Positions 1 to 64,000 of a stretch of DNA of 64,000 nucleotides are shown here, piece by piece. A model generated the notes under the pieces. The model did not search any database, had not been told where the DNA came from, and was given only the letters and a program-made list of their open reading frames with translations. Origin of the DNA: Asaia sp. W19 (GTDB lineage Bacteria; Pseudomonadota; Alphaproteobacteria; Acetobacterales; Acetobacteraceae); NCBI RefSeq assembly GCF_003994335.1, contig NZ_PNQZ01000059.1, positions 62,001 to 126,000 on the forward strand, read 5' to 3'. Position numbers and translations under genes: made by a program. The first letter of the stretch is position 1. Each line of letters opens with the position of its first letter.

Positions 1-495
1 GAGCAGCCCTTGCGAGGGATTATCGGCCTCGGCCAGAGAAATCTGGCTGGCGCCTGGCACACGACGCATATCGGTGACCCTTATCGAGCCGCCAAAGCGC
101 ACAGGCACGTGAAGGAGCAGGCCAAGCGGGTTACGCGACAGGCTGAGCCGGGTCACGGCGCCAGTTTGCGAGTCGTCGAGCACCAGATGAGCGCCGCTCG
201 CCCGCAAGGTCATGGGGTGAGGTGAAAGATAGTCGAGGGCCAGCGCGCCTGGCTGATAGGTGAAGCGCCCCGCGCCTCCATTGTCGCGCGGACCGACCTG
301 GGTGAAATTGCCCTGCAACATCACCGGACGGTTCAGATAAGCCTCGACGCGATGAGCCGCGCTTTTCTGCTCAGGAGAGAGCCCGTCCAGCCCCCTTACC
401 GCGCAGCCTGAGAGTAGGCCGCATAGCGCGACAAGCACAAGACGTCGGGGCGCTGCCCCTCTGCGGGAAGACTGCACGAGGGCCTGCCCTTTCAT
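1..495 (-). CDS. LolA-family outer-membrane lipoprotein carrier-like protein (3' end off window)
   Basis: The gene starts with ATG at 495 and runs leftward off the window, so only about 165 residues are seen. The N-terminus has basic residues, a hydrophobic stretch and a lipobox (LLSGC) with Cys near residue 31, so the product looks like a lipoprotein rather than a free periplasmic protein. After it come features of the LolA fold: AYLNRPVMLQGNFTQVGP near residue 53, then GRFTYQPG and LALDYLSP. LolA carries lipoproteins from the LolCDE transporter to the outer membrane; a lolD-lolC pair lies far away at 45.4-47.3 kb. The family call is from pattern memory. A LolB-like role is possible because of the lipid anchor. 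The stop codon is not visible. Confidence 0.7.
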   Translation of the reverse strand, partial: MKGQALVQSSRRGAAPRRLVLVALCGLLSGCAVRGLDGLSPEQKSAAHRVEAYLNRPVMLQGNFTQVGPRDNGGAGRFTYQPGALALDYLSPHPMTLRASGAHLVLDDSQTGAVTRLSLSRNPLGLLLHVPVRFGGSIRVTDMRRVPGASQISLAEADNPSQGLL

Positions 496-779
496 GCCCC
501 ACCCGGTGTGGAGAGCGTGAGCGAAAGTGCATGCAGTCCGGTATCGAATTCCGGCTTCAGCAGATCATTGACCAGTCGATGCCGGGCTACCCGGTTCATG
601 CCATCGAAGCGCGCGCTGACGATCGTCAGTGTGAAATGGGTTTCATCCCCCTCAATGCCATTGCGCGCCGCATGCTTGGCATGACGCTTACTGTCATCAC
701 GAATGGTCAGGGCTTCGGGCTGCAGCGCCTCGTCAAGCCGCAGCTTCATTCTGGCCGCGCGTTCCTTCAGTTCAGTCAT
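492..779 (-). CDS. bolA: BolA family protein
   Basis: This is a 95-residue protein. BolA proteins work with monothiol glutaredoxins in iron-sulfur cluster handling and iron regulation. The open frame extends upstream to 1052, but the start at 779 (MTELKERAARM) is chosen because an AAGGGAG ribosome site lies just before it and the protein then has the usual BolA length. The conserved C-terminal half shows HFTLTIVSARFDG and the helix RVARHRLVNDLL, followed by GLHALSLTL, the typical ending of the fold. The gene overlaps the start of the LolA-like gene by 4 bases, so the two are probably co-transcribed. It is divergent from the J-domain gene, the common alphaproteobacterial arrangement. Confidence 0.92.
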   Translation of the reverse strand: MTELKERAARMKLRLDEALQPEALTIRDDSKRHAKHAARNGIEGDETHFTLTIVSARFDGMNRVARHRLVNDLLKPEFDTGLHALSLTLSTPGGA

Positions 780-830
780 GAGCACTCCCTTCTTGCATCG
801 GCGTCTCTTAGGACGCACATAAACCCGATC

Positions 831-1418
831 ATGCAGCGCAAATCCACCAGACATAGGGCATTCGACCCGGATCCCGACGCGCCCGAGCGCTATTGCGACA
901 TGCCCGGCTGCACCGAACATGCCGGATATCGTGCGCCCAAGGACCGTACGCAACTCAGACAGTATTTCTGGTTCTGTCTCGAACATGTGCGGCAATACAA
1001 CGCGCGCTGGGATTTCTATAAGGGCATGACGCCCGGTCAGATTGAAGCCCAACTTCGCGCCGACATCTCATGGCAACGCCCCTCCTGGAAGCTCGGCACA
1101 CGTGGCGGCCAGAATTTCGACGAAGAGGAAGTGCTGGACCCGCTCGATATCCTCTCATCCACGCGCGCGCGACGCGCACAGGCCGCGAAGCAACGTCACA
1201 ATCCGGGTCGCGACTCTGCGCCCCCTGCCCTGCGCGACCATCTGCGCGCCCTCGCGCTGGACTGGCCTGTGACTGTGGATGCCCTCAAGATCCGGTACAA
1301 GGAACTGGCCCGCAAGCATCATCCTGATGCCAATTCGGGCGATCCCGCCGCCGAGGACCGCTTCAAGACAGTAAGCGTCGCCTATAGTGCGATTCGCGCC
1401 CATCTGGTCAGTCTCTAG
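831..1418 (+). CDS. J-domain (DnaJ-like) molecular chaperone
   Basis: This is a 195-residue protein with a C-terminal J domain (roughly residues 130-195) that holds the HPD tripeptide in ARKHHPDANSGD, needed to stimulate Hsp70 (DnaK) ATPase. The N-terminal part has two Cys in RYCDMPGCTEHAGY, then the aromatic run QYFWFCLEHVRQYN. It has no G/F-rich or zinc-binding region, so it is not DnaJ itself. ATG 831 was chosen over the longer frame from 531 because the longer one would run through bolA on the other strand. It lies between bolA and cobS, a conserved alphaproteobacterial neighbourhood; a direct link to cobaltochelatase is not shown. Confidence 0.88.
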   Translation: MQRKSTRHRAFDPDPDAPERYCDMPGCTEHAGYRAPKDRTQLRQYFWFCLEHVRQYNARWDFYKGMTPGQIEAQLRADISWQRPSWKLGTRGGQNFDEEEVLDPLDILSSTRARRAQAAKQRHNPGRDSAPPALRDHLRALALDWPVTVDALKIRYKELARKHHPDANSGDPAAEDRFKTVSVAYSAIRAHLVSL

Positions 1419-1515
1419 ACCCGATAAATGCGCGTTTCCCTCTGGCCATGGGAGGAAACATGACCATATCCTTGGCCGGAACCTGACATGATTGAGTGAA
1501 AGACGGATTGAAACC

Positions 1516-2532
1516 ATGAGCGATCTCGCCTCCATCGACGCACCGGAAACGGTTGTCACTGCCGAACAGAACGCGGTGCCGACCCATGTCCTCGGCGCGC
1601 CGGACCGGATCGTCTCTGCACGTGACGTTTTCGGAATCGATTGCGACATGGAGGTGCCAGCTTTCTCGATACGCACAGAACATGTCCCCGATATCGACCC
1701 GAGCTATCAGTTCGATTGCGATACCACGCGCGCCATACTTGCCGGGTTTGCCAATAATCGCCGTGTCATGGTGCAGGGCTTTCATGGGACTGGCAAATCC
1801 TCGCATATCGAGCAGATTGCGGCACGGCTGAACTGGCCCACCGTGCGCATCAATCTCGACAGCCACATTTCGCGCATCGATCTGATCGGCAAGGATGCCA
1901 TCGTGCTGCGCGACGGCAAGCAGATCACCGAGTTCCGCGAAGGGCTCCTGCCCTGGTGCCTGCAGCACCCTGTGGCGCTCATTTTTGACGAATATGATGC
2001 GGGGCGCCCGGATGTGATGTTCGTGATCCAGCGCGTACTCGAGGCCGAAGGGCATTTGACCCTGCTCGACCAGAACCGCGTGATTCGCCCTCATGCCGGA
2101 TTCCGCCTTTTTGCCACGGCGAATACCGTGGGGCTGGGCGACACGACCGGGCTGTATCACGGTACCCAGCAGATCAATCAGGGCCAGATGGATCGCTGGA
2201 ACATCGTGGCATCGCTCAATTATCTGCCCCTCGAGCAGGAAGTGGGGATTGTCCGTGCCAAGCTCGGCCTAAACGACGACGCCACCGTGACCAAGCGCCT
2301 CGAGAGCATGGTCGCGCTGGCCAACCTGACGCGCGCCGGGTTCATGGCAGGTGATATCTCAACCGTCATGTCACCGCGCGCGGTGATTACCTGGGCCGAG
2401 AACGAGCGCATCTTCGGTGATCTGGCTTTCGCCTTTCGCCTGACGTTTCTCAATAAATGCGACGAGGCCGAGCGCGGAATCGTGGCCGAATATTATCAGC
2501 GCTGTTTCAATCACTCACCGTTGAACAGCTGA
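1516..2532 (+). CDS. cobS: Aerobic cobaltochelatase subunit CobS
   Basis: This is a 338-residue MoxR/AAA+ ATPase. With CobT and CobN it inserts cobalt into hydrogenobyrinate a,c-diamide in the late-insertion (aerobic) cobalamin pathway. The Walker A motif is GFHGTGKSS with Lys at residue 94, and the Walker B region is [10 protein letters not shown]. Conserved blocks include [14 protein letters not shown] and [14 protein letters not shown] 1516 is preferred over a TTG 24 bases upstream because known CobS proteins begin with a similar short acidic leader. The gap to cobT is 13 bases, so they form one operon. The large subunit CobN is not in the window. Confidence 0.95.
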
Positions 2533-2545
2533 CAGGCGCGCGCTC

Positions 2546-4408
2546 ATGGCCTCTCCCAGAGCAAAGACCCCTGACAGGAGCACGACCGATCTGGCTCTTC
2601 CGGGCAGCGAACGCACGGATGCCTTTCGTCGCGCAACGACTGCTGCCCTGCGTGCCATGTCCGGCGAACCCGAGACGGAAATCAGCTTCGCAGCTTCTGC
2701 GGCTGCCAAATCCGGCAGTGGTATCCAGCTTCCCTACGTCTCGCGTGCGCTGACCCCGCAGGAGATGACACGGGTGCGCGGCGCGGCCGATGCGGCTGCC
2801 CTGCGTCTCAAGCATCATGACGCGACGCTCTCTCCCCTGCCCGCCAACGCCGACAGTGCCGAAACGCGACCGCTCTACGACGCATTGGAGCAGGTGCGTT
2901 GCGAGGTTTTCGGCGCGCGTCATATGGCGGGGGTTCAGGCCAATCTGAGGCAGAAACTCGCACTCGACTGCAATGAAGGCGGCTACGGCCGCATGAGCGC
3001 GCGTGACGACATGCCCGCGACTGTTGCTCTACCCCTCCTGGTGCGCGAGGCCCTCTCGGGTGAGAAATCACCAAACCAGGCTGGCCCCGCCCTTAAATCG
3101 TGGCGCGACACGCTTTCCCCCGAAGCTCAGAACGCCCTTGCGCGTCTGGCCTCGGCGCAAATGGATCAGACGCGCTTTGCCGAGGCCTGTTCGGGGCTCT
3201 TCAAGGCGTTCGATTTGACCGAGGAGCCCGAACAGGAAGATCAGAGCGAGGCGGATGATCCGGACGAGGATGATGACAGTCAGACCGAGTCGGACCAGCC
3301 GGATGACGAGCCCTCCCCCCAGGATCAGGACGACAGCGAGACACACGGCTTTCAGCCCGAGCCGACCGAGCAGCCTGACAGCCGCGAGGCGAGCGACTCC
3401 GAGCTCCAGGATGAAGGCGCTGAGCAGCCCGCAGGAACCCTCGAAGACGACGAGGGCAAGGAAAGCGAGGGCGCCTCTGCCCTCCCGGCGTATAAAGTCT
3501 TCACCACGGCCTTCGACGAGGAAGCCGATGCCGCGAATCTTTGCGATCCCGATGAACTTGCTCGCCTGCGTCAGCAACTCGATCAGCAGCTGAGTAGCCT
3601 GCAGGGTGTCGTTTCGCGCCTTGCTCATCGCCTGCAACGCAAGCTCATGGCGCAGCAACAGCGCTCCTGGGCCTTCGATCAGGAAGAAGGCATTCTCGAC
3701 GCGGCAAGGCTTGCCCGCGTGGTGGCCAATCCGACCTTGTCCCTGTCGTACAAGGTCGAGCGTCAGGCCGAATTCCGCGACACCGTGGTGACGCTGCTGA
3801 TCGATAATTCGGGCTCGATGCGCGGGAGACCGATCTCAGTGGCCGCCATGTGCGGCGATATCCTCGCCCGTACGCTGGAGCGTTGTGGCGTCAAAACCGA
3901 GGTGCTCGGCTTTACAACGCGCGCATGGAAAGGCGGCCAGAGCCGCGAACGCTGGGTTGCGGCCGGACGCCCGCCCGATCCGGGACGTCTGAATGATTTG
4001 CGCCATATCATCTACAAGGACGCCGACACCCCGCTGAGACGGGCACGCAATAATCTCGGGCTGATGCTGCGCGAGGGGCTCCTCAAGGAAAATATCGACG
4101 GCGAAGCCCTTGTCTGGGCCTGGAAACGCCTACGCCGCCGCCCTGAACACCGGCGCATCCTGATGGTGATATCAGACGGTGCACCCGTGGATGACAGCAC
4201 GTTCTCGACGAATCCGAGTTCGTATCTGGAAGATCATCTGCGCTCGGTCATTGCCCGCATCGAAGCCTCACCCGAAACCGAACTCCTCGCTATCGGGATC
4301 GGTCATGACGTGACGCGCTATTACCGCAATTCGGTCACGCTCACGAATGCGGAAGAACTTGGCGGCACCATGATCAAACAACTTTCGGATCTCTTTGTCG
4401 CCCGCTGA
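2546..4408 (+). CDS. cobT: Aerobic cobaltochelatase subunit CobT
   Basis: This is a 620-residue partner of CobS. The N-terminal third is helical. A central segment (about residues 225-320) is very rich in Asp, Glu, Ser and Gln, as is usual for CobT. The C-terminus is a von Willebrand A domain whose metal-ion-dependent adhesion site reads DNSGS (residues 420-424), preceded by VVTLLI. Later conserved parts are [12 protein letters not shown] and AIGIGHDV. In the complex the VWA domain is thought to bind CobN and the CobS ring. The gene is second in the cobS-cobT operon. A hairpin follows the stop codon, before the convergent decarboxylase gene. Confidence 0.95.
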
Positions 4409-4434
4409 GAGGCTTTCCTGAATCGAACCGCGCC

Positions 4435-4456
4435 CACCGGCCCCTGAAGGCCGGTG
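4435..4456. terminator. Hairpin between convergent cobT and decarboxylase genes
   Basis: A perfect 8-bp stem, CACCGGCC with GGCCGGTG, encloses a six-base loop between two convergent genes. No T-run follows on either strand, so it may be a processing or partial termination structure rather than a canonical intrinsic terminator. Confidence 0.45.
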
Positions 4457-4464
4457 AGGAGACG

Positions 4465-5868
4465 TCAGATCCCGGCAAGTCTCTCGATTTTCGAGAGCAT
4501 GGCGTCGATAGTCTCCCGTGTTGTACGATGATTGACGATAGCGGCTCTGATGACCAGTCGCCCTTGGATACGCGTGGTCGAGGGAGCCGCAACGCCACTC
4601 TCATGCAGATCCTTCACCAAGTCATCGATCGCCTTATCATCGCGATCAGCCAGAGTGAAACAGACGATATTGAGGGCTACCGGCGCCATGAGCAGATAGC
4701 GTGCATCTGCCTCCACGCGCTCTGCCAGATACCGGGCCACGGCGCAGCATTCCGCCACCATCTCCCCCAAGCGGCGAGCGCCATAATGGGCAATAGTCAT
4801 CCAGACCTTGAGCGCCCGAAATCCACGCGAAAGATCAGGTCCGAAATCGCAGGGCCAAGGCGCGTTACCCGCCAGCCCTCGGTCAGCGCGCGTCAGATAG
4901 CTGAGCGATTGCGCGAAGGCCTGGGCATGGAGCGCCCGGTCACGCACAAGGACACACCCCGCGTCGTAGGGCGCCTGCCCCCATTTGTGGAAATCGAGGG
5001 CAAGGCTATCCGCCTGCTCAATTCCGTCCAGCATGATCGCATGCTCAGGGGAGAGCCTTGCGAAGGCGCCGAACGCACCATCGACATGAAACCAGCAATT
5101 CTCTGCCCGGGCGATGGCGGCCAGTTCATCGAGCGGATCAACCGCGCCACAATCCACGCTGCCGGCCGTGCCCACGATGATGAAAGGGGCATACCCTGCC
5201 TGCCGGTCCTGCTGGATGCGCGCCGCGAGGGCTGCCCTGTCCATGCGATAAAGCTCGTCGACAGGAATCAGACGCAGCGCATCGCTCCCGAGCCCGGCCA
5301 GATCAAAGGCGCGGCTCACGCAGCCATGGGCGGTCTCGGCGGCATAGCCAACCAGCTTGCGGTGCCCTACCCCACCTGCCCGTAATCCGGGATCAGCCGC
5401 ACGGCTGGCTGTAATGATCCCGATGAAATTGGCCAGTGACGAGCCTGTGACCAGACAGCCGGAGGAATCGACCGGCATCCCCACCATTTCAGCCGCCCAG
5501 CGGATCACCTGACGTTCGACCTCGATGGCCGCATGATCCCGCCCGCCGCAATTATCGTTGAGGCTTGCCGCCAGCAATTCGGCCAGTATGCCGATGGGCG
5601 TACCCGCGCCCTGGACCCACCCCATGAAACCGGGATGGGTGTTGCCATTCGAATAAGGGCGTATCTGCCCCAGAAACCGGGAGTAGAGCACCTCGGCCGC
5701 CTCACCCTCCTGCGGCAGGTCGTGGCGGAACGCGTCGCGTGCCTCCTGAGGCATGGGCTGCCAGACCGGCCCCTCCCCCATATGCTCGGCACGATCGAAT
5801 ACATCATCCAGCATGCGATGCGACAAGGCGCGCAGCGCCGTCCAGTCTTTCGGATCGAGCCCACTCAT
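4465..5868 (-). CDS. Pyridoxal-phosphate-dependent (group II) decarboxylase, substrate unknown
   Basis: This is a 467-residue fold-type I PLP enzyme of the aromatic-L-amino-acid / glutamate decarboxylase superfamily. The PLP-binding lysine is K295 in DFHKWGQAPYDAG. The aspartate that contacts the pyridine ring is D263 in HVDGAFGAFA, and an active-site histidine lies at about 181 in ETAHGC. The N-terminal block NTHPGFMGWVQGAGTP is typical of the aromatic decarboxylase branch. ATG 5868 is chosen for its GGGAG ribosome site; the frame stays open to 5958. It is a single gene, divergent from an exported-protein gene and convergent with cobT, so neighbours give no substrate clue. Tryptophan, DOPA or another aromatic amino acid is possible. 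Confidence 0.82.
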   Translation of the reverse strand: MSGLDPKDWTALRALSHRMLDDVFDRAEHMGEGPVWQPMPQEARDAFRHDLPQEGEAAEVLYSRFLGQIRPYSNGNTHPGFMGWVQGAGTPIGILAELLAASLNDNCGGRDHAAIEVERQVIRWAAEMVGMPVDSSGCLVTGSSLANFIGIITASRAADPGLRAGGVGHRKLVGYAAETAHGCVSRAFDLAGLGSDALRLIPVDELYRMDRAALAARIQQDRQAGYAPFIIVGTAGSVDCGAVDPLDELAAIARAENCWFHVDGAFGAFARLSPEHAIMLDGIEQADSLALDFHKWGQAPYDAGCVLVRDRALHAQAFAQSLSYLTRADRGLAGNAPWPCDFGPDLSRGFRALKVWMTIAHYGARRLGEMVAECCAVARYLAERVEADARYLLMAPVALNIVCFTLADRDDKAIDDLVKDLHESGVAAPSTTRIQGRLVIRAAIVNHRTTRETIDAMLSKIERLAGI

Positions 5869-6002
5869 CGCCAACACTCCCCTGCGCCATGAACCGGCCT
5901 GACCGGCCTTGCCTCTCTCATAGCGGGCTAGAGGCGGCGCGCCCAACTCCTGCCGCAAAATTCCGGTTGTGTGCCGGTATGAAGAGCCCCATCCTCCCCC
6001 AT

Positions 6003-6890
6003 ATGAAAATAGCTGCCGCCTCTCTTATCGGTATGATCGCCCTCGGTACCCTGTCGGGTCAGGCACGCGCCGATGCTATCCCCGCCGCCTGCATGAGCGT
6101 CTCTGCCGCGTCACGCACCATGGGCTCGGCCAGCCTTGCGATGACGGGATACGGGGCCACGCTTTCGGGCAACAGCGCCCATCTGACAGTAGGGCAGGTT
6201 TCAGTTCAGGATCGACAGGGCCATCTCACCCTGCCCAATCTGCGTGACGCGAACGCCCTGATCTCCTTCGGGCTGCTCAAGCTCGTCCATAACGGCAACC
6301 CTGCCGGGTGCCGTGGCGTCGATGGGCGCCCCGCACTGAAAAATCTGCGTGAAGCCCTGCATCAGGGCGCTGTTGCGGAGCTCGTCTGGCATCAGATCGG
6401 CCTGTCCGAGGGAGACTCCCGTTACACTGCGGATCAGATTACCGCCACGCTGCGATCCGGTCAGGCGCCAGGAAGTATCGACATCGTTTTCTCCGTGAAC
6501 GGGCTGACCTCGCCTGGCGGCTCGGCCCTGCCAGGCAGCGTGCGCACGACACTGACGATCCCCGAGCAGATGCTCGACGACACCAAATCGCCTACCGGGC
6601 GCATCACGATTTCGTCTCTTCAGGGAATTTGGGCGAAGGGCAGACTGGATGGCAATGGCTGGGTCGCTCCGGGTCATGCCGCGAACTCAAGCTCGGGCGA
6701 GCTTCACCTGACAATCACCGATCTCAACGACCTGCTTGCCGTCATCCGGCCTGTCCTGCCGACTGGAGTCAGTACCGCCCTCTCGGTGGCGCAGTTCATG
6801 GGGCATCGTGACGGGAACAAGGTAACTTGGGATCTGACGCTCTCCAACGGGATCCTCAAGGTCAATTCCATCCCTATTCCGGTCAACTGA
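6003..6890 (+). CDS. Exported protein of unknown function
   Basis: The product has 295 residues if translation begins at ATG 6003; an in-frame ATG at 5979 is also possible, and neither has a clear ribosome site. Residues 1-25 (MKIAAASLIGMIALGTLSGQ, then an ARADA-like cleavage region) form a signal peptide, so the protein should be periplasmic. The mature part is beta-rich with two Cys. Its ending, VTWDLTLSNGILKVNSIPI, recalls periplasmic proteins of the DUF2125/DUF945 type, but I cannot confirm membership. It is divergent from the PLP decarboxylase and convergent with the short-chain dehydrogenase. I do not recognise a function. Confidence 0.65.
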   Translation: MKIAAASLIGMIALGTLSGQARADAIPAACMSVSAASRTMGSASLAMTGYGATLSGNSAHLTVGQVSVQDRQGHLTLPNLRDANALISFGLLKLVHNGNPAGCRGVDGRPALKNLREALHQGAVAELVWHQIGLSEGDSRYTADQITATLRSGQAPGSIDIVFSVNGLTSPGGSALPGSVRTTLTIPEQMLDDTKSPTGRITISSLQGIWAKGRLDGNGWVAPGHAANSSSGELHLTITDLNDLLAVIRPVLPTGVSTALSVAQFMGHRDGNKVTWDLTLSNGILKVNSIPIPVN

Positions 6891-6930
6891 GCGGAAGTCA
6901 GGACACCCCGTAGGGCGCCCTGAGAAACGA

Positions 6931-7728
6931 TTATCCAGGATGACGCAGGAGCCCGCCCTCGACACGGAGCGCCGCTCCTGACGTCGCAGAGGCGAGAGGT
7001 GAGCACACATAAGCGACCATGTTCGCCACCTCCTCAGGATCAGCCAGTCGGTTGATCAGCGTGGTCGGGCGGTTCTCCTTCAGGAAGCTGGCCTCTACTT
7101 CCTGCGGAGAACGACCCGACTTCCCAGCTGCTTTCTCGATCATGCTCATCACGCCCTCGGTCCGCGTTGGTCCCGGTAATACGCTGTTGATCGTCACGCC
7201 GCTGCCGGCCACGCTCTCCGCAAGACCGCGCGCGATAGCGATCTGTGCAGCCTTGCTGAACCCGTAATGGATCATCTCCGCCGGGATATTCAGACCCGAC
7301 TCGCTGGAAATGAACACGATACGCCCATTCTTACGTTCCACCATTCCTGGCAGATAGGCGCGCGAAAGCCGCACCCCGCTCATCACATTGATCTCGAAAA
7401 AACGAAGCCATTCCTCATCGCTGATCTCACCGAACGGCACCTCTTCGAAAATGCCGAGATTATTGACCAGCACATCGATGTCTGGGTGGCTCTCAACCAG
7501 CGTCGCAATGATCTTGGGCTTGGCAACATCGCCAGCGAACCCCGTCAGACTAGCCTGGGGTATCCCTTTTCTGATCGTCTCGATCGCCGCCGAGGTGCGT
7601 TCCTCCCCACGGCCATTGACGATTACATGGGCGCCCGCTTCCGCCAGCCGCGTAGCGATCGCCAGCCCGATTCCGCCTGTCGATCCCGTGACGAGCGCCT
7701 TCTTTCCTGAAAGATCCAGTGCAAGCAT
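6931..7728 (-). CDS. Short-chain dehydrogenase/reductase (SDR), NAD(P)-dependent
   Basis: This is a 265-residue classical SDR. The cofactor motif TGSTGGIG lies near residue 15, NNLG near 90 and the catalytic Ser in VFISSESG. The Tyr-Lys pair sits in YGFSKAAQ near 158-162, and a PGPTRTEG segment follows. Two ATG codons are adjacent (7731 and 7728); the second is chosen because it stands six bases from the GGAGG ribosome site, the first only three. The substrate cannot be told from sequence. It is a single gene followed by a short convergent gap to the exported-protein gene. Confidence 0.88.
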   Translation of the reverse strand: MLALDLSGKKALVTGSTGGIGLAIATRLAEAGAHVIVNGRGEERTSAAIETIRKGIPQASLTGFAGDVAKPKIIATLVESHPDIDVLVNNLGIFEEVPFGEISDEEWLRFFEINVMSGVRLSRAYLPGMVERKNGRIVFISSESGLNIPAEMIHYGFSKAAQIAIARGLAESVAGSGVTINSVLPGPTRTEGVMSMIEKAAGKSGRSPQEVEASFLKENRPTTLINRLADPEEVANMVAYVCSPLASATSGAALRVEGGLLRHPG

Positions 7729-7874
7729 CATCCGCCTCCATTCATTCGATATGAATCGAACAAACTAATCCGAAGGAAGTTTCCCAAATTTGCACATGAG
7801 GCGGGGTAGCAGATCGTGAGAGGCTACGCAGATGGGGCATTGCCCCTTTCTCACCAAAGGAAGGTCGCCCTCTG

Positions 7875-7949
7875 ATGACGCCGGCCAATACGGTTGAAAA
7901 GGAGGCCCATCTCAAAGACTACCGCAAGGCATTTCTGGATCGCCTTTAA
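7875..7949 (+). CDS. Possible micro-ORF, 24 residues
   Basis: ATG 7875 to TAA encodes a charged peptide beginning MTPANTVEKEAHLKDY and ending FLDRL. An AAGGAAGG ribosome-site-like sequence ends about 9 bases before the ATG. It could be a genuine small protein, the stub of a decayed gene or chance. No family is recognised. Confidence 0.25.
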   Translation: MTPANTVEKEAHLKDYRKAFLDRL

Positions 7950-8004
7950 TGGTGTACGCAACTTGTTCAACGAGAGACGCCTCATGCTCCCTTGAGAAGG
8001 GCCG

Positions 8005-8038
8005 CCCCTTTTAAGGGGACAGGACAGCGCTCCGCGCT
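8005..8038 (-). repeat. Two small palindromes after mfd
   Basis: CCCCTT and AAGGGG flank a two-base centre at 8005-8018. AGCGC-TCC-GCGCT lies at 8026-8038, immediately after the mfd stop codon. They may help end mfd transcription, but no T-run follows. Confidence 0.3.
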
Positions 8039-11000
8039 CTAGCTATCCGCCTTCTCCGCCAATTTTTTGAGCGCCCCCATGACCTTGCGGGCCATCGTGA
8101 TTCTCTGGGCGTTCGTCATTTCACGCACGACCGCCAGTTTCTGATCGGGGCGCAGCTTGACGCCCTGATCCTTGTGACGTTCCACCCATTTCAACAGCCC
8201 CATGGGATTGCGGAATTTGCGGTTGCGAAACTGAATGACCATGCCCTTGGGACCCGCTTCGAGGCGATCGACCCCAGCAGCAGAACAAAGACGCTTGATG
8301 ACAACGACATCAAGCAGGTTTTCGACCTCCTGCGGCAGAGAACCGAAACGATCAACCAGTTCAGCGCGAATGGCCTCTAGTTCGGCCTCTCCTTCCAGAC
8401 CCGCAATCCGTCGATAGAGACCCAGACGGACGGGAAGATCGCGCACATAGGCTTCGGGGATGAGCACTGGCAGTCCGAGAATGATGTTCGGCGTCCAGTC
8501 CTTGTCCTCCGCCCGCTTCTGGTCCTTCTGCAGGCGCATCGTGGTCACGGCGTCTTCGAGCATCTGCTGGTAGAGCTCGATCCCGACCTCCTTGATATGC
8601 CCGGACTGTTCATCACCCAGCAAATTGCCAGCCCCACGCAGATCGAGATCGTGCGAGGCAAGAGTAAATCCCGCACCAAGCGTATCGAGCGTCTGCATGA
8701 TCTCAAGACGCTTCTCAGATGCGGGGGACAGGCGATGGCTCTGCGGCCAGGTCAGGTAGGCGTAACCACGCTGCTTGCCGCGACCAACGCGCCCGCGAAG
8801 CTGGTAGAGCTGCCCCAGCCCGAACATGTCGGCCCGATGGATGATGAGCGTATTCACCGCGGGCATATCGAGCCCACTCTCCACGATATTGGTAGAAAGC
8901 AGGATATCGTAACGCCCGTCAGAGAACTCGGTCATGACGCGCTCGAGCTCAGCCGGGGTCAGGCGACCATGTGCCTGGACGGTCTTCGCATCGGGCACGA
9001 TATCGCGCAGACGATCCGCCATGCGGTCCATATCCTCGATGCGCGGGACGACGCAGAAGACCTGACCGCCGCGGAACCGCTCACGCTGGATGGCTTCACG
9101 AATCATCACACTGTCAAAAGGCGTGATGAAGGTCCGTACCGCGAGCCTGTCGGTCGGCGGCGTGGCGATCAGACTCATTTCGCGCACGCCGGTCAGCGAG
9201 AGTTGCAAGGTTCGCGGCAGCGGCGTGGCCGAGAGCGTGAGCACATGCACATCCTCGCGCATGGTCTTGAGGCGCTCCTTGTGCGCCACACCGAAATGCT
9301 GCTCCTCATCGATGATCAGCAAACCCAGATTCGCGAAATTGATCGATTTGGCGATCAAAGCGTGGGTTCCAACCACGATATCAACCTGGCCCTCCTCCAG
9401 GGCACGACGCGTCTCAGCGGCCTCCTTCGCCGTCACGAGGCGTGAAAGCTGCGCGATGCGCACAGGAAAGCCCTCGAACCTGGTCGAGAAGCTACGAAAA
9501 TGCTGACGCGCCAGAAGCGTGGTGGGAACCACGACGGCCACCTGCACGCCCGAAAGCGCAGCAACAAAAGCCGCACGCAACGCCACCTCGGTCTTGCCGA
9601 AACCTACATCGCCGCAAACGAGGCGGTCCATGGGACGGCCGGAGGTCAGATCTTCCAGCACGTCGGCAATCGCGCGGGACTGGTCTTCGGTTTCCACAAA
9701 GGGGAAGCGGGCGCAGAACTCATCCCACATTCCTTCAGCGGGCATGAGAGAAGGCGCTTCCTTCATGGCGCGACCCGCAGCCGTGCGGATCAGCTCGCCC
9801 GCCATGTCGCGGATACGCTCCTTCATCTTGGCCTTGCGGGCCTGCCAGGCCTGACCGCCCAGCTTGTCCAGCGCGACTCCGCCCTGTTCGGAGCCAAAGC
9901 GGCTCAGCAATTCGATGTTCTCGACGGGCAGGAAGAGCTTCTGCGCCCCGTCATAAAGCAGCCTCAGGCAGTCATGGGGCGCGACGCCATCGCTGACCGT
10001 CTCGAGCCCCTCGTACCGTCCGATTCCGTAATCGGCATGAACGACGAGATCCCCCTCGGCAATCTCCGAGGCCTCGGTGATGAACTGTTCAGCCCTTCGC
10101 TTGCGGCGCGGCGGCCGGGCTATACGCTCACCCAGCAGGTCCTGCTCGGAAATGAAGGCCATGCGTTCGGCCACGAAGCCACGTTCGAGCCCGAGCAGGA
10201 CAAGCCCGATCGTGCCCGGCGCGATGCCGGCCGCACTCGCCCAGCTATCATGGGATTCGGTAGTGAATTTGTGCTCCTTGAGCAGCGATGCGATGCGCTC
10301 GCGCGAGCCTTTGGTCCAGGCCGTGACGTAGCAGCGCCGTCCGGCCTTCTCCCATCCCTCGAGCTGGGTACGAAGCGCCTCGAATGCGCCCTCGCGCGTG
10401 CCATCCTTGCCGCGCACGAAGATTGGCCCGGGACGTCCACCGGCATCGATCCCTTCGGCCATGTCCGGCTTGGCGAAGGGGTTGAGCGCGAGACAGGGTA
10501 CGCGCGCCAGCATGGCTTCCCAGCCCGTGCGGTTGAGATACAGCAGATGTGACGGCAGAGGACGGTAGATGGCTTCTCCCTCACGGGCAGGCGCCTTGCG
10601 CGCCTCGAAATGGTCCGCGACCATCTCCAGCCTCGCCGCAAGGATATCGGGCACCTGATGGTCCATGCTGATCGACGCATCAGGCAGATAATCGACCAGC
10701 GTGTCCATGTGCTCGTGAAAAAGCGGGATATAGTGTTCGAGCCCCGGGAAACGACGCCCCTCCGAGACATTCTCGTAGAGCACATCCGACGCCGAAGACG
10801 GCCCGAACAGGTCCCGCCATGCGGACCGAAAGCGACTGATGGCATCGGGGCTGAGCGCATATTCCGAAACCGGGCGCAGCTTGAAGGCTGCGAGCGTCTC
10901 GGTAGAGCGCTGGCTCGACACATCGAAGCGACGGATATTATCCACCTCATCGCCAAACAGATCGAGGCGGATCGGCTCGCTCTCTCCCGCGGGGAACAGA

Positions 11001-11494
11001 TCGAAAATCCCGCCACGCGTGGCAAATTCCCCTGCCTCCATCACCGTATCGGTACGGGTATAGCCGCTCGCGACCAGAAGCTCGATCAGCATCGCCTGAT
11101 CCAGGCTCTCGCCCTTCTTGACCGCGATGGCCTGGTTACGGAACGCATCGCGCGGCGGGACGCGCTGGACGAGCGCATGAACCGTGGTGAGCACGATCCG
11201 CCGTATCTTGCCCGCAGGCTCGAGCAGCCGTGTCAGAGTCGCAGCCCGTTCCGCCGTGATCGCCGGGTTAGGCGATACGCGGTCATAGGGCAGGCAATCC
11301 CAGGCGGGAAAGCGCAACACGTGCACGTCAGGCTCGACATAGGCCAGCATGTCGGCAAGGGCAGCGACAGCGGCATCGTCGCGCGCCACATGGATCAGAG
11401 GGCCATCATGCTCACCCAGACGGCGGCGCAGCAGAAAAGCGGTATAGGCTTCCGGCACGCCCCAAACGGTCGGCCAGCTGGGGGTATCGGTCAT
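8039..11494 (-). CDS. mfd: Transcription-repair coupling factor Mfd
   Basis: This is a 1151-residue superfamily 2 DNA translocase that removes stalled RNA polymerase at lesions and recruits UvrA. N-terminal UvrB-like modules (about residues 1-350) include FPAWDCLPYDR and AGEFATRGGIFDLFPAG. The RNA polymerase-interaction (CarD-like) domain starts near EGDLVVHADYGIGRYEG. The motor has Walker A GDVGFGKTEVA, the DEEQ box in IIDEEQHFGVAHK, SATPLPRT, and the RG-RVGRG motif. The translocation-in-repair segment GAGNLLGDEQSGH follows, then the C-terminal TRCF domain. ATG 11494 is preferred to an in-frame TTG at 11506. Its ATG overlaps the stop of a 23-codon upstream frame. It is divergent from recG. 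Confidence 0.97.
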   Translation of the reverse strand: MTDTPSWPTVWGVPEAYTAFLLRRRLGEHDGPLIHVARDDAAVAALADMLAYVEPDVHVLRFPAWDCLPYDRVSPNPAITAERAATLTRLLEPAGKIRRIVLTTVHALVQRVPPRDAFRNQAIAVKKGESLDQAMLIELLVASGYTRTDTVMEAGEFATRGGIFDLFPAGESEPIRLDLFGDEVDNIRRFDVSSQRSTETLAAFKLRPVSEYALSPDAISRFRSAWRDLFGPSSASDVLYENVSEGRRFPGLEHYIPLFHEHMDTLVDYLPDASISMDHQVPDILAARLEMVADHFEARKAPAREGEAIYRPLPSHLLYLNRTGWEAMLARVPCLALNPFAKPDMAEGIDAGGRPGPIFVRGKDGTREGAFEALRTQLEGWEKAGRRCYVTAWTKGSRERIASLLKEHKFTTESHDSWASAAGIAPGTIGLVLLGLERGFVAERMAFISEQDLLGERIARPPRRKRRAEQFITEASEIAEGDLVVHADYGIGRYEGLETVSDGVAPHDCLRLLYDGAQKLFLPVENIELLSRFGSEQGGVALDKLGGQAWQARKAKMKERIRDMAGELIRTAAGRAMKEAPSLMPAEGMWDEFCARFPFVETEDQSRAIADVLEDLTSGRPMDRLVCGDVGFGKTEVALRAAFVAALSGVQVAVVVPTTLLARQHFRSFSTRFEGFPVRIAQLSRLVTAKEAAETRRALEEGQVDIVVGTHALIAKSINFANLGLLIIDEEQHFGVAHKERLKTMREDVHVLTLSATPLPRTLQLSLTGVREMSLIATPPTDRLAVRTFITPFDSVMIREAIQRERFRGGQVFCVVPRIEDMDRMADRLRDIVPDAKTVQAHGRLTPAELERVMTEFSDGRYDILLSTNIVESGLDMPAVNTLIIHRADMFGLGQLYQLRGRVGRGKQRGYAYLTWPQSHRLSPASEKRLEIMQTLDTLGAGFTLASHDLDLRGAGNLLGDEQSGHIKEVGIELYQQMLEDAVTTMRLQKDQKRAEDKDWTPNIILGLPVLIPEAYVRDLPVRLGLYRRIAGLEGEAELEAIRAELVDRFGSLPQEVENLLDVVVIKRLCSAAGVDRLEAGPKGMVIQFRNRKFRNPMGLLKWVERHKDQGVKLRPDQKLAVVREMTNAQRITMARKVMGALKKLAEKADS

Positions 11495-11562
11495 CCAGAA
11501 ATCCAAAGCACGCGCGCCACGATGCAGTCAGGCTGCCAGGCGATGGTTTCGTTTTGTTCCAT
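11491..11562 (-). CDS. Possible 23-codon leader ORF of mfd
   Basis: ATG 11562 opens a frame for MEQNETIAWQPDCIVARVLW plus three residues. It stops in a TGA that shares bases with the mfd ATG (ATGA overlap). No good ribosome site precedes it. The overlap would allow translational coupling to mfd, which itself lacks a strong ribosome site. The peptide is not recognised; sdhE, found next to mfd in some alphaproteobacteria, is not present here. Confidence 0.25.
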   Translation of the reverse strand: MEQNETIAWQPDCIVARVLWISG

Positions 11563-11612
11563 GACGGTTCTATCCTATAGCCTGTCAAATTCCCGCTGTC
11601 AGCCCATGTTCC

Positions 11613-13727
11613 ATGAAGGCCATGTCCCCAGAAATCGACCGGATTTCACCCCTGCTCGCGCCGCTCGGCACTCTGTCCGGCATCGGCCCCCGTTACGCCG
11701 ATCTCCTGCGCAAGGTTGCCTGCGGCCCGCGCGTGATGGATCTCCTGTTCACCCTGCCGAGCAGTTACACCGACAGACGCAGCTTCATGACACTGGCCGA
11801 GGCCCGAACGCGGCTTATGCCCGGCGCGACCCTCACAGCACGGCTGCGCGTGCTCGATATCGCAGCGCCGTCCCGCCCCCGGCAGCCCTTCCGGATACGC
11901 GCGACGGATGACAGCGACGATGTCGAGATCCTGTTCTTTCATCAGGCCTTTATCCGCTCGGTCGGGGCAGGAGATGAACTCGCGGTTTCGGGGAAGCTGG
12001 AACGCTACGGCCTGAGCCTTACCATGCCCCATCCGGATTACATGGTGGGTTGGGCGCGCCGCGACACCATTCCGGCAATCGATCCGGTCTGGCCCCTGAC
12101 GGCGGGGCTCTTCCCCTCCATCATGCGCCGCGCCATGCATAGGGCGCTCGACCTGCTGCCGCCTCTGGCAGAATGGATCCCGCCCGATCGGCTTGCGCGC
12201 CACGACTGGCCGGGGTTCGCCGCAGCGCTCGAGATCCTGCACCGCCCCCCGATCGCGCATGACCCTGCCGGCACAGCCAGAGACTGGTCCCGTCTCGTGC
12301 TCATGGCTCGGGAGCGTCTCGCCTATGATGAGTGTCTTGCCGACCAGCTTTCTCTGGCGCTTGCCCGTCAGGAGGCACGCGCCCAGCAAGGACGCAGCCT
12401 GAGAGGCGATAATTCCCTGAGAGCGGCTGCGCTAGTGCGGTTCGGCCATGAGCCGACCGGCGCCCAGAAAAGGGCGATCGGCGAGATCGACGCGGATATG
12501 GAAGCGCCCGTGCCCATGATGCGTCTGTTGCAGGGAGACGTCGGCGCAGGAAAGACGCTCGTGGCCTTGCTCGCCATGTTGCGTGCTGTGGAAGCGGGGG
12601 CTCAGGCCGCGCTCATGGCGCCCACCGAAATTCTGGCAAGCCAGCATTTTCAAACCCTGTCCCGCCTTTCGGGCGTCACCTGTGTGTATCTCTCAGGCAG
12701 CGTCAAGGGCAAGGCGCGCCGCCTGGCACTTGACGCCATTGCTGATGGTACCGCGCGGCTCATTGTAGGCACCCATGCGCTGTTTCAGGAAAAAGTCGTC
12801 TTTCATGACCTCGCACTCGCCGTGATCGACGAACAGCATCGCTTTGGCGTTCAGCAGCGCTCTCTCCTGGGTAGCAAGGGTGCCCAGACCGATATTCTGG
12901 TCATGACCGCCACCCCTATCCCGCGCACGCTGCTGCTCACACAATGGGGCGATCTGAGCGTCAGCCGCCTGAATGAGAAACCGCCCGGCCGCAAACCTAT
13001 CCAGACCTCGCTGCATCCGCTTTCGACGCTGGACGAGGTAATGGGAGGGATCACGCGCATTCTTGCACGAGGGGCGCAGGTGTTCTGGGTCTGCCCCTTG
13101 GTGGAAGAAAGCGAGGTACTCGATGTCGCTGCGGCGGAAGCGCGCTGGGCCGATCTGTCACAACGTCTGACCGTTCCCGTCGGACTGGCGCATGGGCGTC
13201 AGGAAATCGCGCAGCGACAGGCCGAACTCGACCGCTTCAGACTGGGTGAGACGCGCCTTCTCGTGGCAACGACCGTCATCGAAGTGGGGGTGGATATTCC
13301 GAATGCCTCGGTCATGGTGATCGAGCATGCCGAACGCTTCGGTCTCGCCCAGCTGCATCAGTTGCGCGGCCGGGTGGGGCGCGGCGCAGCAGCCTCATTC
13401 TGCCTTCTGATCTACGACGACGCCACAGGCGCGACTGGCAAGGAGCGCCTTTCCCTGCTGAGGGAAACAGAAGACGGATTTCTGATCGCTGATCGGGACT
13501 TCAGGTTGCGAGGAGGCGGCGACCTCACGGGAAATCGACAATCGGGCCTGCCGATGTTTCGCCTAACTGAAAATGTCGATGCCGAAGCCATTCTGCAAGA
13601 AGCGCACCACGATATGGGCGACTTAATTTCAAATTCCCATATACTCGCCCAGAACAAGACCAGTTTACGAACATTACTCAAGCTGTTCGACCGTGATGAC
13701 ACGACCCGCGTCAACCGGGCTGGATAG
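11613..13727 (+). CDS. recG: ATP-dependent DNA helicase RecG
   Basis: This is a 704-residue SF2 helicase that regresses stalled forks and branch-migrates junctions. The wedge domain includes GIGPRYADLLRK near residue 24 and the OB region around LRVLDIAAP. The motor has Walker A GDVGAGKTLVA, the DEQH box in VIDEQHRFGVQQR, TATPIPRT, and LHQLRGRVGRG. The C-terminal motif LRGGGDLTGNRQSGLP is diagnostic of RecG. ATG 11613 is used; ATG 11622 is an alternative closer to a GAAGG. It is head to head with mfd across about 110 bases. An AT-rich gap follows, leading to the next gene's promoter. Confidence 0.96.
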   Translation: MKAMSPEIDRISPLLAPLGTLSGIGPRYADLLRKVACGPRVMDLLFTLPSSYTDRRSFMTLAEARTRLMPGATLTARLRVLDIAAPSRPRQPFRIRATDDSDDVEILFFHQAFIRSVGAGDELAVSGKLERYGLSLTMPHPDYMVGWARRDTIPAIDPVWPLTAGLFPSIMRRAMHRALDLLPPLAEWIPPDRLARHDWPGFAAALEILHRPPIAHDPAGTARDWSRLVLMARERLAYDECLADQLSLALARQEARAQQGRSLRGDNSLRAAALVRFGHEPTGAQKRAIGEIDADMEAPVPMMRLLQGDVGAGKTLVALLAMLRAVEAGAQAALMAPTEILASQHFQTLSRLSGVTCVYLSGSVKGKARRLALDAIADGTARLIVGTHALFQEKVVFHDLALAVIDEQHRFGVQQRSLLGSKGAQTDILVMTATPIPRTLLLTQWGDLSVSRLNEKPPGRKPIQTSLHPLSTLDEVMGGITRILARGAQVFWVCPLVEESEVLDVAAAEARWADLSQRLTVPVGLAHGRQEIAQRQAELDRFRLGETRLLVATTVIEVGVDIPNASVMVIEHAERFGLAQLHQLRGRVGRGAAASFCLLIYDDATGATGKERLSLLRETEDGFLIADRDFRLRGGGDLTGNRQSGLPMFRLTENVDAEAILQEAHHDMGDLISNSHILAQNKTSLRTLLKLFDRDDTTRVNRAG

Positions 13728-13752
13728 GATTTGACTTGATGTTCAGGAAATT

Positions 13753-13780
13753 GCTTATTTAATCTTTTGCAATAATACTC
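13753..13780 (+). promoter_or_regulatory. Predicted sigma-70-type promoter for the EAL-domain gene
   Basis: TTGCTT at 13753-13758 and TAATAC at 13775-13780 are separated by 16 bases in an AT-rich patch that contrasts with the GC-rich surroundings. The start codon of the EAL gene is 90 bases downstream. Confidence 0.45.
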
Positions 13781-13870
13781 GAAATGATGTCATGATCCGA
13801 CGCGGTGTTGTGCTTGCCCAAACCTGCGTTACCTTTCATAAGCGGATTTCCCCGATCGAAGAGAGGCGAC

Positions 13871-15472
13871 ATGTCATCCATCACCCAGCTTCAGCCTCAT
13901 ACCGCGATACTCGAAATCGCGCGCAGGCTGCTCAGCGCCTCCTCGATCTGTATCTGCGGTTTCGATCCCCGGGACGAACTGATCGAGATCGCTAGCGAGG
14001 GTATGGTTGAAACCAAGATTACGGTCGAGTGCGTCAAATCGGTGTGCGAAGCGCCCGACGGGCTTTACCTCAACAGGAACGGGGAAGGTTTTCAGCTCGG
14101 ACTGGCTCTCGAACAGGACCTCACCCTCCTCGCGCAGATCCCGGGGTCGGTGGATGAAGCCGAGTTGCGGGACCTCGCGCCTTATCTCGCGGTGTGTGCC
14201 CGGACGATCCTCGGGAACCAGACCCTCCAGACACGACGTCCCGACCTCCCCGATCGCGGGCTTTGCGGCGCACATATCCATCGCCTGATCGACAATACGG
14301 CGGACGACACACGCAAGGCCAGCTTTTCGGTGATCGAAATTGATCTCGATCACCTCAACGCTCTAAACCTCCGCTTCGGATGGGAAACCTCAAATCTCGT
14401 GATTGACGAGGCAATCCGGCGCGTCCAGACGATCCTGCCTGCTCATGCCTTCCTCAGCTATGCAGGCGGTGGCAGCATCCTCGTCGTGTCGCCGCCCGGT
14501 ACCTCGATGGTCATGTCCAGAAGCCTTGTGGATATGGTCAGGCAGACACTTTCACCCGCCATCCGGATCAATGGGAGTGAAATCCAGGCGTCGTTCTCGA
14601 TCGGCTGGGCGCTCTATCCTGAGGACGGTACGAACTCGGCCTCCATGCTCCAGGCAGCTGACGCCGCAATGGCCGAGGTCCGGCGTCATGGCGGGGCGCA
14701 TGAGCGGCGCGCAACCTCGCTCAGCATCGCCACCCTGATCGGCACCTCTGATCTCGAGCGCGACCTGGCAGGCGCTGTGGCGCGTCACGAACTCTCCCTG
14801 AACTGGATGCCGATCATCGCGCCGGGCTCGCAAACAGTGGTGGCGCTTGAAGCCCTTCTGCGCTGGGAACGACCGGGTTCCGGGCATGTGCCGCCCGATG
14901 TGTTCATCCAATGCGCGGAAAACGGCGGTCTGATCGAAAAACTCGATCACTGGAGTCTCAAACACGCTTGCGAAGCTGCCGCGGGGTGGAGCCACCCTTT
15001 GAGGGTGTGCGTGAACATCTCGCCCACCTGGCTCGCGAAGCGGCAACTTTCCGCCATGGTCGAGAGCGTGCTGCGGGAGACGGGGCTCTCTGCGGAACGC
15101 CTGCAGATCGAACTTTCTGAAAAGAGAGCTTTCGGCCCGCGCGATATCGCCTATCAGGAATTGTCCCGCCTCCGCGCCCTTGGCGTGCACGTGGCCCTTG
15201 ATGATTTTGGCGCGGGTTATTCCTCACTCGAACGCCTGGCCAATTTCCCGGTCGACCAGATCAAGTTCGATCGTTCCTTCATGCTTCGGCTCAATGACGA
15301 TCGTCGCGTGAACGAGGTCATGGGACAGGCCATTCAGATGGCGCGCCGACTCGGAATCTCGTGCTGCGCGAAAGGGGTCGAGACCGAGCGCCAGATGGCT
15401 TTCCTCGACTCCTACGGCTGCGAAGAGGTGCAGGGCTATCTGCTGGGCATTCCGACGCCCGACTATCTCTGA
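13871..15472 (+). CDS. Degenerate GGDEF-EAL domain protein
   Basis: This is a 533-residue soluble protein. The N-terminus (1-130) is a possible degenerate sensor domain. A GGDEF-like domain follows (about 135-300), but its signature is GGGSI (199-203), so cyclase activity is unlikely. The EAL domain (about 310-530) keeps E327 in the EALLRW motif, the Asn in VCVNISP, the Glu in IELSEK, DD in ALDDFGAGYSSL, Lys in QIKFDRSF and QG in EVQGYLLG. The usual AEGVET block reads AKGVET with K501, replacing a glutamate needed for c-di-GMP hydrolysis. It may bind c-di-GMP or a protein partner without catalysis. ATG 13871 follows a GAGAGG site. A strong terminator follows. Confidence 0.88.
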   Translation: MSSITQLQPHTAILEIARRLLSASSICICGFDPRDELIEIASEGMVETKITVECVKSVCEAPDGLYLNRNGEGFQLGLALEQDLTLLAQIPGSVDEAELRDLAPYLAVCARTILGNQTLQTRRPDLPDRGLCGAHIHRLIDNTADDTRKASFSVIEIDLDHLNALNLRFGWETSNLVIDEAIRRVQTILPAHAFLSYAGGGSILVVSPPGTSMVMSRSLVDMVRQTLSPAIRINGSEIQASFSIGWALYPEDGTNSASMLQAADAAMAEVRRHGGAHERRATSLSIATLIGTSDLERDLAGAVARHELSLNWMPIIAPGSQTVVALEALLRWERPGSGHVPPDVFIQCAENGGLIEKLDHWSLKHACEAAAGWSHPLRVCVNISPTWLAKRQLSAMVESVLRETGLSAERLQIELSEKRAFGPRDIAYQELSRLRALGVHVALDDFGAGYSSLERLANFPVDQIKFDRSFMLRLNDDRRVNEVMGQAIQMARRLGISCCAKGVETERQMAFLDSYGCEEVQGYLLGIPTPDYL

Positions 15473-15536
15473 ACCGAGGCCCCCGACCGGACGCGCTTCC
15501 TGAGCCGCGGCCCGACCTGCCCAGGAGATCGAACAG

Positions 15537-15575
15537 AAAAGGCCCGGTCGCCCGATGGCAACCGGGCCTCTTTTT
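15537..15575. terminator. Bidirectional intrinsic terminator
   Basis: GGCCCGGT (15541-15548) pairs perfectly with ACCGGGCC (15561-15568). An A-run precedes and a T-run follows, so it can stop both the EAL gene and the convergent lpxR-like gene. Confidence 0.9.
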
Positions 15576-15606
15576 CAGGATGGCCAAACCAGCCCAGCCG
15601 CAGCTC

Positions 15607-16647
15607 TCAGAACTTGACCGAGAGCTTGAGCGATCCATAGTTGAACAGGCCCGCTTTGGCAGTCTTGAACTGCGCCGTCTGCCAGTTCTGGCTATAAGAG
15701 AGGCGCACGCCGTGCCACATAACCGCGAGACCGGCGTGAATCATGCCAACATCCCAGGTCTTGCTGACATGGGGTGAGTTCGAACGCAGTGTATTGCCCT
15801 GAAGAGTCGAGTCATAGGCCACCGCCTGACCTTCGACGCCCCCATACAGATACCAGGCAACGGGACGGGTCGCGACGAACGCATCCGTGCCGTCGAGCCC
15901 CGGCCCGATGGTCGCATTGCCGAAGTCGCTGTCGAGACCCTGACCGATACGGAACGTGCCCGCTGCATCGGCATAGGTGCGGTAATCACCCGCTGCCCCC
16001 GAAACAGCAGGCAGCACATCGGCGCTGATACCGTAAAGATTGACGACTGGCAGACGCCAGATACGCCCGGCCTGGATCTGGAAGATCGGCTGGTTCTGAA
16101 GCTGGGTGTGCCAGCCACGGTTCTTGGTGTCGCCGATGGCCCCATGGAAGCCATTCTGCAACTGACGACCCAGACCGGCAGGACCCATCACGCCAAACTG
16201 GATACCCGCAACACTGCGCGACAGATCGGTGTCGTTGATGAAATTGACCGTACCCAGGAGAAGGCTCGAATAGGGGCGATCGCCTTGGAGCGGCTGGGCG
16301 AGCTGCGTGTCACGCGGGGTATAGATGAGCTGCTGCACACCCAGGCTCACGCGCTGTACGCCGTCACCAAGCAGGAACCGGTTCACATCTGCAAAAGGCT
16401 TGGGCAGGTTATCGGTGCCCGAGGTCCAGTTGAAACGCAGACCCGAGGTGTAATACTGGTCGGATGTTCCCTTGAACGTCGAGACGGCGTCGTTTTCACC
16501 CTGCAGCGTCCATGTGCCGTAAGGATCCTGCTTCGGTGTGGCGTGGGCGGCAACCGCGCTGGCCAGCGCAAGACCGACAATCGAGAGCGAGCCGGTCGTT
16601 ACCTGTCTGGCTTTCGGCCAGCGCGACTTTGAACAGCGCAAATCCAT
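15607..16647 (-). CDS. LpxR-family outer-membrane lipid A 3'-O-deacylase
   Basis: This is a 346-residue protein with an N-terminal signal peptide ending near AVAAHA (about residue 36). The mature part fits the LpxR beta-barrel family, which removes the 3'-acyloxyacyl chain from lipid A at the outer membrane. Conserved parts are GEND (N52, D53), TSDQYYTSGLRF (61-72), DRPYSSLLLG (123-132) and GFHGAIGDTKNRGWHTQL, whose H168 matches the catalytic histidine. The protein ends with SLKLSVKF, an aromatic terminal residue typical of barrels. A GGAAGGGG sequence lies unusually close to ATG 16647, so a TTG two codons later cannot be excluded. It is a single gene with a shared terminator. Confidence 0.85.
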   Translation of the reverse strand: MDLRCSKSRWPKARQVTTGSLSIVGLALASAVAAHATPKQDPYGTWTLQGENDAVSTFKGTSDQYYTSGLRFNWTSGTDNLPKPFADVNRFLLGDGVQRVSLGVQQLIYTPRDTQLAQPLQGDRPYSSLLLGTVNFINDTDLSRSVAGIQFGVMGPAGLGRQLQNGFHGAIGDTKNRGWHTQLQNQPIFQIQAGRIWRLPVVNLYGISADVLPAVSGAAGDYRTYADAAGTFRIGQGLDSDFGNATIGPGLDGTDAFVATRPVAWYLYGGVEGQAVAYDSTLQGNTLRSNSPHVSKTWDVGMIHAGLAVMWHGVRLSYSQNWQTAQFKTAKAGLFNYGSLKLSVKF

Positions 16648-16908
16648 CCCCTTCCGAAATAATAGGCCGCCACCTTATCGCATTCCACGTATCTGGAAAC
16701 AGTGCTCCGGCGGAACAGCAAGACTATCCCCTCATAAAAACGCGATATGAAGAAGATCGTGGTAATCGAGCCACGTTTTCCAGTGGCATAGTCGGAAAAA
16801 ACCGTGTTAGGGTCTGGATGAAACCCCCTGTGGACATAGCCCGTTCCGTACCAGCCGGCAGGCCCGTGCACACCGTTTCGACTTACAACACTGGTGATTC
16901 TCACGCAG

Positions 16909-17613
16909 ATGGATCACCGCTCAGATCTCGGGATTAGACCGTTGAGAAGCAACCGTACCGACCGCAGCCCACGTTCCCCGCGCCGCGGCGGATTCGACGA
17001 CGATTTCATGACACCCTCCTTTGGTGACCGCGGCGGGATGCAAAATCGTCGTCCCCCTTCGGGCGGCCCACAGGTTCTGGCGTCTGGCCCGGAAGTGGGC
17101 GCCAGCGTCAAGTGGTTCAACAGCGAGAAGGGCTTCGGCTTTGTCGAGCTCGCTGATGGATCGGGCGACGTTTTCCTTCACGCCAATGCGCTGTCCACCG
17201 CTGGCCACACCAGCGTCAATCCGGGCACCACGCTGAACGTCCGCATCGGCCAGGGCCCCAAGGGTCGTCAGGTCGCTGAGGTCCTCAACGTAGACACGAG
17301 CACGGCTGAAGCACCGCGCCCGCGCGCCGCCTTCAACCCGGCTGGCCCGCGCCCCGCTTTTGGCGGTGGTCGTCCGGCCCGCCCGGCCCCTGACCTTTCG
17401 CAGGCTCAGGACCTTCGCGGGATCGTCAAGTGGTACAACGCCACGAAGGGCTTTGGCTTCATCACGCCGGAAAATGGCGGCAAGGATATCTTCATCCATG
17501 CTTCCGCTCTCGAGCGCTCGGGCCTTTCCGGCCTGAACGAGGGCCAGGCTGTCGATGTCAAGGTTGTTCAGGGCCAGAAGGGTCCGGAAGCAGCCGACAT
17601 CAACATCGCCTGA
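16909..17613 (+). CDS. Tandem cold-shock-domain protein
   Basis: The product has 234 residues with two CspA-type domains. The first (about 65-125) has SVKWFNSEKGFGFVEL and DVFLHANAL; the second (about 170-234) has GIVKWYNATKGFGFITP and DIFIHASAL. These are the RNP1/RNP2 nucleic-acid-binding motifs. Arg/Gly/Pro-rich linkers precede and join the domains. Double-domain cold-shock proteins are usual in alphaproteobacteria and act as RNA chaperones. ATG 16909 is chosen; a GTG at 16894 is in frame, and no clear ribosome site is seen. About 260 bases separate it from the divergent lpxR-like gene, room for a long leader. A strong terminator follows. Confidence 0.92.
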   Translation: MDHRSDLGIRPLRSNRTDRSPRSPRRGGFDDDFMTPSFGDRGGMQNRRPPSGGPQVLASGPEVGASVKWFNSEKGFGFVELADGSGDVFLHANALSTAGHTSVNPGTTLNVRIGQGPKGRQVAEVLNVDTSTAEAPRPRAAFNPAGPRPAFGGGRPARPAPDLSQAQDLRGIVKWYNATKGFGFITPENGGKDIFIHASALERSGLSGLNEGQAVDVKVVQGQKGPEAADINIA

Positions 17614-17634
17614 TCAGCTTTCTGATCCCGAAGA

Positions 17635-17661
17635 AACCCGGCTATCGTGCCGGGTTTTTTT
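17635..17661 (+). terminator. Intrinsic terminator of the cold-shock gene
   Basis: AACCCGGC (17635-17642) pairs with GCCGGGTT (17649-17656) around a six-base loop, followed by a run of T. Confidence 0.92.
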
Positions 17662-17993
17662 GTGCCTGCGTGTCAGATCTGCTATGGCAATACTCGCTGA
17701 TTACGAGGTCGATTACCCAAGCATCAGGGTGTGCAATCGTCGAAGTGAATGGCGCAGCCATTCCTCATGCTTCTCCCCGTCTTTCCTCGGGCTCAGACTC
17801 CTTCGTCACCGCTCCAAAACGAGACTCGCGAACGGGACTCCTCTACCAGTCAGCTTCGAGCGTGTTTCCAGATAGCGCTCAAAGCGCGGCCTCATCCCAC
17901 CAGGGAAGCGCCGTGCGGCCACCGAACCCGCGTGCCCGTTACATTGCCCCTCTCTCGCCCGCCCGTCTCGGCACATCGACAATCCACCAAATG
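17662..17993. other. Intergenic stretch, nothing recognised
   Basis: About 330 bases between the cold-shock terminator and the smpB terminator. Open frames on both strands have poor codon character and no plausible starts. I see no tRNA, tmRNA or repeat here. Confidence 0.5.
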
Positions 17994-18023
17994 AAAAAAG
18001 CCATGCACCGAGAGGCATGGCTT
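17994..18023 (-). terminator. Intrinsic terminator of dapA-smpB
   Basis: Read on the minus strand, AAGCCATGC and GCATGGCTT form a 9-bp stem (17998-18023) followed by a T-run. It lies 50 bases after the smpB stop. Confidence 0.9.
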
Positions 18024-18073
18024 TCCTTATGTGCAGCGTTGGAAAATGGGATAGCGAGTCGAGGATCGATTAT

Positions 18074-18565
18074 TCAGTAATCCTTACCCTTGCTGCGCAG
18101 CAGGCGCGCCTTGTCGCGCTGCCAGTCGCGCTCGGCGATAGCATGGCGCTTGTCTTCCTTCTTGCGCCCCTGGCCGAGACCGAGCGTCAGCTTTGCGCGG
18201 CCGCGTGCGTTGAAATGCACATCCAGCGGCACGAGCGACGCCCCGGCGCGCGAGACTGCACCAAGGAGGTGCGCCACCTGCTTCTTGTGCAGAAGAAGCT
18301 TGCGTGGCGCGCGCGTGTCGAAACGCGAAAGCACGCCGCCCTGATATTCCGGGATATAGGAGTTGAACAGCCAGATCTCGCCATCGCGTTCACCAGCATA
18401 AGCCTCGTTGATGGCGGCGCGCCCCATACGGAGGCTCTTTACCTCCGGCCCTTTCAGGACCAACCCTGCCTCAACGGTTTCGAGAATGGTGTAATTGAAC
18501 CGGCCTTTGCGGTTTTGCGCAGCGATGCCGTGCGAAATGAGACCGGATTTCTTCTTTTCAGCCAC
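18074..18565 (-). CDS. smpB: SsrA (tmRNA)-binding protein SmpB
   Basis: This is a 163-residue protein that binds tmRNA and helps rescue ribosomes stalled on mRNAs lacking a stop codon. The beta-barrel core shows NRKGRFNYTILETVEAGLVL (residues 18-37), GPEVKSLRMGRAAINEAYA and PRKLLLHKKQVAHLLG. The basic C-terminal tail GLGQGRKKEDKRHAIAERDW follows, which enters the empty mRNA channel. The length is typical. The start is 3 bases after the dapA stop, so the two are co-transcribed. The tmRNA gene itself is not in the window. Confidence 0.97.
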   Translation of the reverse strand: MAEKKKSGLISHGIAAQNRKGRFNYTILETVEAGLVLKGPEVKSLRMGRAAINEAYAGERDGEIWLFNSYIPEYQGGVLSRFDTRAPRKLLLHKKQVAHLLGAVSRAGASLVPLDVHFNARGRAKLTLGLGQGRKKEDKRHAIAERDWQRDKARLLRSKGKDY

Positions 18566-18568
18566 TTT

Positions 18569-19465
18569 TTATCCTGACAGGCCGGTTTTCTTCATGGCCT
18601 CGTCGATGACAGCGCGCGAGGCCGCGCCCGGTTCGCAGAGCGGCAGACGCACCGTCGCTTCACATAGTCCCAGACGAGATGCTGCATATTTCACCGGGCC
18701 GGGATTGCTTTCATAGAACATGGCATCGTGAAGCGGGGTTAGGCGCTGCTGGATCTGCATCGCTTTGGCCACATCGCCGGCCTGCCAGGCTGCATGCATC
18801 TCGGCACAAAGGCGTGGCGCGATATTGGCGGTCACGCTGATGCAGCCCGTACCGCCTGCGGCGAGAAAGGAAACGGCGGTTCCGTCATCACCCGTCAGCA
18901 GCGTGAAAGGCGTGTCCCCCAGCAGAGCGCGAAGCTGCAATGGGCGCGATAGATTGGCTGTCGCATCCTTCGTGCCCACAATGTTGGGATGCTGGGCCAG
19001 CCGCGCCATCGTTTCCGGTAGGACTTCAACGACCGAACGTCCCGGCACGTTGTAAACGTAAAGAGGCAGATCGGTCGCATCGGCCACGAGCATGAAATGC
19101 TGATACAGCCCTTCCTGCGTCGGCTTATTGTAATAGGGCGCGACAACCAGCAAGGCGTCGGCACCGACCGCCTTGGCATGACGCGCCATGCCGATTGCCT
19201 CATGCGTGCTGTTCGAACCTGCGCCGGCCATCACCGGCACACGACCGCCGGACACCTTGACCGTATGCGCAACGACCATACCGTGCTCGTCATGGGTCAG
19301 GGTCGGGCTTTCCCCGGTGGTTCCTGCCGGAATCAGTCCCGCGGTGCCCTGATCGATCTGCCAGTCGATGAAGCGCTCAAGGGCGGCCAGATCGACGGTT
19401 CCGTCTTTGCGAAAAGGCGTCAGCAGCGCGGTCAGAGACCCGTTGAAATCCTTGTTCCGTGCCAT
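18569..19465 (-). CDS. dapA: 4-hydroxy-tetrahydrodipicolinate synthase
   Basis: This is a 298-residue class I aldolase that condenses pyruvate with aspartate semialdehyde, the first committed step of lysine and meso-diaminopimelate synthesis. The Schiff-base lysine is K166 in VGTKDAT. The catalytic Tyr is Y138 in LPLYVYNVPGRS, and Thr49-Thr50 lie in the PAGTTGESPTL loop. It is a full-length TIM barrel. A GAGG ribosome site precedes ATG 19465, and a promoter with a consensus -35 box lies just upstream. It leads the dapA-smpB transcript. Confidence 0.97.
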   Translation of the reverse strand: MARNKDFNGSLTALLTPFRKDGTVDLAALERFIDWQIDQGTAGLIPAGTTGESPTLTHDEHGMVVAHTVKVSGGRVPVMAGAGSNSTHEAIGMARHAKAVGADALLVVAPYYNKPTQEGLYQHFMLVADATDLPLYVYNVPGRSVVEVLPETMARLAQHPNIVGTKDATANLSRPLQLRALLGDTPFTLLTGDDGTAVSFLAAGGTGCISVTANIAPRLCAEMHAAWQAGDVAKAMQIQQRLTPLHDAMFYESNPGPVKYAASRLGLCEATVRLPLCEPGAASRAVIDEAMKKTGLSG

Positions 19466-19500
19466 GTTGCCTCACCTGCCGCGTTGAACGAATCTGCTGC

Positions 19501-19528
19501 TAAATAGAACTCTAAACGCCGCTGTCAA
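19501..19528 (-). promoter_or_regulatory. Predicted promoter of dapA-smpB
   Basis: On the minus strand, TTGACA (complement of 19523-19528) is a perfect -35 box. A weak TATTTA -10 (19501-19506) stands 16 bases away, about 40 bases before the dapA start. Confidence 0.5.
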
Positions 19529-19550
19529 ATGGATATCGCGGCGCGCGTCC

Positions 19551-20390
19551 CTATTCCGGATAGCGGGACGGACTGCCCGGATAGACACCCAATATGGCAA
19601 TATTTTCGCTGCACCCCTCGAGCACCGTCAGGGCGCGACGCAGAGCAGGTTGCTCTGGATGCCCTTCGACATCGAGCAGAAACCCAGTGGCTGTCAGTGT
19701 GCCAGGGCTCATATAGCTCTCGAGACGGGTCATGTTCACCCCGCTCTCGGCAAAGCCGCCCAGCGCTTCATAGAGAGCGCCCGGACGATTGAGCACGCGA
19801 AAGACGAGTGTGGTCATCACACGTTCGGCATCGGCGGCGGGCCAGGCCGCCTCGCGCGCAACAAGATAGAAGCGTGTCGTGTTATGCGCAGCGTCTTCCA
19901 CATTGGCGCGCAGCACTTCCAGCCCGTTCAGTTCGGCCGCGAGCGAGGACGCAATGGCGGCGTCTTCACGCGACTGCCATTTTAGGATCATCTCCGCCGC
20001 CCCGGCCGTATCGAAGGCGGAACACGCCTCGACTTCGAGTTCACGAAGCAGATTGCGTATCTGCCCCAGCGCCACAGGATGGGTGTGAACGCGCTTGACC
20101 TCTTCCAGCTTCGTCCCGGGAAGAGCGATCAGGCAATGCTCGACACGCTGGAAGTGCTCGCCAATGATCGGCAGCCCTGCGTCAGGCAGCAGGGCATGAA
20201 TTTCCGGCACGCGGCCAGCCAGCGAGTTCTCACAGGCGAGCATCCCCAGCGTCGCGCGCCCTTCACGCACCGCGTCGATAGCGGCCTGGAATGTCGGGCA
20301 TGGGAGCGTTTCCCAGCCCGGCCGCGCGACGCGGCAGGCGAGATCGGAATAGGCGCCGGGGCGCCCCTGAAAAGCGATGATCTGTGTCAT
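19551..20390 (-). CDS. pheA: Prephenate dehydratase
   Basis: This is a 279-residue single-function enzyme converting prephenate to phenylpyruvate for phenylalanine synthesis. The catalytic domain runs from FQGRPGAYSDLA (near residue 6) to AHNTTRFYLV (near 170), whose TRF motif holds the catalytic threonine. A C-terminal ACT domain (about 190-275) has VFRVLNRPGALYEALGGFA and the LESY region, where phenylalanine feedback is expected. No chorismate mutase domain is fused. The start overlaps the end of kdsB by 4 bases (ATGA), indicating translational coupling. Confidence 0.95.
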   Translation of the reverse strand: MTQIIAFQGRPGAYSDLACRVARPGWETLPCPTFQAAIDAVREGRATLGMLACENSLAGRVPEIHALLPDAGLPIIGEHFQRVEHCLIALPGTKLEEVKRVHTHPVALGQIRNLLRELEVEACSAFDTAGAAEMILKWQSREDAAIASSLAAELNGLEVLRANVEDAAHNTTRFYLVAREAAWPAADAERVMTTLVFRVLNRPGALYEALGGFAESGVNMTRLESYMSPGTLTATGFLLDVEGHPEQPALRRALTVLEGCSENIAILGVYPGSPSRYPE

Positions 20391-21118
20391 GAACGGAGCG
20401 CCTGACGGATACGAACGAGATCTTCAGGCGTATCAACGCCAAGCGGCGCTGCGTCAATCGCCGCACAGCCTATCGACATACCCGCTTCGAGCGCACGCAA
20501 CTGTTCCAGCGATTCCCTCAGCTCCAGCGGCGAGGGTGGCAGGGAAACGAATTGCACCAGCGCCTCGCGACGCCAGGCATAGACGCCGATATGATGCCAG
20601 AGAGGCCCCGCGCCCCAGGGGACAGGCTGACGCGAGAAATAAAGAGCACGGGCCACAGGCCGCCCCGGCATGAAGGCGCAGGCGGCCTTCACGACGGAAC
20701 TGCGCTCAGCCTCTTCCTTTGTCTCGACCGGGGCGACGAGCGTGCCGATATCGAACCCTTCCTGCGCAACGGGCATCAGAGCGGAAGCAATGCTGTCAGG
20801 CGCTATCAGAGGAAGATCCCCCTGAAGATTGATCACGACATCATGGCGCCCTTCGGGGTCATACTCACGCAGAGCGGCATGAACCCGGTCAGACCCGCTC
20901 GGGAGCGCGGGATCGGTCAGAATGCCCTCGATCCCGTGTCCCGCCAGCGCATCGAGGATCGCCTGATCTCCGGACGCGACGAGAACGGGACCGAGTGAGG
21001 CCGCTCTGGCGCGCAGCGCGACATGCAGGATCATGGGGGCGCCGTCGATTTCCGCCAGCGGCTTGTCTGGCAGGCGCGTCGAAGCGAGACGCGATGGGAT
21101 GACGATGATGGGGTTCAT
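20387..21118 (-). CDS. kdsB: CMP-KDO synthetase
   Basis: This is a 243-residue cytidylyltransferase that activates 3-deoxy-manno-octulosonate for lipopolysaccharide inner-core synthesis. The N-terminal nucleotide site is VIPSRLASTRLPDKPL (residues 6-21). Further conserved blocks are SGSDRVHAAL, VVINLQGDLPLI and HHIGVYAWRREAL. Standard KdsB enzymes are slightly longer, but all key blocks are present. It heads a kdsB-pheA pair and is divergent from hisN. Confidence 0.95.
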   Translation of the reverse strand: MNPIIVIPSRLASTRLPDKPLAEIDGAPMILHVALRARAASLGPVLVASGDQAILDALAGHGIEGILTDPALPSGSDRVHAALREYDPEGRHDVVINLQGDLPLIAPDSIASALMPVAQEGFDIGTLVAPVETKEEAERSSVVKAACAFMPGRPVARALYFSRQPVPWGAGPLWHHIGVYAWRREALVQFVSLPPSPLELRESLEQLRALEAGMSIGCAAIDAAPLGVDTPEDLVRIRQALRS

Positions 21119-21273
21119 GAGATAGAAGCAGGCTTTCCGCTTGTCTTGTGAAGGTCACAGCGCATAGCCAGACATGCCGCACCCCCCAGGATGCGTCAAT
21201 CGGCGCGTTGCTACCCCCGTCACGCGAGGGGCGCCCGTCTTCTCTGGCCCCTTCCCTTTCCGGATTGCCTGCC

Positions 21274-22074
21274 ATGTCACCGCTGCCCGATCTCGCCATC
21301 TGTCTGCAAACCGCGCTCGCCTGCGCCGATGCTGCCCGTCATGCCGTAACCCCCCATTTCCGGTCAGGGCTGACGGTGGATGACAAGAGCGATGAGAGCC
21401 CGGTCACGCGGGCCGATCGCGAGGCGGAAACGGCAATGCGCAGCATGATCGCGCAGACCCATCCCGACCACGCGATCCTCGGCGAGGAATTCGGCCTTTC
21501 CGGCATCGAGGGAGAATTCGTCTGGGTGCTGGACCCAATCGATGGGACACGCGCATTCATCACGGGTCGCCCCAGCTTTGCTACGCTGATCGCGCTCTTC
21601 TGGCGCGGCAAGCCTGTTCTCGGCATCATCGACCAGCCACTCACCCGCGAAAGATGGATCGGCGTGGAGGGCGAGACGACGCGCTTCGAGTCCAGCATGC
21701 TGCCCGGTATCATCGGCACGAGATCCTGCCCGAAGTTGGGTGCGGCAGAGCTTTCCTGCACCTCCCCAGACATGCTGATCCCGCCTTTCGATGCGCGTTT
21801 CGCCGCCCTCAAGGCGGCCACGCGACGCACGAGCTGGGGCGGCGATGCCTATGGTTACGGGCTGCTCGCTCTTGGGCAGATCGATGTGATTGCCGAATGC
21901 ACAATGAAGCCGTGGGACTGGGCCGCCCTCGTACCCGTGGTCACCGGTGCGGGGGGGGTGATGACGGACTGGCAAGGCGCCCCTTTGACGCTAGAAAGCG
22001 ACGGCACGGTGCTGGCCTGCGGGGACAAGGTGCTTCTCTCCCAGGCCATCGCCAGTCTTCGCCCTTCCCCCTGA
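21274..22074 (+). CDS. hisN: Inositol-monophosphatase-family histidinol-phosphatase
   Basis: This is a 266-residue Mg2+-dependent phosphatase. Metal-binding motifs are the Glu pair in AILGEEFGL (near residue 70), DPIDGTRAFITG (near 88) and WDWAALVPVVTGAGG (near 214). It groups by pattern with the HisN branch that dephosphorylates histidinol phosphate in many alpha- and actinobacteria. A CysQ- or SuhB-like role cannot be fully excluded. The start at 21274 is chosen because the upstream extension lacks conserved features. serA follows 55 bases later on the same strand. Confidence 0.85.
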   Translation: MSPLPDLAICLQTALACADAARHAVTPHFRSGLTVDDKSDESPVTRADREAETAMRSMIAQTHPDHAILGEEFGLSGIEGEFVWVLDPIDGTRAFITGRPSFATLIALFWRGKPVLGIIDQPLTRERWIGVEGETTRFESSMLPGIIGTRSCPKLGAAELSCTSPDMLIPPFDARFAALKAATRRTSWGGDAYGYGLLALGQIDVIAECTMKPWDWAALVPVVTGAGGVMTDWQGAPLTLESDGTVLACGDKVLLSQAIASLRPSP

Positions 22075-22129
22075 CCCGCGTATGGGCTAGCACCGCTTTT
22101 CGGATTTGCGCCGCTGACAGGAGCCAGAC

Positions 22130-23380
22130 ATGGAAGCCTCGTTTTCTCTCCCCAAAGACCGCATTCGCATCCTTCTGCTCGAAGGCATTCATGAAAGCGC
22201 CGCCCAGCATCTTGCCGCCCAGGGCTACAAGCAGGTGACCTGTGTAAAGACGGCGCTCGAGGGCGAGGCCCTGTCAGAAGCCCTGAAAGGGGTGCACATG
22301 GTGGGTATCCGCTCACGCACGCAACTCACGGCACCGGTGATCGAGGCTGCTGACCGCCTTATGGCGATCGGCTGTTTCTGCATCGGAACCAATCAGGTCG
22401 ATCTCAACGCGGCACGCATGGCAGGCATTCCCGTTTTCAACGCTCCCTTCAGCAATACGCGCTCGGTGGCCGAACTGGTCATGGGCGAGATCGTGATGCT
22501 CCTGCGCCGCATTCCGTCGCGCTCCGAGCAATGCCATGCCGGTGGTTGGGACAAATCTGCCCTCAACGCCTGGGAAGTTCGCGGCAAGACGCTGGGGATT
22601 GTCGGCTATGGTTCCATCGGCTCGCAGCTCTCCGTCCTGGCCGAGGCCTTCGGCCTGCGCGTTATCTATTACGACACGGTGGACAAGCTGCCTCATGGCA
22701 ATGCCACCCCGGTCGACACGCTGAATGATCTGCTGGCCCAGTCCGATATCGTCAGCCTGCATGTCCCGCAGACCGAACAGACCAAGGACATGATTGGCGA
22801 GGCCGAAATTCGGGCGATGAAGCCGAACTCGATTCTGCTGAACAACGCACGCGGCACGGTGGTCGATATCGACGCGCTCGCCGCCGCGCTCCGCGACGGG
22901 CATCTGATGGGTGCCGGCGTGGATGTGTTCCCGAAAGAGCCCAAGGGCGCTGGAGAGAGCTTCGTCTCACCGCTGCAGGGCCTGCCCAACGTCATTCTCA
23001 CCCCGCATATTGGGGGTTCGACCATGGAAGCTCAGGAGCGTATCGGCGTGGAAGTCGCGAAACGCTTTGTTGAATATTCCGATGTCGGCTCCACGCTGGG
23101 CGCAGTGAATTTCCCCCCTGTTCAGTTGCCCGAGCGCCCCCGCGGCACACGCTTCATGCATGTGCATGAAAACCGCCCCGGCATCATGCGCCAGATCAAC
23201 GAGATCTTTTCGAGCGAGGATTGCAACATCGTCGCGCAATATCTGCAGACGGATGGCGAGGTCGGCTATGTGGTGGTGGAAACCGATGCCAGCCCCGATA
23301 GTGAACTCGACACACGTCTGCTGAACCGCCTGCGCGACCTCAAGGGCACAATGCGCGCCAGGCTGATCTATCAGCGTTGA
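22130..23380 (+). CDS. serA: D-3-phosphoglycerate dehydrogenase
   Basis: This is a 416-residue enzyme, close to the short E. coli-type SerA, starting serine synthesis by oxidising 3-phosphoglycerate. The NAD-binding motif is GIVGYGSIGSQ (near residue 160). Catalytic Arg lies in NNARGTVVDIDAL, Glu in DVFPKEPKG and His in LTPHIGGSTMEAQERIG. A C-terminal ACT domain (about 340-416) has MHVHENRPGIMRQIN, the probable site of serine feedback. An AGGAG-like site precedes ATG 22130. A long perfect inverted repeat follows, before comM. Confidence 0.96.
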   Translation: MEASFSLPKDRIRILLLEGIHESAAQHLAAQGYKQVTCVKTALEGEALSEALKGVHMVGIRSRTQLTAPVIEAADRLMAIGCFCIGTNQVDLNAARMAGIPVFNAPFSNTRSVAELVMGEIVMLLRRIPSRSEQCHAGGWDKSALNAWEVRGKTLGIVGYGSIGSQLSVLAEAFGLRVIYYDTVDKLPHGNATPVDTLNDLLAQSDIVSLHVPQTEQTKDMIGEAEIRAMKPNSILLNNARGTVVDIDALAAALRDGHLMGAGVDVFPKEPKGAGESFVSPLQGLPNVILTPHIGGSTMEAQERIGVEVAKRFVEYSDVGSTLGAVNFPPVQLPERPRGTRFMHVHENRPGIMRQINEIFSSEDCNIVAQYLQTDGEVGYVVVETDASPDSELDTRLLNRLRDLKGTMRARLIYQR

Positions 23381-23413
23381 AGTAATTTGATGAATTATTG
23401 ATGCACCGCTGGT

Positions 23414-23449
23414 AATGATCAGGAACAGAATTTTCTGTTCCTGATCATT
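23414..23449. repeat. 17-bp perfect inverted repeat just upstream of comM
   Basis: AATGATCAGGAACAGAA (23414-23430) is repeated inverted at 23433-23449 with only TT between. It starts about 33 bases after serA and ends 10 bases before the GTG of comM. No T-run follows, so it may be an operator, a non-canonical terminator or an mRNA hairpin affecting comM initiation. Confidence 0.75.
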
Positions 23450-23459
23450 CGTTGGTGCC

Positions 23460-24950
23460 GTGACCGTTTCTTCTTCTATCGCCCGTATCCAGAGCTTTGC
23501 GTTTGCGGGCATCGACGCCATTCCGGTCACCGTCGAAATCCAGATTGCCTCAGGCCTGCCCGCTTTCGTGATCGTGGGCCTGCCAGACAAGACCGTGGGT
23601 GAGGCTCGTGAACGCGTCCGTGCCGCCCTCGGCGCCCTGGGTCTGGCCCTGCCGCCCAAGCGTATTCTCATCAATCTGGTGCCCGCTGACCTTCCGAAGG
23701 AAGGCTCGCATTTCGATCTCCCCATCGCACTGGCCATCATGACCGCCATGGGGATTCTCTCGCACGAAGCGATAAGTGCCTATGCCGCAATCGGCGAATT
23801 ATCGCTGGATGGCCGCTTGCAGGCCACAGGGGGTGTACTCTCGGCAGCGCTCGAGACGATCGGGCTTCAGCTGGGCCTCATCTGCCCCGCCCCGCAGGCG
23901 CAGGAGGCACGCTGGGCCAGCGATGCGCTCGATATTCTCGCCCCGCAGAGCCTGCGTGCCCTTCTGGGCCATTTCAACGGGGACCATGTCCTGCCGGCGC
24001 CCGAGCTGGAACGCGTGCCCCCCACGCCGCAAGGGGCTGATCTGTCGGCCATCAAGGGTCTCGATATGGGGCGGCGCGCACTCGAAATCACGGCCGCCGG
24101 GGGGCATTCCCTCCTGATGTCGGGCCCGCCCGGTGCGGGAAAATCCATGCTCGCGCAATGTCTGCCGTCCATCCTGCCTGACTTGACCCATGAACAAATA
24201 CTCGAATGCAGCCGCATTCACAGTCTCGGCGGTCAGGCCGCGGGCAGCACACTCATCACGGAGCCGCCATTTCGTGCGCCGCATCACTCCACGACCTTGC
24301 CCGCACTAGTCGGTGGCGGAGCACGATCGCGCCCGGGGGAAGTCAGCCTTGCCCATAACGGGGTGCTGTTTCTTGACGAGCTTCCAGAGTTTTCCCGCGC
24401 CTGTCTCGAATCCCTGCGTCAGCCCCTCGAAACAGGGGTGATTACTGTCGCCCGTGCGCGGCAGACGGTGCTCTACCCATCCCGTTTCCAGTTTATCGCG
24501 GCCATGAATCCGTGCCGTTGCGGCTACCTGGGCGATGCGGAACGGGCGTGTCGCAAGGCCCCTCAATGCGGGGAAGAGTATAAGGCAAGACTATCAGGCC
24601 CGATGCTGGACCGGCTCGATCTCTCGCTCTTCGTCACCCCGGTCTCCCCGCTCGACATGATAACTGCTCCCTCTGGGGAGAGAAGCGCGGTCGTCCGGGC
24701 GCGCGTAGTGGCCGCCCGCGCCAGGCAGATCGCCCGACAGGGCGTTTCCAATGCCCAGGTCAGCGCCCTCGACATCGCTCTGAGTGCCGATGCCCGCGCG
24801 CTGGTCAGCGAGGCGGGGACGAAACTACGCCTCTCTGCCCGCGGTCTGACACGGCTGCTGCGCGTTGCACGCAGCATCGCCGATCTCGACCAGGCTAATG
24901 ATGTAGAGGCCCCGCATCTGCGCGAGGCCCTGGGGTTCCGACTTCGCTGA
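23460..24950 (+). CDS. comM: ComM/YifB-family Mg-chelatase-like AAA+ helicase
   Basis: This is a 496-residue hexameric AAA+ protein; characterised ComM promotes branch migration during natural transformation. The N-terminal Lon-like fold has GLPAFVIVGLPDKTVGEARERVRAAL (written here as family description; key block near residue 30). The ATPase has Walker A SGPPGAGKSMLA (near 220), Walker B GVLFLDELPEF and the Cys-rich insert NPCRCGYLG. GTG 23460 is the only start that keeps the conserved N-terminus, and no clear ribosome site is seen. Its initiation region is overshadowed by the 17-bp inverted repeat. It is convergent with metC at a 4-base gap. Confidence 0.93.
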   Translation: MTVSSSIARIQSFAFAGIDAIPVTVEIQIASGLPAFVIVGLPDKTVGEARERVRAALGALGLALPPKRILINLVPADLPKEGSHFDLPIALAIMTAMGILSHEAISAYAAIGELSLDGRLQATGGVLSAALETIGLQLGLICPAPQAQEARWASDALDILAPQSLRALLGHFNGDHVLPAPELERVPPTPQGADLSAIKGLDMGRRALEITAAGGHSLLMSGPPGAGKSMLAQCLPSILPDLTHEQILECSRIHSLGGQAAGSTLITEPPFRAPHHSTTLPALVGGGARSRPGEVSLAHNGVLFLDELPEFSRACLESLRQPLETGVITVARARQTVLYPSRFQFIAAMNPCRCGYLGDAERACRKAPQCGEEYKARLSGPMLDRLDLSLFVTPVSPLDMITAPSGERSAVVRARVVAARARQIARQGVSNAQVSALDIALSADARALVSEAGTKLRLSARGLTRLLRVARSIADLDQANDVEAPHLREALGFRLR

Positions 24951-24954
24951 AACG

Positions 24955-26178
24955 TCAGCCCGCTACCGAGGCGCGGAGCACTTCCATACCGCCCTCGAGA
25001 TCGGCGATGAGGTCATTCGGGTCTTCCAGCCCGATATGCAGGCGAAAGCTCGGCCCCTCCGGCATGGCGTTCGGCAGCGAGCGCCTCACCCCGCCAGTAG
25101 TCGGAAGAACGAGACTTTCATACCCGCCCCAGGACGCGCCAATACCGAATAATGCGAGCGCGTCGATCATGTCACGCATCGCCGCAACCGAGAGATCCGC
25201 GCGCAACTCAACGCCGAAGAGTGAACTCGCGCCCTCGAAATCACGTGCCCAGAATTCATGACCCGGGCATTCCTCGAAGGCGGGATGAAGGACTTTTGCC
25301 ACTTCGGGCCGACCTCGCAGCCATTGTGCCACCAGCAGAGCCGAGGCCGATTGCCGCTCCAGACGTACGGCCATGGTGCGCAATCCGCGCAGCGTCAGCC
25401 AGCATTCGTCCGGCCCGGCTAGCTGGCCGATCTGAATGGCTGAGTCGCGCAGATCTTTCCAGAGCGCGCCATCGGCGACCGTGATCGCCCCGGCAATCAC
25501 ATCGGAATGTCCTGCCGGATATTTGGTGAGGGCCTGGATCGACACATCCACCCCGTGGCGGAAAGGCTGGAAGATGCCGATCCCCCAGGTGTTGTCGAGC
25601 ATCAGCAGAGCACCATGCTCATGGGCCACGCGCGCCAGCATCGGGATATCCTGAACCTCGAAAGTATGGCTCCCGGGACTCTCCGCAAAAATGACGCGCG
25701 TATTGTCACGCAACAGGCCACGCAAGGCCTCTTCATCGGCCAGAGGTGCGTAATAGCTTGTCTCGATACCCATGCGCGCAAGCATGGTTCCGGCAAAACG
25801 CCGTGTCGGCCCGTAAACCGAGTCAGGTAAAAGCAGATGATCGCCCGCATTCAGAAAAGCGAGCAGCGGCAGGGTGCAGGCAGCAAGGCCCGAGGAAACC
25901 ACCTGTGTATGCGTTCCACCCTCGATCAGTGCGATCAGCTTCTCGAGCTCATGCTGAATGGGAGAGCCCATGGCGCCATAGATGAGCTCATGCTCGTGGC
26001 TGCGCAGCCCCTGCTCCTTCATGGCATCCAGCGAGGGGAAAAGCACGGTCGAACCCCTCGTGACCGGGGCATTGACGAAACTTCCCTCCTGCGGTGTCGG
26101 CTCCGGGCGACCGCCCTGAACCAGGAGGGAGGACAGGCGCTTCCAACCGGAAGTAACCTGCTTTGCGGTGTTTTCCAC
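24955..26178 (-). CDS. metC: Cystathionine beta-lyase
   Basis: This is a 407-residue PLP enzyme of the Cys/Met metabolism family, cleaving cystathionine to homocysteine, ammonia and pyruvate. The PLP lysine is K219 in IQALTKYPAGHSDV. Other conserved parts are YGAMGSPIQHELE, SSGLAACTLPLLAFL and DNTWGIG. The start is GTG 26178, nine bases after GGAG; the frame stays open to 26280 but that would overlap sseA. It lies 13 bases after sseA on the same strand, forming a sulfur-metabolism pair. A cystathionine gamma-lyase activity cannot be ruled out by sequence. Confidence 0.92.
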   Translation of the reverse strand: MENTAKQVTSGWKRLSSLLVQGGRPEPTPQEGSFVNAPVTRGSTVLFPSLDAMKEQGLRSHEHELIYGAMGSPIQHELEKLIALIEGGTHTQVVSSGLAACTLPLLAFLNAGDHLLLPDSVYGPTRRFAGTMLARMGIETSYYAPLADEEALRGLLRDNTRVIFAESPGSHTFEVQDIPMLARVAHEHGALLMLDNTWGIGIFQPFRHGVDVSIQALTKYPAGHSDVIAGAITVADGALWKDLRDSAIQIGQLAGPDECWLTLRGLRTMAVRLERQSASALLVAQWLRGRPEVAKVLHPAFEECPGHEFWARDFEGASSLFGVELRADLSVAAMRDMIDALALFGIGASWGGYESLVLPTTGGVRRSLPNAMPEGPSFRLHIGLEDPNDLIADLEGGMEVLRASVAG

Positions 26179-26191
26179 TCTGTTCAGTCTC

Positions 26192-27034
26192 CTATGAGGT
26201 CTCGATGGGGAGAGTGGGGTCGCTTCCCCATTCTGCCCAGGACCCGTCGTAAAGCTGCCCGGGCGCATGCCCCGCAACACGCAGCGCCATGGTCAGCGTG
26301 GCGGCTGTCAAACCCGAGCCGCAACTGGTGATGACCTGCCTCGCGCCGATTGCGCAGGCCGCCAAACGCGCGACAAGCGCCTCAGGCTGCAGGAAATACC
26401 CTTCGGCATCGAGCACATCTCCGTAAGGCAGATTGACTGCCCCTCTCATGTGCCCGCCACGCGTGTTCGGCCTCGGTTCAGCGACACGGGCGTGAAACCG
26501 CCCCGCGCTTCGTGCATCAAGGATCACGCGATCCGGATCCCCAAGCGCGGCAAGCACATCACCCTTTCCGGCGAGACGGGCATAGCGGGCACGCGTTTGA
26601 TAAGCAGTATTGGAATACGGCGCCGGTTCAGGGAGGGCATCGAGGGCGATCCCCGCTTGCTGCAGGGCCGCCAGCCCCCCATCGAGCACGTGGGCGCAGT
26701 CATGACCAAAGAGATCAGCCATCCAATGAGCGCGACACGCCCCGATGCTGCCAGCACGGTCATAGAACACCAGCCCTGTCTCACGATCGATGCCATGCGC
26801 CGTCATGAAATCGGCGAAGAGCGCAGGTCCCGGCACCATATGCGGCAGGGTGTTGCCATGATCACAGATCTCGTTGATCCGGAAACGAATGGCGCCCGGA
26901 AGCGCTAACTCCCTGAAATCCGCTTCAGGATCGCCCTCCTGCCCGGGGAGCAGGATCGAGGCGTCGAGGAAACGGTAGCGACGCGCTGGCAGCGTCAACA
27001 GGGTCTGCGCATCGATGAGGGGTTTCAGCGTCAT
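26192..27034 (-). CDS. sseA: 3-mercaptopyruvate sulfurtransferase (two rhodanese domains)
   Basis: This is a 280-residue tandem rhodanese protein. The first, inactive domain carries FLDASILLPGQ and AGSIGACRAHWM. The second has VILDARSAGRFHARVAEPRP, HMRGAVNLPY and the active loop CGSGLTAATLTMAL, whose Cys takes sulfur from mercaptopyruvate. CGSG[VL]TA favours mercaptopyruvate over thiosulfate. ATG 27034 (AAGG upstream) is preferred to TTG 27049. It is transcribed with metC. Confidence 0.92.
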   Translation of the reverse strand: MTLKPLIDAQTLLTLPARRYRFLDASILLPGQEGDPEADFRELALPGAIRFRINEICDHGNTLPHMVPGPALFADFMTAHGIDRETGLVFYDRAGSIGACRAHWMADLFGHDCAHVLDGGLAALQQAGIALDALPEPAPYSNTAYQTRARYARLAGKGDVLAALGDPDRVILDARSAGRFHARVAEPRPNTRGGHMRGAVNLPYGDVLDAEGYFLQPEALVARLAACAIGARQVITSCGSGLTAATLTMALRVAGHAPGQLYDGSWAEWGSDPTLPIETS

Positions 27035-27128
27035 GGGCAGACCTTGCAAGAACGGGTTGAGAACCGCACGATAGCAGCCAGAACGACTATCCGGTCAACT
27101 GGTGCCAGAGGCGGCGACGGGAGATTTC

Positions 27129-28184
27129 GTGACGACCGAACGCATCATGCTTGGCTTGCTCCTGCTTGGCGTCGCTTATGGCTGCGGCGTGGTCTTATGG
27201 CCTTTTCTCTCCGCCATTCTGTGGGGAGCCATTCTCACATTCACGACATGGCCCCTCTTCAAGCGTCTGCGCCGGCATATGCGCCCCTCCCTGGCGGCGG
27301 TCGTGATGATGGTAGGAAGCGCCATCGCCATCGTGATGCCACTCGCCCTTCTCACCTCGACCGGCATTGCCGATCTGCCGCTGATCATTGGCGGGATCAA
27401 CACCGAGATCGAGGCGCTCGGGCGCACTCACCCCACGCCGAGCTGGCTGGCTTCCCTGCCTGCCTTCGGCCCACAGCTCTCCAATGCCTATCTGCACTGG
27501 AGCCATGACGTTCGCGGGCTGGGCGAGGCGCTGCACCCCTATGCGGGGCAAATCGCGCGCTACGCCCTGAAGGCCCTGATGCAGATGGCAAGCGGGCTGG
27601 CGGAACTCGTGATGGCCCTGTTCATCGCCCTGTTTTTCTGGATCAGCGGCGACTCGCTCGGCCGGGTCATCAAGGCGGTGCTGACGCGCATCACCGGCAC
27701 CTATGCGGATCGGCTGATCACGATCATCGGTGGAGTCATTCGTGGCACGGTTTATGGCATTCTGGGCACAGCCATCGTCCAGGGCGTCCTGACCTCGATC
27801 GGGCTTTTCATTTCGGGTGTTCCCGCCCCCGTTCTTCTGGGCGGTGTAGCCGCCTTCGTTGCGGTTTTCCCGGTCGGGGCGCCGCTGGTCTGGGCGCCCG
27901 CTGCGATCTGGCTCGCACTCCATCATCACCTGGGATGGGGGCTCTTCCTCGCCGGATACGGCATCGTCTTCATCTCTGGCGCCGATCATATCATCCGCCC
28001 TGCCTTCATCGCGCGCGGTGCACAGCTTCCCTATCTGCTCACGGTGCTGGGAGTGCTGGGCGGCGTCGTCACATTGGGCGGATTAGGCATTTTCCTGGGG
28101 CCTGTGCTGCTCGGCGTGGGCTATACACTCACAACTGAATTCGCGCGCGGCGCCTATCAGACTGAAAAGAAACTGGTGCAATGA
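27129..28184 (+). CDS. AI-2E family (YdiK/PerM-type) membrane permease
   Basis: This is a 351-residue inner-membrane protein with about seven to eight hydrophobic segments: an N-terminal pair (residues 8-45), LAAVVMMVGSAIAIVMPLAL, LAELVMALFIALFFWISG, then a dense C-terminal block from IGGVIRGTVYGILGTAIVQG onward. The GTVYGILGTAIVQGVL and FVAVFPVGAPLVWAPAAIWL segments are the family signature. Members include quorum-signal exporters and Na+/H+ antiporters; the substrate here is unknown. The start is GTG 27129 with GGAG five bases before; GTG 27102 is an alternative. It overlaps the next gene by 4 bases. Confidence 0.88.
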   Translation: MTTERIMLGLLLLGVAYGCGVVLWPFLSAILWGAILTFTTWPLFKRLRRHMRPSLAAVVMMVGSAIAIVMPLALLTSTGIADLPLIIGGINTEIEALGRTHPTPSWLASLPAFGPQLSNAYLHWSHDVRGLGEALHPYAGQIARYALKALMQMASGLAELVMALFIALFFWISGDSLGRVIKAVLTRITGTYADRLITIIGGVIRGTVYGILGTAIVQGVLTSIGLFISGVPAPVLLGGVAAFVAVFPVGAPLVWAPAAIWLALHHHLGWGLFLAGYGIVFISGADHIIRPAFIARGAQLPYLLTVLGVLGGVVTLGGLGIFLGPVLLGVGYTLTTEFARGAYQTEKKLVQ

Positions 28185-28915
28185 GCCTGGCTCTCTCCCA
28201 AGAATCGCCTCTTCAACCAATACAGGACAGATCTGTCCCGTATATAGGACAGAGTTTTACGATTCTGAGCTGGAATTTGCTTCGCGCTGTCGGCGCGCCA
28301 TTGGATGAAGTGGTCGATCTCGCGCGCAGCCTGCAGCCGGATATTTTTCTGATGCAGGAGGCCGTCGGTACGTTTGATCGCCTGCCCTCCATCCTCGGTG
28401 GCCATTACGCCCGTATCCCCTTGCCCGACCGCATTCACGGAACGGCCTGCTGGAGCCGCTTTGCTTTCAGGCGAGCGCCGATCTCCTGTGCGCTTCCTTC
28501 CGGGCTGGTCGTCAAACGGACCGCGCAGCTGATCGATTTCGGGTCCTTCTCCATCGCCAACGTGCATCTGTCTCACGGACAAATCCTCAATCGCCGCCAG
28601 TTGCGCCGCATCGCCCCCATCCTGCGCCCCCACGCGCTCGTCATGGGTGACTTCAATCTGGTCGGGCCGCCCCTCCTGCCCGGGTTTCGTGACGTTGGCC
28701 CGCGGGAGCCAACGCATCGCATGGCGGACATCCTGCCGATCAGGCTCGATCGTTGCCTCGTACGCAACATGACCCCGTTGCGGAGTTCGGTCCTGCCCAA
28801 TCAGAGCTCCGACCATCATCCCATAAGCGTCACCCTGCGTCTGGACGCTCCTGATGCCCATCGCGCGTTTTTTCAACGGCTGGCAGACCGCAGGCGACTC
28901 AAAGATAGGGCATGA
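28181..28915 (+). CDS. Endonuclease/exonuclease/phosphatase-fold protein
   Basis: This is a 244-residue protein with the DNase I-like metallo-hydrolase fold. Motifs in order are ILSWNLLRAVG (near residue 28), FLMQEAVG (Glu), IANVHLSHG (His), LVMGDFNLVGP (Asp-Asn) and SSDHHPISVTL (Asp-His). All catalytic positions are present. The substrate could be DNA or a phospholipid/inositol phosphate; a sphingomyelinase-like role would suit the cardiolipin synthase next door, but that is inference. It is translationally coupled to the permease by an ATGA overlap, and its 3' end overlaps the convergent cls gene by 17 bases. Confidence 0.85.
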   Translation: MSLALSQESPLQPIQDRSVPYIGQSFTILSWNLLRAVGAPLDEVVDLARSLQPDIFLMQEAVGTFDRLPSILGGHYARIPLPDRIHGTACWSRFAFRRAPISCALPSGLVVKRTAQLIDFGSFSIANVHLSHGQILNRRQLRRIAPILRPHALVMGDFNLVGPPLLPGFRDVGPREPTHRMADILPIRLDRCLVRNMTPLRSSVLPNQSSDHHPISVTLRLDAPDAHRAFFQRLADRRRLKDRA

Positions 28916-30317
28916 ATAGTCTGACAGAGGCGTTTCGTATCTTCCGCCACGCGCTCATGCTGTCGAGGGCATGATGGGTCAGCCGACCTGAGCGATGGCT
29001 TTCCATGAACACGGCCAGTTCCTGGGCCACAGATTCGCTGTAGATCTCGAGATTGATCTCGAAATTGAGCCTCAGACTGCGCGCATCGATGTTGCTGCTT
29101 CCGACGAAGGACCAGGAATCATCCACCACCAGCAGCTTCGCGTGGTTAAAGGGAGGGCGATTCATCCAGATATGGCAGCCTGCCTGCAGGAAGGGCGCCA
29201 GACTTGCATCACGCGCATAATCGATCAGGCGGTGGTTGCTGCGCCGAGGAAGGATAATGTCGATCCTGACGCCGCGCAGCGCGGCGAGGCAGAGCTCGGA
29301 AACAAGCCGTTCATTGGGCAGGAAGTAAGGCGTCATGAGGCGAACGGAATGACGCGACAGCGCAATCGCCTGCAGCATGGAGAATTCGATCTTCTCCAGA
29401 TCGTTATCCGGTCCTGACGTCACCACGCGCATCGGGATGTCGCCCTGACGCTGAAGCTCCGGAAAATAGACCGCCCCGTCGAGTTGCTCGCCGCAGGTAA
29501 AGGACCAATCCCGGGCAAAAGCTTCGCTCAACTGATGAACGACCGGCCCCTCCAGCCTGAAATGCGTATCCGCGACAGGATGCTTGATCCGCAGTCGGCG
29601 CAGATTCTCCTCACCGATATTCAGCCCCCCCATGAAGCCGACGCGGCCATCCACGATCAGCATCTTGCGGTGATTGCGCAGATTGATGAACGGCATCTTC
29701 CAGGGCCAGAGCGAGTGCATGAAGCGCTCGCAGGCGATGCCGCGCGCCCGCAGGGCCTTATGGATACCGCTCATGAAGTACCCGCCGCCAATGCCGTCGA
29801 CGAGAACATGCACGGCCACGCCGCGCTTTTGTGCAGCGGCGAGCGCCTCCACAAATTGCTGACCGATGCGGTCATCGCGAAAGATGTAGGAGCAGAGCAG
29901 GATCGAAACCCGCGCAGAGGCGATATCGTCGAGCATGCGCGGATAGATGTTGTCGCCATCATGCAGGCAGATGATGGCATTACCCCCCAGCAGGGGACGC
30001 TCGGTCAGCTTGCCGATCATGCGTGCCAGAGGCGCGAACTCTCCCTTGAGCCGGATCTGCGCGGAATAGGCCATTCCGCGACCGCGCCAGTGATGATCGC
30101 TCACCAGACGTCGGGCCAGACGCCGCACACGGTTGATCCCGAACATGAGATAGAGCAGCGCACCACAAATCGGCATGAGCCAGCTCACCCCGATCCAACC
30201 GGCGCATGCCGCCGTGTTCTGTTTCGTTCTCAGAACGTGAAGGGTCACCGCCACCGCCAGACCCAACCGAAGCAGGATCATGAAGGCATCGAACAGGGTT
30301 ACAGGCCAGCTCATCAT
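28899..30317 (-). CDS. cls: Cardiolipin synthase (phospholipase D superfamily)
   Basis: This is a 472-residue membrane enzyme that joins two phosphatidylglycerols, or PG and another donor, into cardiolipin. Two N-terminal membrane segments (about 8-27 and 37-60) are followed by two phospholipase D catalytic motifs, NHRKMLIVDGRVGFMGGLN (near residue 215) and NHAKLLVVDDSWSFVGSSN (near 395). Both HxK(x)4D sets are intact, and the length matches bacterial ClsA. Two adjacent ATG codons (30317, 30314) exist without a clear ribosome site. It is convergent with, and overlapping, the nuclease-fold gene. Confidence 0.94.
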   Translation of the reverse strand: MMSWPVTLFDAFMILLRLGLAVAVTLHVLRTKQNTAACAGWIGVSWLMPICGALLYLMFGINRVRRLARRLVSDHHWRGRGMAYSAQIRLKGEFAPLARMIGKLTERPLLGGNAIICLHDGDNIYPRMLDDIASARVSILLCSYIFRDDRIGQQFVEALAAAQKRGVAVHVLVDGIGGGYFMSGIHKALRARGIACERFMHSLWPWKMPFINLRNHRKMLIVDGRVGFMGGLNIGEENLRRLRIKHPVADTHFRLEGPVVHQLSEAFARDWSFTCGEQLDGAVYFPELQRQGDIPMRVVTSGPDNDLEKIEFSMLQAIALSRHSVRLMTPYFLPNERLVSELCLAALRGVRIDIILPRRSNHRLIDYARDASLAPFLQAGCHIWMNRPPFNHAKLLVVDDSWSFVGSSNIDARSLRLNFEINLEIYSESVAQELAVFMESHRSGRLTHHALDSMSAWRKIRNASVRLFMPYL

Positions 30318-30360
30318 TCATAACGTTAGCGTATTCGAGCGAAATTCAAAGACCGGCACC

Positions 30361-30640
30361 TTGCAACTCTGAAATTCATCGTAAAATATGGAGGAAAGGC
30401 GCATCCTGCTCGTCCACGGGCCCCACGGCCCGAAAGGGGCCGCAAGGGTTATGGGCATGGTCGGGATGCGGAGGGCGTCCGGGACGCGTCGGGCAGAGGC
30501 GACGATCGCGGCTCTACAGAAAGGCTGGCCGATCTCGCGGCGCCGTCCTCATACGGCCCGGTCAGTCAGGACCGGATCAGCGGCCTTGCGGGGCTTGAGT
30601 GCTTGTGTCGAGATCGGCCCCCGAAAAACGGGCCTCTGAG
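30361..30640 (+). ncRNA. Candidate structured RNA or regulatory leader upstream of ate
   Basis: No convincing protein gene lies between cls and ate. TTGCAA (30361-30366) and TAAAAT (30382-30387) form a promoter-like pair with a short 15-base spacer. The following sequence holds many helices: CGCATCC at 30400-30406 with 30464-30470, enclosing CGGCCC/GGGCCG (30426-30442); GCGTC/GACGC (30475-30487); and CCGGTC/GACCGG (30558-30575). A perfect 11-bp long-range pairing, GGCCGATCTCG (30527-30537) with 30609-30619, overlaps a rival hairpin GGCCC/GGGCC (30616-30634). I checked it against remembered RNase P, tmRNA and SRP RNA signatures without a match. It may be an independent small RNA or the 5' leader of ate. 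Confidence 0.4.
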
Positions 30641-30700
30641 GTGAATAATGGGCCGCCGCCGCTTGGTACGCCCTTTAAGTGAAGGAGAGAAAGGGTGGTT

Positions 30701-31558
30701 ATGTCCGCGCATCGACCCCAGCTCTTCTACACGACCGAGCCCTCACCCTGCCCCTATCTGCCTGGTCGCACCGAACGCAAGGTCATGACCGAACTCTCGG
30801 GGGTGGATGCCGATCAGTTGCATGACCGGCTTTCGCGCGCGGGCTTCCGCCGCAGTCACGGCATCGTCTACGCGCCCGTCTGCAGCAATTGCCAGTCCTG
30901 TATTCCCATACGCCTGCCGGTTTTCGCCTTCAGACCCGATCGCACCATGCGACGTGTGCGACGCGACCACGCGGATCTCGTGGTTACCGAGCGGCCGATC
31001 ATCGCCACTGAAGAGCAATATGAGCTGTTTCGCGCCTATCAGGAGCATCGCCATGGCGATGGTGACATGGCGCTGATGGGACTGGATGATTATCAGTCGA
31101 TGATCGAAACGAGCCCGGTTGAGACGAGCGTGTTCGAGTTCCGGACCCGCGAGGGCAGACTGGTTTGTGTGTCCCTCGTCGATATGCTCTCTGACGGGCT
31201 GTCCGCGGTTTATACATTCTACTGCCTGGACGACCCGCACCGGTCCTTTGGGACCGCCTCGATCCTGTGGCTCATTGCCGAGGCTGCAAGCCGCGGCAAG
31301 CCCTATCTCTATCTTGGCTACTGGGTGCCTGGCAGCGCCAAGATGGGATACAAATCGCGCTTCCAGGCCGCCGAGATCCTGAGAGCCGGACAATGGCACC
31401 GTCTGGCCGATCAACTGGGAGCAAAGGCCTCTCCCCTGCCCGGTTCGACAGCACCCGGAGCGCCGAAATTCGATCCTCTTACAGCCATGCAGCCAGCGCC
31501 CGACCAATCGCCCGATGGCGCTGCCCTGCCGGACAACGCTGCGAGCGAGCCGATCTGA
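30701..31558 (+). CDS. ate: Aminoacyl-tRNA-protein transferase (Ate/Bpt type)
   Basis: This is a 285-residue N-end-rule enzyme that adds an amino acid (leucine in characterised bacterial Bpt, arginine in eukaryotic Ate) to proteins with acidic N-termini, marking them for ClpS/ClpAP. The N-terminal motif CSNCQSCIPIRLP (near residue 50) is the cysteine cluster of the family. The C-terminal part has VSLVDMLSDGLSAVYTFYCLD and LYLGYWVPGSAKMGYKSRF. ATG 30701 with AGGG six bases before is preferred to GTG 30695. Its stop codon directly abuts the convergent parC stop. The structured stretch upstream may be its leader. Confidence 0.93.
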   Translation: MSAHRPQLFYTTEPSPCPYLPGRTERKVMTELSGVDADQLHDRLSRAGFRRSHGIVYAPVCSNCQSCIPIRLPVFAFRPDRTMRRVRRDHADLVVTERPIIATEEQYELFRAYQEHRHGDGDMALMGLDDYQSMIETSPVETSVFEFRTREGRLVCVSLVDMLSDGLSAVYTFYCLDDPHRSFGTASILWLIAEAASRGKPYLYLGYWVPGSAKMGYKSRFQAAEILRAGQWHRLADQLGAKASPLPGSTAPGAPKFDPLTAMQPAPDQSPDGAALPDNAASEPI

Positions 31559-33781
31559 TCAGCTTCGTGCCGGAGCCTTGCGGGTCATCCACTGAGGAGC
31601 TGCCTTGCCCTGATCGGCGCGCTTGCCTGCGATAACCGCCAGATCTGCTTCGCTGCGCGGTTTTTGTCCCTCATGCCAGACGAGCCCCGGCTCCCGGCTG
31701 AACAGACGCAGTTCGACAAGTCTGACACCTGCGGGGAGCTTCTGGATGGTCACGCCCATACCCTTGGTCAATTCGGGCAGGGCTTCCACCGCAAAACTCA
31801 GTGCCTTGCGGTTGCTCCCCATGGTGACGATCTGATCACCGGTCACCGCCACGCAGAAGGCCGCCCGATCACCGTCACGCAGGGTCAACACCTGCTTGCC
31901 TGTACGCTTTTCGGCCGCCATATCCGCGTCCCTCACGATCATGCCACGTCCGGACTCACTGGCCAGAACGTGACGCCCGCTCTCGTCGAGGGTGAAGAAG
32001 GCGATGATCTCCTCATCCTGAGGCAAATCGGCCAGAACGCGTATAGGCTGGCCAAAGCCACGGCCGCGCGGCAGGTCGGCCGCCTTGAGCGTGAAGGCGC
32101 GCCCACCGCTCACGAGCAGGCACAGACGCTCGGTACTCTGACATTCGAGAGACAGGCCGAACGCATCTCCCTCCTTGAACTTGTGGCTCTCGGGATCGAT
32201 CCCATGCCCCTTGATGGCGCGCACCCAGCCCTCTCGTGACAGCAGCACGGTCAGGGGTTCGCGATCAACCTGTATGGCGGCGCTCAGATCGATCGGTTCG
32301 GGGGGCGCGGCAATCTGCGTACGCCTCGTCCCGAGCGCGCCCTCGCCGAAGCTGGCCGCCGTCGCATCGAGTTCCTTGCCAATGCGCGTCCACCGCTTGC
32401 GCTCGCTGCCCAGCAGGCCCTCAAGCCCCGATTTCTCCTTCAGCAGGGCATCGCGCTCCTTGCGTATCTCGATTTCCTCGAGACGGCGCAGCGAGCGTAG
32501 GCGCATGTTGAGCACATATTCGGCCTGCAGATCGGTCAGGCTGAACACACGCATCAATTCGGACTTGGGCTCGTCGCTTTCACGGATGATGCGGATGACC
32601 TCGTCGAGATTGAGATAGACGGCCAGAAAGCCCTCGAGGATTTCCAGACGCCTTTCGACCGCGTTCAGACGATGTTGAGACCGACGCACGAGGACGATCT
32701 CTCGATGGTCGAGCCAGGACTGGATAACCTCGCGCAGCCCCATGACGCGGGGCACACGATTGGCATCCAGAACGTTCATGTTCAGGCTGAAGCGGCTCTC
32801 GAGCGGCGTTACCCGGAAAAGCGTCTCCATCAACACTTCCGGCTCGATCCCCTTGGTCTTGGGCTCCAGAACCAGACGGATATCTGTCGTGCTCTCATCA
32901 CGTATATCGGCCAGGAGCGGCAGTTTCTTCTGCTCCATGAGCTCCGCGATCTGCTCGATCAGGCGTGATTTCTGCACCTGATAGGGGATCTCGGTCACGA
33001 TCACGGTCCAGGTGCCAAAACGCCCCTGTTCCACTTCCCAGCGTGCGCGGGTCCGAAAGCTGCCGCGCCCCGTCTCATAGGCTGTGACCATGCTCGCGGG
33101 GTCTTCAATCAGCACGCCACCGGTGGGGAAATCCGGGCCCGGCATAAACTGCATCAAGGCTTCAACGGACGCCTGCGGGTTCTCGATCAGATGGCGCGCA
33201 GCGCGACAGATCTCGGCGGCATTATGCGGCGGAATACTGGTGGCCATGCCGACTGCGATGCCAGCCGCGCCATTGGCCAGCAGGTTTGGAAAAGCGCCCG
33301 GTAGAACAACGGGCTCCGCGTCCTCATTGTCATAGGTGGGTCGGAAATCGACCGCGTCATCCTCGATCCCCTCTAGAAGGGCCTTCGCTACAGCCGTCAG
33401 TCGGGACTCCGTATAACGCATGGCTGCTGCGTTATCGCCGTCGATCGAGCCGAAATTGCCCTGCCCCTCGACCAACGGATACCGCACGGCAAAGTCCTGC
33501 GCGAGACGGACCAGTGCCTCATAGACGGCGGCGTCACCATGGGGATGGAACTTACCAATCACGTCACCGACCACACGGGCGCATTTCTTAAAACCGGCAG
33601 TCGGGTCCAGCTTAAGCTGCTGCATGGCGTAGAGAATGCGCCGGTGAACCGGCTTCATTCCATCACGCACATCCGGCAGTGAACGCGCCATGATGGTCGA
33701 CATGGCATAGGCGATATAGCGCTCGCTCAGCGCGTCGGCGAGCTTGGTATCCTCGATATGACCTGCCAGATCCTGACTCAT
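31559..33781 (-). CDS. parC: DNA topoisomerase IV subunit A
   Basis: This is a 740-residue subunit. It starts [20 protein letters not shown], with the active-site tyrosine Y123 in [11 protein letters not shown] and the winged-helix block [22 protein letters not shown]. The C-terminal beta-pinwheel is the short ParC form and lacks the GyrA box, which separates it from gyrase A. At the place of E. coli ParC S80, a quinolone contact, it has A84; the nearby acidic residue E88 is kept. ATG 33781 has a GAAAGGG site; the open frame continues to 33913. It is divergent from the rhodopsin gene. Confidence 0.95.
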
Positions 33782-33953
33782 GCGACGCCCTTTCGTTTCA
33801 GGGCAGATAAGGCGGGGGAGCGCGCCCTGTCCAGTGCAAATACCCCGTTTTTGTTCCCGTTTGCACTCTGCCCCACCGGCACGATGCACGCCCCCACTAT
33901 GGGAGGGCGTCATGGACTTGTCGCGTGGCGCAGCCGGGGATGGATGATGTCAA

Positions 33954-33959
33954 TATAAT
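33954..33959 (+). promoter_or_regulatory. Consensus -10 box upstream of the rhodopsin gene
   Basis: A perfect TATAAT lies 66 bases before the rhodopsin start codon in a locally AT-rich patch. No good -35 box is found at the usual distance, so this promoter may need an activator or another sigma factor. Confidence 0.35.
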
Positions 33960-34024
33960 CGATTTACAACTTTATGTGTCAACCGCCGTTCATCGCTCTC
34001 CTCTTCTCGTGAAAGACAGCGAAT

Positions 34025-34735
34025 ATGACCCTGACGGTTCTCTGGCTGACGGCCCTGATCATGTTTGCCGGTGGCACGGCCCTGCTGCTCCTGGGCAAAA
34101 GGCGCACGGAAACCGAAGGGGTGATGAGCCTCGCCCATGGCATCGTGCCCATCATTGCGGGATGCCTCTACGTGGCCATGGCAACCGGTCAGGGTGCTGT
34201 TCTCCTACCCACCGATGCCACTCTCGCTGGCGCCGCCAGCACGACCCGGATCTTCTGGTTTGGCCGCTATATCGACTGGGTGTTCACGACGCCGCTTCTG
34301 CTCGTCGGTCTCGGTTTCCTCGGCATGTTTCGCGGGCGCAAGCGTGCCGACCTTCTGCTGGGCGCTGTTGCGGCGGATGTGATCATGATCATCACGGCCT
34401 TCGCCTTCAGCGCGTCTGAAAACGTGATTGATCGCTGGATCTGGTTTGTCCTGTCCTGCGTCGCCTTTCTGGGCGTCTATTACGTCATCTGGGTGTCGCA
34501 ACTGCAGGCCAATCGGCTCGAACGCCCGGAAGTGCAGAGCGCTTATCTGCGCAGCGCCGCCATCTTGTCGGTGCTCTGGATGGTCTACCCGATCATTCTC
34601 GCCCTCTCTCCGGACGGGCTCGGCATCGTGCCGGACTCCGCCAGCGTGCTGATCATCGCAATCACCGATGTCCTCGCCAAGGTGGGGTTTGGCTTCCTGA
34701 GTCTCAGCGATGATCGCAAGCTGACCACGATCTGA
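34025..34735 (+). CDS. Microbial (bacteriorhodopsin-like) rhodopsin with D-T-G motif
   Basis: This is a 236-residue seven-helix protein. Helix G has the retinal Schiff-base lysine K219 and counterion D215 (AITDVLAKVGFGF). Helix C reads RYIDWVFTTPLLLVG: R81 and D84 match bacteriorhodopsin R82 and proton acceptor D85, and T88 matches T89. G95 replaces the donor D96, giving D-T-G. Helix D keeps D118 (as D115) and helix F has W185-Y188-P189. The GIVP turn before helix G is kept, but the release-group glutamate E204 is Ser. H38 on helix B aligns with T46. It is most likely an outward light-driven proton pump. A retinal-forming Blh gene follows 16 bases later, so the pair is an operon. Confidence 0.94.
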   Translation: MTLTVLWLTALIMFAGGTALLLLGKRRTETEGVMSLAHGIVPIIAGCLYVAMATGQGAVLLPTDATLAGAASTTRIFWFGRYIDWVFTTPLLLVGLGFLGMFRGRKRADLLLGAVAADVIMIITAFAFSASENVIDRWIWFVLSCVAFLGVYYVIWVSQLQANRLERPEVQSAYLRSAAILSVLWMVYPIILALSPDGLGIVPDSASVLIIAITDVLAKVGFGFLSLSDDRKLTTI

Positions 34736-34751
34736 AGGCGCAAGGCCCGGT

Positions 34752-35645
34752 ATGGCACAGTTGACCACTATCGGGCCGCGCAACAGGTTCAATCTGCTTT
34801 ACTGGAGCTTGGCCGCGCTTTCCTGCGGTACCGCACTCTGGTTGGGCAACACGATCATGGCGTTGGCCGTGATCGTCCTCTTTGGTCTGCCGCATGGGGC
34901 GCTTGACGGCGAAATGGCACGGCAGAAACTGCGTCCGTCCTTCGGGCCGCTCTGGTTTCCCGTCTTTGCCCTGCCCTATCTGCTGCTGGTGCTGCTCGTA
35001 TTGCTCTCATGGCGGCTCTTTCCAGTCGTCACGCTCAACCTCTTTCTTGCGCTCTCGCTGTGGCATTTCGGCACGGAGACGCGAGAAGGCAGCAATGCTC
35101 TGCCCGATCTTCTCGTGCTCGGCGGCGCCCCCCTGATCCTGCCCAGCGTTTTCCACCCAGACGCTACCGCTCTGTTATTGAGCGCCATGGCCCCCCCGTC
35201 ACGGCTGGACATGCCACCGGCATGGCTTGTCTGGCTGTTTCCGGTCTGGAGTCTCGTCGCATGCGCCTGGCTGGGGGCATCTCCTGCTCAAGAGCGGTTC
35301 CGGAGGGTCTTCGCGCTGATTGGATTGCTTGCCCTGTTTGCTGCACTTCCGCCGCTTCAGGCTTTCATGATCTATTTCGTCTTCCAGCACGCTCCGGCCC
35401 ATGTTGCATCGCTGATCAGGGACCCGACCTGGCCACGGCTTGTCTCGCAGGCATCAGCCCTGCACTATGCCCTGCCTTTGACGATCGCAACGCTTGCCAT
35501 CGGGGCAGCGCTTTATCCTCTCTATACAGGGATGATCTCCGAGCGCCTGCTGGCGCTTACCTTCCAGCTCCTGGCTGCGCTCACTCTGCCCCATATGCTG
35601 TTTGCCCTCGTGCTGGAAAGCGAGAGAGCCGCCCTCTCCAGATGA
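34752..35645 (+). CDS. blh: Brp/Blh-family beta-carotene 15,15'-dioxygenase
   Basis: This is a 297-residue integral membrane enzyme that cleaves beta-carotene into two retinals, supplying the rhodopsin. About eight hydrophobic segments are seen. The iron-binding histidines expected in the family appear as GLPHGALDG (H48), LWHFGTE (H105), FQHAPAH (H213, H217), ALHYA (H238) and LPHML (H281). An AAGG site precedes ATG 34752. It forms a two-gene operon with the rhodopsin. No crtE, crtB, crtI or crtY is in the window, so beta-carotene must be made by genes elsewhere or taken up. Confidence 0.92.
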   Translation: MAQLTTIGPRNRFNLLYWSLAALSCGTALWLGNTIMALAVIVLFGLPHGALDGEMARQKLRPSFGPLWFPVFALPYLLLVLLVLLSWRLFPVVTLNLFLALSLWHFGTETREGSNALPDLLVLGGAPLILPSVFHPDATALLLSAMAPPSRLDMPPAWLVWLFPVWSLVACAWLGASPAQERFRRVFALIGLLALFAALPPLQAFMIYFVFQHAPAHVASLIRDPTWPRLVSQASALHYALPLTIATLAIGAALYPLYTGMISERLLALTFQLLAALTLPHMLFALVLESERAALSR

Positions 35646-35723
35646 GCATTCCCGTCTGAATGTGCTGCCCGAATGCCCTATGTCTGGGTACCTTCTATAA
35701 GGAGACCTTCAGGCAGATCTGTA

Positions 35724-36506
35724 TCAGAAGGACGTATCGTCGCTTTGTTCTACGGCTATCTGCGCGTCGACCAGCGCCCGTACACGCTGCTCCAGCCGTT
35801 CACGGGCGCCGGGCACGGGCTTGTGGCGCGCTCCGAACAAGTGTCGGGAGAGGAAATGCCCTGTCAGTGCGAGGCCCTCGGCCCAGGCAGGGGGGTCATC
35901 TCCCTCATTTTCAGCGCCCTGCAATGTCAGATAGCGGGGCAGAGGCAGGAGACGATCGACCCAGACGCCCGCAGCCGATCGGCTCACGGCACGTCCCGTC
36001 CGGGGAGAAACGAAGGCGAGATCGCTTGTATCCCCGGAAATGGCACAGCTATCGAGCGTCAGCCCATAGCCTAGCGTCGCCAGAAGGGCCGTTTCCCAGC
36101 GTACATAATCGACGACAGGCGCAGGATCGGCCAACACGCAGAATGCCGCCAGATCGCGCACGGTTTGCAGGAAAAAATCGGGATGAGGCTCTCGATCCGG
36201 GAGGGCAGCGTCGGCAAGTTCTGCCGCAGACTGAACCAGAGCGAGTTGTAAAGGGCGGTCAAGAAGCCTGACGGCTGTTTCCTGCACCATCTCACCGCTC
36301 AGATGCCCGAGTTGGTCGGACAGGCGGGAGGCATAGCGAGCAAGTATCAGATTGCCCGGTTGCCAGAGCGCGGCCTGACGTCGTGACGAGCCGCCACGCA
36401 CCAGACCGGCAATGCGTCCATGCTCTTCAGTGAAGAGATGGACGACCGCCCCGCCCTCGCCGTAGCGGCGGGCGGAGAGGACGATCGCGGCGCACTCGAA
36501 ATTCAT
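35724..36506 (-). CDS. recO: DNA repair protein RecO
   Basis: This is a 260-residue recombination mediator that loads RecA with RecR and anneals single strands. An N-terminal OB fold has AAIVLSARRYGEGGAVVHLFTEEHGRIAGLVRGG (described; key block near residues 6-39). A helical part carries WETALLATLGYGLTLDSCA. The C-terminus has GHFLSRHLFG. Its zinc-binding cysteines are reduced, as in many alphaproteobacteria. It lies downstream of tsf on the same strand with a 33-base gap, so probably the last gene of an rpsB-tsf-recO run. Confidence 0.92.
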   Translation of the reverse strand: MNFECAAIVLSARRYGEGGAVVHLFTEEHGRIAGLVRGGSSRRQAALWQPGNLILARYASRLSDQLGHLSGEMVQETAVRLLDRPLQLALVQSAAELADAALPDREPHPDFFLQTVRDLAAFCVLADPAPVVDYVRWETALLATLGYGLTLDSCAISGDTSDLAFVSPRTGRAVSRSAAGVWVDRLLPLPRYLTLQGAENEGDDPPAWAEGLALTGHFLSRHLFGARHKPVPGARERLEQRVRALVDAQIAVEQSDDTSF

Positions 36507-36539
36507 GCGCCGCGCCCGTTTCGAAGCCTGATCAGACGA

Positions 36540-37445
36540 TCAGGCGCCAGCAGCAGCAGCCACTTCGGCAGCGAAATCGCTGGTCTCCTTCTCGATGCCC
36601 TCGCCGAGCTGGAAGCGCTCGAAAGCGATCAGCTTGGCGCCTGCCTTCTCGACAACCTTGGCCACGCGGGTCTCGCCGTCATGCACCCAGACCTGCTCCA
36701 GAAGAACGACTTCTTCATAGAACTTGCGGATACGGCCTTCGATCATCTTCTCGATGATGGCTTCCGGCTTGCCGGACTCGCGGGCCTGCTCGATCAGAAC
36801 CTGGCGCTCACGCTCCAGAGCTTCCGGATCGACGCTGGCAACTTCAAGAGCGGCCGGACGCGTTGCGGCAACATGCATGCCGATCTGGCGCCCCAGCGTC
36901 AGCAGGGCTTCGGATTCCGAAGGAGCTTCGACAGCAGCCAGAACACCGATCTTGCCAACGCCCGGACGCAGCGCGCCGTGCACGTAGGAAGCAACGATGC
37001 CCGAAGGAACGGTCAGAACCTTGGCGCGACGCAGCGACATGTTCTCACCGATCGTGGCGATCAGGTGTGTCAGCTCTTCAGCAACCGTACGGCCCGTGGG
37101 CAGCTTGGCCTGCGACAGGGTGTCGAGGTCGTCACCGGCCTCGAGCGCAGCGTGGGCCACGGACTCGACGAATGCCTGGAAGGCTTCGTTACGACCCACG
37201 AAATCGGTCTCGGCATTGACTTCGACCATGGCGGCCTTGTTCTTGCCCGAAGCAACAGCCACGAGGCCTTCAGCCGTGGTGCGGCCCGACTTCTTGGCAG
37301 CCTGCGACAGACCCTTGGCACGCAGCCAGTCGATGGCGGCATCCATGTCGCCAGCAGCTTCCGTGAGAGCCTTTTTGCAGTCCATCATGCCGGCGCCAGT
37401 CTTCTCGCGCAGGTCACGAACGAGGGCAGCAGTGATTTCCGCCAT
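36540..37445 (-). CDS. tsf: Elongation factor Ts
   Basis: This is a 301-residue guanine-nucleotide exchange factor for EF-Tu. The N-terminal UBA-like module reads [19 protein letters not shown] (9-27). The EF-Tu-contacting [10 protein letters not shown] block is near residue 81, and the conserved AATRPAAL and [21 protein letters not shown] (described) segments follow. Full length. The rpsB-tsf order is the universal one, but 209 bases separate the two genes and hold structured sequence, so partial independent control is likely. Confidence 0.97.
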
Positions 37446-37461
37446 GTTCCAAACTCCTCTT

Positions 37462-37508
37462 GAGCATTGTCCCGTCAGACCCGATCGACTGATCGGACGA
37501 CAATGCTC
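37462..37508 (-). promoter_or_regulatory. Nested inverted repeats in the tsf leader
   Basis: GAGCATTGTC (37462-37471) pairs perfectly with 37499-37508. Inside lies CCGATC-GACT-GATCGG (37481-37496). In the minus-strand RNA this forms a two-tier hairpin ending about 16 bases before the tsf start codon. Confidence 0.65.
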
Positions 37509-37526
37509 GCCACAATAAAAGAACCT

Positions 37527-37564
37527 GAGCCCTTCCCCGCACCCCGAAAGCGCGGGGCAGGCTC
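37527..37564 (-). terminator. Imperfect hairpin between rpsB and tsf
   Basis: GAGCC and CCCCGC pair with GCGGGG and GGCTC around an inner loop, followed on the minus strand by a T-rich stretch (TTCTTTTATT). It may be an attenuator lowering read-through from rpsB into tsf. Confidence 0.4.
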
Positions 37565-37654
37565 TAGGAACGAAACGGCGCGCCGCAGCTTTTCAGCCGG
37601 GCACGCCAGAAATTTCGAATGCAGGGGGAGATCTTATGATCTCCCGCACGCATC

Positions 37655-38437
37655 TCAGGCTTCAGCCGGAGCTTCAGCCGGGGTCTCTTCCACAACGGTC
37701 TCGACCGGCAGCTCTTCAGACGCACCGAAATCGGCACCCGAAGCAGCCATTTCGGCGGAGATACCGTCGAGCACGGCCTGCGACACGAGGTCGCAATAGG
37801 TCGTGATGGCGCGGATGGCGTCGTCATTTCCCGGGATCGGGTAGGTCACGCCAGCCGGGTTGGAGTTGCTGTCGAGGACCGCAACAACCGGAATGCCAAG
37901 CTTGTTGGCTTCCTCAACCGCCAGCTTCTCCTTGTTCGTGTCGATCACGAACAGGATGTCCGGCAGGCCGCCCATTTCCTTGATACCGCCGAGCGAACGC
38001 TCAAGCTTCTCGCGGTCACGGGTGATGTCGAGGATTTCTTTCTTCGTCAGGCCGTGCGTGTCGCCGGAAAGCATCTCGTCGATCTGGCGCAGACGCTTGA
38101 TCGAACCCGTGATGGTCTTCCAGTTGGTCAGCATGCCGCCGAGCCAGCGATGGTTGACGTAGTACTGACCGCAGCGGGTTGCTGCCTCAGCCACATGCTC
38201 GGCTGCAGCGCGCTTGGTGCCGACGAACAGCACGCGACCGCCACCGGCCACCGTGTTGCGAACGGCCTGCAGGGCGCGATCGAGCATCGGAACGGTCTGC
38301 TGCAGGTCGATGATGTGAACCTGGTTGCGGACACCGAACAGATACGGTGCCATCGCCGGGTTCCAGCGGCGTGTGTGGTGACCAAAGTGAACGCCGGCTT
38401 CGAGCAGCTGACGCATCGTGAATTCAGGCATCGCCAT
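37655..38437 (-). CDS. rpsB: 30S ribosomal protein S2
   Basis: This is a 260-residue S2 protein: [20 protein letters not shown], then [42 protein letters not shown] and [19 protein letters not shown]. The C-terminal Ala/Glu/Pro-rich tail, ending PAEAPAEA, is typical of alphaproteobacteria. ATG 38437 has AGGA nine bases before; ATG 38431 is an alternative. The frame continues to 38479 without conserved residues. A promoter and a hairpin-containing leader lie upstream. Confidence 0.97.
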
Positions 38438-38469
38438 GATGCAAATTCCTGTTCTTCTGGTTGTGCCTC

Positions 38470-38519
38470 CGTATGACATTGCGCGTTTTCACGGGCACCA
38501 GAGAGTCTGACGTCATACG
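38470..38519 (-). promoter_or_regulatory. Inverted repeat in the rpsB leader
   Basis: CGTATGAC (38470-38477) pairs with GTCATACG (38512-38519), enclosing about 34 bases, and ends 32 bases before the rpsB start. S2 represses its own mRNA in E. coli, so a comparable leader target is possible here. Confidence 0.45.
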
Positions 38520-38573
38520 TGCGAATTGTCCTTCTCCCCGACAGCAGAGCCGCCAGAGAAGCCAGACGGGCGC

Positions 38574-38602
38574 GGTATCGCCTTTTTTGTCCCAAAAGGC
38601 AA
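38574..38602 (-). promoter_or_regulatory. Predicted rpsB promoter
   Basis: On the minus strand, TTGCCT (complement of 38597-38602) and GATACC (38574-38579) are separated by 17 bases. This gives an rpsB leader of about 130 bases. Confidence 0.5.
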
Positions 38603-38956
38603 GGACGAAGCGCCTCATCGCAGAGGAAACACGCATCCCGCCCTGGAACGATGTCGGGAGAACGACGCTCTTTCCGCCCCGCAGCGCGTCGCCGGATGCT
38701 TTGAGCGGCGGCGACCCTTGCTTGGCCCGTGAGCCCCAAGCGCGCGCATCAGGCCACAGGCTTTTACAAAAGCGAACCGGAGCCGCTGATTCGATGCGAT
38801 TTCGAAAGAAGAATCCTGTGCGTGCACACCGGGCGTGTCATGTTCACGCAATGTTGCCCTGCTAAGCGCTCTGCCGCGCACAGGGTCCCTCACACCCGCG
38901 CCATACCTTTTGACCTGGGTGGCCCCGGCGGCACACCCATTTTCGGAATTACGTCA
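38603..38956. other. Intergenic stretch between the rpsB promoter and the response regulator
   Basis: About 350 bases between divergent genes. Open frames here have no convincing start or family features. It probably holds the control region of the two-component operon, but I see no clear promoter boxes or operator repeats. Confidence 0.4.
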
Positions 38957-39628
38957 ATGCGGATCCTGTTGATTGAAGACGAGCTGGATATGGCGGCGCT
39001 GATTACCAGAAGCGTTCAGGATGCAGGGTTCGCGATCGATTCCGCGCGCACGCTCGCCGATGCACGGGAAATGGCGGCCCTCGCCTCCTATGCGCTCATC
39101 ATCCTTGACCGCCGTCTGCCCGATGGGGACGGCCTCAGCCTTATCCGGAGTTTACGCACTGCGCAGCCCGGTGCGCCCATCATCGTCCTCTCCGCACTGG
39201 ACGCCGTGCCGGACAGGGTCCAGGGGCTGGATGAGGGAGCGGATGACTATCTCGCCAAACCGTTTGACATGGCGGAGCTTCTTGCGCGGGCAAGGGCCGC
39301 GCTGCGTCGCCCCGGCGCTGAAGACACGCCGCCCATGATCTGCGGCCGTCTTGGTTTTCACCCCTCGACGCGAGAGGTCACGATCGATGGAACCCCGGTA
39401 CTGTTCAAACGGCGCGAGCTTGCTGTCCTCGAGACACTGATACGGCGCGCCGGCAGGGTCGTCAGGCGCGAGACCCTGATCGAGGAAGTCTATGGCTTCG
39501 ACGATGAGATCCAGTCCAACACGCTAGATGCGCATATCTCACGTCTGCGCGTTCGGCTTACCGCCTTCAAGGCGGGTATCGTGATTCATCCGATCCGCGG
39601 GGTCGGCTATCTTCTGGACCAGTGCTGA
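38957..39628 (+). CDS. OmpR/PhoB-family response regulator
   Basis: This is a 223-residue regulator. The receiver domain has the acidic pair in MRILLIEDELDM, phospho-acceptor D51 (LIILDRRLPDGDG), S79 and K101 (YLAKPFDMAELLARAR). The DNA-binding winged helix (about 130-223) has ELAVLETLIRRAGRVVRRETL and SNTLDAHISRLRVRL. ATG 38957 is chosen because it gives the canonical N-terminus; the longer frame has none. Its stop codon directly abuts the ATG of the histidine kinase gene, so the pair is co-translated. The target genes are unknown. Confidence 0.94.
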   Translation: MRILLIEDELDMAALITRSVQDAGFAIDSARTLADAREMAALASYALIILDRRLPDGDGLSLIRSLRTAQPGAPIIVLSALDAVPDRVQGLDEGADDYLAKPFDMAELLARARAALRRPGAEDTPPMICGRLGFHPSTREVTIDGTPVLFKRRELAVLETLIRRAGRVVRRETLIEEVYGFDDEIQSNTLDAHISRLRVRLTAFKAGIVIHPIRGVGYLLDQC

Positions 39629-41002
39629 ATGTGGATTCCCCGTTTCACCTCTCTGCGGATACGCATAACGGCCCTGCTGCTCGGCGTTCAGCTCGTCTGT
39701 GTGCTCTTCGTGGTCTTTCTGCACCCGTTTCTGATACCGGATACGAGCTATACCGACATCGCGGATATCACGACCCAGGACCTTATCGAGGACTCGCTCA
39801 CCACTGACGCCTCTGGTGCGCTGGTCATCGCCCCCACACCGGCCCTGCGCCGTTATGCCGCCACCCGGCCTGACCTGATCTACGCAATTGCAGGCGCTGA
39901 CGGGCAGATCGCCCGTGGCTCGAACAAATATCTCAGCGACCTGCTGAAGCAGATTGCCCCCGTGCGACTGGAAGATTCAGAAGGCTTCGATACGAGGCGG
40001 CCCGGCAAGGGACCGATCTATTTCGACACGCTCGATACCCGTTTCGGCAAGCTCTGTATTGCAGTGACAGGAGAGTCATTCGGGATCGCGGACATCCCGA
40101 GCTTTTTCGAGTTGTTCAAGCCCCTCGTTCTTGTTTACAGCCCGCTGATGATCGGGGTCTTCATCTCCCTCCCCCTTCTGATCATCTGGGCTCTGCGCCC
40201 GCTCAGCCTTGTCAAACGCGCTGCGGCCTCGATCGATCTTCATAATATCGATCATCCGCTTCCGACAGACGGATTGCCCAATGAGCTTCGTCCCGCCGTC
40301 GAGGCAATCAATGCTGCTCTGGCGCGTATTGCTGTTGGCTGGCAGCAGCAGCATTTCTTCATGGCCAATGCCGCTCATGAACTGCGTACCCCCGTTGCCA
40401 TACTCCAGGCACGCATCGACCAGATCAGGCTCGATAGCGAAAGCCGGACGAGTCTCGGGCGCGATGTGCATCGGCTGCGCCGCCTGGTCGACCAGCTCCT
40501 GATCATCGCCCGTCTGGACCGGCAACAGACGACCTCTTTCACGCCCCTCGACATCGTGGACCTCTTACAGGGCGTGGTGGCGGATTGCGCGCCTTATGTC
40601 CTGCGCAGCCGCCGATCGATCGATCTGCAATGCAGCGTTCCGAAATGCGAATTCACTGGTGATCGTCAGGCGCTTGGCAGCCTTCTGACGAATCTGATCG
40701 ACAATGCGACGAAGGCCGAACCCGAGGGAGGGACGATCTTTGTAAAGCTGGACGCCGAACCTACGCATATCACCATCACGGTTTCCGATCATGGGGCGGG
40801 GATTGCCGAGGAAGATCGTCAGCATGTGTTCGAGCCGTTCTGGCGCAAAGACCATCACGAGCCAGGGACTGGTCTGGGCCTCGCTGCTGCGAGGGACATC
40901 GTGACGCTCCATGGCGGTAGCATACAGATCGACCAGACACCGGGGGGCGGCGCAAGCTTCAGAGTGGTCCTTCCCGTAGACCCGTCCATTTCCTCCAAAT
41001 GA
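39629..41002 (+). CDS. Membrane sensor histidine kinase
   Basis: This is a 457-residue kinase, partner of the preceding regulator. The first membrane segment lies at 13-35 and the second near 165-190 (LVLVYSPLMIGVFISLPLL), enclosing a periplasmic sensor of about 130 residues. The HAMP region follows. The H-box ANAAHELRTPVAILQ has the phospho-acceptor H250. The ATPase has LLTNLIDNATKAEP (N-box), SDHGAGI (G1) and GTGLGLAAARDIV (G2). The signal is unknown; the general shape resembles QseC/TctE-type sensors. No other gene follows on this strand before a convergent gap of about 940 bases. Confidence 0.93.
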   Translation: MWIPRFTSLRIRITALLLGVQLVCVLFVVFLHPFLIPDTSYTDIADITTQDLIEDSLTTDASGALVIAPTPALRRYAATRPDLIYAIAGADGQIARGSNKYLSDLLKQIAPVRLEDSEGFDTRRPGKGPIYFDTLDTRFGKLCIAVTGESFGIADIPSFFELFKPLVLVYSPLMIGVFISLPLLIIWALRPLSLVKRAAASIDLHNIDHPLPTDGLPNELRPAVEAINAALARIAVGWQQQHFFMANAAHELRTPVAILQARIDQIRLDSESRTSLGRDVHRLRRLVDQLLIIARLDRQQTTSFTPLDIVDLLQGVVADCAPYVLRSRRSIDLQCSVPKCEFTGDRQALGSLLTNLIDNATKAEPEGGTIFVKLDAEPTHITITVSDHGAGIAEEDRQHVFEPFWRKDHHEPGTGLGLAAARDIVTLHGGSIQIDQTPGGGASFRVVLPVDPSISSK

Positions 41003-41943
41003 TGATACCGCATTGGAAGAAGAAAATACCTTCCATGAGGTCTCGCCGTCAGGCTCCTGCAATGTCCAGGAACTAGACTCCTCAAAGCCGGTCATCCTGA
41101 CGACGCAATTGTCGTCAGCCCCGGCCACGAGGCAAGACTGCGATGATGCAAGTAAGCATGATTCCGCCGCACCGCATGGTTCTGAAAACGACGGGCACTT
41201 GCCACCTCTCCTCCCAGCGGCGTCTGGCAATCTCCGTTCCCTTGCCCTCTAAAGCCATGTCCCATGAGCGAAAACGGATACCCCTTCTCTCGGCCTCTCC
41301 AAACGCCACCATGGCAACGTCTGGAGCCGAGTACGGGCTGATGGCCGCATGGTGCGCCACGGCAAACGAGACATTCGGACGCGCTGTGCTCAGGGCCGTC
41401 GCCCTCCTGCGCAATGTTCGAGAAAACTGAGCAGATCTGCTGCTCACCCAAGGGACTCCACTTCGCATGATACCGACACGATCACGCCCGACCTTCCCGT
41501 CATCGCCTCGCTCCCGGCAACCCATAACACGGTGGCTTGACGTCAAACCGCTCTACCCGGAATTCCGGGTGGAGATGCGCGAGAGCCGGCCCTCTGCACG
41601 CGATGGTCTCGGCAGCCCGGTCCTCTCCCACGATGCACGACAAGACGGTCTGGCCGAGACACGGCCCGACGCCCCGAAGCGCGCCTTCTGGCATACGCCG
41701 TTATCGAGACGCGTCACGGGGCGCGCCGTGCAGATACTCAAGCTCGCCCCGGTGATGATCACAGAGGCGGCACCGTTACGTCCCCTCTCGGCGGCGCTGA
41801 TACTCGGGCTCCAGATCCGTCTTCTGGAACTCGCGCGTAAACGGGGCCTCGCGGTGAAACGCGGGGGATGAGGACATTGCCGGAGCGCGCAGAGCCCGGC
41901 GTGTTGGTCCGAAACGCCGGTCCAGGGAGGGGGTGCGACGAAA
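41003..41943. other. Convergent 940-base gap without a confident gene
   Basis: Between the histidine kinase (plus) and dnaE (minus). Several overlapping open frames of 90-145 codons exist on both strands. None has a clear ribosome site or family features, and codon use is mixed. The best plus-strand frame is listed separately. The stretch may hold a decayed gene or a lineage-specific one; no repeats or RNA signatures are seen. Confidence 0.45.
41467..41871 (+). CDS. Possible hypothetical protein
   Basis: ATG 41467 opens a 134-codon frame whose second half has GC-rich third positions like neighbouring genes and a helical, basic ending (ALILGLQIRLLELARKRGL). An AAGGGA lies 11 bases before the start, farther than usual. 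The first half is Arg/Ser/Pro-rich and looks less coding. I do not recognise a family. It could be chance. Confidence 0.25.
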   Translation: MIPTRSRPTFPSSPRSRQPITRWLDVKPLYPEFRVEMRESRPSARDGLGSPVLSHDARQDGLAETRPDAPKRAFWHTPLSRRVTGRAVQILKLAPVMITEAAPLRPLSAALILGLQIRLLELARKRGLAVKRGG

Positions 41944-44900
41944 TCACAGATGATCGATTCGTGACACCCCCTGGATCGTGCGCAATTGCTCGCCCAAGCG
42001 TGGCGTGACCGGGTAATGCCCGGTCAGCGTCACTTCCACGGCCTTGGTCTCGTCCACAGCGGGCACCAGCACGATCTTGCCGCGTCCCCTGCCCTGGCTG
42101 CTTAGCAAGTCGCGCACCTTCGTCACCGCTGCAGCCTCGCTGATCCACACGCGCATCTCCGAGCTTTCCTGAGCGGCAGCCTTCTCCAGATCGGTCACAT
42201 CATTGGCCGTGATGCGGAGCGCGTCGCCCTCAAGCTTGAGATCGGCCGTCACCATCACGGCCTGACCAGCCACAAGCAAATCGCGGCAGCGCGACAACAC
42301 TTCCGAGAACAGGGTCACTTCGCAACCACCCGTCGCATCGGACAGACGCACCCACGCCATCTTGCTCCCGCTCTTGGTGGGGCGCTCCTTCTTGTCGACC
42401 ACGCAGCCCGCGATACGCACGCGATAAGACCCATTTTCGGCTGCGGTCATGAGATTCTGGGATGTCAGCACATTGGCCCGCTTGAGGACCGAGCGATAGG
42501 CATCCAGCGGATGGGCCGACATGTGGAAACCGATCGCCTCGGCCTCGGCGGCCAGACGTTCAAATTCGGGCCAGTATGGGGCCTCGGCCAAACGCAGCTC
42601 CTCGGGCTCGGCCGAGGCACCGAATAGGCCGATCTGGCCGGATGCCGCCTCCTGCGCGTCAGACTGCGCGCGGCGCATGATGATTTCCGAGCTGGCAAAG
42701 ACGATATGACGCGGCTTGTCGAGGGAATCGAACGCCCCCGCCTTGGCCAGGTTTTCGATCTGGATCTTGTTGAGCTGTTTCGCATCGCAGCGCGACGCCA
42801 GATCGGCGAGACTGGCGAAGGGCTTGTCGCCGCGCGCATCCACAATGGCCTGCATGGCTGTGAACCCCACACGCTTGACCGCAGCCAATGCGTAGCGGAT
42901 GGCCCAGCTTCCGTCCTCCTGCTTTTCGAGCGAGAAATCCGCCTTCGAGCGATTGATGTCGACGGGCAGCACCTTGATTTTCATCCGACGCGCCTCCTGA
43001 CAGAGCGAGGCCAGCTTGTCCGTCTTTTCACGGGCGAGCGACATGCATCCGGCGAGGAACGCCACCGGATGGTTCGCTTTCATCCAGGCCGTCTGATACG
43101 AAACAAGCGCATAGGCTGCGGCGTGTGATTTGTTGAACCCGTAATCCGCGAAGCGTGCCATGAGGTCGAACACCTCGGCGGCCTTCTCAGGGGTGATCCC
43201 GCGTCCGGTCGCACCCTTGACGAAGATCTCGCGCTGCGTGTCCATCTCGGCGCGGATCTTCTTGCCCATGGCGCGACGCAGCAGATCAGCGCCGCCCAGG
43301 CTGTACCCGGCCATTTTCTGCGCGATCTGCATGACCTGTTCCTGATAGACCATGATGCCATAGGTCTCAGACAGGATATCGCGAATTTCCTCATGGGGCG
43401 GCTCCCAGGAAGCACCATGTTTGCGCGCGCAGTAATCGGGGATATTCGCCATGGGCCCCGGACGATAGAGCGCCACCGCTGCGATCAGATCCTCAAGCCG
43501 CGTCGGGCGCATCTGCTTGAGAACGTCGCGCATGCCCGCGCCTTCGAACTGGAAGACGCCGCCCGCATCGCCACGGGCCAGCATGTCATAGGTCGGCGCG
43601 TCATCGAGAGGCAGGGTGGCCAGATCGACCTCGATGCCCTGCTGTGCGATGAAATTGATGCCACGCTTGAGAATGGTGAGCGTAGTCAGGCCGAGGAAGT
43701 CGAACTTCACTAGCCCCGCCTGCTCGACGAATTTCATATTGTACTGCGTGACCAGCATATCGCTCTTGGGATCGCGATAGAGCGGCACGAGCTCGACCAG
43801 TTCACGATCCCCGATCACCACGCCCGCGGCATGGGTCGAGGCATGACGATAGAGCCCCTCGAGCTGCAACGCGATTTCCATCAGGCGGCGCAGCGCCTCG
43901 TCGCTCTCGCGCATTTCCTGCAGACGCGGCTCGCCATCGATCGCCTGCTTGAGCGTGACGGGCTTGGCCGGGTTGTTCGGAATCAGCTCGGCCACGCGGT
44001 TGACCATGCCGAAAGGCAAGCCGAGCACGCGCCCGACATCGCGCACCGCAGCGCGCGCCTGGAGCTTACCGAAGGTGATGATCTGCGCCACGCGCTCGCC
44101 ACCATATTCGGTGCGCACGTAGCGGATCACCTCATCGCGCCGGTCCTGACAAAAATCGATATCGAAGTCAGGCATCGAAACGCGTTCGGGATTCAGGAAG
44201 CGCTCGAACAGCAGGTTGAACGGCAGCGGATCGATATCGGTGATGGTCAGCGCCCAGGCTACAAGCGAGCCAGCGCCCGATCCACGCCCCGGCCCTACCG
44301 GAATATCATGCTCCTTGGCCCACTGGATGAAATCTGCAACGATCAGGAAGTAACCGGGAAAGCCCATGCGCCCGATAATCCCGAGCTCCATCTCGAGACG
44401 CTCTTCATAGCGTCTGCGTGTGTCGTCATCCGCCTCCATGCGCGACAGGCGCTGGCGCAGCCCCTCTTCCGACATGGCCCGCAATGTCTCTTCCTCGGTC
44501 GCTCCCTCATTGACCTTGGGACAGACCGGCAGAAGCGGCGGACGGGTCGAAACCTTCACCGCGCAGCGCTGCGCGATCATGAGTGTGTTGTCGCAAGCCT
44601 CCGGTAGATCGGCAAAGAGGGCACGCATGGCGTCGGGAGATTTAAACCAGTGCTCGGGCGTGACGCGCCAGCGCTCCTGCTCCGCCATCGTACGTCCCTG
44701 CGCGATGCAAAGCAGGGCGTCGTGGGCTTCATGCATGGCCGGTTTGGAGAAGAAGCACTCATTGGTCGCCACGAGCGGCAGGCCGAGACGATCTGCGGCG
44801 GCGATCATGCCGGGCTCGACAGCCTTCTCCTCAGGAAGGCCATGGCGATTCAGTTCGACGGCCATATGGGCGCCGAAGCTCTCCTGCAACCGGCGCAGCA

Positions 44901-45363
44901 GCGCCATGGCCTGATCTTCCTGCCCCTCGGCCAGCAGACGAAACAATGGCCCGCGCGTTCCGCCCGTCAGCAGAAAGAGACCGTCTGCATGGGCACAGAG
45001 AGTCTCAAGCAGAATGGCCGGGTCGGAGGGATCGCCCTTGAGAAATCCCTCGGAAGAGAGGAACTGCAGATTGGCGAGCCCCGCCTCATTGCGGGCCAGC
45101 GCCACCATGGGCTCCGACGGGGCACCGGGCTTGTCGCTGCGTGATGGCAGCGCGAGCTGACAGCCGATGATGGGCTGCACGCCCTTGCCCGAGCAATACT
45201 GGGAGAATTCCAGCGCCCCGAAGAGATTACCGGTGTCCGTCAGAGCAACGGCGGGCATGGCAGCATCGGCAGCCAGAGCCACCAGATCGGGTATGCGTAT
45301 AGCCCCCTGGCTCAGCGAATAGGCAGAGTGATTACGAAGATGAACGAAGGGGGCATGGGACAT
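41944..45363 (-). CDS. dnaE: DNA polymerase III alpha subunit
   Basis: This is a 1139-residue replicative polymerase. The N-terminal PHP domain has FVHLRNHSAYSLSQGAI and ALTDTGNLFGALEF. Catalytic aspartates lie in VGPGRGSGAGSLVAW followed by MPDFDIDFCQDRR. Further blocks are RHASTHAAGVVIG, YRPGPMANIP and NKSHAAAYALVSYQTAW. The internal beta-clamp motif is QIGLF (in SGQIGLFGAS), followed by the OB fold. It is the last gene of the proS-lolC-lolD-dnaE run, 44 bases after lolD. Confidence 0.97.
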   Translation of the reverse strand: MSHAPFVHLRNHSAYSLSQGAIRIPDLVALAADAAMPAVALTDTGNLFGALEFSQYCSGKGVQPIIGCQLALPSRSDKPGAPSEPMVALARNEAGLANLQFLSSEGFLKGDPSDPAILLETLCAHADGLFLLTGGTRGPLFRLLAEGQEDQAMALLRRLQESFGAHMAVELNRHGLPEEKAVEPGMIAAADRLGLPLVATNECFFSKPAMHEAHDALLCIAQGRTMAEQERWRVTPEHWFKSPDAMRALFADLPEACDNTLMIAQRCAVKVSTRPPLLPVCPKVNEGATEEETLRAMSEEGLRQRLSRMEADDDTRRRYEERLEMELGIIGRMGFPGYFLIVADFIQWAKEHDIPVGPGRGSGAGSLVAWALTITDIDPLPFNLLFERFLNPERVSMPDFDIDFCQDRRDEVIRYVRTEYGGERVAQIITFGKLQARAAVRDVGRVLGLPFGMVNRVAELIPNNPAKPVTLKQAIDGEPRLQEMRESDEALRRLMEIALQLEGLYRHASTHAAGVVIGDRELVELVPLYRDPKSDMLVTQYNMKFVEQAGLVKFDFLGLTTLTILKRGINFIAQQGIEVDLATLPLDDAPTYDMLARGDAGGVFQFEGAGMRDVLKQMRPTRLEDLIAAVALYRPGPMANIPDYCARKHGASWEPPHEEIRDILSETYGIMVYQEQVMQIAQKMAGYSLGGADLLRRAMGKKIRAEMDTQREIFVKGATGRGITPEKAAEVFDLMARFADYGFNKSHAAAYALVSYQTAWMKANHPVAFLAGCMSLAREKTDKLASLCQEARRMKIKVLPVDINRSKADFSLEKQEDGSWAIRYALAAVKRVGFTAMQAIVDARGDKPFASLADLASRCDAKQLNKIQIENLAKAGAFDSLDKPRHIVFASSEIIMRRAQSDAQEAASGQIGLFGASAEPEELRLAEAPYWPEFERLAAEAEAIGFHMSAHPLDAYRSVLKRANVLTSQNLMTAAENGSYRVRIAGCVVDKKERPTKSGSKMAWVRLSDATGGCEVTLFSEVLSRCRDLLVAGQAVMVTADLKLEGDALRITANDVTDLEKAAAQESSEMRVWISEAAAVTKVRDLLSSQGRGRGKIVLVPAVDETKAVEVTLTGHYPVTPRLGEQLRTIQGVSRIDHL

Positions 45364-45407
45364 GGGTCATGCTCTATCAGACCCTAACGCCCCCTTCATC
45401 CCTTTCT

Positions 45408-46106
45408 TTATTTTGCGACGATCTGACCGTCGCGCAGGGTCACGACGCGATCCATGCGCGACGCAAGCTCCTCGTTGTGCGTTGCGATCAACGCCCCCAC
45501 ATTCTCGCTTCGAACCGCATGCAGCAACTCGTCAAACACGGCGTCAGAGGTATGCACGTCCAGATTGCCGGTCGGTTCGTCGGCCAAAAGAAGCTTCGGT
45601 CGATTGGCCAATGCGCGAGCAATGGCCACGCGCTGCTTCTCTCCTCCCGAAAGCTTGCCCGGCAGATTATGCAGGCGGTGCGCCAGACCAAAGCGCGTCA
45701 GAAGATCGGTCGCGCGCGCGCGCGCATCTCGGGGGGAAACGCCTGCAATATGCTGGGGGAGCACCACATTTTCCAGCGCCGTGAACTCGGCCAGAAGATG
45801 ATGGAATTGATAGACGAAGCCCACCTCATCACGTCGCATCTGGGTCCGTGCTGTATCAGAGAGAGCCGCCGTGTCACGCCCGGCAATGCGCACCCGGCCT
45901 TCCTGCGGCGCTTCCAGCAGACCAGCAATATGAAGCAGTGTCGACTTGCCCGTACCGCTGGGCGCGACCAGAGCCACGATCTCGCCAGGGAACAGATCGA
46001 ACGACGCGCCCTTCAGGATTTCAAGCGTCTCTTCGCCCGAGCGAAAACGACGCGTAACGTCATTCAGGGAAAGCACCGGGACGGTCGCAGGGCTTGTTTC
46101 ACTCAT
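45408..46106 (-). CDS. lolD: Lipoprotein-releasing ABC transporter ATPase LolD
   Basis: This is a 232-residue ATPase that powers release of outer-membrane lipoproteins from the inner membrane. Walker A is APSGTGKST (residues 48-56), the signature [15 protein letters not shown], Walker [13 protein letters not shown] and the switch [24 protein letters not shown] holds the Lol-motif position that contacts the permease. ATG 46106 overlaps the end of the permease gene by 8 bases, supporting this start over the longer frame from 46181. Confidence 0.95.
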
Positions 46107-47346
46107 GGCGCAGCGCCTCGATCGGATCGGTCTTGGCGGCGCGCCAGGACGGGTAAAGCGTTGCGACGAAAGATAAGGCAAGGGCCATGACCATGACTTC
46201 GATGACCTGCGACCAGATCAGCTTGGCTGGCAGATGTTCGAGATAATAGAATTCCGGGTTGAACAGGCTGGTATGGGTCAGATGCTCCACACCATGCTGG
46301 ATACGCTCGATATTAAGGCAGAACACGACCCCGATCCCGAAACCGATCAGCGTGCCGGACACGCCCACTGAGGCGCCGCACATCAGGAAGATGCGCATGA
46401 CGGCACCGCGGCTGGCGCCCAACGTACGCAGCACCGCGATATCGCGCGTCTTGTCCTTGACCATCATGATCATGGAGGAAATGACGTTGAATGCGGCCAC
46501 CAGAATGATCAGCGTGAGAATGAGGAACATCACGTTCTGCTGCACGGTCAGAGCGCCCAGAAACGCGTTATTACTCTGGGTCCAGTCCATCACGCGCAGC
46601 CTGGGATCATCCAGTCGCTGGGCAATGGCGCGTGTGACAGGCGTAACCTCGAGCGGGTCGCGGGTCGCCACCTGAATGAGCGATACCGCGCCGGGCATCA
46701 TCAGATAGCGCTGTGAGGCTTCCATTGGCATGAGGACAACGCTGGTATCGTAGTCGTTGACGCCCGCATCGAAAATCATGACGACATGATAGGCCTTGAC
46801 GCGCGGCATGTTCCCGAACGGTGTCGCACGGCCATTCAACGAAACGACTGTCAGCTTGCTGCCCACACTCAACCCTGCACGCGCGGCCAGAGTCGTGCCG
46901 ATCGCAATGGCATCGTCACCCTTGAAATCATCCAGCTTGCCGTCGGTGATATTATCGCTCAGGGCATGCAGATCGCGGAGGTCTGACGGTAAAATCCCGC
47001 GCACCACACCGCCCGTGGAATAAGTCCCGGCATCGATGAGCACGGTCCCCTCGGTCATGGGCGTGACACGGGTGACATTCTTCACTTCACGTATGGCAAC
47101 GACATCATCCTGGTAATTGGTGATGCTGTGCCCCGCGCTGAAGATGTTCAGATCGCCATTCAGCCCGAGCACGCGGCCCATCAGATCAGCGCGAAACCCG
47201 TTCATCACCGCCATGACGATGATGAGTGTGGCGACACCCAGCGCAATACCGATGAGCGAGAAAATCGCGATGATGGAAACGAAGCGTTCTCCGCGACGGG
47301 CGCGCAGATAGCGCCCCGCCACCACGCGCTCGAAGCGGTTGAACAT
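46099..47346 (-). CDS. lolC: Lipoprotein-releasing ABC transporter permease (LolC/LolE family)
   Basis: This is a 415-residue MacB-fold permease: one N-terminal membrane helix (about 24-50, [20 protein letters not shown]), a periplasmic domain of about 220 residues, then three helices from [16 protein letters not shown] onward. It ends with [19 protein letters not shown], diagnostic of the family. Only one permease gene accompanies lolD, so a homodimeric permease, as is common outside gammaproteobacteria, is expected. Two bases separate it from proS. Confidence 0.94.
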
Positions 47347-47348
47347 GA

Positions 47349-48689
47349 TCAGGCAGCGCCTTTGCCTGCTACGTCGGTACCAAGCACCTTCGCAAGCGCG
47401 TCTTCCACAGTCAGCTCGAAGCGCTCGCCAGTCGCACGGCGCTTGAGTTCGACCTTGCCTTCCTTTGCACCACGCGGCCCGACGATCATCTGCCAGGGAT
47501 GGCCCATCAGATCGGCATCGTTGAACTTCACGCCGGCGCGCTCACCGCGATCATCATACAGAAACGCATCCGGGGCCGCGGCATAGAGCTGCTCGCACAG
47601 CGCATCCACCGCCTCATCGCCAGGCTTGAGGCTCAGAATGGCGGCGCGATAGGGCGCAACCGAGTCCGGCCAGATGATACCGGCCTCGTCATGGCTGGCT
47701 TCGATAATGGCTCCGACGAGGCGCGACACGCCAATGCCGTACGAACCCATCTCCGGGAAGAACTGGTTGCCATCGGCACCGCTGACCGAGATCCCCATGG
47801 ACTCGGTGTATTTGGTACCGAAATAGAAGATATGCCCGACCTCGATACCGCGCCCTTCACGACGACGCTCGGCGGGCACGTCCTCCCACGCCTTCTCGTC
47901 ATGCATCTCGTCGGTGGCGGCATAGAATTTCGTGACGCCGCTGAAGAAGGCGTCAAGGCTCGCATGGTCGGCGATATCGACCGCTTCATGCAGCCAGTCC
48001 TGCTCCTCGAGGGCTGCGTCGAAAAAGACGCCGCTCTCACCCGTGGGGGCCAGCACCAGGAATTCATGGCTCAGATCGCCACCGATCGGCCCGGTATCGG
48101 CTTTCATCGGGACGGCGCGCACGCCCAGACGCTGGAAGGTGCGCAGATAAGCCAGCATCATGCGGCGATAGGCCGCAACGGCGTCCTCATAGGACGCATC
48201 GAAAGAATAGGCATCCTTCATGAAGAATTCACGGCCACGCATCACGCCAAAACGGGGGCGGAGCTCATCGCGGAACTTCCACTGTACGTGATAAAGCGCC
48301 TGAGGCAGCTCACGATAGGATTTGACCGCCTGACCGAACAGATCGGTGATCATTTCCTCATTGGTCGGTCCATAAAGCAGCTCGCGGTCCTGCCGGTCGC
48401 GGATACGCAGCATTTCCGGGCCATAGGCGTCGTAACGGCCAGAGCGCTTCCACAACTCGGAAGACTGGACGGTCGGCATCAGCACTTCCTGCGCGCCGAT
48501 GGCGTTCTGCTCTTCCCGTACGATCTGCTCGATATTGCGCAGCACGCGCAGACCTGCCGGAAGCCAGGCGTAGATGCCCGCCGACGTCTGACGCACGAGA
48601 CCGGCGCGCAGCATCAGTCGATGCGAGGCGATCTGGGCCTCGGCGGGCACTTCTTTGAGGGTGGGCAGGAAGCTGCGGGACAGGCGCAT
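47349..48689 (-). CDS. proS: Prolyl-tRNA synthetase, short alphaproteobacterial form
   Basis: This is a 446-residue class II synthetase. Motif 1 region is [21 protein letters not shown], motif 2 is [20 protein letters not shown] (the catalytic loop) and motif 3 is [15 protein letters not shown]. It goes straight from the catalytic domain to the anticodon-binding domain and lacks the long editing insertion of E. coli ProRS, as expected in alphaproteobacteria. An alternative trans-editing protein would be needed for mischarged Ala-tRNA(Pro). The gene is between rnj (70-base gap) and lolC (2-base gap). Confidence 0.96.
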
Positions 48690-48759
48690 CGTGAATGACC
48701 GTTCTGGAAAAGAAAAATGGCGCGCCCGTCAGGGCGCGGTGGTAGCTGAGGCTGCGGAA

Positions 48760-50406
48760 TTAGACCCGTAGCAGATGGACATCGACCAGAGGGCGCTTCT
48801 GGAGCTTGCGCCCCAATGCACGGCGCAGAGCCGTCTTGGCCGCGTCGCGGAAGGCATCGTCGTCCTGGCGCAGATCATCAGGGATCTCGTCGATGGCATC
48901 TGCGAACTCCTCCGAGATGCGCGTGCTTTCAGGGTCCTCTGACTCGAGAAGGCCGGGGGCGCTGATCTTAGGCATGCCAATAACATATCCCTCATCGTCA
49001 ACCGCGAAGCTCGCGATGACCATGCCGTTGAACAGCATCTTGCGACGCGCCGCCAGAACGCCGCCGGTCATGGGCAGCAGACGCCCGCCATCGAGCGCCA
49101 GACGACCCGTCGGGGCCGTATCCACCACCTCTGCATGGTCCGGGCCCAGTCGCAGCAGATCCCCGTCTTCGAGCAGGATCGCCTCGGCCCCGGTTTCACG
49201 GGCGAGGGCCGCGTGAGCCGTCAGATGGCGCCATTCACCATGGGTCGGAACGCTCAGCTTGGGGCGCACAAGGCTGTAGAGATGACGCAGATCATCCGCC
49301 GTGGCATGGCCCGACACATGGACCAGATGGTCCTTGTCGGTCAGCACTGTGGCGCCGCGACGGGTAAGATTATCCTGCACCGCCATGACCGCCTGCTCAT
49401 TGCCGGGAATCATGCGCGATGAGTAGATGACCGTATCGCCCTCACCCAGCGCGATATTGGGATGGACGTCCGAAGCGATGCGCGACAGGGCCGAGCGAGG
49501 CTCGCCCTGGCTACCCGTGATGATCATCAGCAGCCGGTTATCGGGCACCGAATTCGCCTCACGCTCATCGAGGAAAGGCGGGATATCCCGGAGATAGCCG
49601 CATTCGCGCGCGGCAACCTCGAGATTACGCAAAGAGCGCCCGACAACCATCACCTGACGTCCGGCCGCCTTGGCAGCGCGCGCGATGCTCTCGACACGTG
49701 CGACGTTACTGGCAAAGCAGGTGATGGCGACGCGGCCATGCAGCGTCTTGATCAAATCGGCCATGGAGTCCCGCACCTGGCCTTCCGTACCGGAAATCCC
49801 GTCACGGAAGACATTGGTGCTGTCGCATACCATGGCCAGAACGCCCTCATCGCCCACAGCCTTGAAAGCATCGAGATCGGTCAGGGGGCCCACTACAGGC
49901 TCGCGATCCAGCTTCAGGTCGCCTGTGTGCACGATCGTGCCATAGGGGGTGCGCAGCACCAGCGACTGGGCCTCGGGCACAGAATGGGTGACATTGATGA
50001 ATTGCAGGTCAAACGGCCCGACCGCAAAATGCCCGCCCATCGGGATCGTATGAATCGTCACCTGCGACAGCAGATGCGCTTCTCCCAGCTTGCGACGCAA
50101 GACGGCGCTTGCAAAAGGTGTGGCGTAGATCGGGCAGCGCAACTGCGGCCAGAGATGCGCGACGGCGCCGAGATGGTCTTCATGCGCATGGGTGATCACG
50201 AGACCGCACAGGCTCTTGTGTCGCTCGGCGATGAAAAGTGGGTCAGGCATGAGGATTTCGGCTTCAGGCGTATCATTGCCCGAAAACCCGATACCGCAAT
50301 CAATGGCGAGCCATTTGCCATCGAGACAGTACAGGTTGAAATTCATGCCGATCTCACCTGTCCCGCCGAGCGGCAGGAAGGCCAGACCTTTTTCAGTAAT
50401 GCTCAT
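48760..50406 (-). CDS. rnj: Ribonuclease J
   Basis: This is a 548-residue metallo-beta-lactamase-fold RNase with 5'-exo and endonuclease activity in RNA turnover and rRNA maturation. The zinc motif THAHEDHLGA (residues 72-81) is intact, with further ligands in VTHSVPEAQ and VHTGDLKLD. The beta-CASP part has CFASNVARVESIARAAK and TGSQGEPRSALSRIA, and HVSGHA precedes the C-terminal domain. The position coaX-rnj-proS is conserved in alphaproteobacteria. Confidence 0.95.
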   Translation of the reverse strand: MSITEKGLAFLPLGGTGEIGMNFNLYCLDGKWLAIDCGIGFSGNDTPEAEILMPDPLFIAERHKSLCGLVITHAHEDHLGAVAHLWPQLRCPIYATPFASAVLRRKLGEAHLLSQVTIHTIPMGGHFAVGPFDLQFINVTHSVPEAQSLVLRTPYGTIVHTGDLKLDREPVVGPLTDLDAFKAVGDEGVLAMVCDSTNVFRDGISGTEGQVRDSMADLIKTLHGRVAITCFASNVARVESIARAAKAAGRQVMVVGRSLRNLEVAARECGYLRDIPPFLDEREANSVPDNRLLMIITGSQGEPRSALSRIASDVHPNIALGEGDTVIYSSRMIPGNEQAVMAVQDNLTRRGATVLTDKDHLVHVSGHATADDLRHLYSLVRPKLSVPTHGEWRHLTAHAALARETGAEAILLEDGDLLRLGPDHAEVVDTAPTGRLALDGGRLLPMTGGVLAARRKMLFNGMVIASFAVDDEGYVIGMPKISAPGLLESEDPESTRISEEFADAIDEIPDDLRQDDDAFRDAAKTALRRALGRKLQKRPLVDVHLLRV

Positions 50407-50439
50407 TGAATAGTCCTAAAAGAGTCAGAAAACGCACCT

Positions 50440-51231
50440 TCATCCTGGTGCCGGAATAAATTCGCCCGTGGCATTGCGCGCAGCCAGAAGGCGCAGCCCG
50501 TCGAGCGTGAGTGTTGGGGCAACATGCTGGAACAGATCTGTTCCCTCAGAAAAAAGCGGGGCAAGGCCGCCTGTGGCGATCACCTTGATCGGTGTGGCCA
50601 TCTCAAGCGCAATGCGCGAGACAATTCCTTCCACCAGACCAACATAACCCCAGAAAAGCCCTGATCGCATGGCAACAGTGGTGCTGCGTCCGATCGCCGA
50701 GGACGGGCGCCCAACGCTGATGCGCGGCAGTCGCGCGGCAGCCTGATGGAGCGCCTCGAGCGACAGATTGACTCCCGGTGCAATCGCCCCGCCGCAAAAT
50801 GCGCCCTCCTCATCGACCACGTCGAAAGTCGTCGCGGTCCCGAAATCGACCACCACAAGAGGGCCACCGAAAAAATGCTGGGCCGCGAGGCCGTTGAGGC
50901 GCCGATCCACACCAACTTCGGCCGGTGTGTCGACCTTGACCGGGCAACCCCAGTCCAGCGCGTTATTGGCAATAAGCGGCTCTATATCGAGCCATTCGCG
51001 ACAGAGACGCCGCAGGTGATACAGCGCGGCGGGAACCACGGTCCCGATGATGGCACGGGAGATGGCGCGATGGTTGAGATTGGAGAGTTCGATCAGTCCC
51101 AGAAGCCAGACAGCGTATTCGTCAGAGGTCCGCTGGTCATTCGTCGAGATACGCCATGTGCCACGCCAATCCTTCCCGTCATGGACGGCAAAGACAATGT
51201 TCGTATTACCGGCATCGACAACGAGGAGCAC
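50440..51231 (-). CDS. coaX: Type III pantothenate kinase
   Basis: This is a 263-residue ASKHA-fold kinase that starts coenzyme A synthesis. The phosphate loop is [15 protein letters not shown] at the N-terminus, the second motif [15 protein letters not shown] holds the catalytic Asp, and the pantothenate site is in [16 protein letters not shown]. The start is GTG 51231 with GAAGGA six bases before; the longer frame from 51453 runs through birA and adds no conserved sequence. It lies 10 bases after birA. Confidence 0.94.
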
Positions 51232-51241
51232 AGACCATCCT

Positions 51242-51982
51242 TCACCCAAGCAACAGAATATCCCCCGCCGCGACCGTCTGAACCTCGTCCCGGTCGGTCT
51301 GAAGGAGAAGCCGACCGCACTCATCGAGACCCGCGAAGAAACCCTCAATATAGTCCCCCCCCCTCTGGACCGCAAGCCGCGAACCCGGCTCATGCGCACG
51401 GTCCAGCCAGGCGGCGCGCACAGGCGCAAAACCATCGCGCTCCCACCGGGCAAGCCATACCCCGAATTGGGTCAGGATATCCCGCGCAAGCTGCTCCGGC
51501 TCCACCGACCCGCCGAGAGCGGCTATCGAGACCGTTTGACGCCCTTCGATCTGAGGGGCGGATTTCAGATTGGCGCCGATGCCGGTCACGATCCAGGCTT
51601 CCGTACCCTGGCCACCCCGCTCGATCAGAACCCCACTGAGTTTGGCCCCGTCGCACTGCACGTCATTGGGCCATTTGAGCCGCAAAGAAACGCCGGGCAA
51701 ATGGGAAGAGAGCGCATCATGCAGGGCGACCGCCACGAGAAATGGCATGGCCAGAACGAGCGCCTCGATACGCGGATGACGGCAGATGAACGAAAAGGAG
51801 AGATTGCCCTCGGGAGCACTCCAGACGCGCCCTCGTGTGCCACGCCCCGCGCTCTGGCGAAAAGCCAGGACGGCACTACCATTCGGCGCGCCATTTTCTG
51901 CATCGAACTTGCAGGTATCGGAGGTGGACCCCAGTGTCTCGTGACAGGTCAAGGTCCAGGGAAAGCCTGGTGTCAGGCTCAT
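51242..51982 (-). CDS. birA: Biotin-[acetyl-CoA-carboxylase] ligase
   Basis: This is a 246-residue enzyme that attaches biotin to the carboxyl-carrier protein of acetyl-CoA carboxylase. The ATP/biotin loop is [22 protein letters not shown] (key residues GRGTRGR near 46-52), then [20 protein letters not shown] with the conserved KWPND. It lacks the N-terminal DNA-binding domain of E. coli BirA, so it is not expected to be a repressor. Its start lies only 22 bases from tRNA-Val, where many relatives carry the nuo operon. Confidence 0.94.
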
Positions 51983-52004
51983 CGCGCTTCCGTAGTCTGA
52001 GGAA

Positions 52005-52079
52005 TGGTGGGCGATGACGGGATTGAACCGCCGACCCTCTCGGTGTAAACGAGACGCTCTACCGCTGAGCTAATCGCCC
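52005..52079 (-). tRNA. tRNA-Val (anticodon UAC)
   Basis: Read on the minus strand: acceptor GGGCGAT pairs with ATCGCCC, the D arm is GCTC-AGCGGTA-GAGC, and the anticodon arm is TCTCG-TTTACAC-CGAGA with anticodon TAC. The T arm is GGCGG-TTCAATC-CCGTC and the 3' end is ACCA. CCA is encoded. It reads GUA codons. Confidence 0.97.
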
Positions 52080-52128
52080 TCAGAACAGGCGAAAACGAAT
52101 CGCCGCCTGTTGTGAAACAGGGGATACG

Positions 52129-52413
52129 TTAACTGACGGCATCCTTCAAGCCCTTGCCGGGGCGGAAACGGACAGAAACCGAAGCGGGGATATCAATTTC
52201 CTCACCCGTGCGCGGATTACGCCCCTTGGCCGCCTTGCGCGTGGCGGTCACGAAGGAGCCAAATCCGACAAGGCGGACTTCCTGCTTGCGGGCCAGCGCC
52301 TCTTCGATGCTCGAGAACAGGGCTTCGACCACGTCGCCCGCCTTCGCCTTGGGAAGATCGGTCTTCTCCGCGACGGCCGCAATGAGCTCCTGTTTGTTCA
52401 GCGGCTTGTCCAT
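52129..52413 (-). CDS. hupB: HU-family DNA-binding protein
   Basis: This is a 94-residue nucleoid protein: MDKPLNKQELIAAVAEKTDL, then VRLVGFGSFVTATRKAAKGRNP and RTGEEIDIPASVSVRFRPGK. The arm that inserts into the DNA minor groove ends in the conserved RNPRTGEEI block with proline. ATG 52413 with GGGA upstream is used; the frame runs on to 52476. The order lon - hup - tRNA-Val is that of other alphaproteobacteria. A gap of about 250 bases with the lon terminator separates it from lon. Confidence 0.96.
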   Translation of the reverse strand: MDKPLNKQELIAAVAEKTDLPKAKAGDVVEALFSSIEEALARKQEVRLVGFGSFVTATRKAAKGRNPRTGEEIDIPASVSVRFRPGKGLKDAVS

Positions 52414-52612
52414 CTCATTCCCTTTTAGAATTCGTCGTGATCCGTTGCGATGCCGATCCCTCGGCGGTTCATGCACCGCACTATGAAGGCGTTTTCCCTA
52501 ACGTCAACAGCGCAGATAACGCCCCGGGCGGGCCAATTAACGCTTTGACCCCTGATGCGTCTTTCCTGCACCGCCCTCGGGCCGATCAGGAGAGGATCCA
52601 CCGCCTCAAACG

Positions 52613-52643
52613 ACAAAGGCCGCCCAGAAGGGGCGGCCTTTGT
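52613..52643 (-). terminator. Intrinsic terminator after lon
   Basis: ACAAAGGCCGCCC (52613-52625) pairs perfectly over 13 bp with 52631-52643 around a five-base loop. It lies 25 bases past the lon stop; the T-run is short and interrupted. Confidence 0.85.
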
Positions 52644-52667
52644 TTGATGTTGGAGACGAGATGCCCT

Positions 52668-55127
52668 TCAATGTGGCAACTGGCTGGAGAGGCTCTCTGC
52701 CGCTCGTGCCGCAGGGACGTCTTCCTCCTCGTCCCATTCGATTGCCTCAGGCGGCCGCACGAGTGCCGCGGCAAGAACCTGATCGACGTGGGAAACGGGG
52801 ATGATCGTCAAAGCATCTTTCACGTTAGCCGGAATTTCGGCCAGATCCTTTTCGTTATCCTTCGGGATGAAAACGGTCGCAATTCCGGCACGCGTTGCCG
52901 CCAGCAGCTTCTCCTTCAACCCGCCGATTTCGAGCACCCGCCCGCGCAGGGTGATCTCACCCGTCATCGCGACGTCGCGCTTAATGGCAATCCCGGTCAT
53001 GACGCTGACGATGGAGGTCGCCATGGCCACGCCAGCGGACGGACCATCCTTCGGGGTTGCCCCTTCGGGGACATGCACATGAATATCGCGCTTCTCGAAC
53101 AGCGAAGGCTTGATGCCGAAGGTCTGGGCCCGCGAGCGCACGTAAGAGACAGCTGCGGACACACTCTCCTGCATCACCTCGCCCAGCTTGCCCGTGGCCT
53201 TCACATGGCCCTTACCCGGCAGCATCACACTCTCGATGGTCAGGATTTCACCGCCGACCTCGGTCCAGGCCAGACCTGACACCATGCCGACCAGATCTTC
53301 CGACTCAGTCTCACCATGCTTGAAGCGACGAATACCTGAGAACTCGCCCAGATTCTCCGGGGTGACGGCAATCGTCTCGACCGAAGACGTGACCAGACGC
53401 TTGACCACGCGGCGCGCGATCTTGGCAATCTCGCGCTCGAGGTTACGGACACCAGCCTCGCGGGTGTAATGCTGGATCAGGCTGCGCAGCGCGGCGTCGC
53501 TGATCGACCATTCATGCGGCTTGAGGTTATGCGCCTCGGCCTGCTTGCCCACCAGATGACGTCGGGCAATCTCGACCTTCTCATCCTCGGTATAGCCCGA
53601 CAGGCGGATGACCTCCATGCGATCCAGCAAAGGCTGGGGCATATTGAGGCTGTTCGCCGTCGTCACGAACATCACATCCGACAGATCGTAATCCACCTCG
53701 AGATAATGATCGTTGAACGTGCTGTTCTGCTCTGGGTCCAGCACCTCGAGCAGCGCCGAGGACGGATCGCCACGCCAGTCCGACCCCATCTTGTCGATTT
53801 CATCGAGCAGGAAGAGCGGGTTCGACGTCTTGGCCTTTTTCATGCCCTGCACGATCTTGCCCGGCATCGACCCGATATAGGTGCGACGGTGACCGCGAAT
53901 TTCGGACTCGTCATGCACGCCACCCAACGATATGCGCACATACTGACGGCCTGTCGCCTTGGCGATAGAACGCGCGAGAGAGGTCTTTCCGACGCCCGGA
54001 GGCCCGACGAGGCAAAGGATCGGCCCTTTGAGCTTCTGCGAGCGCGTCTGCACCGCCAGATACTCGAGAATGCGTTCCTTGACCTTCTCCAACCCATAAT
54101 GCTCGGATTCGAGCACTTCTTCCGCTGCGGCGAAATCGCGAGACACCTTGGAGCGCTTTTTCCAGGGGATGGACAAAATCCAGTCCAGGTAATTGCGCAC
54201 AACGGTGGACTCAGCGGACATCGGGCTCATGCCACGCAGCTTGCGCAACTCACCCAGCGCCTTTTCGCGTGCTTCCTTGCTGAGCTTCGTCTTGGCGATA
54301 CGTTCCTCGATCTCAGCCGTCTCGTCTCGACCGTCCTCGCCCTCACCCAGTTCCTTCTGGATCGCCTTGAGCTGCTCGTTCAGATAGTATTCGCGCTGCG
54401 TCTTTTCCATCTGGCGCTTGACGCGGTTGCGAATCTTCTTCTCGACCTGCAGAACGCCGATTTCCTGCTCCATATGAGCGAAAACCTGCTCCAGACGCTG
54501 ACTGACTGAACCGCCTTCCAGGATCTCCTGTTTTTCGGCGATCTTGAGATTTAGATGGCTCGCAATCGTATCGGCCAGCTTCGAGAGGTCCTCGATCTGG
54601 TTCAGCGAGACCATGACTTCCGGTGCGATCTTCTTGTTGAGCTTGATATACTGCTCAAACTGGGAGATCGCCGTGCGGCCAAGAGCCTCGGCCTCACTGC
54701 CGGCTTCGTGGGTATCTTCGACTTCCTCGATCTCGGCTTCGAAATGGCCGTCAACATCGTGGAATTCCTTGATCCGGGCGCGTCGAATTCCCTCGACCAG
54801 TACCTTCACCGTTCCATCGGGCAATTTCAACAGCTGCAGGATCGTCGAAACCGTACCGAAGCGATAGATGTCCTCGGCCGGCGGATCATCCTGCGCGGCG
54901 TTCTTCTGCGCAACCAGAAGGATCTGCTTGTTGTCACGGGTCACCGCCTCCAGGGCGCGGACCGACTTCTCACGCCCGACAAAGAGCGGAACAATCATGT
55001 GCGGGAAGACGACAATATCGCGCAGGGGCAGGACAGCAATCGTCTCGACAGTCTTGGCCTTGGCCTCTTCCGCACGGGATGCGGTGTTCAGCTTGGCCAC
55101 CGCAGTCTTCCTCTTTTTCTCAGTCAT
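52668..55127 (-). CDS. lon: ATP-dependent protease Lon
   Basis: This is an 819-residue AAA+ serine protease. The N-terminal substrate domain starts [24 protein letters not shown] (described; near residue 30). Then come a coiled coil rich in Lys/Glu, Walker [17 protein letters not shown] and Walker [13 protein letters not shown]. The proteolytic motif [16 protein letters not shown] holds the catalytic Ser, with Lys in LKEKLLAA. Full length with an acidic C-terminal tail. It follows clpX in the common tig-clpP-clpX-lon cluster. Confidence 0.97.
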
Positions 55128-55281
55128 GGAATATTGATCTCCTCGAGGACGATCTCGGCATGGTCACCCGAAATATGGCGTGAACGACGCCGCGTCAGCG
55201 CTGCCTGTCCAGGCAGCGACCTTGTATATGAGAACGGAGGAGCGCTGCGGCAAGGCGACCCTCCGGTTTTGCCCTGCAGGG

Positions 55282-56550
55282 TCAGGCAGACTGCTCAGCC
55301 GGTTCGCTGGCCTTGCCACTGCCGTAAACATAGACAGGCGCCGCACGATTTTCAGCGACATCCTTGTTGATCACGACCTCCTCAACGCCATCGAGGCCGG
55401 GGAGATCGAACATGGTACCGAGCAGAATGGCTTCCATGATCGAGCGCAATCCGCGCGCGCCCGTTTTGCGGGCGATCGCGCGTTGCGCGATCTGCACGAG
55501 CGCGTCATCGGTGAAGGTTAGAGCCACACCCTCCATCTGGAAGAGGCGCTGATACTGCTTCACGAGCGCATTCTTGGGCTTGGACAGGATGGCGACCAGC
55601 GTGTCCTCGTCCAGATCCTCAAGCGTGGCGACCACAGGCAGACGACCGATGAACTCGGGGATCAGACCGAATTTGAGCAGATCCTCGGGCTCGACGTCGT
55701 GCAGGACGGCACCCAGGCGACGGTCATCGGGGTTCTGCACATCGGCCCCAAAGCCAATGCCCGACCCTTTGCCGCGCGCCGAGATGATCTTGTCCAGCCC
55801 GGCAAAGGCACCGCCACAGATGAAGAGCATGTTGGTCGTGTCGACCTGCAGGAATTCCTGCTGCGGATGCTTGCGGCCGCCCTGTGGCGGCACGGATGCA
55901 ACCGTGCCCTCCATCAGCTTCAGAAGCGCCTGCTGCACGCCCTCCCCGCTCACGTCGCGCGTGATCGACGGGTTGTCGGATTTGCGCGAGATCTTGTCGA
56001 TCTCATCGATATAGACGATGCCGCGCTGAGCGCGCTCGACATTGTAATCGGCGGCCTGAAGCAGCTTCAGAATGATATTCTCGACGTCCTCACCCACATA
56101 ACCGGCTTCGGTCAATGTGGTGGCATCGGCCATCGTGAAGGGCACATCGAGAATACGTGCCAGTGTCTGGGCCAGCAGGGTCTTGCCCGATCCGGTCGGA
56201 CCGATAAGCATGATATTGGACTTTGCAATCTCGATATCATTGCTCTTCTGGGCATGCGCCAGACGCTTGTAATGGTTGTGGACAGCCACAGACAGCGCAC
56301 GTTTGGCGATGAACTGACCGATCACATAGTCATCGAGAACCTTGCAGATTTCCTTGGGGGTCGGCACACCGTCGCGCGACTTCACAAGATGCGTCTTGTG
56401 CTCTTCGCGGATGATATCCATGCACAGTTCGACGCATTCATCGCAGATGAAGACGGTTGGACCGGCAATGAGCTTGCGTACCTCATTCTGCGATTTGCCG
56501 CAGAACGAGCAATACAGGGTGTTTTTCGAATCGCCGGTCTTGTTCGTCAT
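55282..56550 (-). CDS. clpX: ATP-dependent Clp protease ATP-binding subunit ClpX
   Basis: This is a 422-residue unfoldase. The N-terminal zinc-binding domain has C14, C17, C36 and C39. Walker A is [15 protein letters not shown], Walker [11 protein letters not shown] and the pore loop GYVGEDV. The ClpP-docking IGF loop appears as the variant [10 protein letters not shown] sensor 2 arginine lies in [13 protein letters not shown]. The gene follows clpP after 203 bases and precedes lon. Confidence 0.97.
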
Positions 56551-56753
56551 CGTTGCTCCTCCTCCCCGACCCGGGCGACCGTGAGGTCACGTCGCGTCGG
56601 GGGAATTCCAAACTTAGGCCAGGCAGCGAGAGCCCGGCAAGCCCCTCCCGGCACGGGGCAATAATAGGATACTTGGCATGGGGGCGATGCAGGGCCTGAA
56701 AACCCAGCAAGTGGCCCGGCAGGAGGGCCGGACCTCACAACCGGAAAGCAGGA

Positions 56754-57398
56754 TCAGCCCTGCTCGGCAACACTCTTGGGGCGAGCCTGAACGACCTCGT
56801 CCACCAGCCCGAAAGCCTTAGCCTCGTCAGCCGAGAGATAGGTATCGCGCTCGAGCTTCTGCTCGATTTCCTCTAGGCTGCGGCCCGTATGGTGGCGATA
56901 GATCTCGTTCAGGCGCTTGCGGATCTCGAGAATCTCGCGCGCCTGAATCTCGATGTCGGAAGCCTGCCCCTGAGCGCCGCCGGAGGGCTGATGCACCATC
57001 ACGCGCGCATTGGGCAAACAGAAACGACGTCCCTTCTCACCGGCTGCCAGAAGCAGCGATCCCATGGAAGCGGCCTGACCAATGCACACCGTGCTCACGG
57101 GGCAGCGGATATACTGCATGGTGTCATACATGGCGAGACCGGCCGAAACCACACCGCCGGGGCTATTGATGTAGAAGGAAATTTCCTTGCTCGGGTTCAC
57201 GCTCTCAAGATACAGGAGCTGGGCCGAGATGACAGCGGCCACCTGGTCATAGACAGGGCCTGTCAGAAAGATGATCCGCTCCTGAAGCAGGCGGGAATAG
57301 ATATCGAAAGCGCGTTCGCCGCGTGACGTCTGCTCGACGACCATCGGTACGAGCGCGTTGTTGAAGATCTCGACAGGATCGCGATCCCTCATGGCCAT
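56754..57398 (-). CDS. clpP: ATP-dependent Clp protease proteolytic subunit ClpP
   Basis: This is a 214-residue serine peptidase. The triad is S111 (GQAASMGS), H136 ([12 protein letters not shown]) and D185 (LERDTYLSA). The N-terminal loop and the [20 protein letters not shown] block are typical. ATG 57398 (MAMRDRDP) has an AGGA upstream; a second ATG two codons later is possible. A perfect 10-bp hairpin lies about 16 bases before the start. Confidence 0.97.
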
Positions 57399-57413
57399 TT
57401 CCGTTCCTAACTG

Positions 57414-57438
57414 GCACCGGCCCCATCAGGGCCGGTGC
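57414..57438 (-). repeat. Perfect 10-bp hairpin in the clpP leader
   Basis: GCACCGGCCC (57414-57423) pairs perfectly with 57429-57438 around a five-base loop. It sits about 16 bases upstream of the clpP start codon, just before its ribosome site, with no T-run. Confidence 0.7.
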
Positions 57439-57511
57439 GTGACTTCTCTCATCTTGGTATGGCCACCATGAACGCCTAGAGCCCGTCCGTCAAAAAACGA
57501 ACGGACTCCAA

Positions 57512-57528
57512 GAGTCGCGGTGCGACTC
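57512..57528 (-). repeat. Hairpin after tig
   Basis: GAGTCGC-GGT-GCGACTC forms a perfect 7-bp stem six bases after the tig stop codon. A second weak stem GTCCGT/ACGGAC lies at 57484-57505 with a run of T (minus strand) in its loop. Partial termination between tig and clpP is likely. Confidence 0.5.
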
Positions 57529-57534
57529 AGCCGA

Positions 57535-58866
57535 TCAGAGATCGGCGGGCGGGATTTCGGCCAGCTCTTCCGGCGTCACTTCCTTGTCGGTGACCTTGGC
57601 CAGCTCGATCAGGTAATCGACGACCTTGTTCTCCAGGATCGGGCCGCGCAGACCGTCGGCTGCCTGCGGGTTCTTGCCGAAGAACTCGAAAACGGCCTGC
57701 TCCTGACCGGGGTAGCGCATGGCTTCCTGACGAACCGCCTGCATCAGTTCTTCACGGGTGACCGTGATTTCCTTGGTACGGCCGATCTCTGCCAGGAGCA
57801 GACCCAGCTTGACGCGGCGCTCGGCAATCTTGCGGTAATCGGCGCGCAGGGTGTCTTCATCCTTGCCCGCGTCTTCCTCATCCATCTCACCCGAGGCGCG
57901 ATCCTGCTCCACGCGCTGCCAGATCTGGCCGAACTCGCTCTCGACCATGCTTTCGGGCGCTTCGAAATCGGTCTTGCCTGACAGGGCATCCAGCAGCTCG
58001 CGCTTGATGCGCAGACGCGACAGCTGGCCGTACTCGCCTTCCGCCTGCTTGACGATGATGTCGCGCACCTGAGCGATGTTTTCGAAACCGATCTTCTTGG
58101 CGAGTTCGTCATCAAGCGCCGGATCGACCGGGGTCTTGAGCGCATTCGCCTTGATGTCGAAAGTCGCTTCCTTGCCAGCCAGTTCCTTGGCCTGATACTC
58201 GGCGGGGAACGTGACCGTGATCACCTTCTCTTCGCCAGCCTTCATGCCTTCGAGCTGCTCGGCGAACCCAGGGATGAAGCCCTCGCCACCGATTTCGACA
58301 TTGACGTCCTGCGCCGTACCACCATCGAACGGCGTGCCGTCGAGCTTGCCGACGAAGTCGCAGTTCACGACATCACCCGTGCCAGCAGCGCGGTCTTCCT
58401 CGATCGTCTCGAAGTTGCGCTGGCGCTTGGCAAGCTCGGCGAGTGCCTTGTCGATCGTCTCATCGCTCGGCTTGGCCGTCAGGCGGGTCAGTTCGAGACC
58501 AGACAGGTCAGGAACAGAGATTTCGGGTAGCACTTCGAGGTCGATCTTGAATTCCAGATCGCCTTCGCCCTCACCACCGGAAACCAGCTCCACCTTCGGC
58601 TGGACAGCCGGGCGCAGCTTGTTGTCTTCGAGCACCTTGTTGGTGGCTTCGTTGACGGCCTGCTCGAGGATCTCGCCATTCAGGGCGGCGCCATAACGCT
58701 GCTTGACCAGCGAGGCGGGCACCTTGCCGGGGCGGAAGCCAGGCAGGTTGATGGTGCGGCCGAGCTCGGCGAGACGAGCGGCGCGTCGCGCCTCCAGATC
58801 GCCAGCCGGCACAGTGACGGTAAAGCCGCGCTTCAGACCTTCGGATTGCGTTTGGGTAACCTGCAT
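57535..58866 (-). CDS. tig: Trigger factor
   Basis: This is a 443-residue ribosome-associated chaperone and prolyl isomerase. The ribosome-binding signature is GFRPGKVPASLVKQRYG (residues 43-59). The FKBP-type domain begins near GDVVNCDFVGKLDGTPFDGG and includes FIPGFAEQLEGMKAGEEK. The C-terminal helical arms complete the protein. Full length. It starts the tig-clpP-clpX-lon cluster; tRNA-Leu lies about 100 bases upstream. Confidence 0.97.
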   Translation of the reverse strand: MQVTQTQSEGLKRGFTVTVPAGDLEARRAARLAELGRTINLPGFRPGKVPASLVKQRYGAALNGEILEQAVNEATNKVLEDNKLRPAVQPKVELVSGGEGEGDLEFKIDLEVLPEISVPDLSGLELTRLTAKPSDETIDKALAELAKRQRNFETIEEDRAAGTGDVVNCDFVGKLDGTPFDGGTAQDVNVEIGGEGFIPGFAEQLEGMKAGEEKVITVTFPAEYQAKELAGKEATFDIKANALKTPVDPALDDELAKKIGFENIAQVRDIIVKQAEGEYGQLSRLRIKRELLDALSGKTDFEAPESMVESEFGQIWQRVEQDRASGEMDEEDAGKDEDTLRADYRKIAERRVKLGLLLAEIGRTKEITVTREELMQAVRQEAMRYPGQEQAVFEFFGKNPQAADGLRGPILENKVVDYLIELAKVTDKEVTPEELAEIPPADL

Positions 58867-58967
58867 CTGTCAGGCGATCCTCTATTGACCGGGTTGCCAT
58901 CGGGGCCCCGCACCCGGCTTCATCGCAGCACGGGCAAGGCAGGAAGCCCCGACTAAGGAGAAATTTT

Positions 58968-59052
<85 letters not shown>

Positions 59053-59081
59053 ACACACTCGGTTCAGCCAGAGCTGCACCG

Positions 59082-60551
59082 TCAAGCGCGCCGCTTTACA
59101 GCAAGATCATCCTTTTCACAAGACAGGCGCCGCGCCCGATCGATGGCCTCGGCGCGGGCATCGCCCAGATGGGCGTCCAGCGCCTCGACTATGGGCCAAT
59201 TTCCGGCGCGCAACCCTGCCTCGCCATGGAGCCAAGCCCCCGCACAGGCGGCCTCCCAATGAGGCATGCCCGCTGCAAGTAGAGTTCCAATCACACCGGC
59301 CAGCGTATCGCCGGAACCCGCCGTAGCCAGAGCCGGGCTTGCATGATCATTAAGGGCAGCGCGGCCATCAGGGGCGGCGATCACGCTAACCGCCCCCTTG
59401 AGCAGCACCACCGCCCCGATGCGTTTCGCGGCGTCTCGCGTCGCACTCACGATATCCTCACCCGGCGCCCCGAAGAGTTTGGTAAATTCTCCGATATGAG
59501 GCGTGATGACTGCTACGCCAGCCAGCTTCTCCGGTGCATCGGCAGCCCAGCCCAGCGCCCCAGCATCGGCAAGAATGCATTTCCCGGCCGCAATCAGCTG
59601 CGGCAGGCTCTTCGCAACCTCTCCAGGGGTCAGCCCAGGCCCGCAGAGCCATGTTTCGCGCCTGGGGTCCCCGAGCAAAGCATCGAGCGGTTCTTCGTCG
59701 ATCACGAGTCCCGGTGCGCCCAGCCTGTAGGCTTCGGCACTCGCTCCGGCGCTGATGCGCACGAGCCCCGCCCCACTGGCACGGGCACCCGCCGCCGCGA
59801 GACGCGTTGCCCCCGGCATAACTTGTCCGGCGCAAAGGCTGACGACACCCCTGCTGTATTTATGGTCCTGAGGGGTCATCTCGGGGATAGACCAGAGCCC
59901 CGGCTGGTTGAGAAAGAGATTCGGCTTTGCATGAGTTAGGCAATCCTGCGGCATCCCGATATCCGCGCAAACAATGTCGCCACACGATGCGCGACCGGGA
60001 TAGAGCACATGACCGGGTTTGGGCCTGACAAAAGTCACGCTGCCCTCATACTGCGGCCCCTCGACGAGCAGAGCGCCGGTCAGGCCATTCACAAAGCTCG
60101 GCAGGTCAACGGCAATCAGTCTGCGCGACGCTGAAAGCACTGCCATGATGGCATCGGAGGGCGCCCGGTCGAGCCCTGCTCCAAAAATCGCATCGATCAC
60201 CAGATCCGCTCTGGCAGCATTCGCAGCCGTGAAGTCAACACGATTACCCCGGAAGCGTTCGGCTGCCTCCGCCGCAGGACTGCCTGCCCGCGGCTCGGCC
60301 AGTGGGGCAACCTGCACTGGCCAGCCGGCCCGTTCCAGGTAACGCGCAGCTACATAGCCATCTCCTCCATTATTGCCGGGACCGCACAGCACCAGCACGC
60401 GACATGGGGCATAGCGTGCGCGAACTGCCTGCGCGACGACCCAGCCCGCGCGCTCCATCAGGGCGCTGATTCCGGTCGAACGGCTGGCCATGGCATCCAT
60501 GGCGGCGCATTGCGCAGGCGTCGGAAGGGAAAAACGCAGGACTGAACGCAT
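59082..60551 (-). CDS. nnr: Bifunctional NAD(P)H-hydrate epimerase / ADP-dependent dehydratase
   Basis: This is a 489-residue metabolite-repair enzyme that restores NAD(P)H from its hydrated form. The N-terminal epimerase domain (about 1-210) has VLCGPGNNGGDGYVAARYL and DAIFGAGLDR. The C-terminal ribokinase-like dehydratase (about 220-489) has KYSRGVVSLCAG, ITPHIGEFTKLFG and ATAGSGDTLAGVIG, with the catalytic Asp in the last. It is a single gene, divergent from the small membrane protein gene and 30 bases from tRNA-Leu. Confidence 0.95.
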   Translation of the reverse strand: MRSVLRFSLPTPAQCAAMDAMASRSTGISALMERAGWVVAQAVRARYAPCRVLVLCGPGNNGGDGYVAARYLERAGWPVQVAPLAEPRAGSPAAEAAERFRGNRVDFTAANAARADLVIDAIFGAGLDRAPSDAIMAVLSASRRLIAVDLPSFVNGLTGALLVEGPQYEGSVTFVRPKPGHVLYPGRASCGDIVCADIGMPQDCLTHAKPNLFLNQPGLWSIPEMTPQDHKYSRGVVSLCAGQVMPGATRLAAAGARASGAGLVRISAGASAEAYRLGAPGLVIDEEPLDALLGDPRRETWLCGPGLTPGEVAKSLPQLIAAGKCILADAGALGWAADAPEKLAGVAVITPHIGEFTKLFGAPGEDIVSATRDAAKRIGAVVLLKGAVSVIAAPDGRAALNDHASPALATAGSGDTLAGVIGTLLAAGMPHWEAACAGAWLHGEAGLRAGNWPIVEALDAHLGDARAEAIDRARRLSCEKDDLAVKRRA

Positions 60552-60680
60552 CTGGGGCTTACTCCGCTGTTGATGATTTTGCGCAGACTGCTAGGGAACG
60601 TTGCATTAAACCGCCGGTATGCATGATCCCGCCCTTTTGAGGGACGAGCACCCCTGGCCCTGATTTCTTGTGGAGCATTC

Positions 60681-61133
60681 ATGTCCAACCCGTATCTGTG
60701 GAGCGTCATCCTCGCGCTGCATCTTCTATGCATGGCCTATTGGATTGGCGGCGGGCTGTATGCGGCGCTCGTAAGCCGCAGCACGGTGGCCCTGCTCGAG
60801 CCGGCGCAGCGCCAGAATGTCCAGATCCAGTTGATCGCACGCTATTTCCGTGCGCTCCTGCACATCATTCCAACGGCTCTGATCACGGGATGGCTGCTCG
60901 TCATTCACGCTGGCGGCTTTGCGACGATGAGCCTGCCGATCAATATCATGCAGGGGCTTGCATTGGTCATGGCCCTGGTTTTCGTCAATGCCTATCTCGG
61001 GCCGTTTCAGAGCCTGCGCCGCGCCATACGCCCCCAACCCGCACTGTTCGACGCCGTGCGCAAGCGCGTGATGCTGATGGTAGCGATCGGAGTTCTCACG
61101 GTGTTTTTCGCCGCCATGGGCGGTAATGTCTGA
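60681..61133 (+). CDS. Small integral membrane protein (CopD-like fold), function unknown
   Basis: This is a 150-residue protein with four hydrophobic segments: about 6-30 (SVILALHLLCMAYWIGGGLY), 58-78 (HIIPTALITGWLLVI), 88-106 and 128-146. A histidine in the first helix (ALHLLCMAYWIGG) and another at LLHIIP are reminiscent of CopD/heme-binding membrane proteins, but metal or heme binding is not shown. It is encoded between nnr (divergent) and the helicase gene. Family assignment is uncertain. Confidence 0.75.
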   Translation: MSNPYLWSVILALHLLCMAYWIGGGLYAALVSRSTVALLEPAQRQNVQIQLIARYFRALLHIIPTALITGWLLVIHAGGFATMSLPINIMQGLALVMALVFVNAYLGPFQSLRRAIRPQPALFDAVRKRVMLMVAIGVLTVFFAAMGGNV

Positions 61134-61428
61134 CCTGACGAAGCCCTGCCGTTTCAACCACAGATCATGGGTCGCGATGCCTTGCGGCGTCCCCTCTGGC
61201 TAGGATACCGTAAAACCTTGCCTTTTGCGGGATTTCCAGATAACGCACAGGCGATTGGCCAGCCATCTCAGCTGGCCGCTCTGTAAATATGCCGTGCCGA
61301 CGCATCGCATCATTTCTAGACCTCCAAAGTTATCAGAGAGCAGTTTGACCGCAAAATCGATCGCAGGTTCCGCAAAGACCTCCCCCACACGCAAGAAACG
61401 TTCCACCTCGAAGACGGAACTCCCCGTG
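61134..61428 (+). other. Upstream region of the DEAD-box helicase
   Basis: About 295 bases. The helicase frame stays open through much of it (from 61225), so a longer N-terminus is possible but looks non-conserved. A long 5' leader is equally possible. No RNA signature or repeat is recognised. Confidence 0.4.
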
Positions 61429-63855
61429 ATGGAGACTGTGTCTGACACGCAGCCGCGCGACGCGCAGCCCGCAACAGAGACCGGTGCTACCAAGGTCAAA
61501 TCTGCTCGTAAGCCAAGGACTGCAACGACGAAAGCACCTGGCACCGCGACGAAAGCGGCGTTGAGCAAGCCCGTCAAGGCAGTGAAGACCGGTGTAGAGG
61601 CGGACTCTGTCAAATCAACGAAGCCCAGGGCGACCAAGGCCCCAGCGAAAGCGGTTGCCGCCAAGGCTTCCGAGGTCAAATCCGAGCCCGTCACTGCCGC
61701 GATGCCTACGACTGAAGCACCGCCCATCAAGCGTGGTCGCGGTCGCCCGCGCAAAAATCCGGTCGTAGCGCCTGTGGTCGAGGCCCCCGTGCCGAGCCCG
61801 GCAGAGTCTGAGGCGGCAAAGCCTGCGCGCGGCCGCAAGCCCGGCCCGAAGGCCACAGCGAAGACCTCCCCGGCAAAGGAAATCGCCGCAAAGGCGGCGA
61901 AAGCAAAGCCTGCCGAGGCCGCAGCCGAGACACAGGGGGAGCCCCCTGCCGAGCTCCCCCGTGACGCAGCCCCGGCAAAGGGGCGTCCAGGACGCAAGCG
62001 CAATGCCGCGAGCACGACCGCTGCACCGGCCCGTCGCGCCGCGGTGAAGGATGCCAAGGCAAAAGCCGACGCGCAGGAAAATGCGCCGGAAATCGCCCCG
62101 AATCCCGTAGAGAAGACCGAGCCAGTCTCTTCCGTCGTTGCCCAACCCTCCGATGAAGCCCCGGCGGAGGCTCAGGCCGCCTCGCGTGGGCGTCGCCGAC
62201 GCAGTGGCCGCAAGAGCGCGGAAGGCTCTTCAGCACCCACTGCTGAAACCGCCCCAGCGCCCGAAACCGAGATCGCGGCTGCGCCTCTCGATGAGGCGAT
62301 GAAGGCTCTTGTCGACGCGCCCAAGCCGCTTTTCTCCGAACTCGGCCTTTCCACGCCGATCATGCGCGCCATTGAGGAAATGGGGTACGAGCATCCAACC
62401 CCGATCCAGGCCCGGGCTATCCCTGTGGTTCTGGGCGGTCAGGACGTGCTTGGCGTGGCCCAGACGGGAACGGGCAAGACGGCCTCTTTCACGCTTCCAA
62501 TGCTCGAGCGTCTGGCCGGATCGCGCGCCCGCGCACGCATGCCGCGCTCCCTGATTCTGGAGCCGACGCGTGAACTCGCGCTTCAGGTAGCGGAGAACCT
62601 GACCCTTTACGGCAAGCATCTGCGCCTGAACCACGCCCTGCTGATTGGCGGCGAGAGCATGGCCGATCAGCGCGCGGTGCTGAACCAAGGCGTGGATATC
62701 CTCATTGCAACGCCGGGCCGCCTGATGGATCTGTTCGATCGTGGCGGGCTATTGCTGACCCATACAAGCATTCTCGTGATCGATGAAGCCGATCGCATGC
62801 TCGATATGGGGTTCATCCCCGATATCACCCGTATCGTCTCCATGCTGCCCGTTCGTCGTCAGACACTGCTTTTCTCGGCAACCATGGCGCCGGAAATCCG
62901 CACACTGGCCGATCAATTCCTGCATCTGCCGGAAGAGATTACGGTATCACGCCCCTCCTCGGTCGCGACAACCATCGAAGAAGCGCTTCTCGTCGTCGAC
63001 GAGGCCGACAAGCGCCGCGTTCTGCGCAAGCTGCTGAAGCGCGAGAACGTGCAGAACGCCATCGTGTTCTGCAATCGCAAGCGCGATGTCGATGTCCTCT
63101 ACAAGTCGCTGCACAAGCATGGTTTCGCGGTCGGTCATCTCCATGGCGATCTGGCTCAGTCGCTGCGTTTCAAGACGCTCGAGCGTTTCAAGGCGGGTGA
63201 ACTGCAGATCCTTGTCTGCTCCGATGTAGCCGCGCGCGGCATCGATATCGGCGGGCTTTCGCATGTGTTCAATTTCGACCTGCCGTTCAATGCAGAGGAT
63301 TACATCCACCGTATTGGACGCACCGGTCGTGCAGGCAAGACCGGCCATGCATTCAGCCTCGCTACGCCGCGCCAGAAGCAGCTGGCCGAGGCGATCGAGA
63401 AGCTGAAGCACGCCCCGCTTCCAATGATTGAGATCGACGGTATCGAGACCCTGCCCTGGGCCGATCCGGAGCAGGACGGCGCTCAGCCGGAGCGCCGGGA
63501 GCGCCGTCAAGGGAAGGATCGCGGTGGCCGTCACAACCGCCATGGCGAGAGCCGTGACCGTGACCGTGACCGTGACCGTGACCGTGACCGTGACCGTGAC
63601 CGTGACCGTGACCGTGACCGTGACCGTGACCGTGACCGGGTTGCACCTCAGGAAGCGCCGCGTCAAGAAGCCGCGCCAAAGCAGGAAGTCCGGGCTGAGC
63701 GCGGCTCTGTGGCCCCTACCTCGTCCTTCGATCACGATACGCCGCGCACCGGGTTCGGCCATGAAACGCCTGCCTTCATGCTCTTGCCGCGCCGCAATCG
63801 GCGCATCGAGCAGGACGAGCAGGTCGGACCGATCCAGCATCGCGGCACAGTCTGA
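61429..63855 (+). CDS. DEAD-box RNA helicase with basic AT-hook-like N-terminus and RD-repeat tail
   Basis: The protein has 808 residues. Residues 1-290 are Ala/Lys/Pro/Thr-rich, histone H1-like, with AT-hook-like blocks KRGRGRPRKNP (near 101-111), ARGRKPGPKA and KGRPGRKRN. The helicase core (about 300-680) begins with the Q motif LFSELGL...HPTPIQ. It has Walker A AQTGTGKT (344-351), PTRELALQ, DEAD at 452-455, SAT and HRIGRTGRAG. The tail has 14 Arg-Asp dipeptides (709-736) encoded by (CGTGAC)14, then an unstructured end. RhlE-type helicases remodel RNA at ribosome assembly and decay. ATG 61429 has a GGA nine bases before; the frame is open to 61225. Confidence 0.92.
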   Translation: METVSDTQPRDAQPATETGATKVKSARKPRTATTKAPGTATKAALSKPVKAVKTGVEADSVKSTKPRATKAPAKAVAAKASEVKSEPVTAAMPTTEAPPIKRGRGRPRKNPVVAPVVEAPVPSPAESEAAKPARGRKPGPKATAKTSPAKEIAAKAAKAKPAEAAAETQGEPPAELPRDAAPAKGRPGRKRNAASTTAAPARRAAVKDAKAKADAQENAPEIAPNPVEKTEPVSSVVAQPSDEAPAEAQAASRGRRRRSGRKSAEGSSAPTAETAPAPETEIAAAPLDEAMKALVDAPKPLFSELGLSTPIMRAIEEMGYEHPTPIQARAIPVVLGGQDVLGVAQTGTGKTASFTLPMLERLAGSRARARMPRSLILEPTRELALQVAENLTLYGKHLRLNHALLIGGESMADQRAVLNQGVDILIATPGRLMDLFDRGGLLLTHTSILVIDEADRMLDMGFIPDITRIVSMLPVRRQTLLFSATMAPEIRTLADQFLHLPEEITVSRPSSVATTIEEALLVVDEADKRRVLRKLLKRENVQNAIVFCNRKRDVDVLYKSLHKHGFAVGHLHGDLAQSLRFKTLERFKAGELQILVCSDVAARGIDIGGLSHVFNFDLPFNAEDYIHRIGRTGRAGKTGHAFSLATPRQKQLAEAIEKLKHAPLPMIEIDGIETLPWADPEQDGAQPERRERRQGKDRGGRHNRHGESRDRDRDRDRDRDRDRDRDRDRDRDRDRDRVAPQEAPRQEAAPKQEVRAERGSVAPTSSFDHDTPRTGFGHETPAFMLLPRRNRRIEQDEQVGPIQHRGTV
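63553..63636 (+). repeat. Hexanucleotide tandem repeat (CGTGAC)14
   Basis: Fourteen perfect copies of the six-base unit CGTGAC lie inside the helicase gene, 84 bases in all. In the coding frame they give Arg-Asp repeats. A gain or loss of one unit keeps the frame and only changes tail length. Confidence 0.97.
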
Positions 63856-63861
63856 TCCCTG

Positions 63862-64000
63862 ATGCCCAGTATCGTTGAAGCCGAAATTCGCGCCTTTGGC
63901 GCGAATGGCGACGGGCTTGTGCTGATTGATGACAAGCCCGCCTACATCCCTCACGCCGTGCCGGGTGACCGGATGCGTCTTCGCGTGGGGGATGACCGGC
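63862..64000 (+). CDS. TRAM-domain RNA methyltransferase (RlmD/TrmA-like), start only
   Basis: ATG 63862, seven bases after the helicase stop, opens a frame that runs off the window (46 codons seen). MPSIVEAEIRAFGANGDGLV, then AYIPHAVPGDRMRLRV match the N-terminal TRAM domain of class I 5-methyluridine RNA methyltransferases: a G-x-G-D-G turn and a PHAVPGD motif. The catalytic part is outside the window, so the exact target (23S rRNA or tRNA) is unknown. Close spacing suggests co-transcription with the helicase. Confidence 0.7.
   Translation, partial: MPSIVEAEIRAFGANGDGLVLIDDKPAYIPHAVPGDRMRLRVGDDR

Follow-up and report, generated by a model that had tools for sequence, protein, structure and literature searches.

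A rhodopsin–Blh gene pair kept throughout Asaia, in genomes where no recognised route to beta-carotene was found

A rhodopsin gene together with a gene for Blh is usually taken as a self-sufficient light-energy cassette, and beta-carotene is the substrate that Blh needs. The closest described rhodopsins belong to the histidine-bearing DTG/DTS group (the Harris 2015 group), which is defined, in the relevant portion of PMC10154332, by a D-T-G/S motif with histidine at the T46 site. For SpaR, a mirror proteorhodopsin that pumps below pH 6.5, that portion suggests the histidine as internal donor. It also describes an MpR-like clade of 60 members, with no S121/S199 and with the carboxylates E32, E33 and D35 in most of them, and cites Cho 2021 for the claim that MpR, the one tested protein on that side, is a Li+/Na+ pump. 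The same rhodopsin/beta-carotene monooxygenase operon has been named in A. bogorensis NBRC 16594 (Kawai 2015, PMC4596401), where it was called unique among six Acetobacteraceae genomes compared and where a light-driven ion pump with retinal supply was already proposed. The passage of Kawai 2015 on the operon gives neither a motif nor a clade, does not survey the genus and leaves the carotenoid pathway aside, and the literature retrieved in part on rhodopsin and proteorhodopsin in Asaia and acetic acid bacteria contains no functional study. The observed pair is real, and A. bogorensis was already known to carry it; the part that deserves follow-up is the gap in precursor supply and the contrast to relatives.

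The pair described here lies in the window, the whole stretch of 64,000 nucleotides that was analysed, with the following features:

33963..33995, + strand: conserved element upstream of the pair, of the form TTTACAACTTTATGTGTCA-3 or 4 nt-CGTTCA; roughly 30 bases separate it from the start of the rhodopsin
34025..34735, + strand: rhodopsin gene, 236 aa, with the D84-T88-G95 motif and the chromophore lysine K219 (PF01036, motif table, seven-helix model)
34136..34138, + strand: H38 codon, bacteriorhodopsin T46 site, equal to SpaR H37 by alignment; proposed proton donor
34274..34276, + strand: D84 codon, Schiff-base proton acceptor site (alignment, motif table)
34307..34309, + strand: G95 codon, in place of the carboxylate donor (alignment, motif table)
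34397..34399, + strand: A125 codon, bacteriorhodopsin G122 site, chromophore pocket
34598..34600, + strand: L192 codon, bacteriorhodopsin W189 site, chromophore pocket
34679..34681, + strand: K219 codon, Schiff-base lysine (alignment, motif table)
34736..34751, + strand: gap of 16 bases between rhodopsin and Blh; probable operon
34752..35645, + strand: Blh, beta-carotene 15,15'-dioxygenase family, 297 aa; BCD (PF15461, Pfam) 139.2 bits, E 2.6e-40, cut-off 28; Brp/Blh family (TIGR03753, NCBIfam) 182.7 bits, cut-off 95.25

The rhodopsin matches Bac_rhodopsin (PF01036) with 145.1 bits (E 2.9e-42, cut-off 24.6) and none of the NCBIfam models. By alignment and motif table its conserved sites are R81, D84, T88, G95, D215 and K219, which we take to be the equivalents of bacteriorhodopsin R82, D85, T89, D96, D212 and K216. 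The AlphaFold2 model contains seven helices, with mean pLDDT of 85.5 and one weak loop (68–71), and the top folds in Foldseek are bacteriorhodopsin (4hyx), the P. putida DTG rhodopsin (7w74) and SpaR (8anq), at 30–32% identity. Open reading frames, Pfam, alignment and model agree with the original prediction of a seven-helix D-T-G rhodopsin with K219, D215, R81 and D84, followed 16 bases on by Blh. The carboxylate donor was also predicted to be missing. Indeed G95 stands in the donor place (S in Swaminathania), but this absence goes with H38, which that prediction leaves unmentioned and which is the known hallmark of the DTG/DTS pumps with a histidine; D84-T88-G95 together with H38 assigns the protein to that group. 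Histidine occupies the T46 site in 27/27 MpR-side and mirror rows and in 0/35 others; the residue is S in 12/12 actinobacterial DTG rows and T in 8/8 DTD rows.

The host of the window is Asaia, because named loci match its rhodopsin closely, with identity of 98.7% to A. krungthepensis and 95.8% to A. bogorensis GD-01; the acetic acid bacterium that had been called probable is borne out. The assembly has 228 contigs and 8.08% contamination, and the neighbour genes in the window are 95.7–99.7% identical to A. krungthepensis; the contig is therefore host DNA. One rhodopsin is present in each of 9/9 Asaia genomes. The survey proposed with the original prediction, run as a family-wide draw of Acetobacteraceae, found a rhodopsin in 30/397 genomes and 15/102 genera, and a protein search of 384 other genomes of the class gave 20 matches, all at 31% identity or less, with no MpR-side member. 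In the window and in 8/8 named Asaia/Swaminathania loci the pair is flanked by identical neighbours, presumably parC at one end and recO with tsf at the other. The upstream element is conserved in the same nine places and the remaining gap before the rhodopsin is unconserved; a 17-mer of the element has one copy in the window, with 0.01 expected. The element is a probable promoter or regulator site. A scan of the carotenoid cluster described below (L122, L123, L083, L084, L087, L088) with 3-nt spacing only, under which the window's own site has 6 mismatches, gave only a 9-mismatch match at chance level.

The phylogeny proposed as a check places the rhodopsin with Methylobacterium and outside the mirror clade in two trees, to be read with the warning that long branches meet in both and that MpR itself is absent. 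Specifically, in a tree of 64 rows, chosen from 89 rhodopsin rows by dropping duplicates, incomplete sequences and some of the proteorhodopsin outgroup, Asaia and Swaminathania group at 100/100 within a 98/98 clade that also holds 13 other Acetobacteraceae sequences, with motif D-T-S, -T or -A, and two Methylobacterium sequences, while three mirror proteorhodopsins form their own 100/100 group outside it. In a 39-row tree with the distant outgroup omitted, the Asaia–Methylobacterium clade has 89/90 support, and a topology that forces Asaia together with the mirror group is disfavoured, with p-AU of 0.0155.

The residues of the protein can be compared with those of two described types. Like the MpR-like proteins (M. 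populi MpR), it has a D-T-G/S/T/A motif, a histidine at the T46 site and a Blh neighbour, and in the pocket the W189 site is L and the G122 site A or S. Unlike them, it keeps one of the three carboxylates E32, E33 and D35 (E31, with the non-acidic G32 and M34 at the other sites) and has two serines, S129 and S207, which are said to be absent from MpR-like proteins and are present in mirror proteorhodopsins. The two Methylobacterium sequences in the Asaia clade show the published E-E-x-D MpR pattern. Because the published MpR signature is partly present, and the carboxylates are published as a tendency, we label the Asaia rhodopsin, on its residues, "MpR-side" and do not file it as an MpR-like member. 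SpaR 8anq and P. putida 7w74 are the nearest solved sequences and among the best folds, and the mirror proteorhodopsins are alike in D-T-G/S, in the histidine (H38 being SpaR H37) and in the serines at the S121/S199 sites. Membership in that group was nevertheless rejected, given V33 and M34 in place of H32/H33, L192 in place of F, the position outside the 100/100 clade and the topology test. Its appeal had been that acid-pH pumps would suit an acetic acid bacterium.

Two columns of the chromophore pocket, presumably corresponding to bacteriorhodopsin W189 and G122, set the MpR side apart. The W189 site is L in 24/24 MpR-side rows and W, F or Y in 38/38 remaining rows; the G122 site is A or S in 24/24 and G in 38/38. 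Because the MpR-side rows are related, we read these residues as a mark of the clade and not as 24 independent events.

The 15 non-Asaia MpR-side loci have no gene family in common apart from rhodopsin and Blh, the widest being an antisense ORF in 5 of them. A sensory role was rejected, as no linked transducer family is common to these loci, in line with the non-sensory protein originally expected. On one Methylobacterium plasmid a chemotaxis receptor gene lies 1.3 kb upstream, an arrangement that is not shared.

Selection was estimated by NG86, and the ratios are rough, with many dS values near saturation. The rhodopsin has a median dN/dS of 0.062 over 36 pairs from 9 sequences. For Blh, without A. 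platycodi, the 21 usable pairs among 28 from 8 sequences give a median of 0.271. The recO-like gene stands at 0.105 (36 pairs), the parC-like gene at 0.056 and the tsf-like gene at 0.03, the last two with 15 pairs from 6 sequences each after three species with split frames were left out. The constraint on the rhodopsin is about that on the parC-like gene and amounts to strong purifying selection, because of which the Asaia rhodopsin is probably in use.

Blh varies more. Its identity is 48–63% in 6/7 intact orthologues, compared with 86–96% for the rhodopsin, yet the drifting sequence retains its four catalytic histidines: H48, H105, H213 and H281 are kept in 32/32 Blh sequences. Near H48, MpR-side Blh has G53 and E54 in 18/19 sequences; among 13 other Blh, none has G at 53, and the residues listed for 54 do not include E. 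Asaia Blh is like other Blh-type dioxygenases (TIGR03753) in score and in the four invariant histidines, but it forms a sub-lineage of its own, with D-G-E after HGAL, in a host with no detected beta-carotene route. The A. platycodi Blh lies in two frames. Decay was rejected there: in the A. platycodi, A. prunellae and A. astilbis assemblies, parC-like or tsf-like genes are broken as well, and because these look essential, the Blh split is probably an assembly error.

Family and histidines uphold the predicted retinal-forming Blh; the beta-carotene that this function presumes is what Asaia has no recognised way of making. Profile searches, which an unrelated cyclase could escape, found no lycopene cyclase, extra phytoene synthase or CrtE in 9/9 Asaia genomes. 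PF05834 has formal matches in all nine, and in 10/14 control genomes including E. coli; in Asaia they score 33.6 bits at most and reach no further than position 158 of 380. The top match per genome, which the identity scan covered, is a halogenase-like flavoprotein in four Asaia genomes, a fragment seemingly of the same protein in one, a sulfide-quinone-reductase-like protein in three and an NAD_binding_9 protein in one. Neither the heterodimeric CrtYcd-type cyclase (PF18916) nor an RPE65-type oxygenase occurs in any of the nine genomes (0/9 each). PF00494 identifies two genes per Asaia genome, the three matches in G286 being due to a gene broken in two. In G000 the two genes encode HpnC (254.5 bits, cut-off 250.45) and HpnD (314.4 bits, cut-off 278.6), adjoining HpnE and squalene-hopene cyclase. 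PF00348 likewise identifies two genes in 7/9 genomes, with a near-identical third match in G000 and broken pieces in G327; in G149, a single contig, one is FPP synthase (332.7 bits, cut-off 275; 286 against the CrtE cut-off of 460) and the other is of long-chain type, below its own cut-off. Beyond HpnC/HpnD and the two prenyl synthases, no CrtB or CrtE was found in Asaia.

Asaia does have carotenoid genes. In G000, two adjoining CrtI-family proteins (499 and 388.8 bits, cut-off 238.1) share a cluster with an aldehyde dehydrogenase, a glycosyltransferase, an acyltransferase and DUF2141, and the CrtI-family pair is present in 9/9 genomes (in pieces in G307 and G327). With HpnC, HpnD and HpnE counted in, the cluster resembles a squalene-based C30 carotenoid set, and its product is a prediction. 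A C30 carotenoid is made by M. extorquens AM1 and M. populi BJ001, according to the part of PMC10448405 concerned; M. populi is the source of MpR, and the same precursor puzzle therefore applies to its rhodopsin. The section of PMC7734400 on Rhodoluna lacicola and Aurantimicrobium minutum describes a rhodopsin likewise kept despite an incomplete known retinal route, but those bacteria are without blh, whereas Asaia has blh and is without the preceding steps. In the sources retrieved in part by our literature search, there is no statement of this precursor gap for Asaia.

The other Acetobacteraceae define a contrast. Among 21 rhodopsin-bearing genomes outside Asaia, a near-whole-profile lycopene cyclase (at least 156 bits) is present in G360, G260, G026, G284, G105, G018 and G017. 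It is found in 6/6 genomes with a DTE or mirror rhodopsin plus Blh (the mirror one being G360; G260 and G105 were typed from partial sequences, and the G105 lysine is outside the fetched stretch) and in 0/12 with an MpR-side rhodopsin alone (G008, G049, G071, G086, G108, G128, G132, G163, G181, G206, G251 and G358), a count that omits G017 and the nine Asaia genomes. G017 has two cyclases and both the DTE and the MpR-side type of rhodopsin, the DTE one lying next to a cyclase. With relatedness uncorrected, Fisher p is 5.4e-5 when genomes are counted, 3.3e-4 when genera are counted and Asaia enters once (0/8 vs 6/6, g18 being among the 8 although its G017 is left out) and 0.0014 for genomes at least 95% complete (0/9 vs 4/4). 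G084 and G148 were excluded as having rhodopsin-like proteins without the Schiff-base lysine and no Blh; with them the count is 0/12 vs 6/8. Blh adjoins the rhodopsin in 9 of the 12 MpR-side genomes (split over two frames in G181); the remaining G128, G163 and G206, with no Blh found beside their rhodopsin, are 67–85% complete.

The best weak cyclase matches in G358, G086, G049 and G108 were rejected as BchP geranylgeranyl reductases (TIGR02023, 481–508 bits). Several of the 12 genomes have further SQS_PSY genes, unlike Asaia. From these genes and the four genomes with BchP it follows that the missing step there is the cyclase and not the whole C40 route. It is conceivable, though we lean against it, that MpR-side rhodopsin–Blh pairs generally run without CrtY-made beta-carotene, by an undiscovered route or with a C30 or acyclic chromophore cut by Blh and held in the reshaped pocket.

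We give an even chance to the full reading of the pair as a light-driven outward pump of the histidine-bearing DTG/DTS kind, most likely for H+, fed by beta-carotene or retinal from the environment. By analogy with SpaR, light would isomerise the chromophore on K219, the Schiff-base proton would pass to D84 and then outward, and H38, with G95 at the donor place, would help re-protonation in lieu of a carboxylate. Blh would convert beta-carotene to retinal. Asaia inhabits flowers and fruits (PMC4596401), and flowers, fruit, nectar or insect hosts would supply beta-carotene or retinal for uptake; such uptake is probable because Asaia has no recognised way of making beta-carotene, and supply from the surroundings is the most likely reading as the one that needs no unknown enzyme. 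Proton-motive force would be added when light and dietary carotene coincide. The light-driven proton pump originally predicted keeps the D-T-G pump family with H38 on its side; the protein is, however, MpR-side, and since the tested protein of that side is claimed for Li+/Na+, proton pumping is likely and not assured.

Several other readings were weighed against a proton pump fed from the environment. We clearly favour protons over sodium. Pumping of Na+ or Li+, as claimed for M. populi MpR, is a possibility we consider unlikely without dismissing it: it draws on the shared clade with two Methylobacterium sequences of the E-E-x-D pattern and on the topology test against one clade of Asaia and mirror proton pumps, but the protein lacks two of the three MpR carboxylates and carries both mirror-type serines. 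NDQ-type Na+ pumps, to our knowledge, have neither the D-T-x motif nor the histidine. Both features do occur in proven proton pumps (PMC10154332, in the portion cited above). That the rhodopsin is a relic or a non-pumping protein is the least probable reading, very improbable in our view; fast Blh drift and the two frames in A. platycodi would fit it, but both genes are under constraint by their median dN/dS and the frameshifts probably come from assembly. Hardly more probable is a chromophore other than retinal, in which Blh would cut a C30 carotenoid to a shorter acyclic apocarotenal fitting the reshaped pocket. We know of no C30 cleavage by Blh; the pocket changes may merely tune colour, and several MpR-side genomes have crtB-like and bacteriochlorophyll genes and probably make C40 acyclic carotenoids. 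The C30-type cluster of Asaia, the two pocket sites (24/24 vs 0/38), the MpR-side residues G53 and E54 of Blh and the C30 carotenoid of M. populi itself (PMC10448405, same part) are consistent with such a chromophore, but MpR is reported, via the portion of PMC10154332 concerned, to work in a foreign host, presumably with added retinal.

The origin of the carotene is the other matter on which readings part. An excerpt of PMC6151773 reports beta-carotene, zeaxanthin and others in A. bogorensis ISD1 in minimal medium with sucrose, without plant material; if the report is right, the cells make beta-carotene, which argues against environmental supply. The same list, however, holds neoxanthin, synechoxanthin and myxoxanthophyll, and because of these we doubt its assignments. 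Synthesis of beta-carotene or retinal by Asaia itself, through an enzyme outside the profiles such as a flavoprotein cyclase unlike the CrtY, CrtYcd and CruA types, is a tentative alternative that we rate well below an even chance. Consistent with it, Blh and rhodopsin are kept genus-wide under purifying selection, Aurantimicrobium minutum makes retinal without known genes (PMC7734400, in the section cited), and a candidate exists: the halogenase-like flavoprotein of about 540 aa is the top Lycopene_cycl match in five Asaia genomes and G008, with 31–41 bits in the full-length Asaia copies L074, L077, L079 and L082 and 43.4 bits in L150 (G008), the fifth Asaia copy, L075, being a fragment with no family call. 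This protein spans at most 158 of 380 cyclase positions, though, Trp_halogenase outscores the cyclase by bits in 3 of the 4 full-length Asaia copies, and in G000 it is not among carotenoid genes, as judged by eye from its neighbours. CrtB and CrtE are missing too, so that three unknown steps would be needed and not one. Uptake of beta-carotene or retinal from the surroundings is still the reading that we prefer.

The step before Blh is missing from recognised families throughout the genus, and likewise in those other Acetobacteraceae with an MpR-side rhodopsin that were examined. If the carotene is dietary, the use of light by a plant- and insect-associated bacterium hinges on the carotenoids of its hosts; should unknown enzymes be its source, there is a cyclase or a chromophore yet to be discovered. 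The source of the pigment in Asaia is a testable question, which cultured type strains can decide.

The block upstream of the rhodopsin gene is kept in the window and in eight named Asaia/Swaminathania loci, and represents a candidate promoter or regulator site.

Window 33963-33995, conserved block upstream of rhodopsin, TTTACAACTTTATGTGTCA...CGTTCA

Between A. bogorensis and the window, identity is 95.8% for the rhodopsin and 60.6% for Blh. Blh (window 34752-35645, and its orthologues) evolves much faster than its partner rhodopsin.

Rhodopsin-like proteins of two genomes (L028 in G084 and L029 in G148) have the Schiff-base lysine replaced by N (LADIVNEL and LADLVNEL, respectively). Blh was not found near their genes within the 19-20 kb fetched, and neither genome contains a full-length lycopene cyclase match.

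A weak match to the lycopene cyclase profile (Lycopene_cycl, PF05834) comes from a halogenase-like flavoprotein of ~540 aa, which occurs in Asaia and Swaminathania.

L212:8481-10067 (Asaia genome G000), halogenase-like flavoprotein; also in L074, L077, L082, and L150

In an Acetobacteraceae genome with only an MpR-side rhodopsin (G086), L200:9210-11681 is a single open frame that, read by eye, resembles CrtI at its start and phytoene synthase further on; the SQS_PSY (PF00494) match falls within the frame's second half. A published study (PMC6151773) reports neoxanthin, synechoxanthin, myxoxanthophyll, and beta-carotene as Asaia carotenoids, a list that the gene content found here does not fit.

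The geranylgeranyl reductase BchP (TIGR02023, 481-508 bits) is present in four MpR-side rhodopsin genomes: G358 (L201), G086 (L200), G049 (L203), and G108 (L207). This co-occurrence of genes suggests that bacteriochlorophyll and rhodopsin phototrophy may be combined within one cell.
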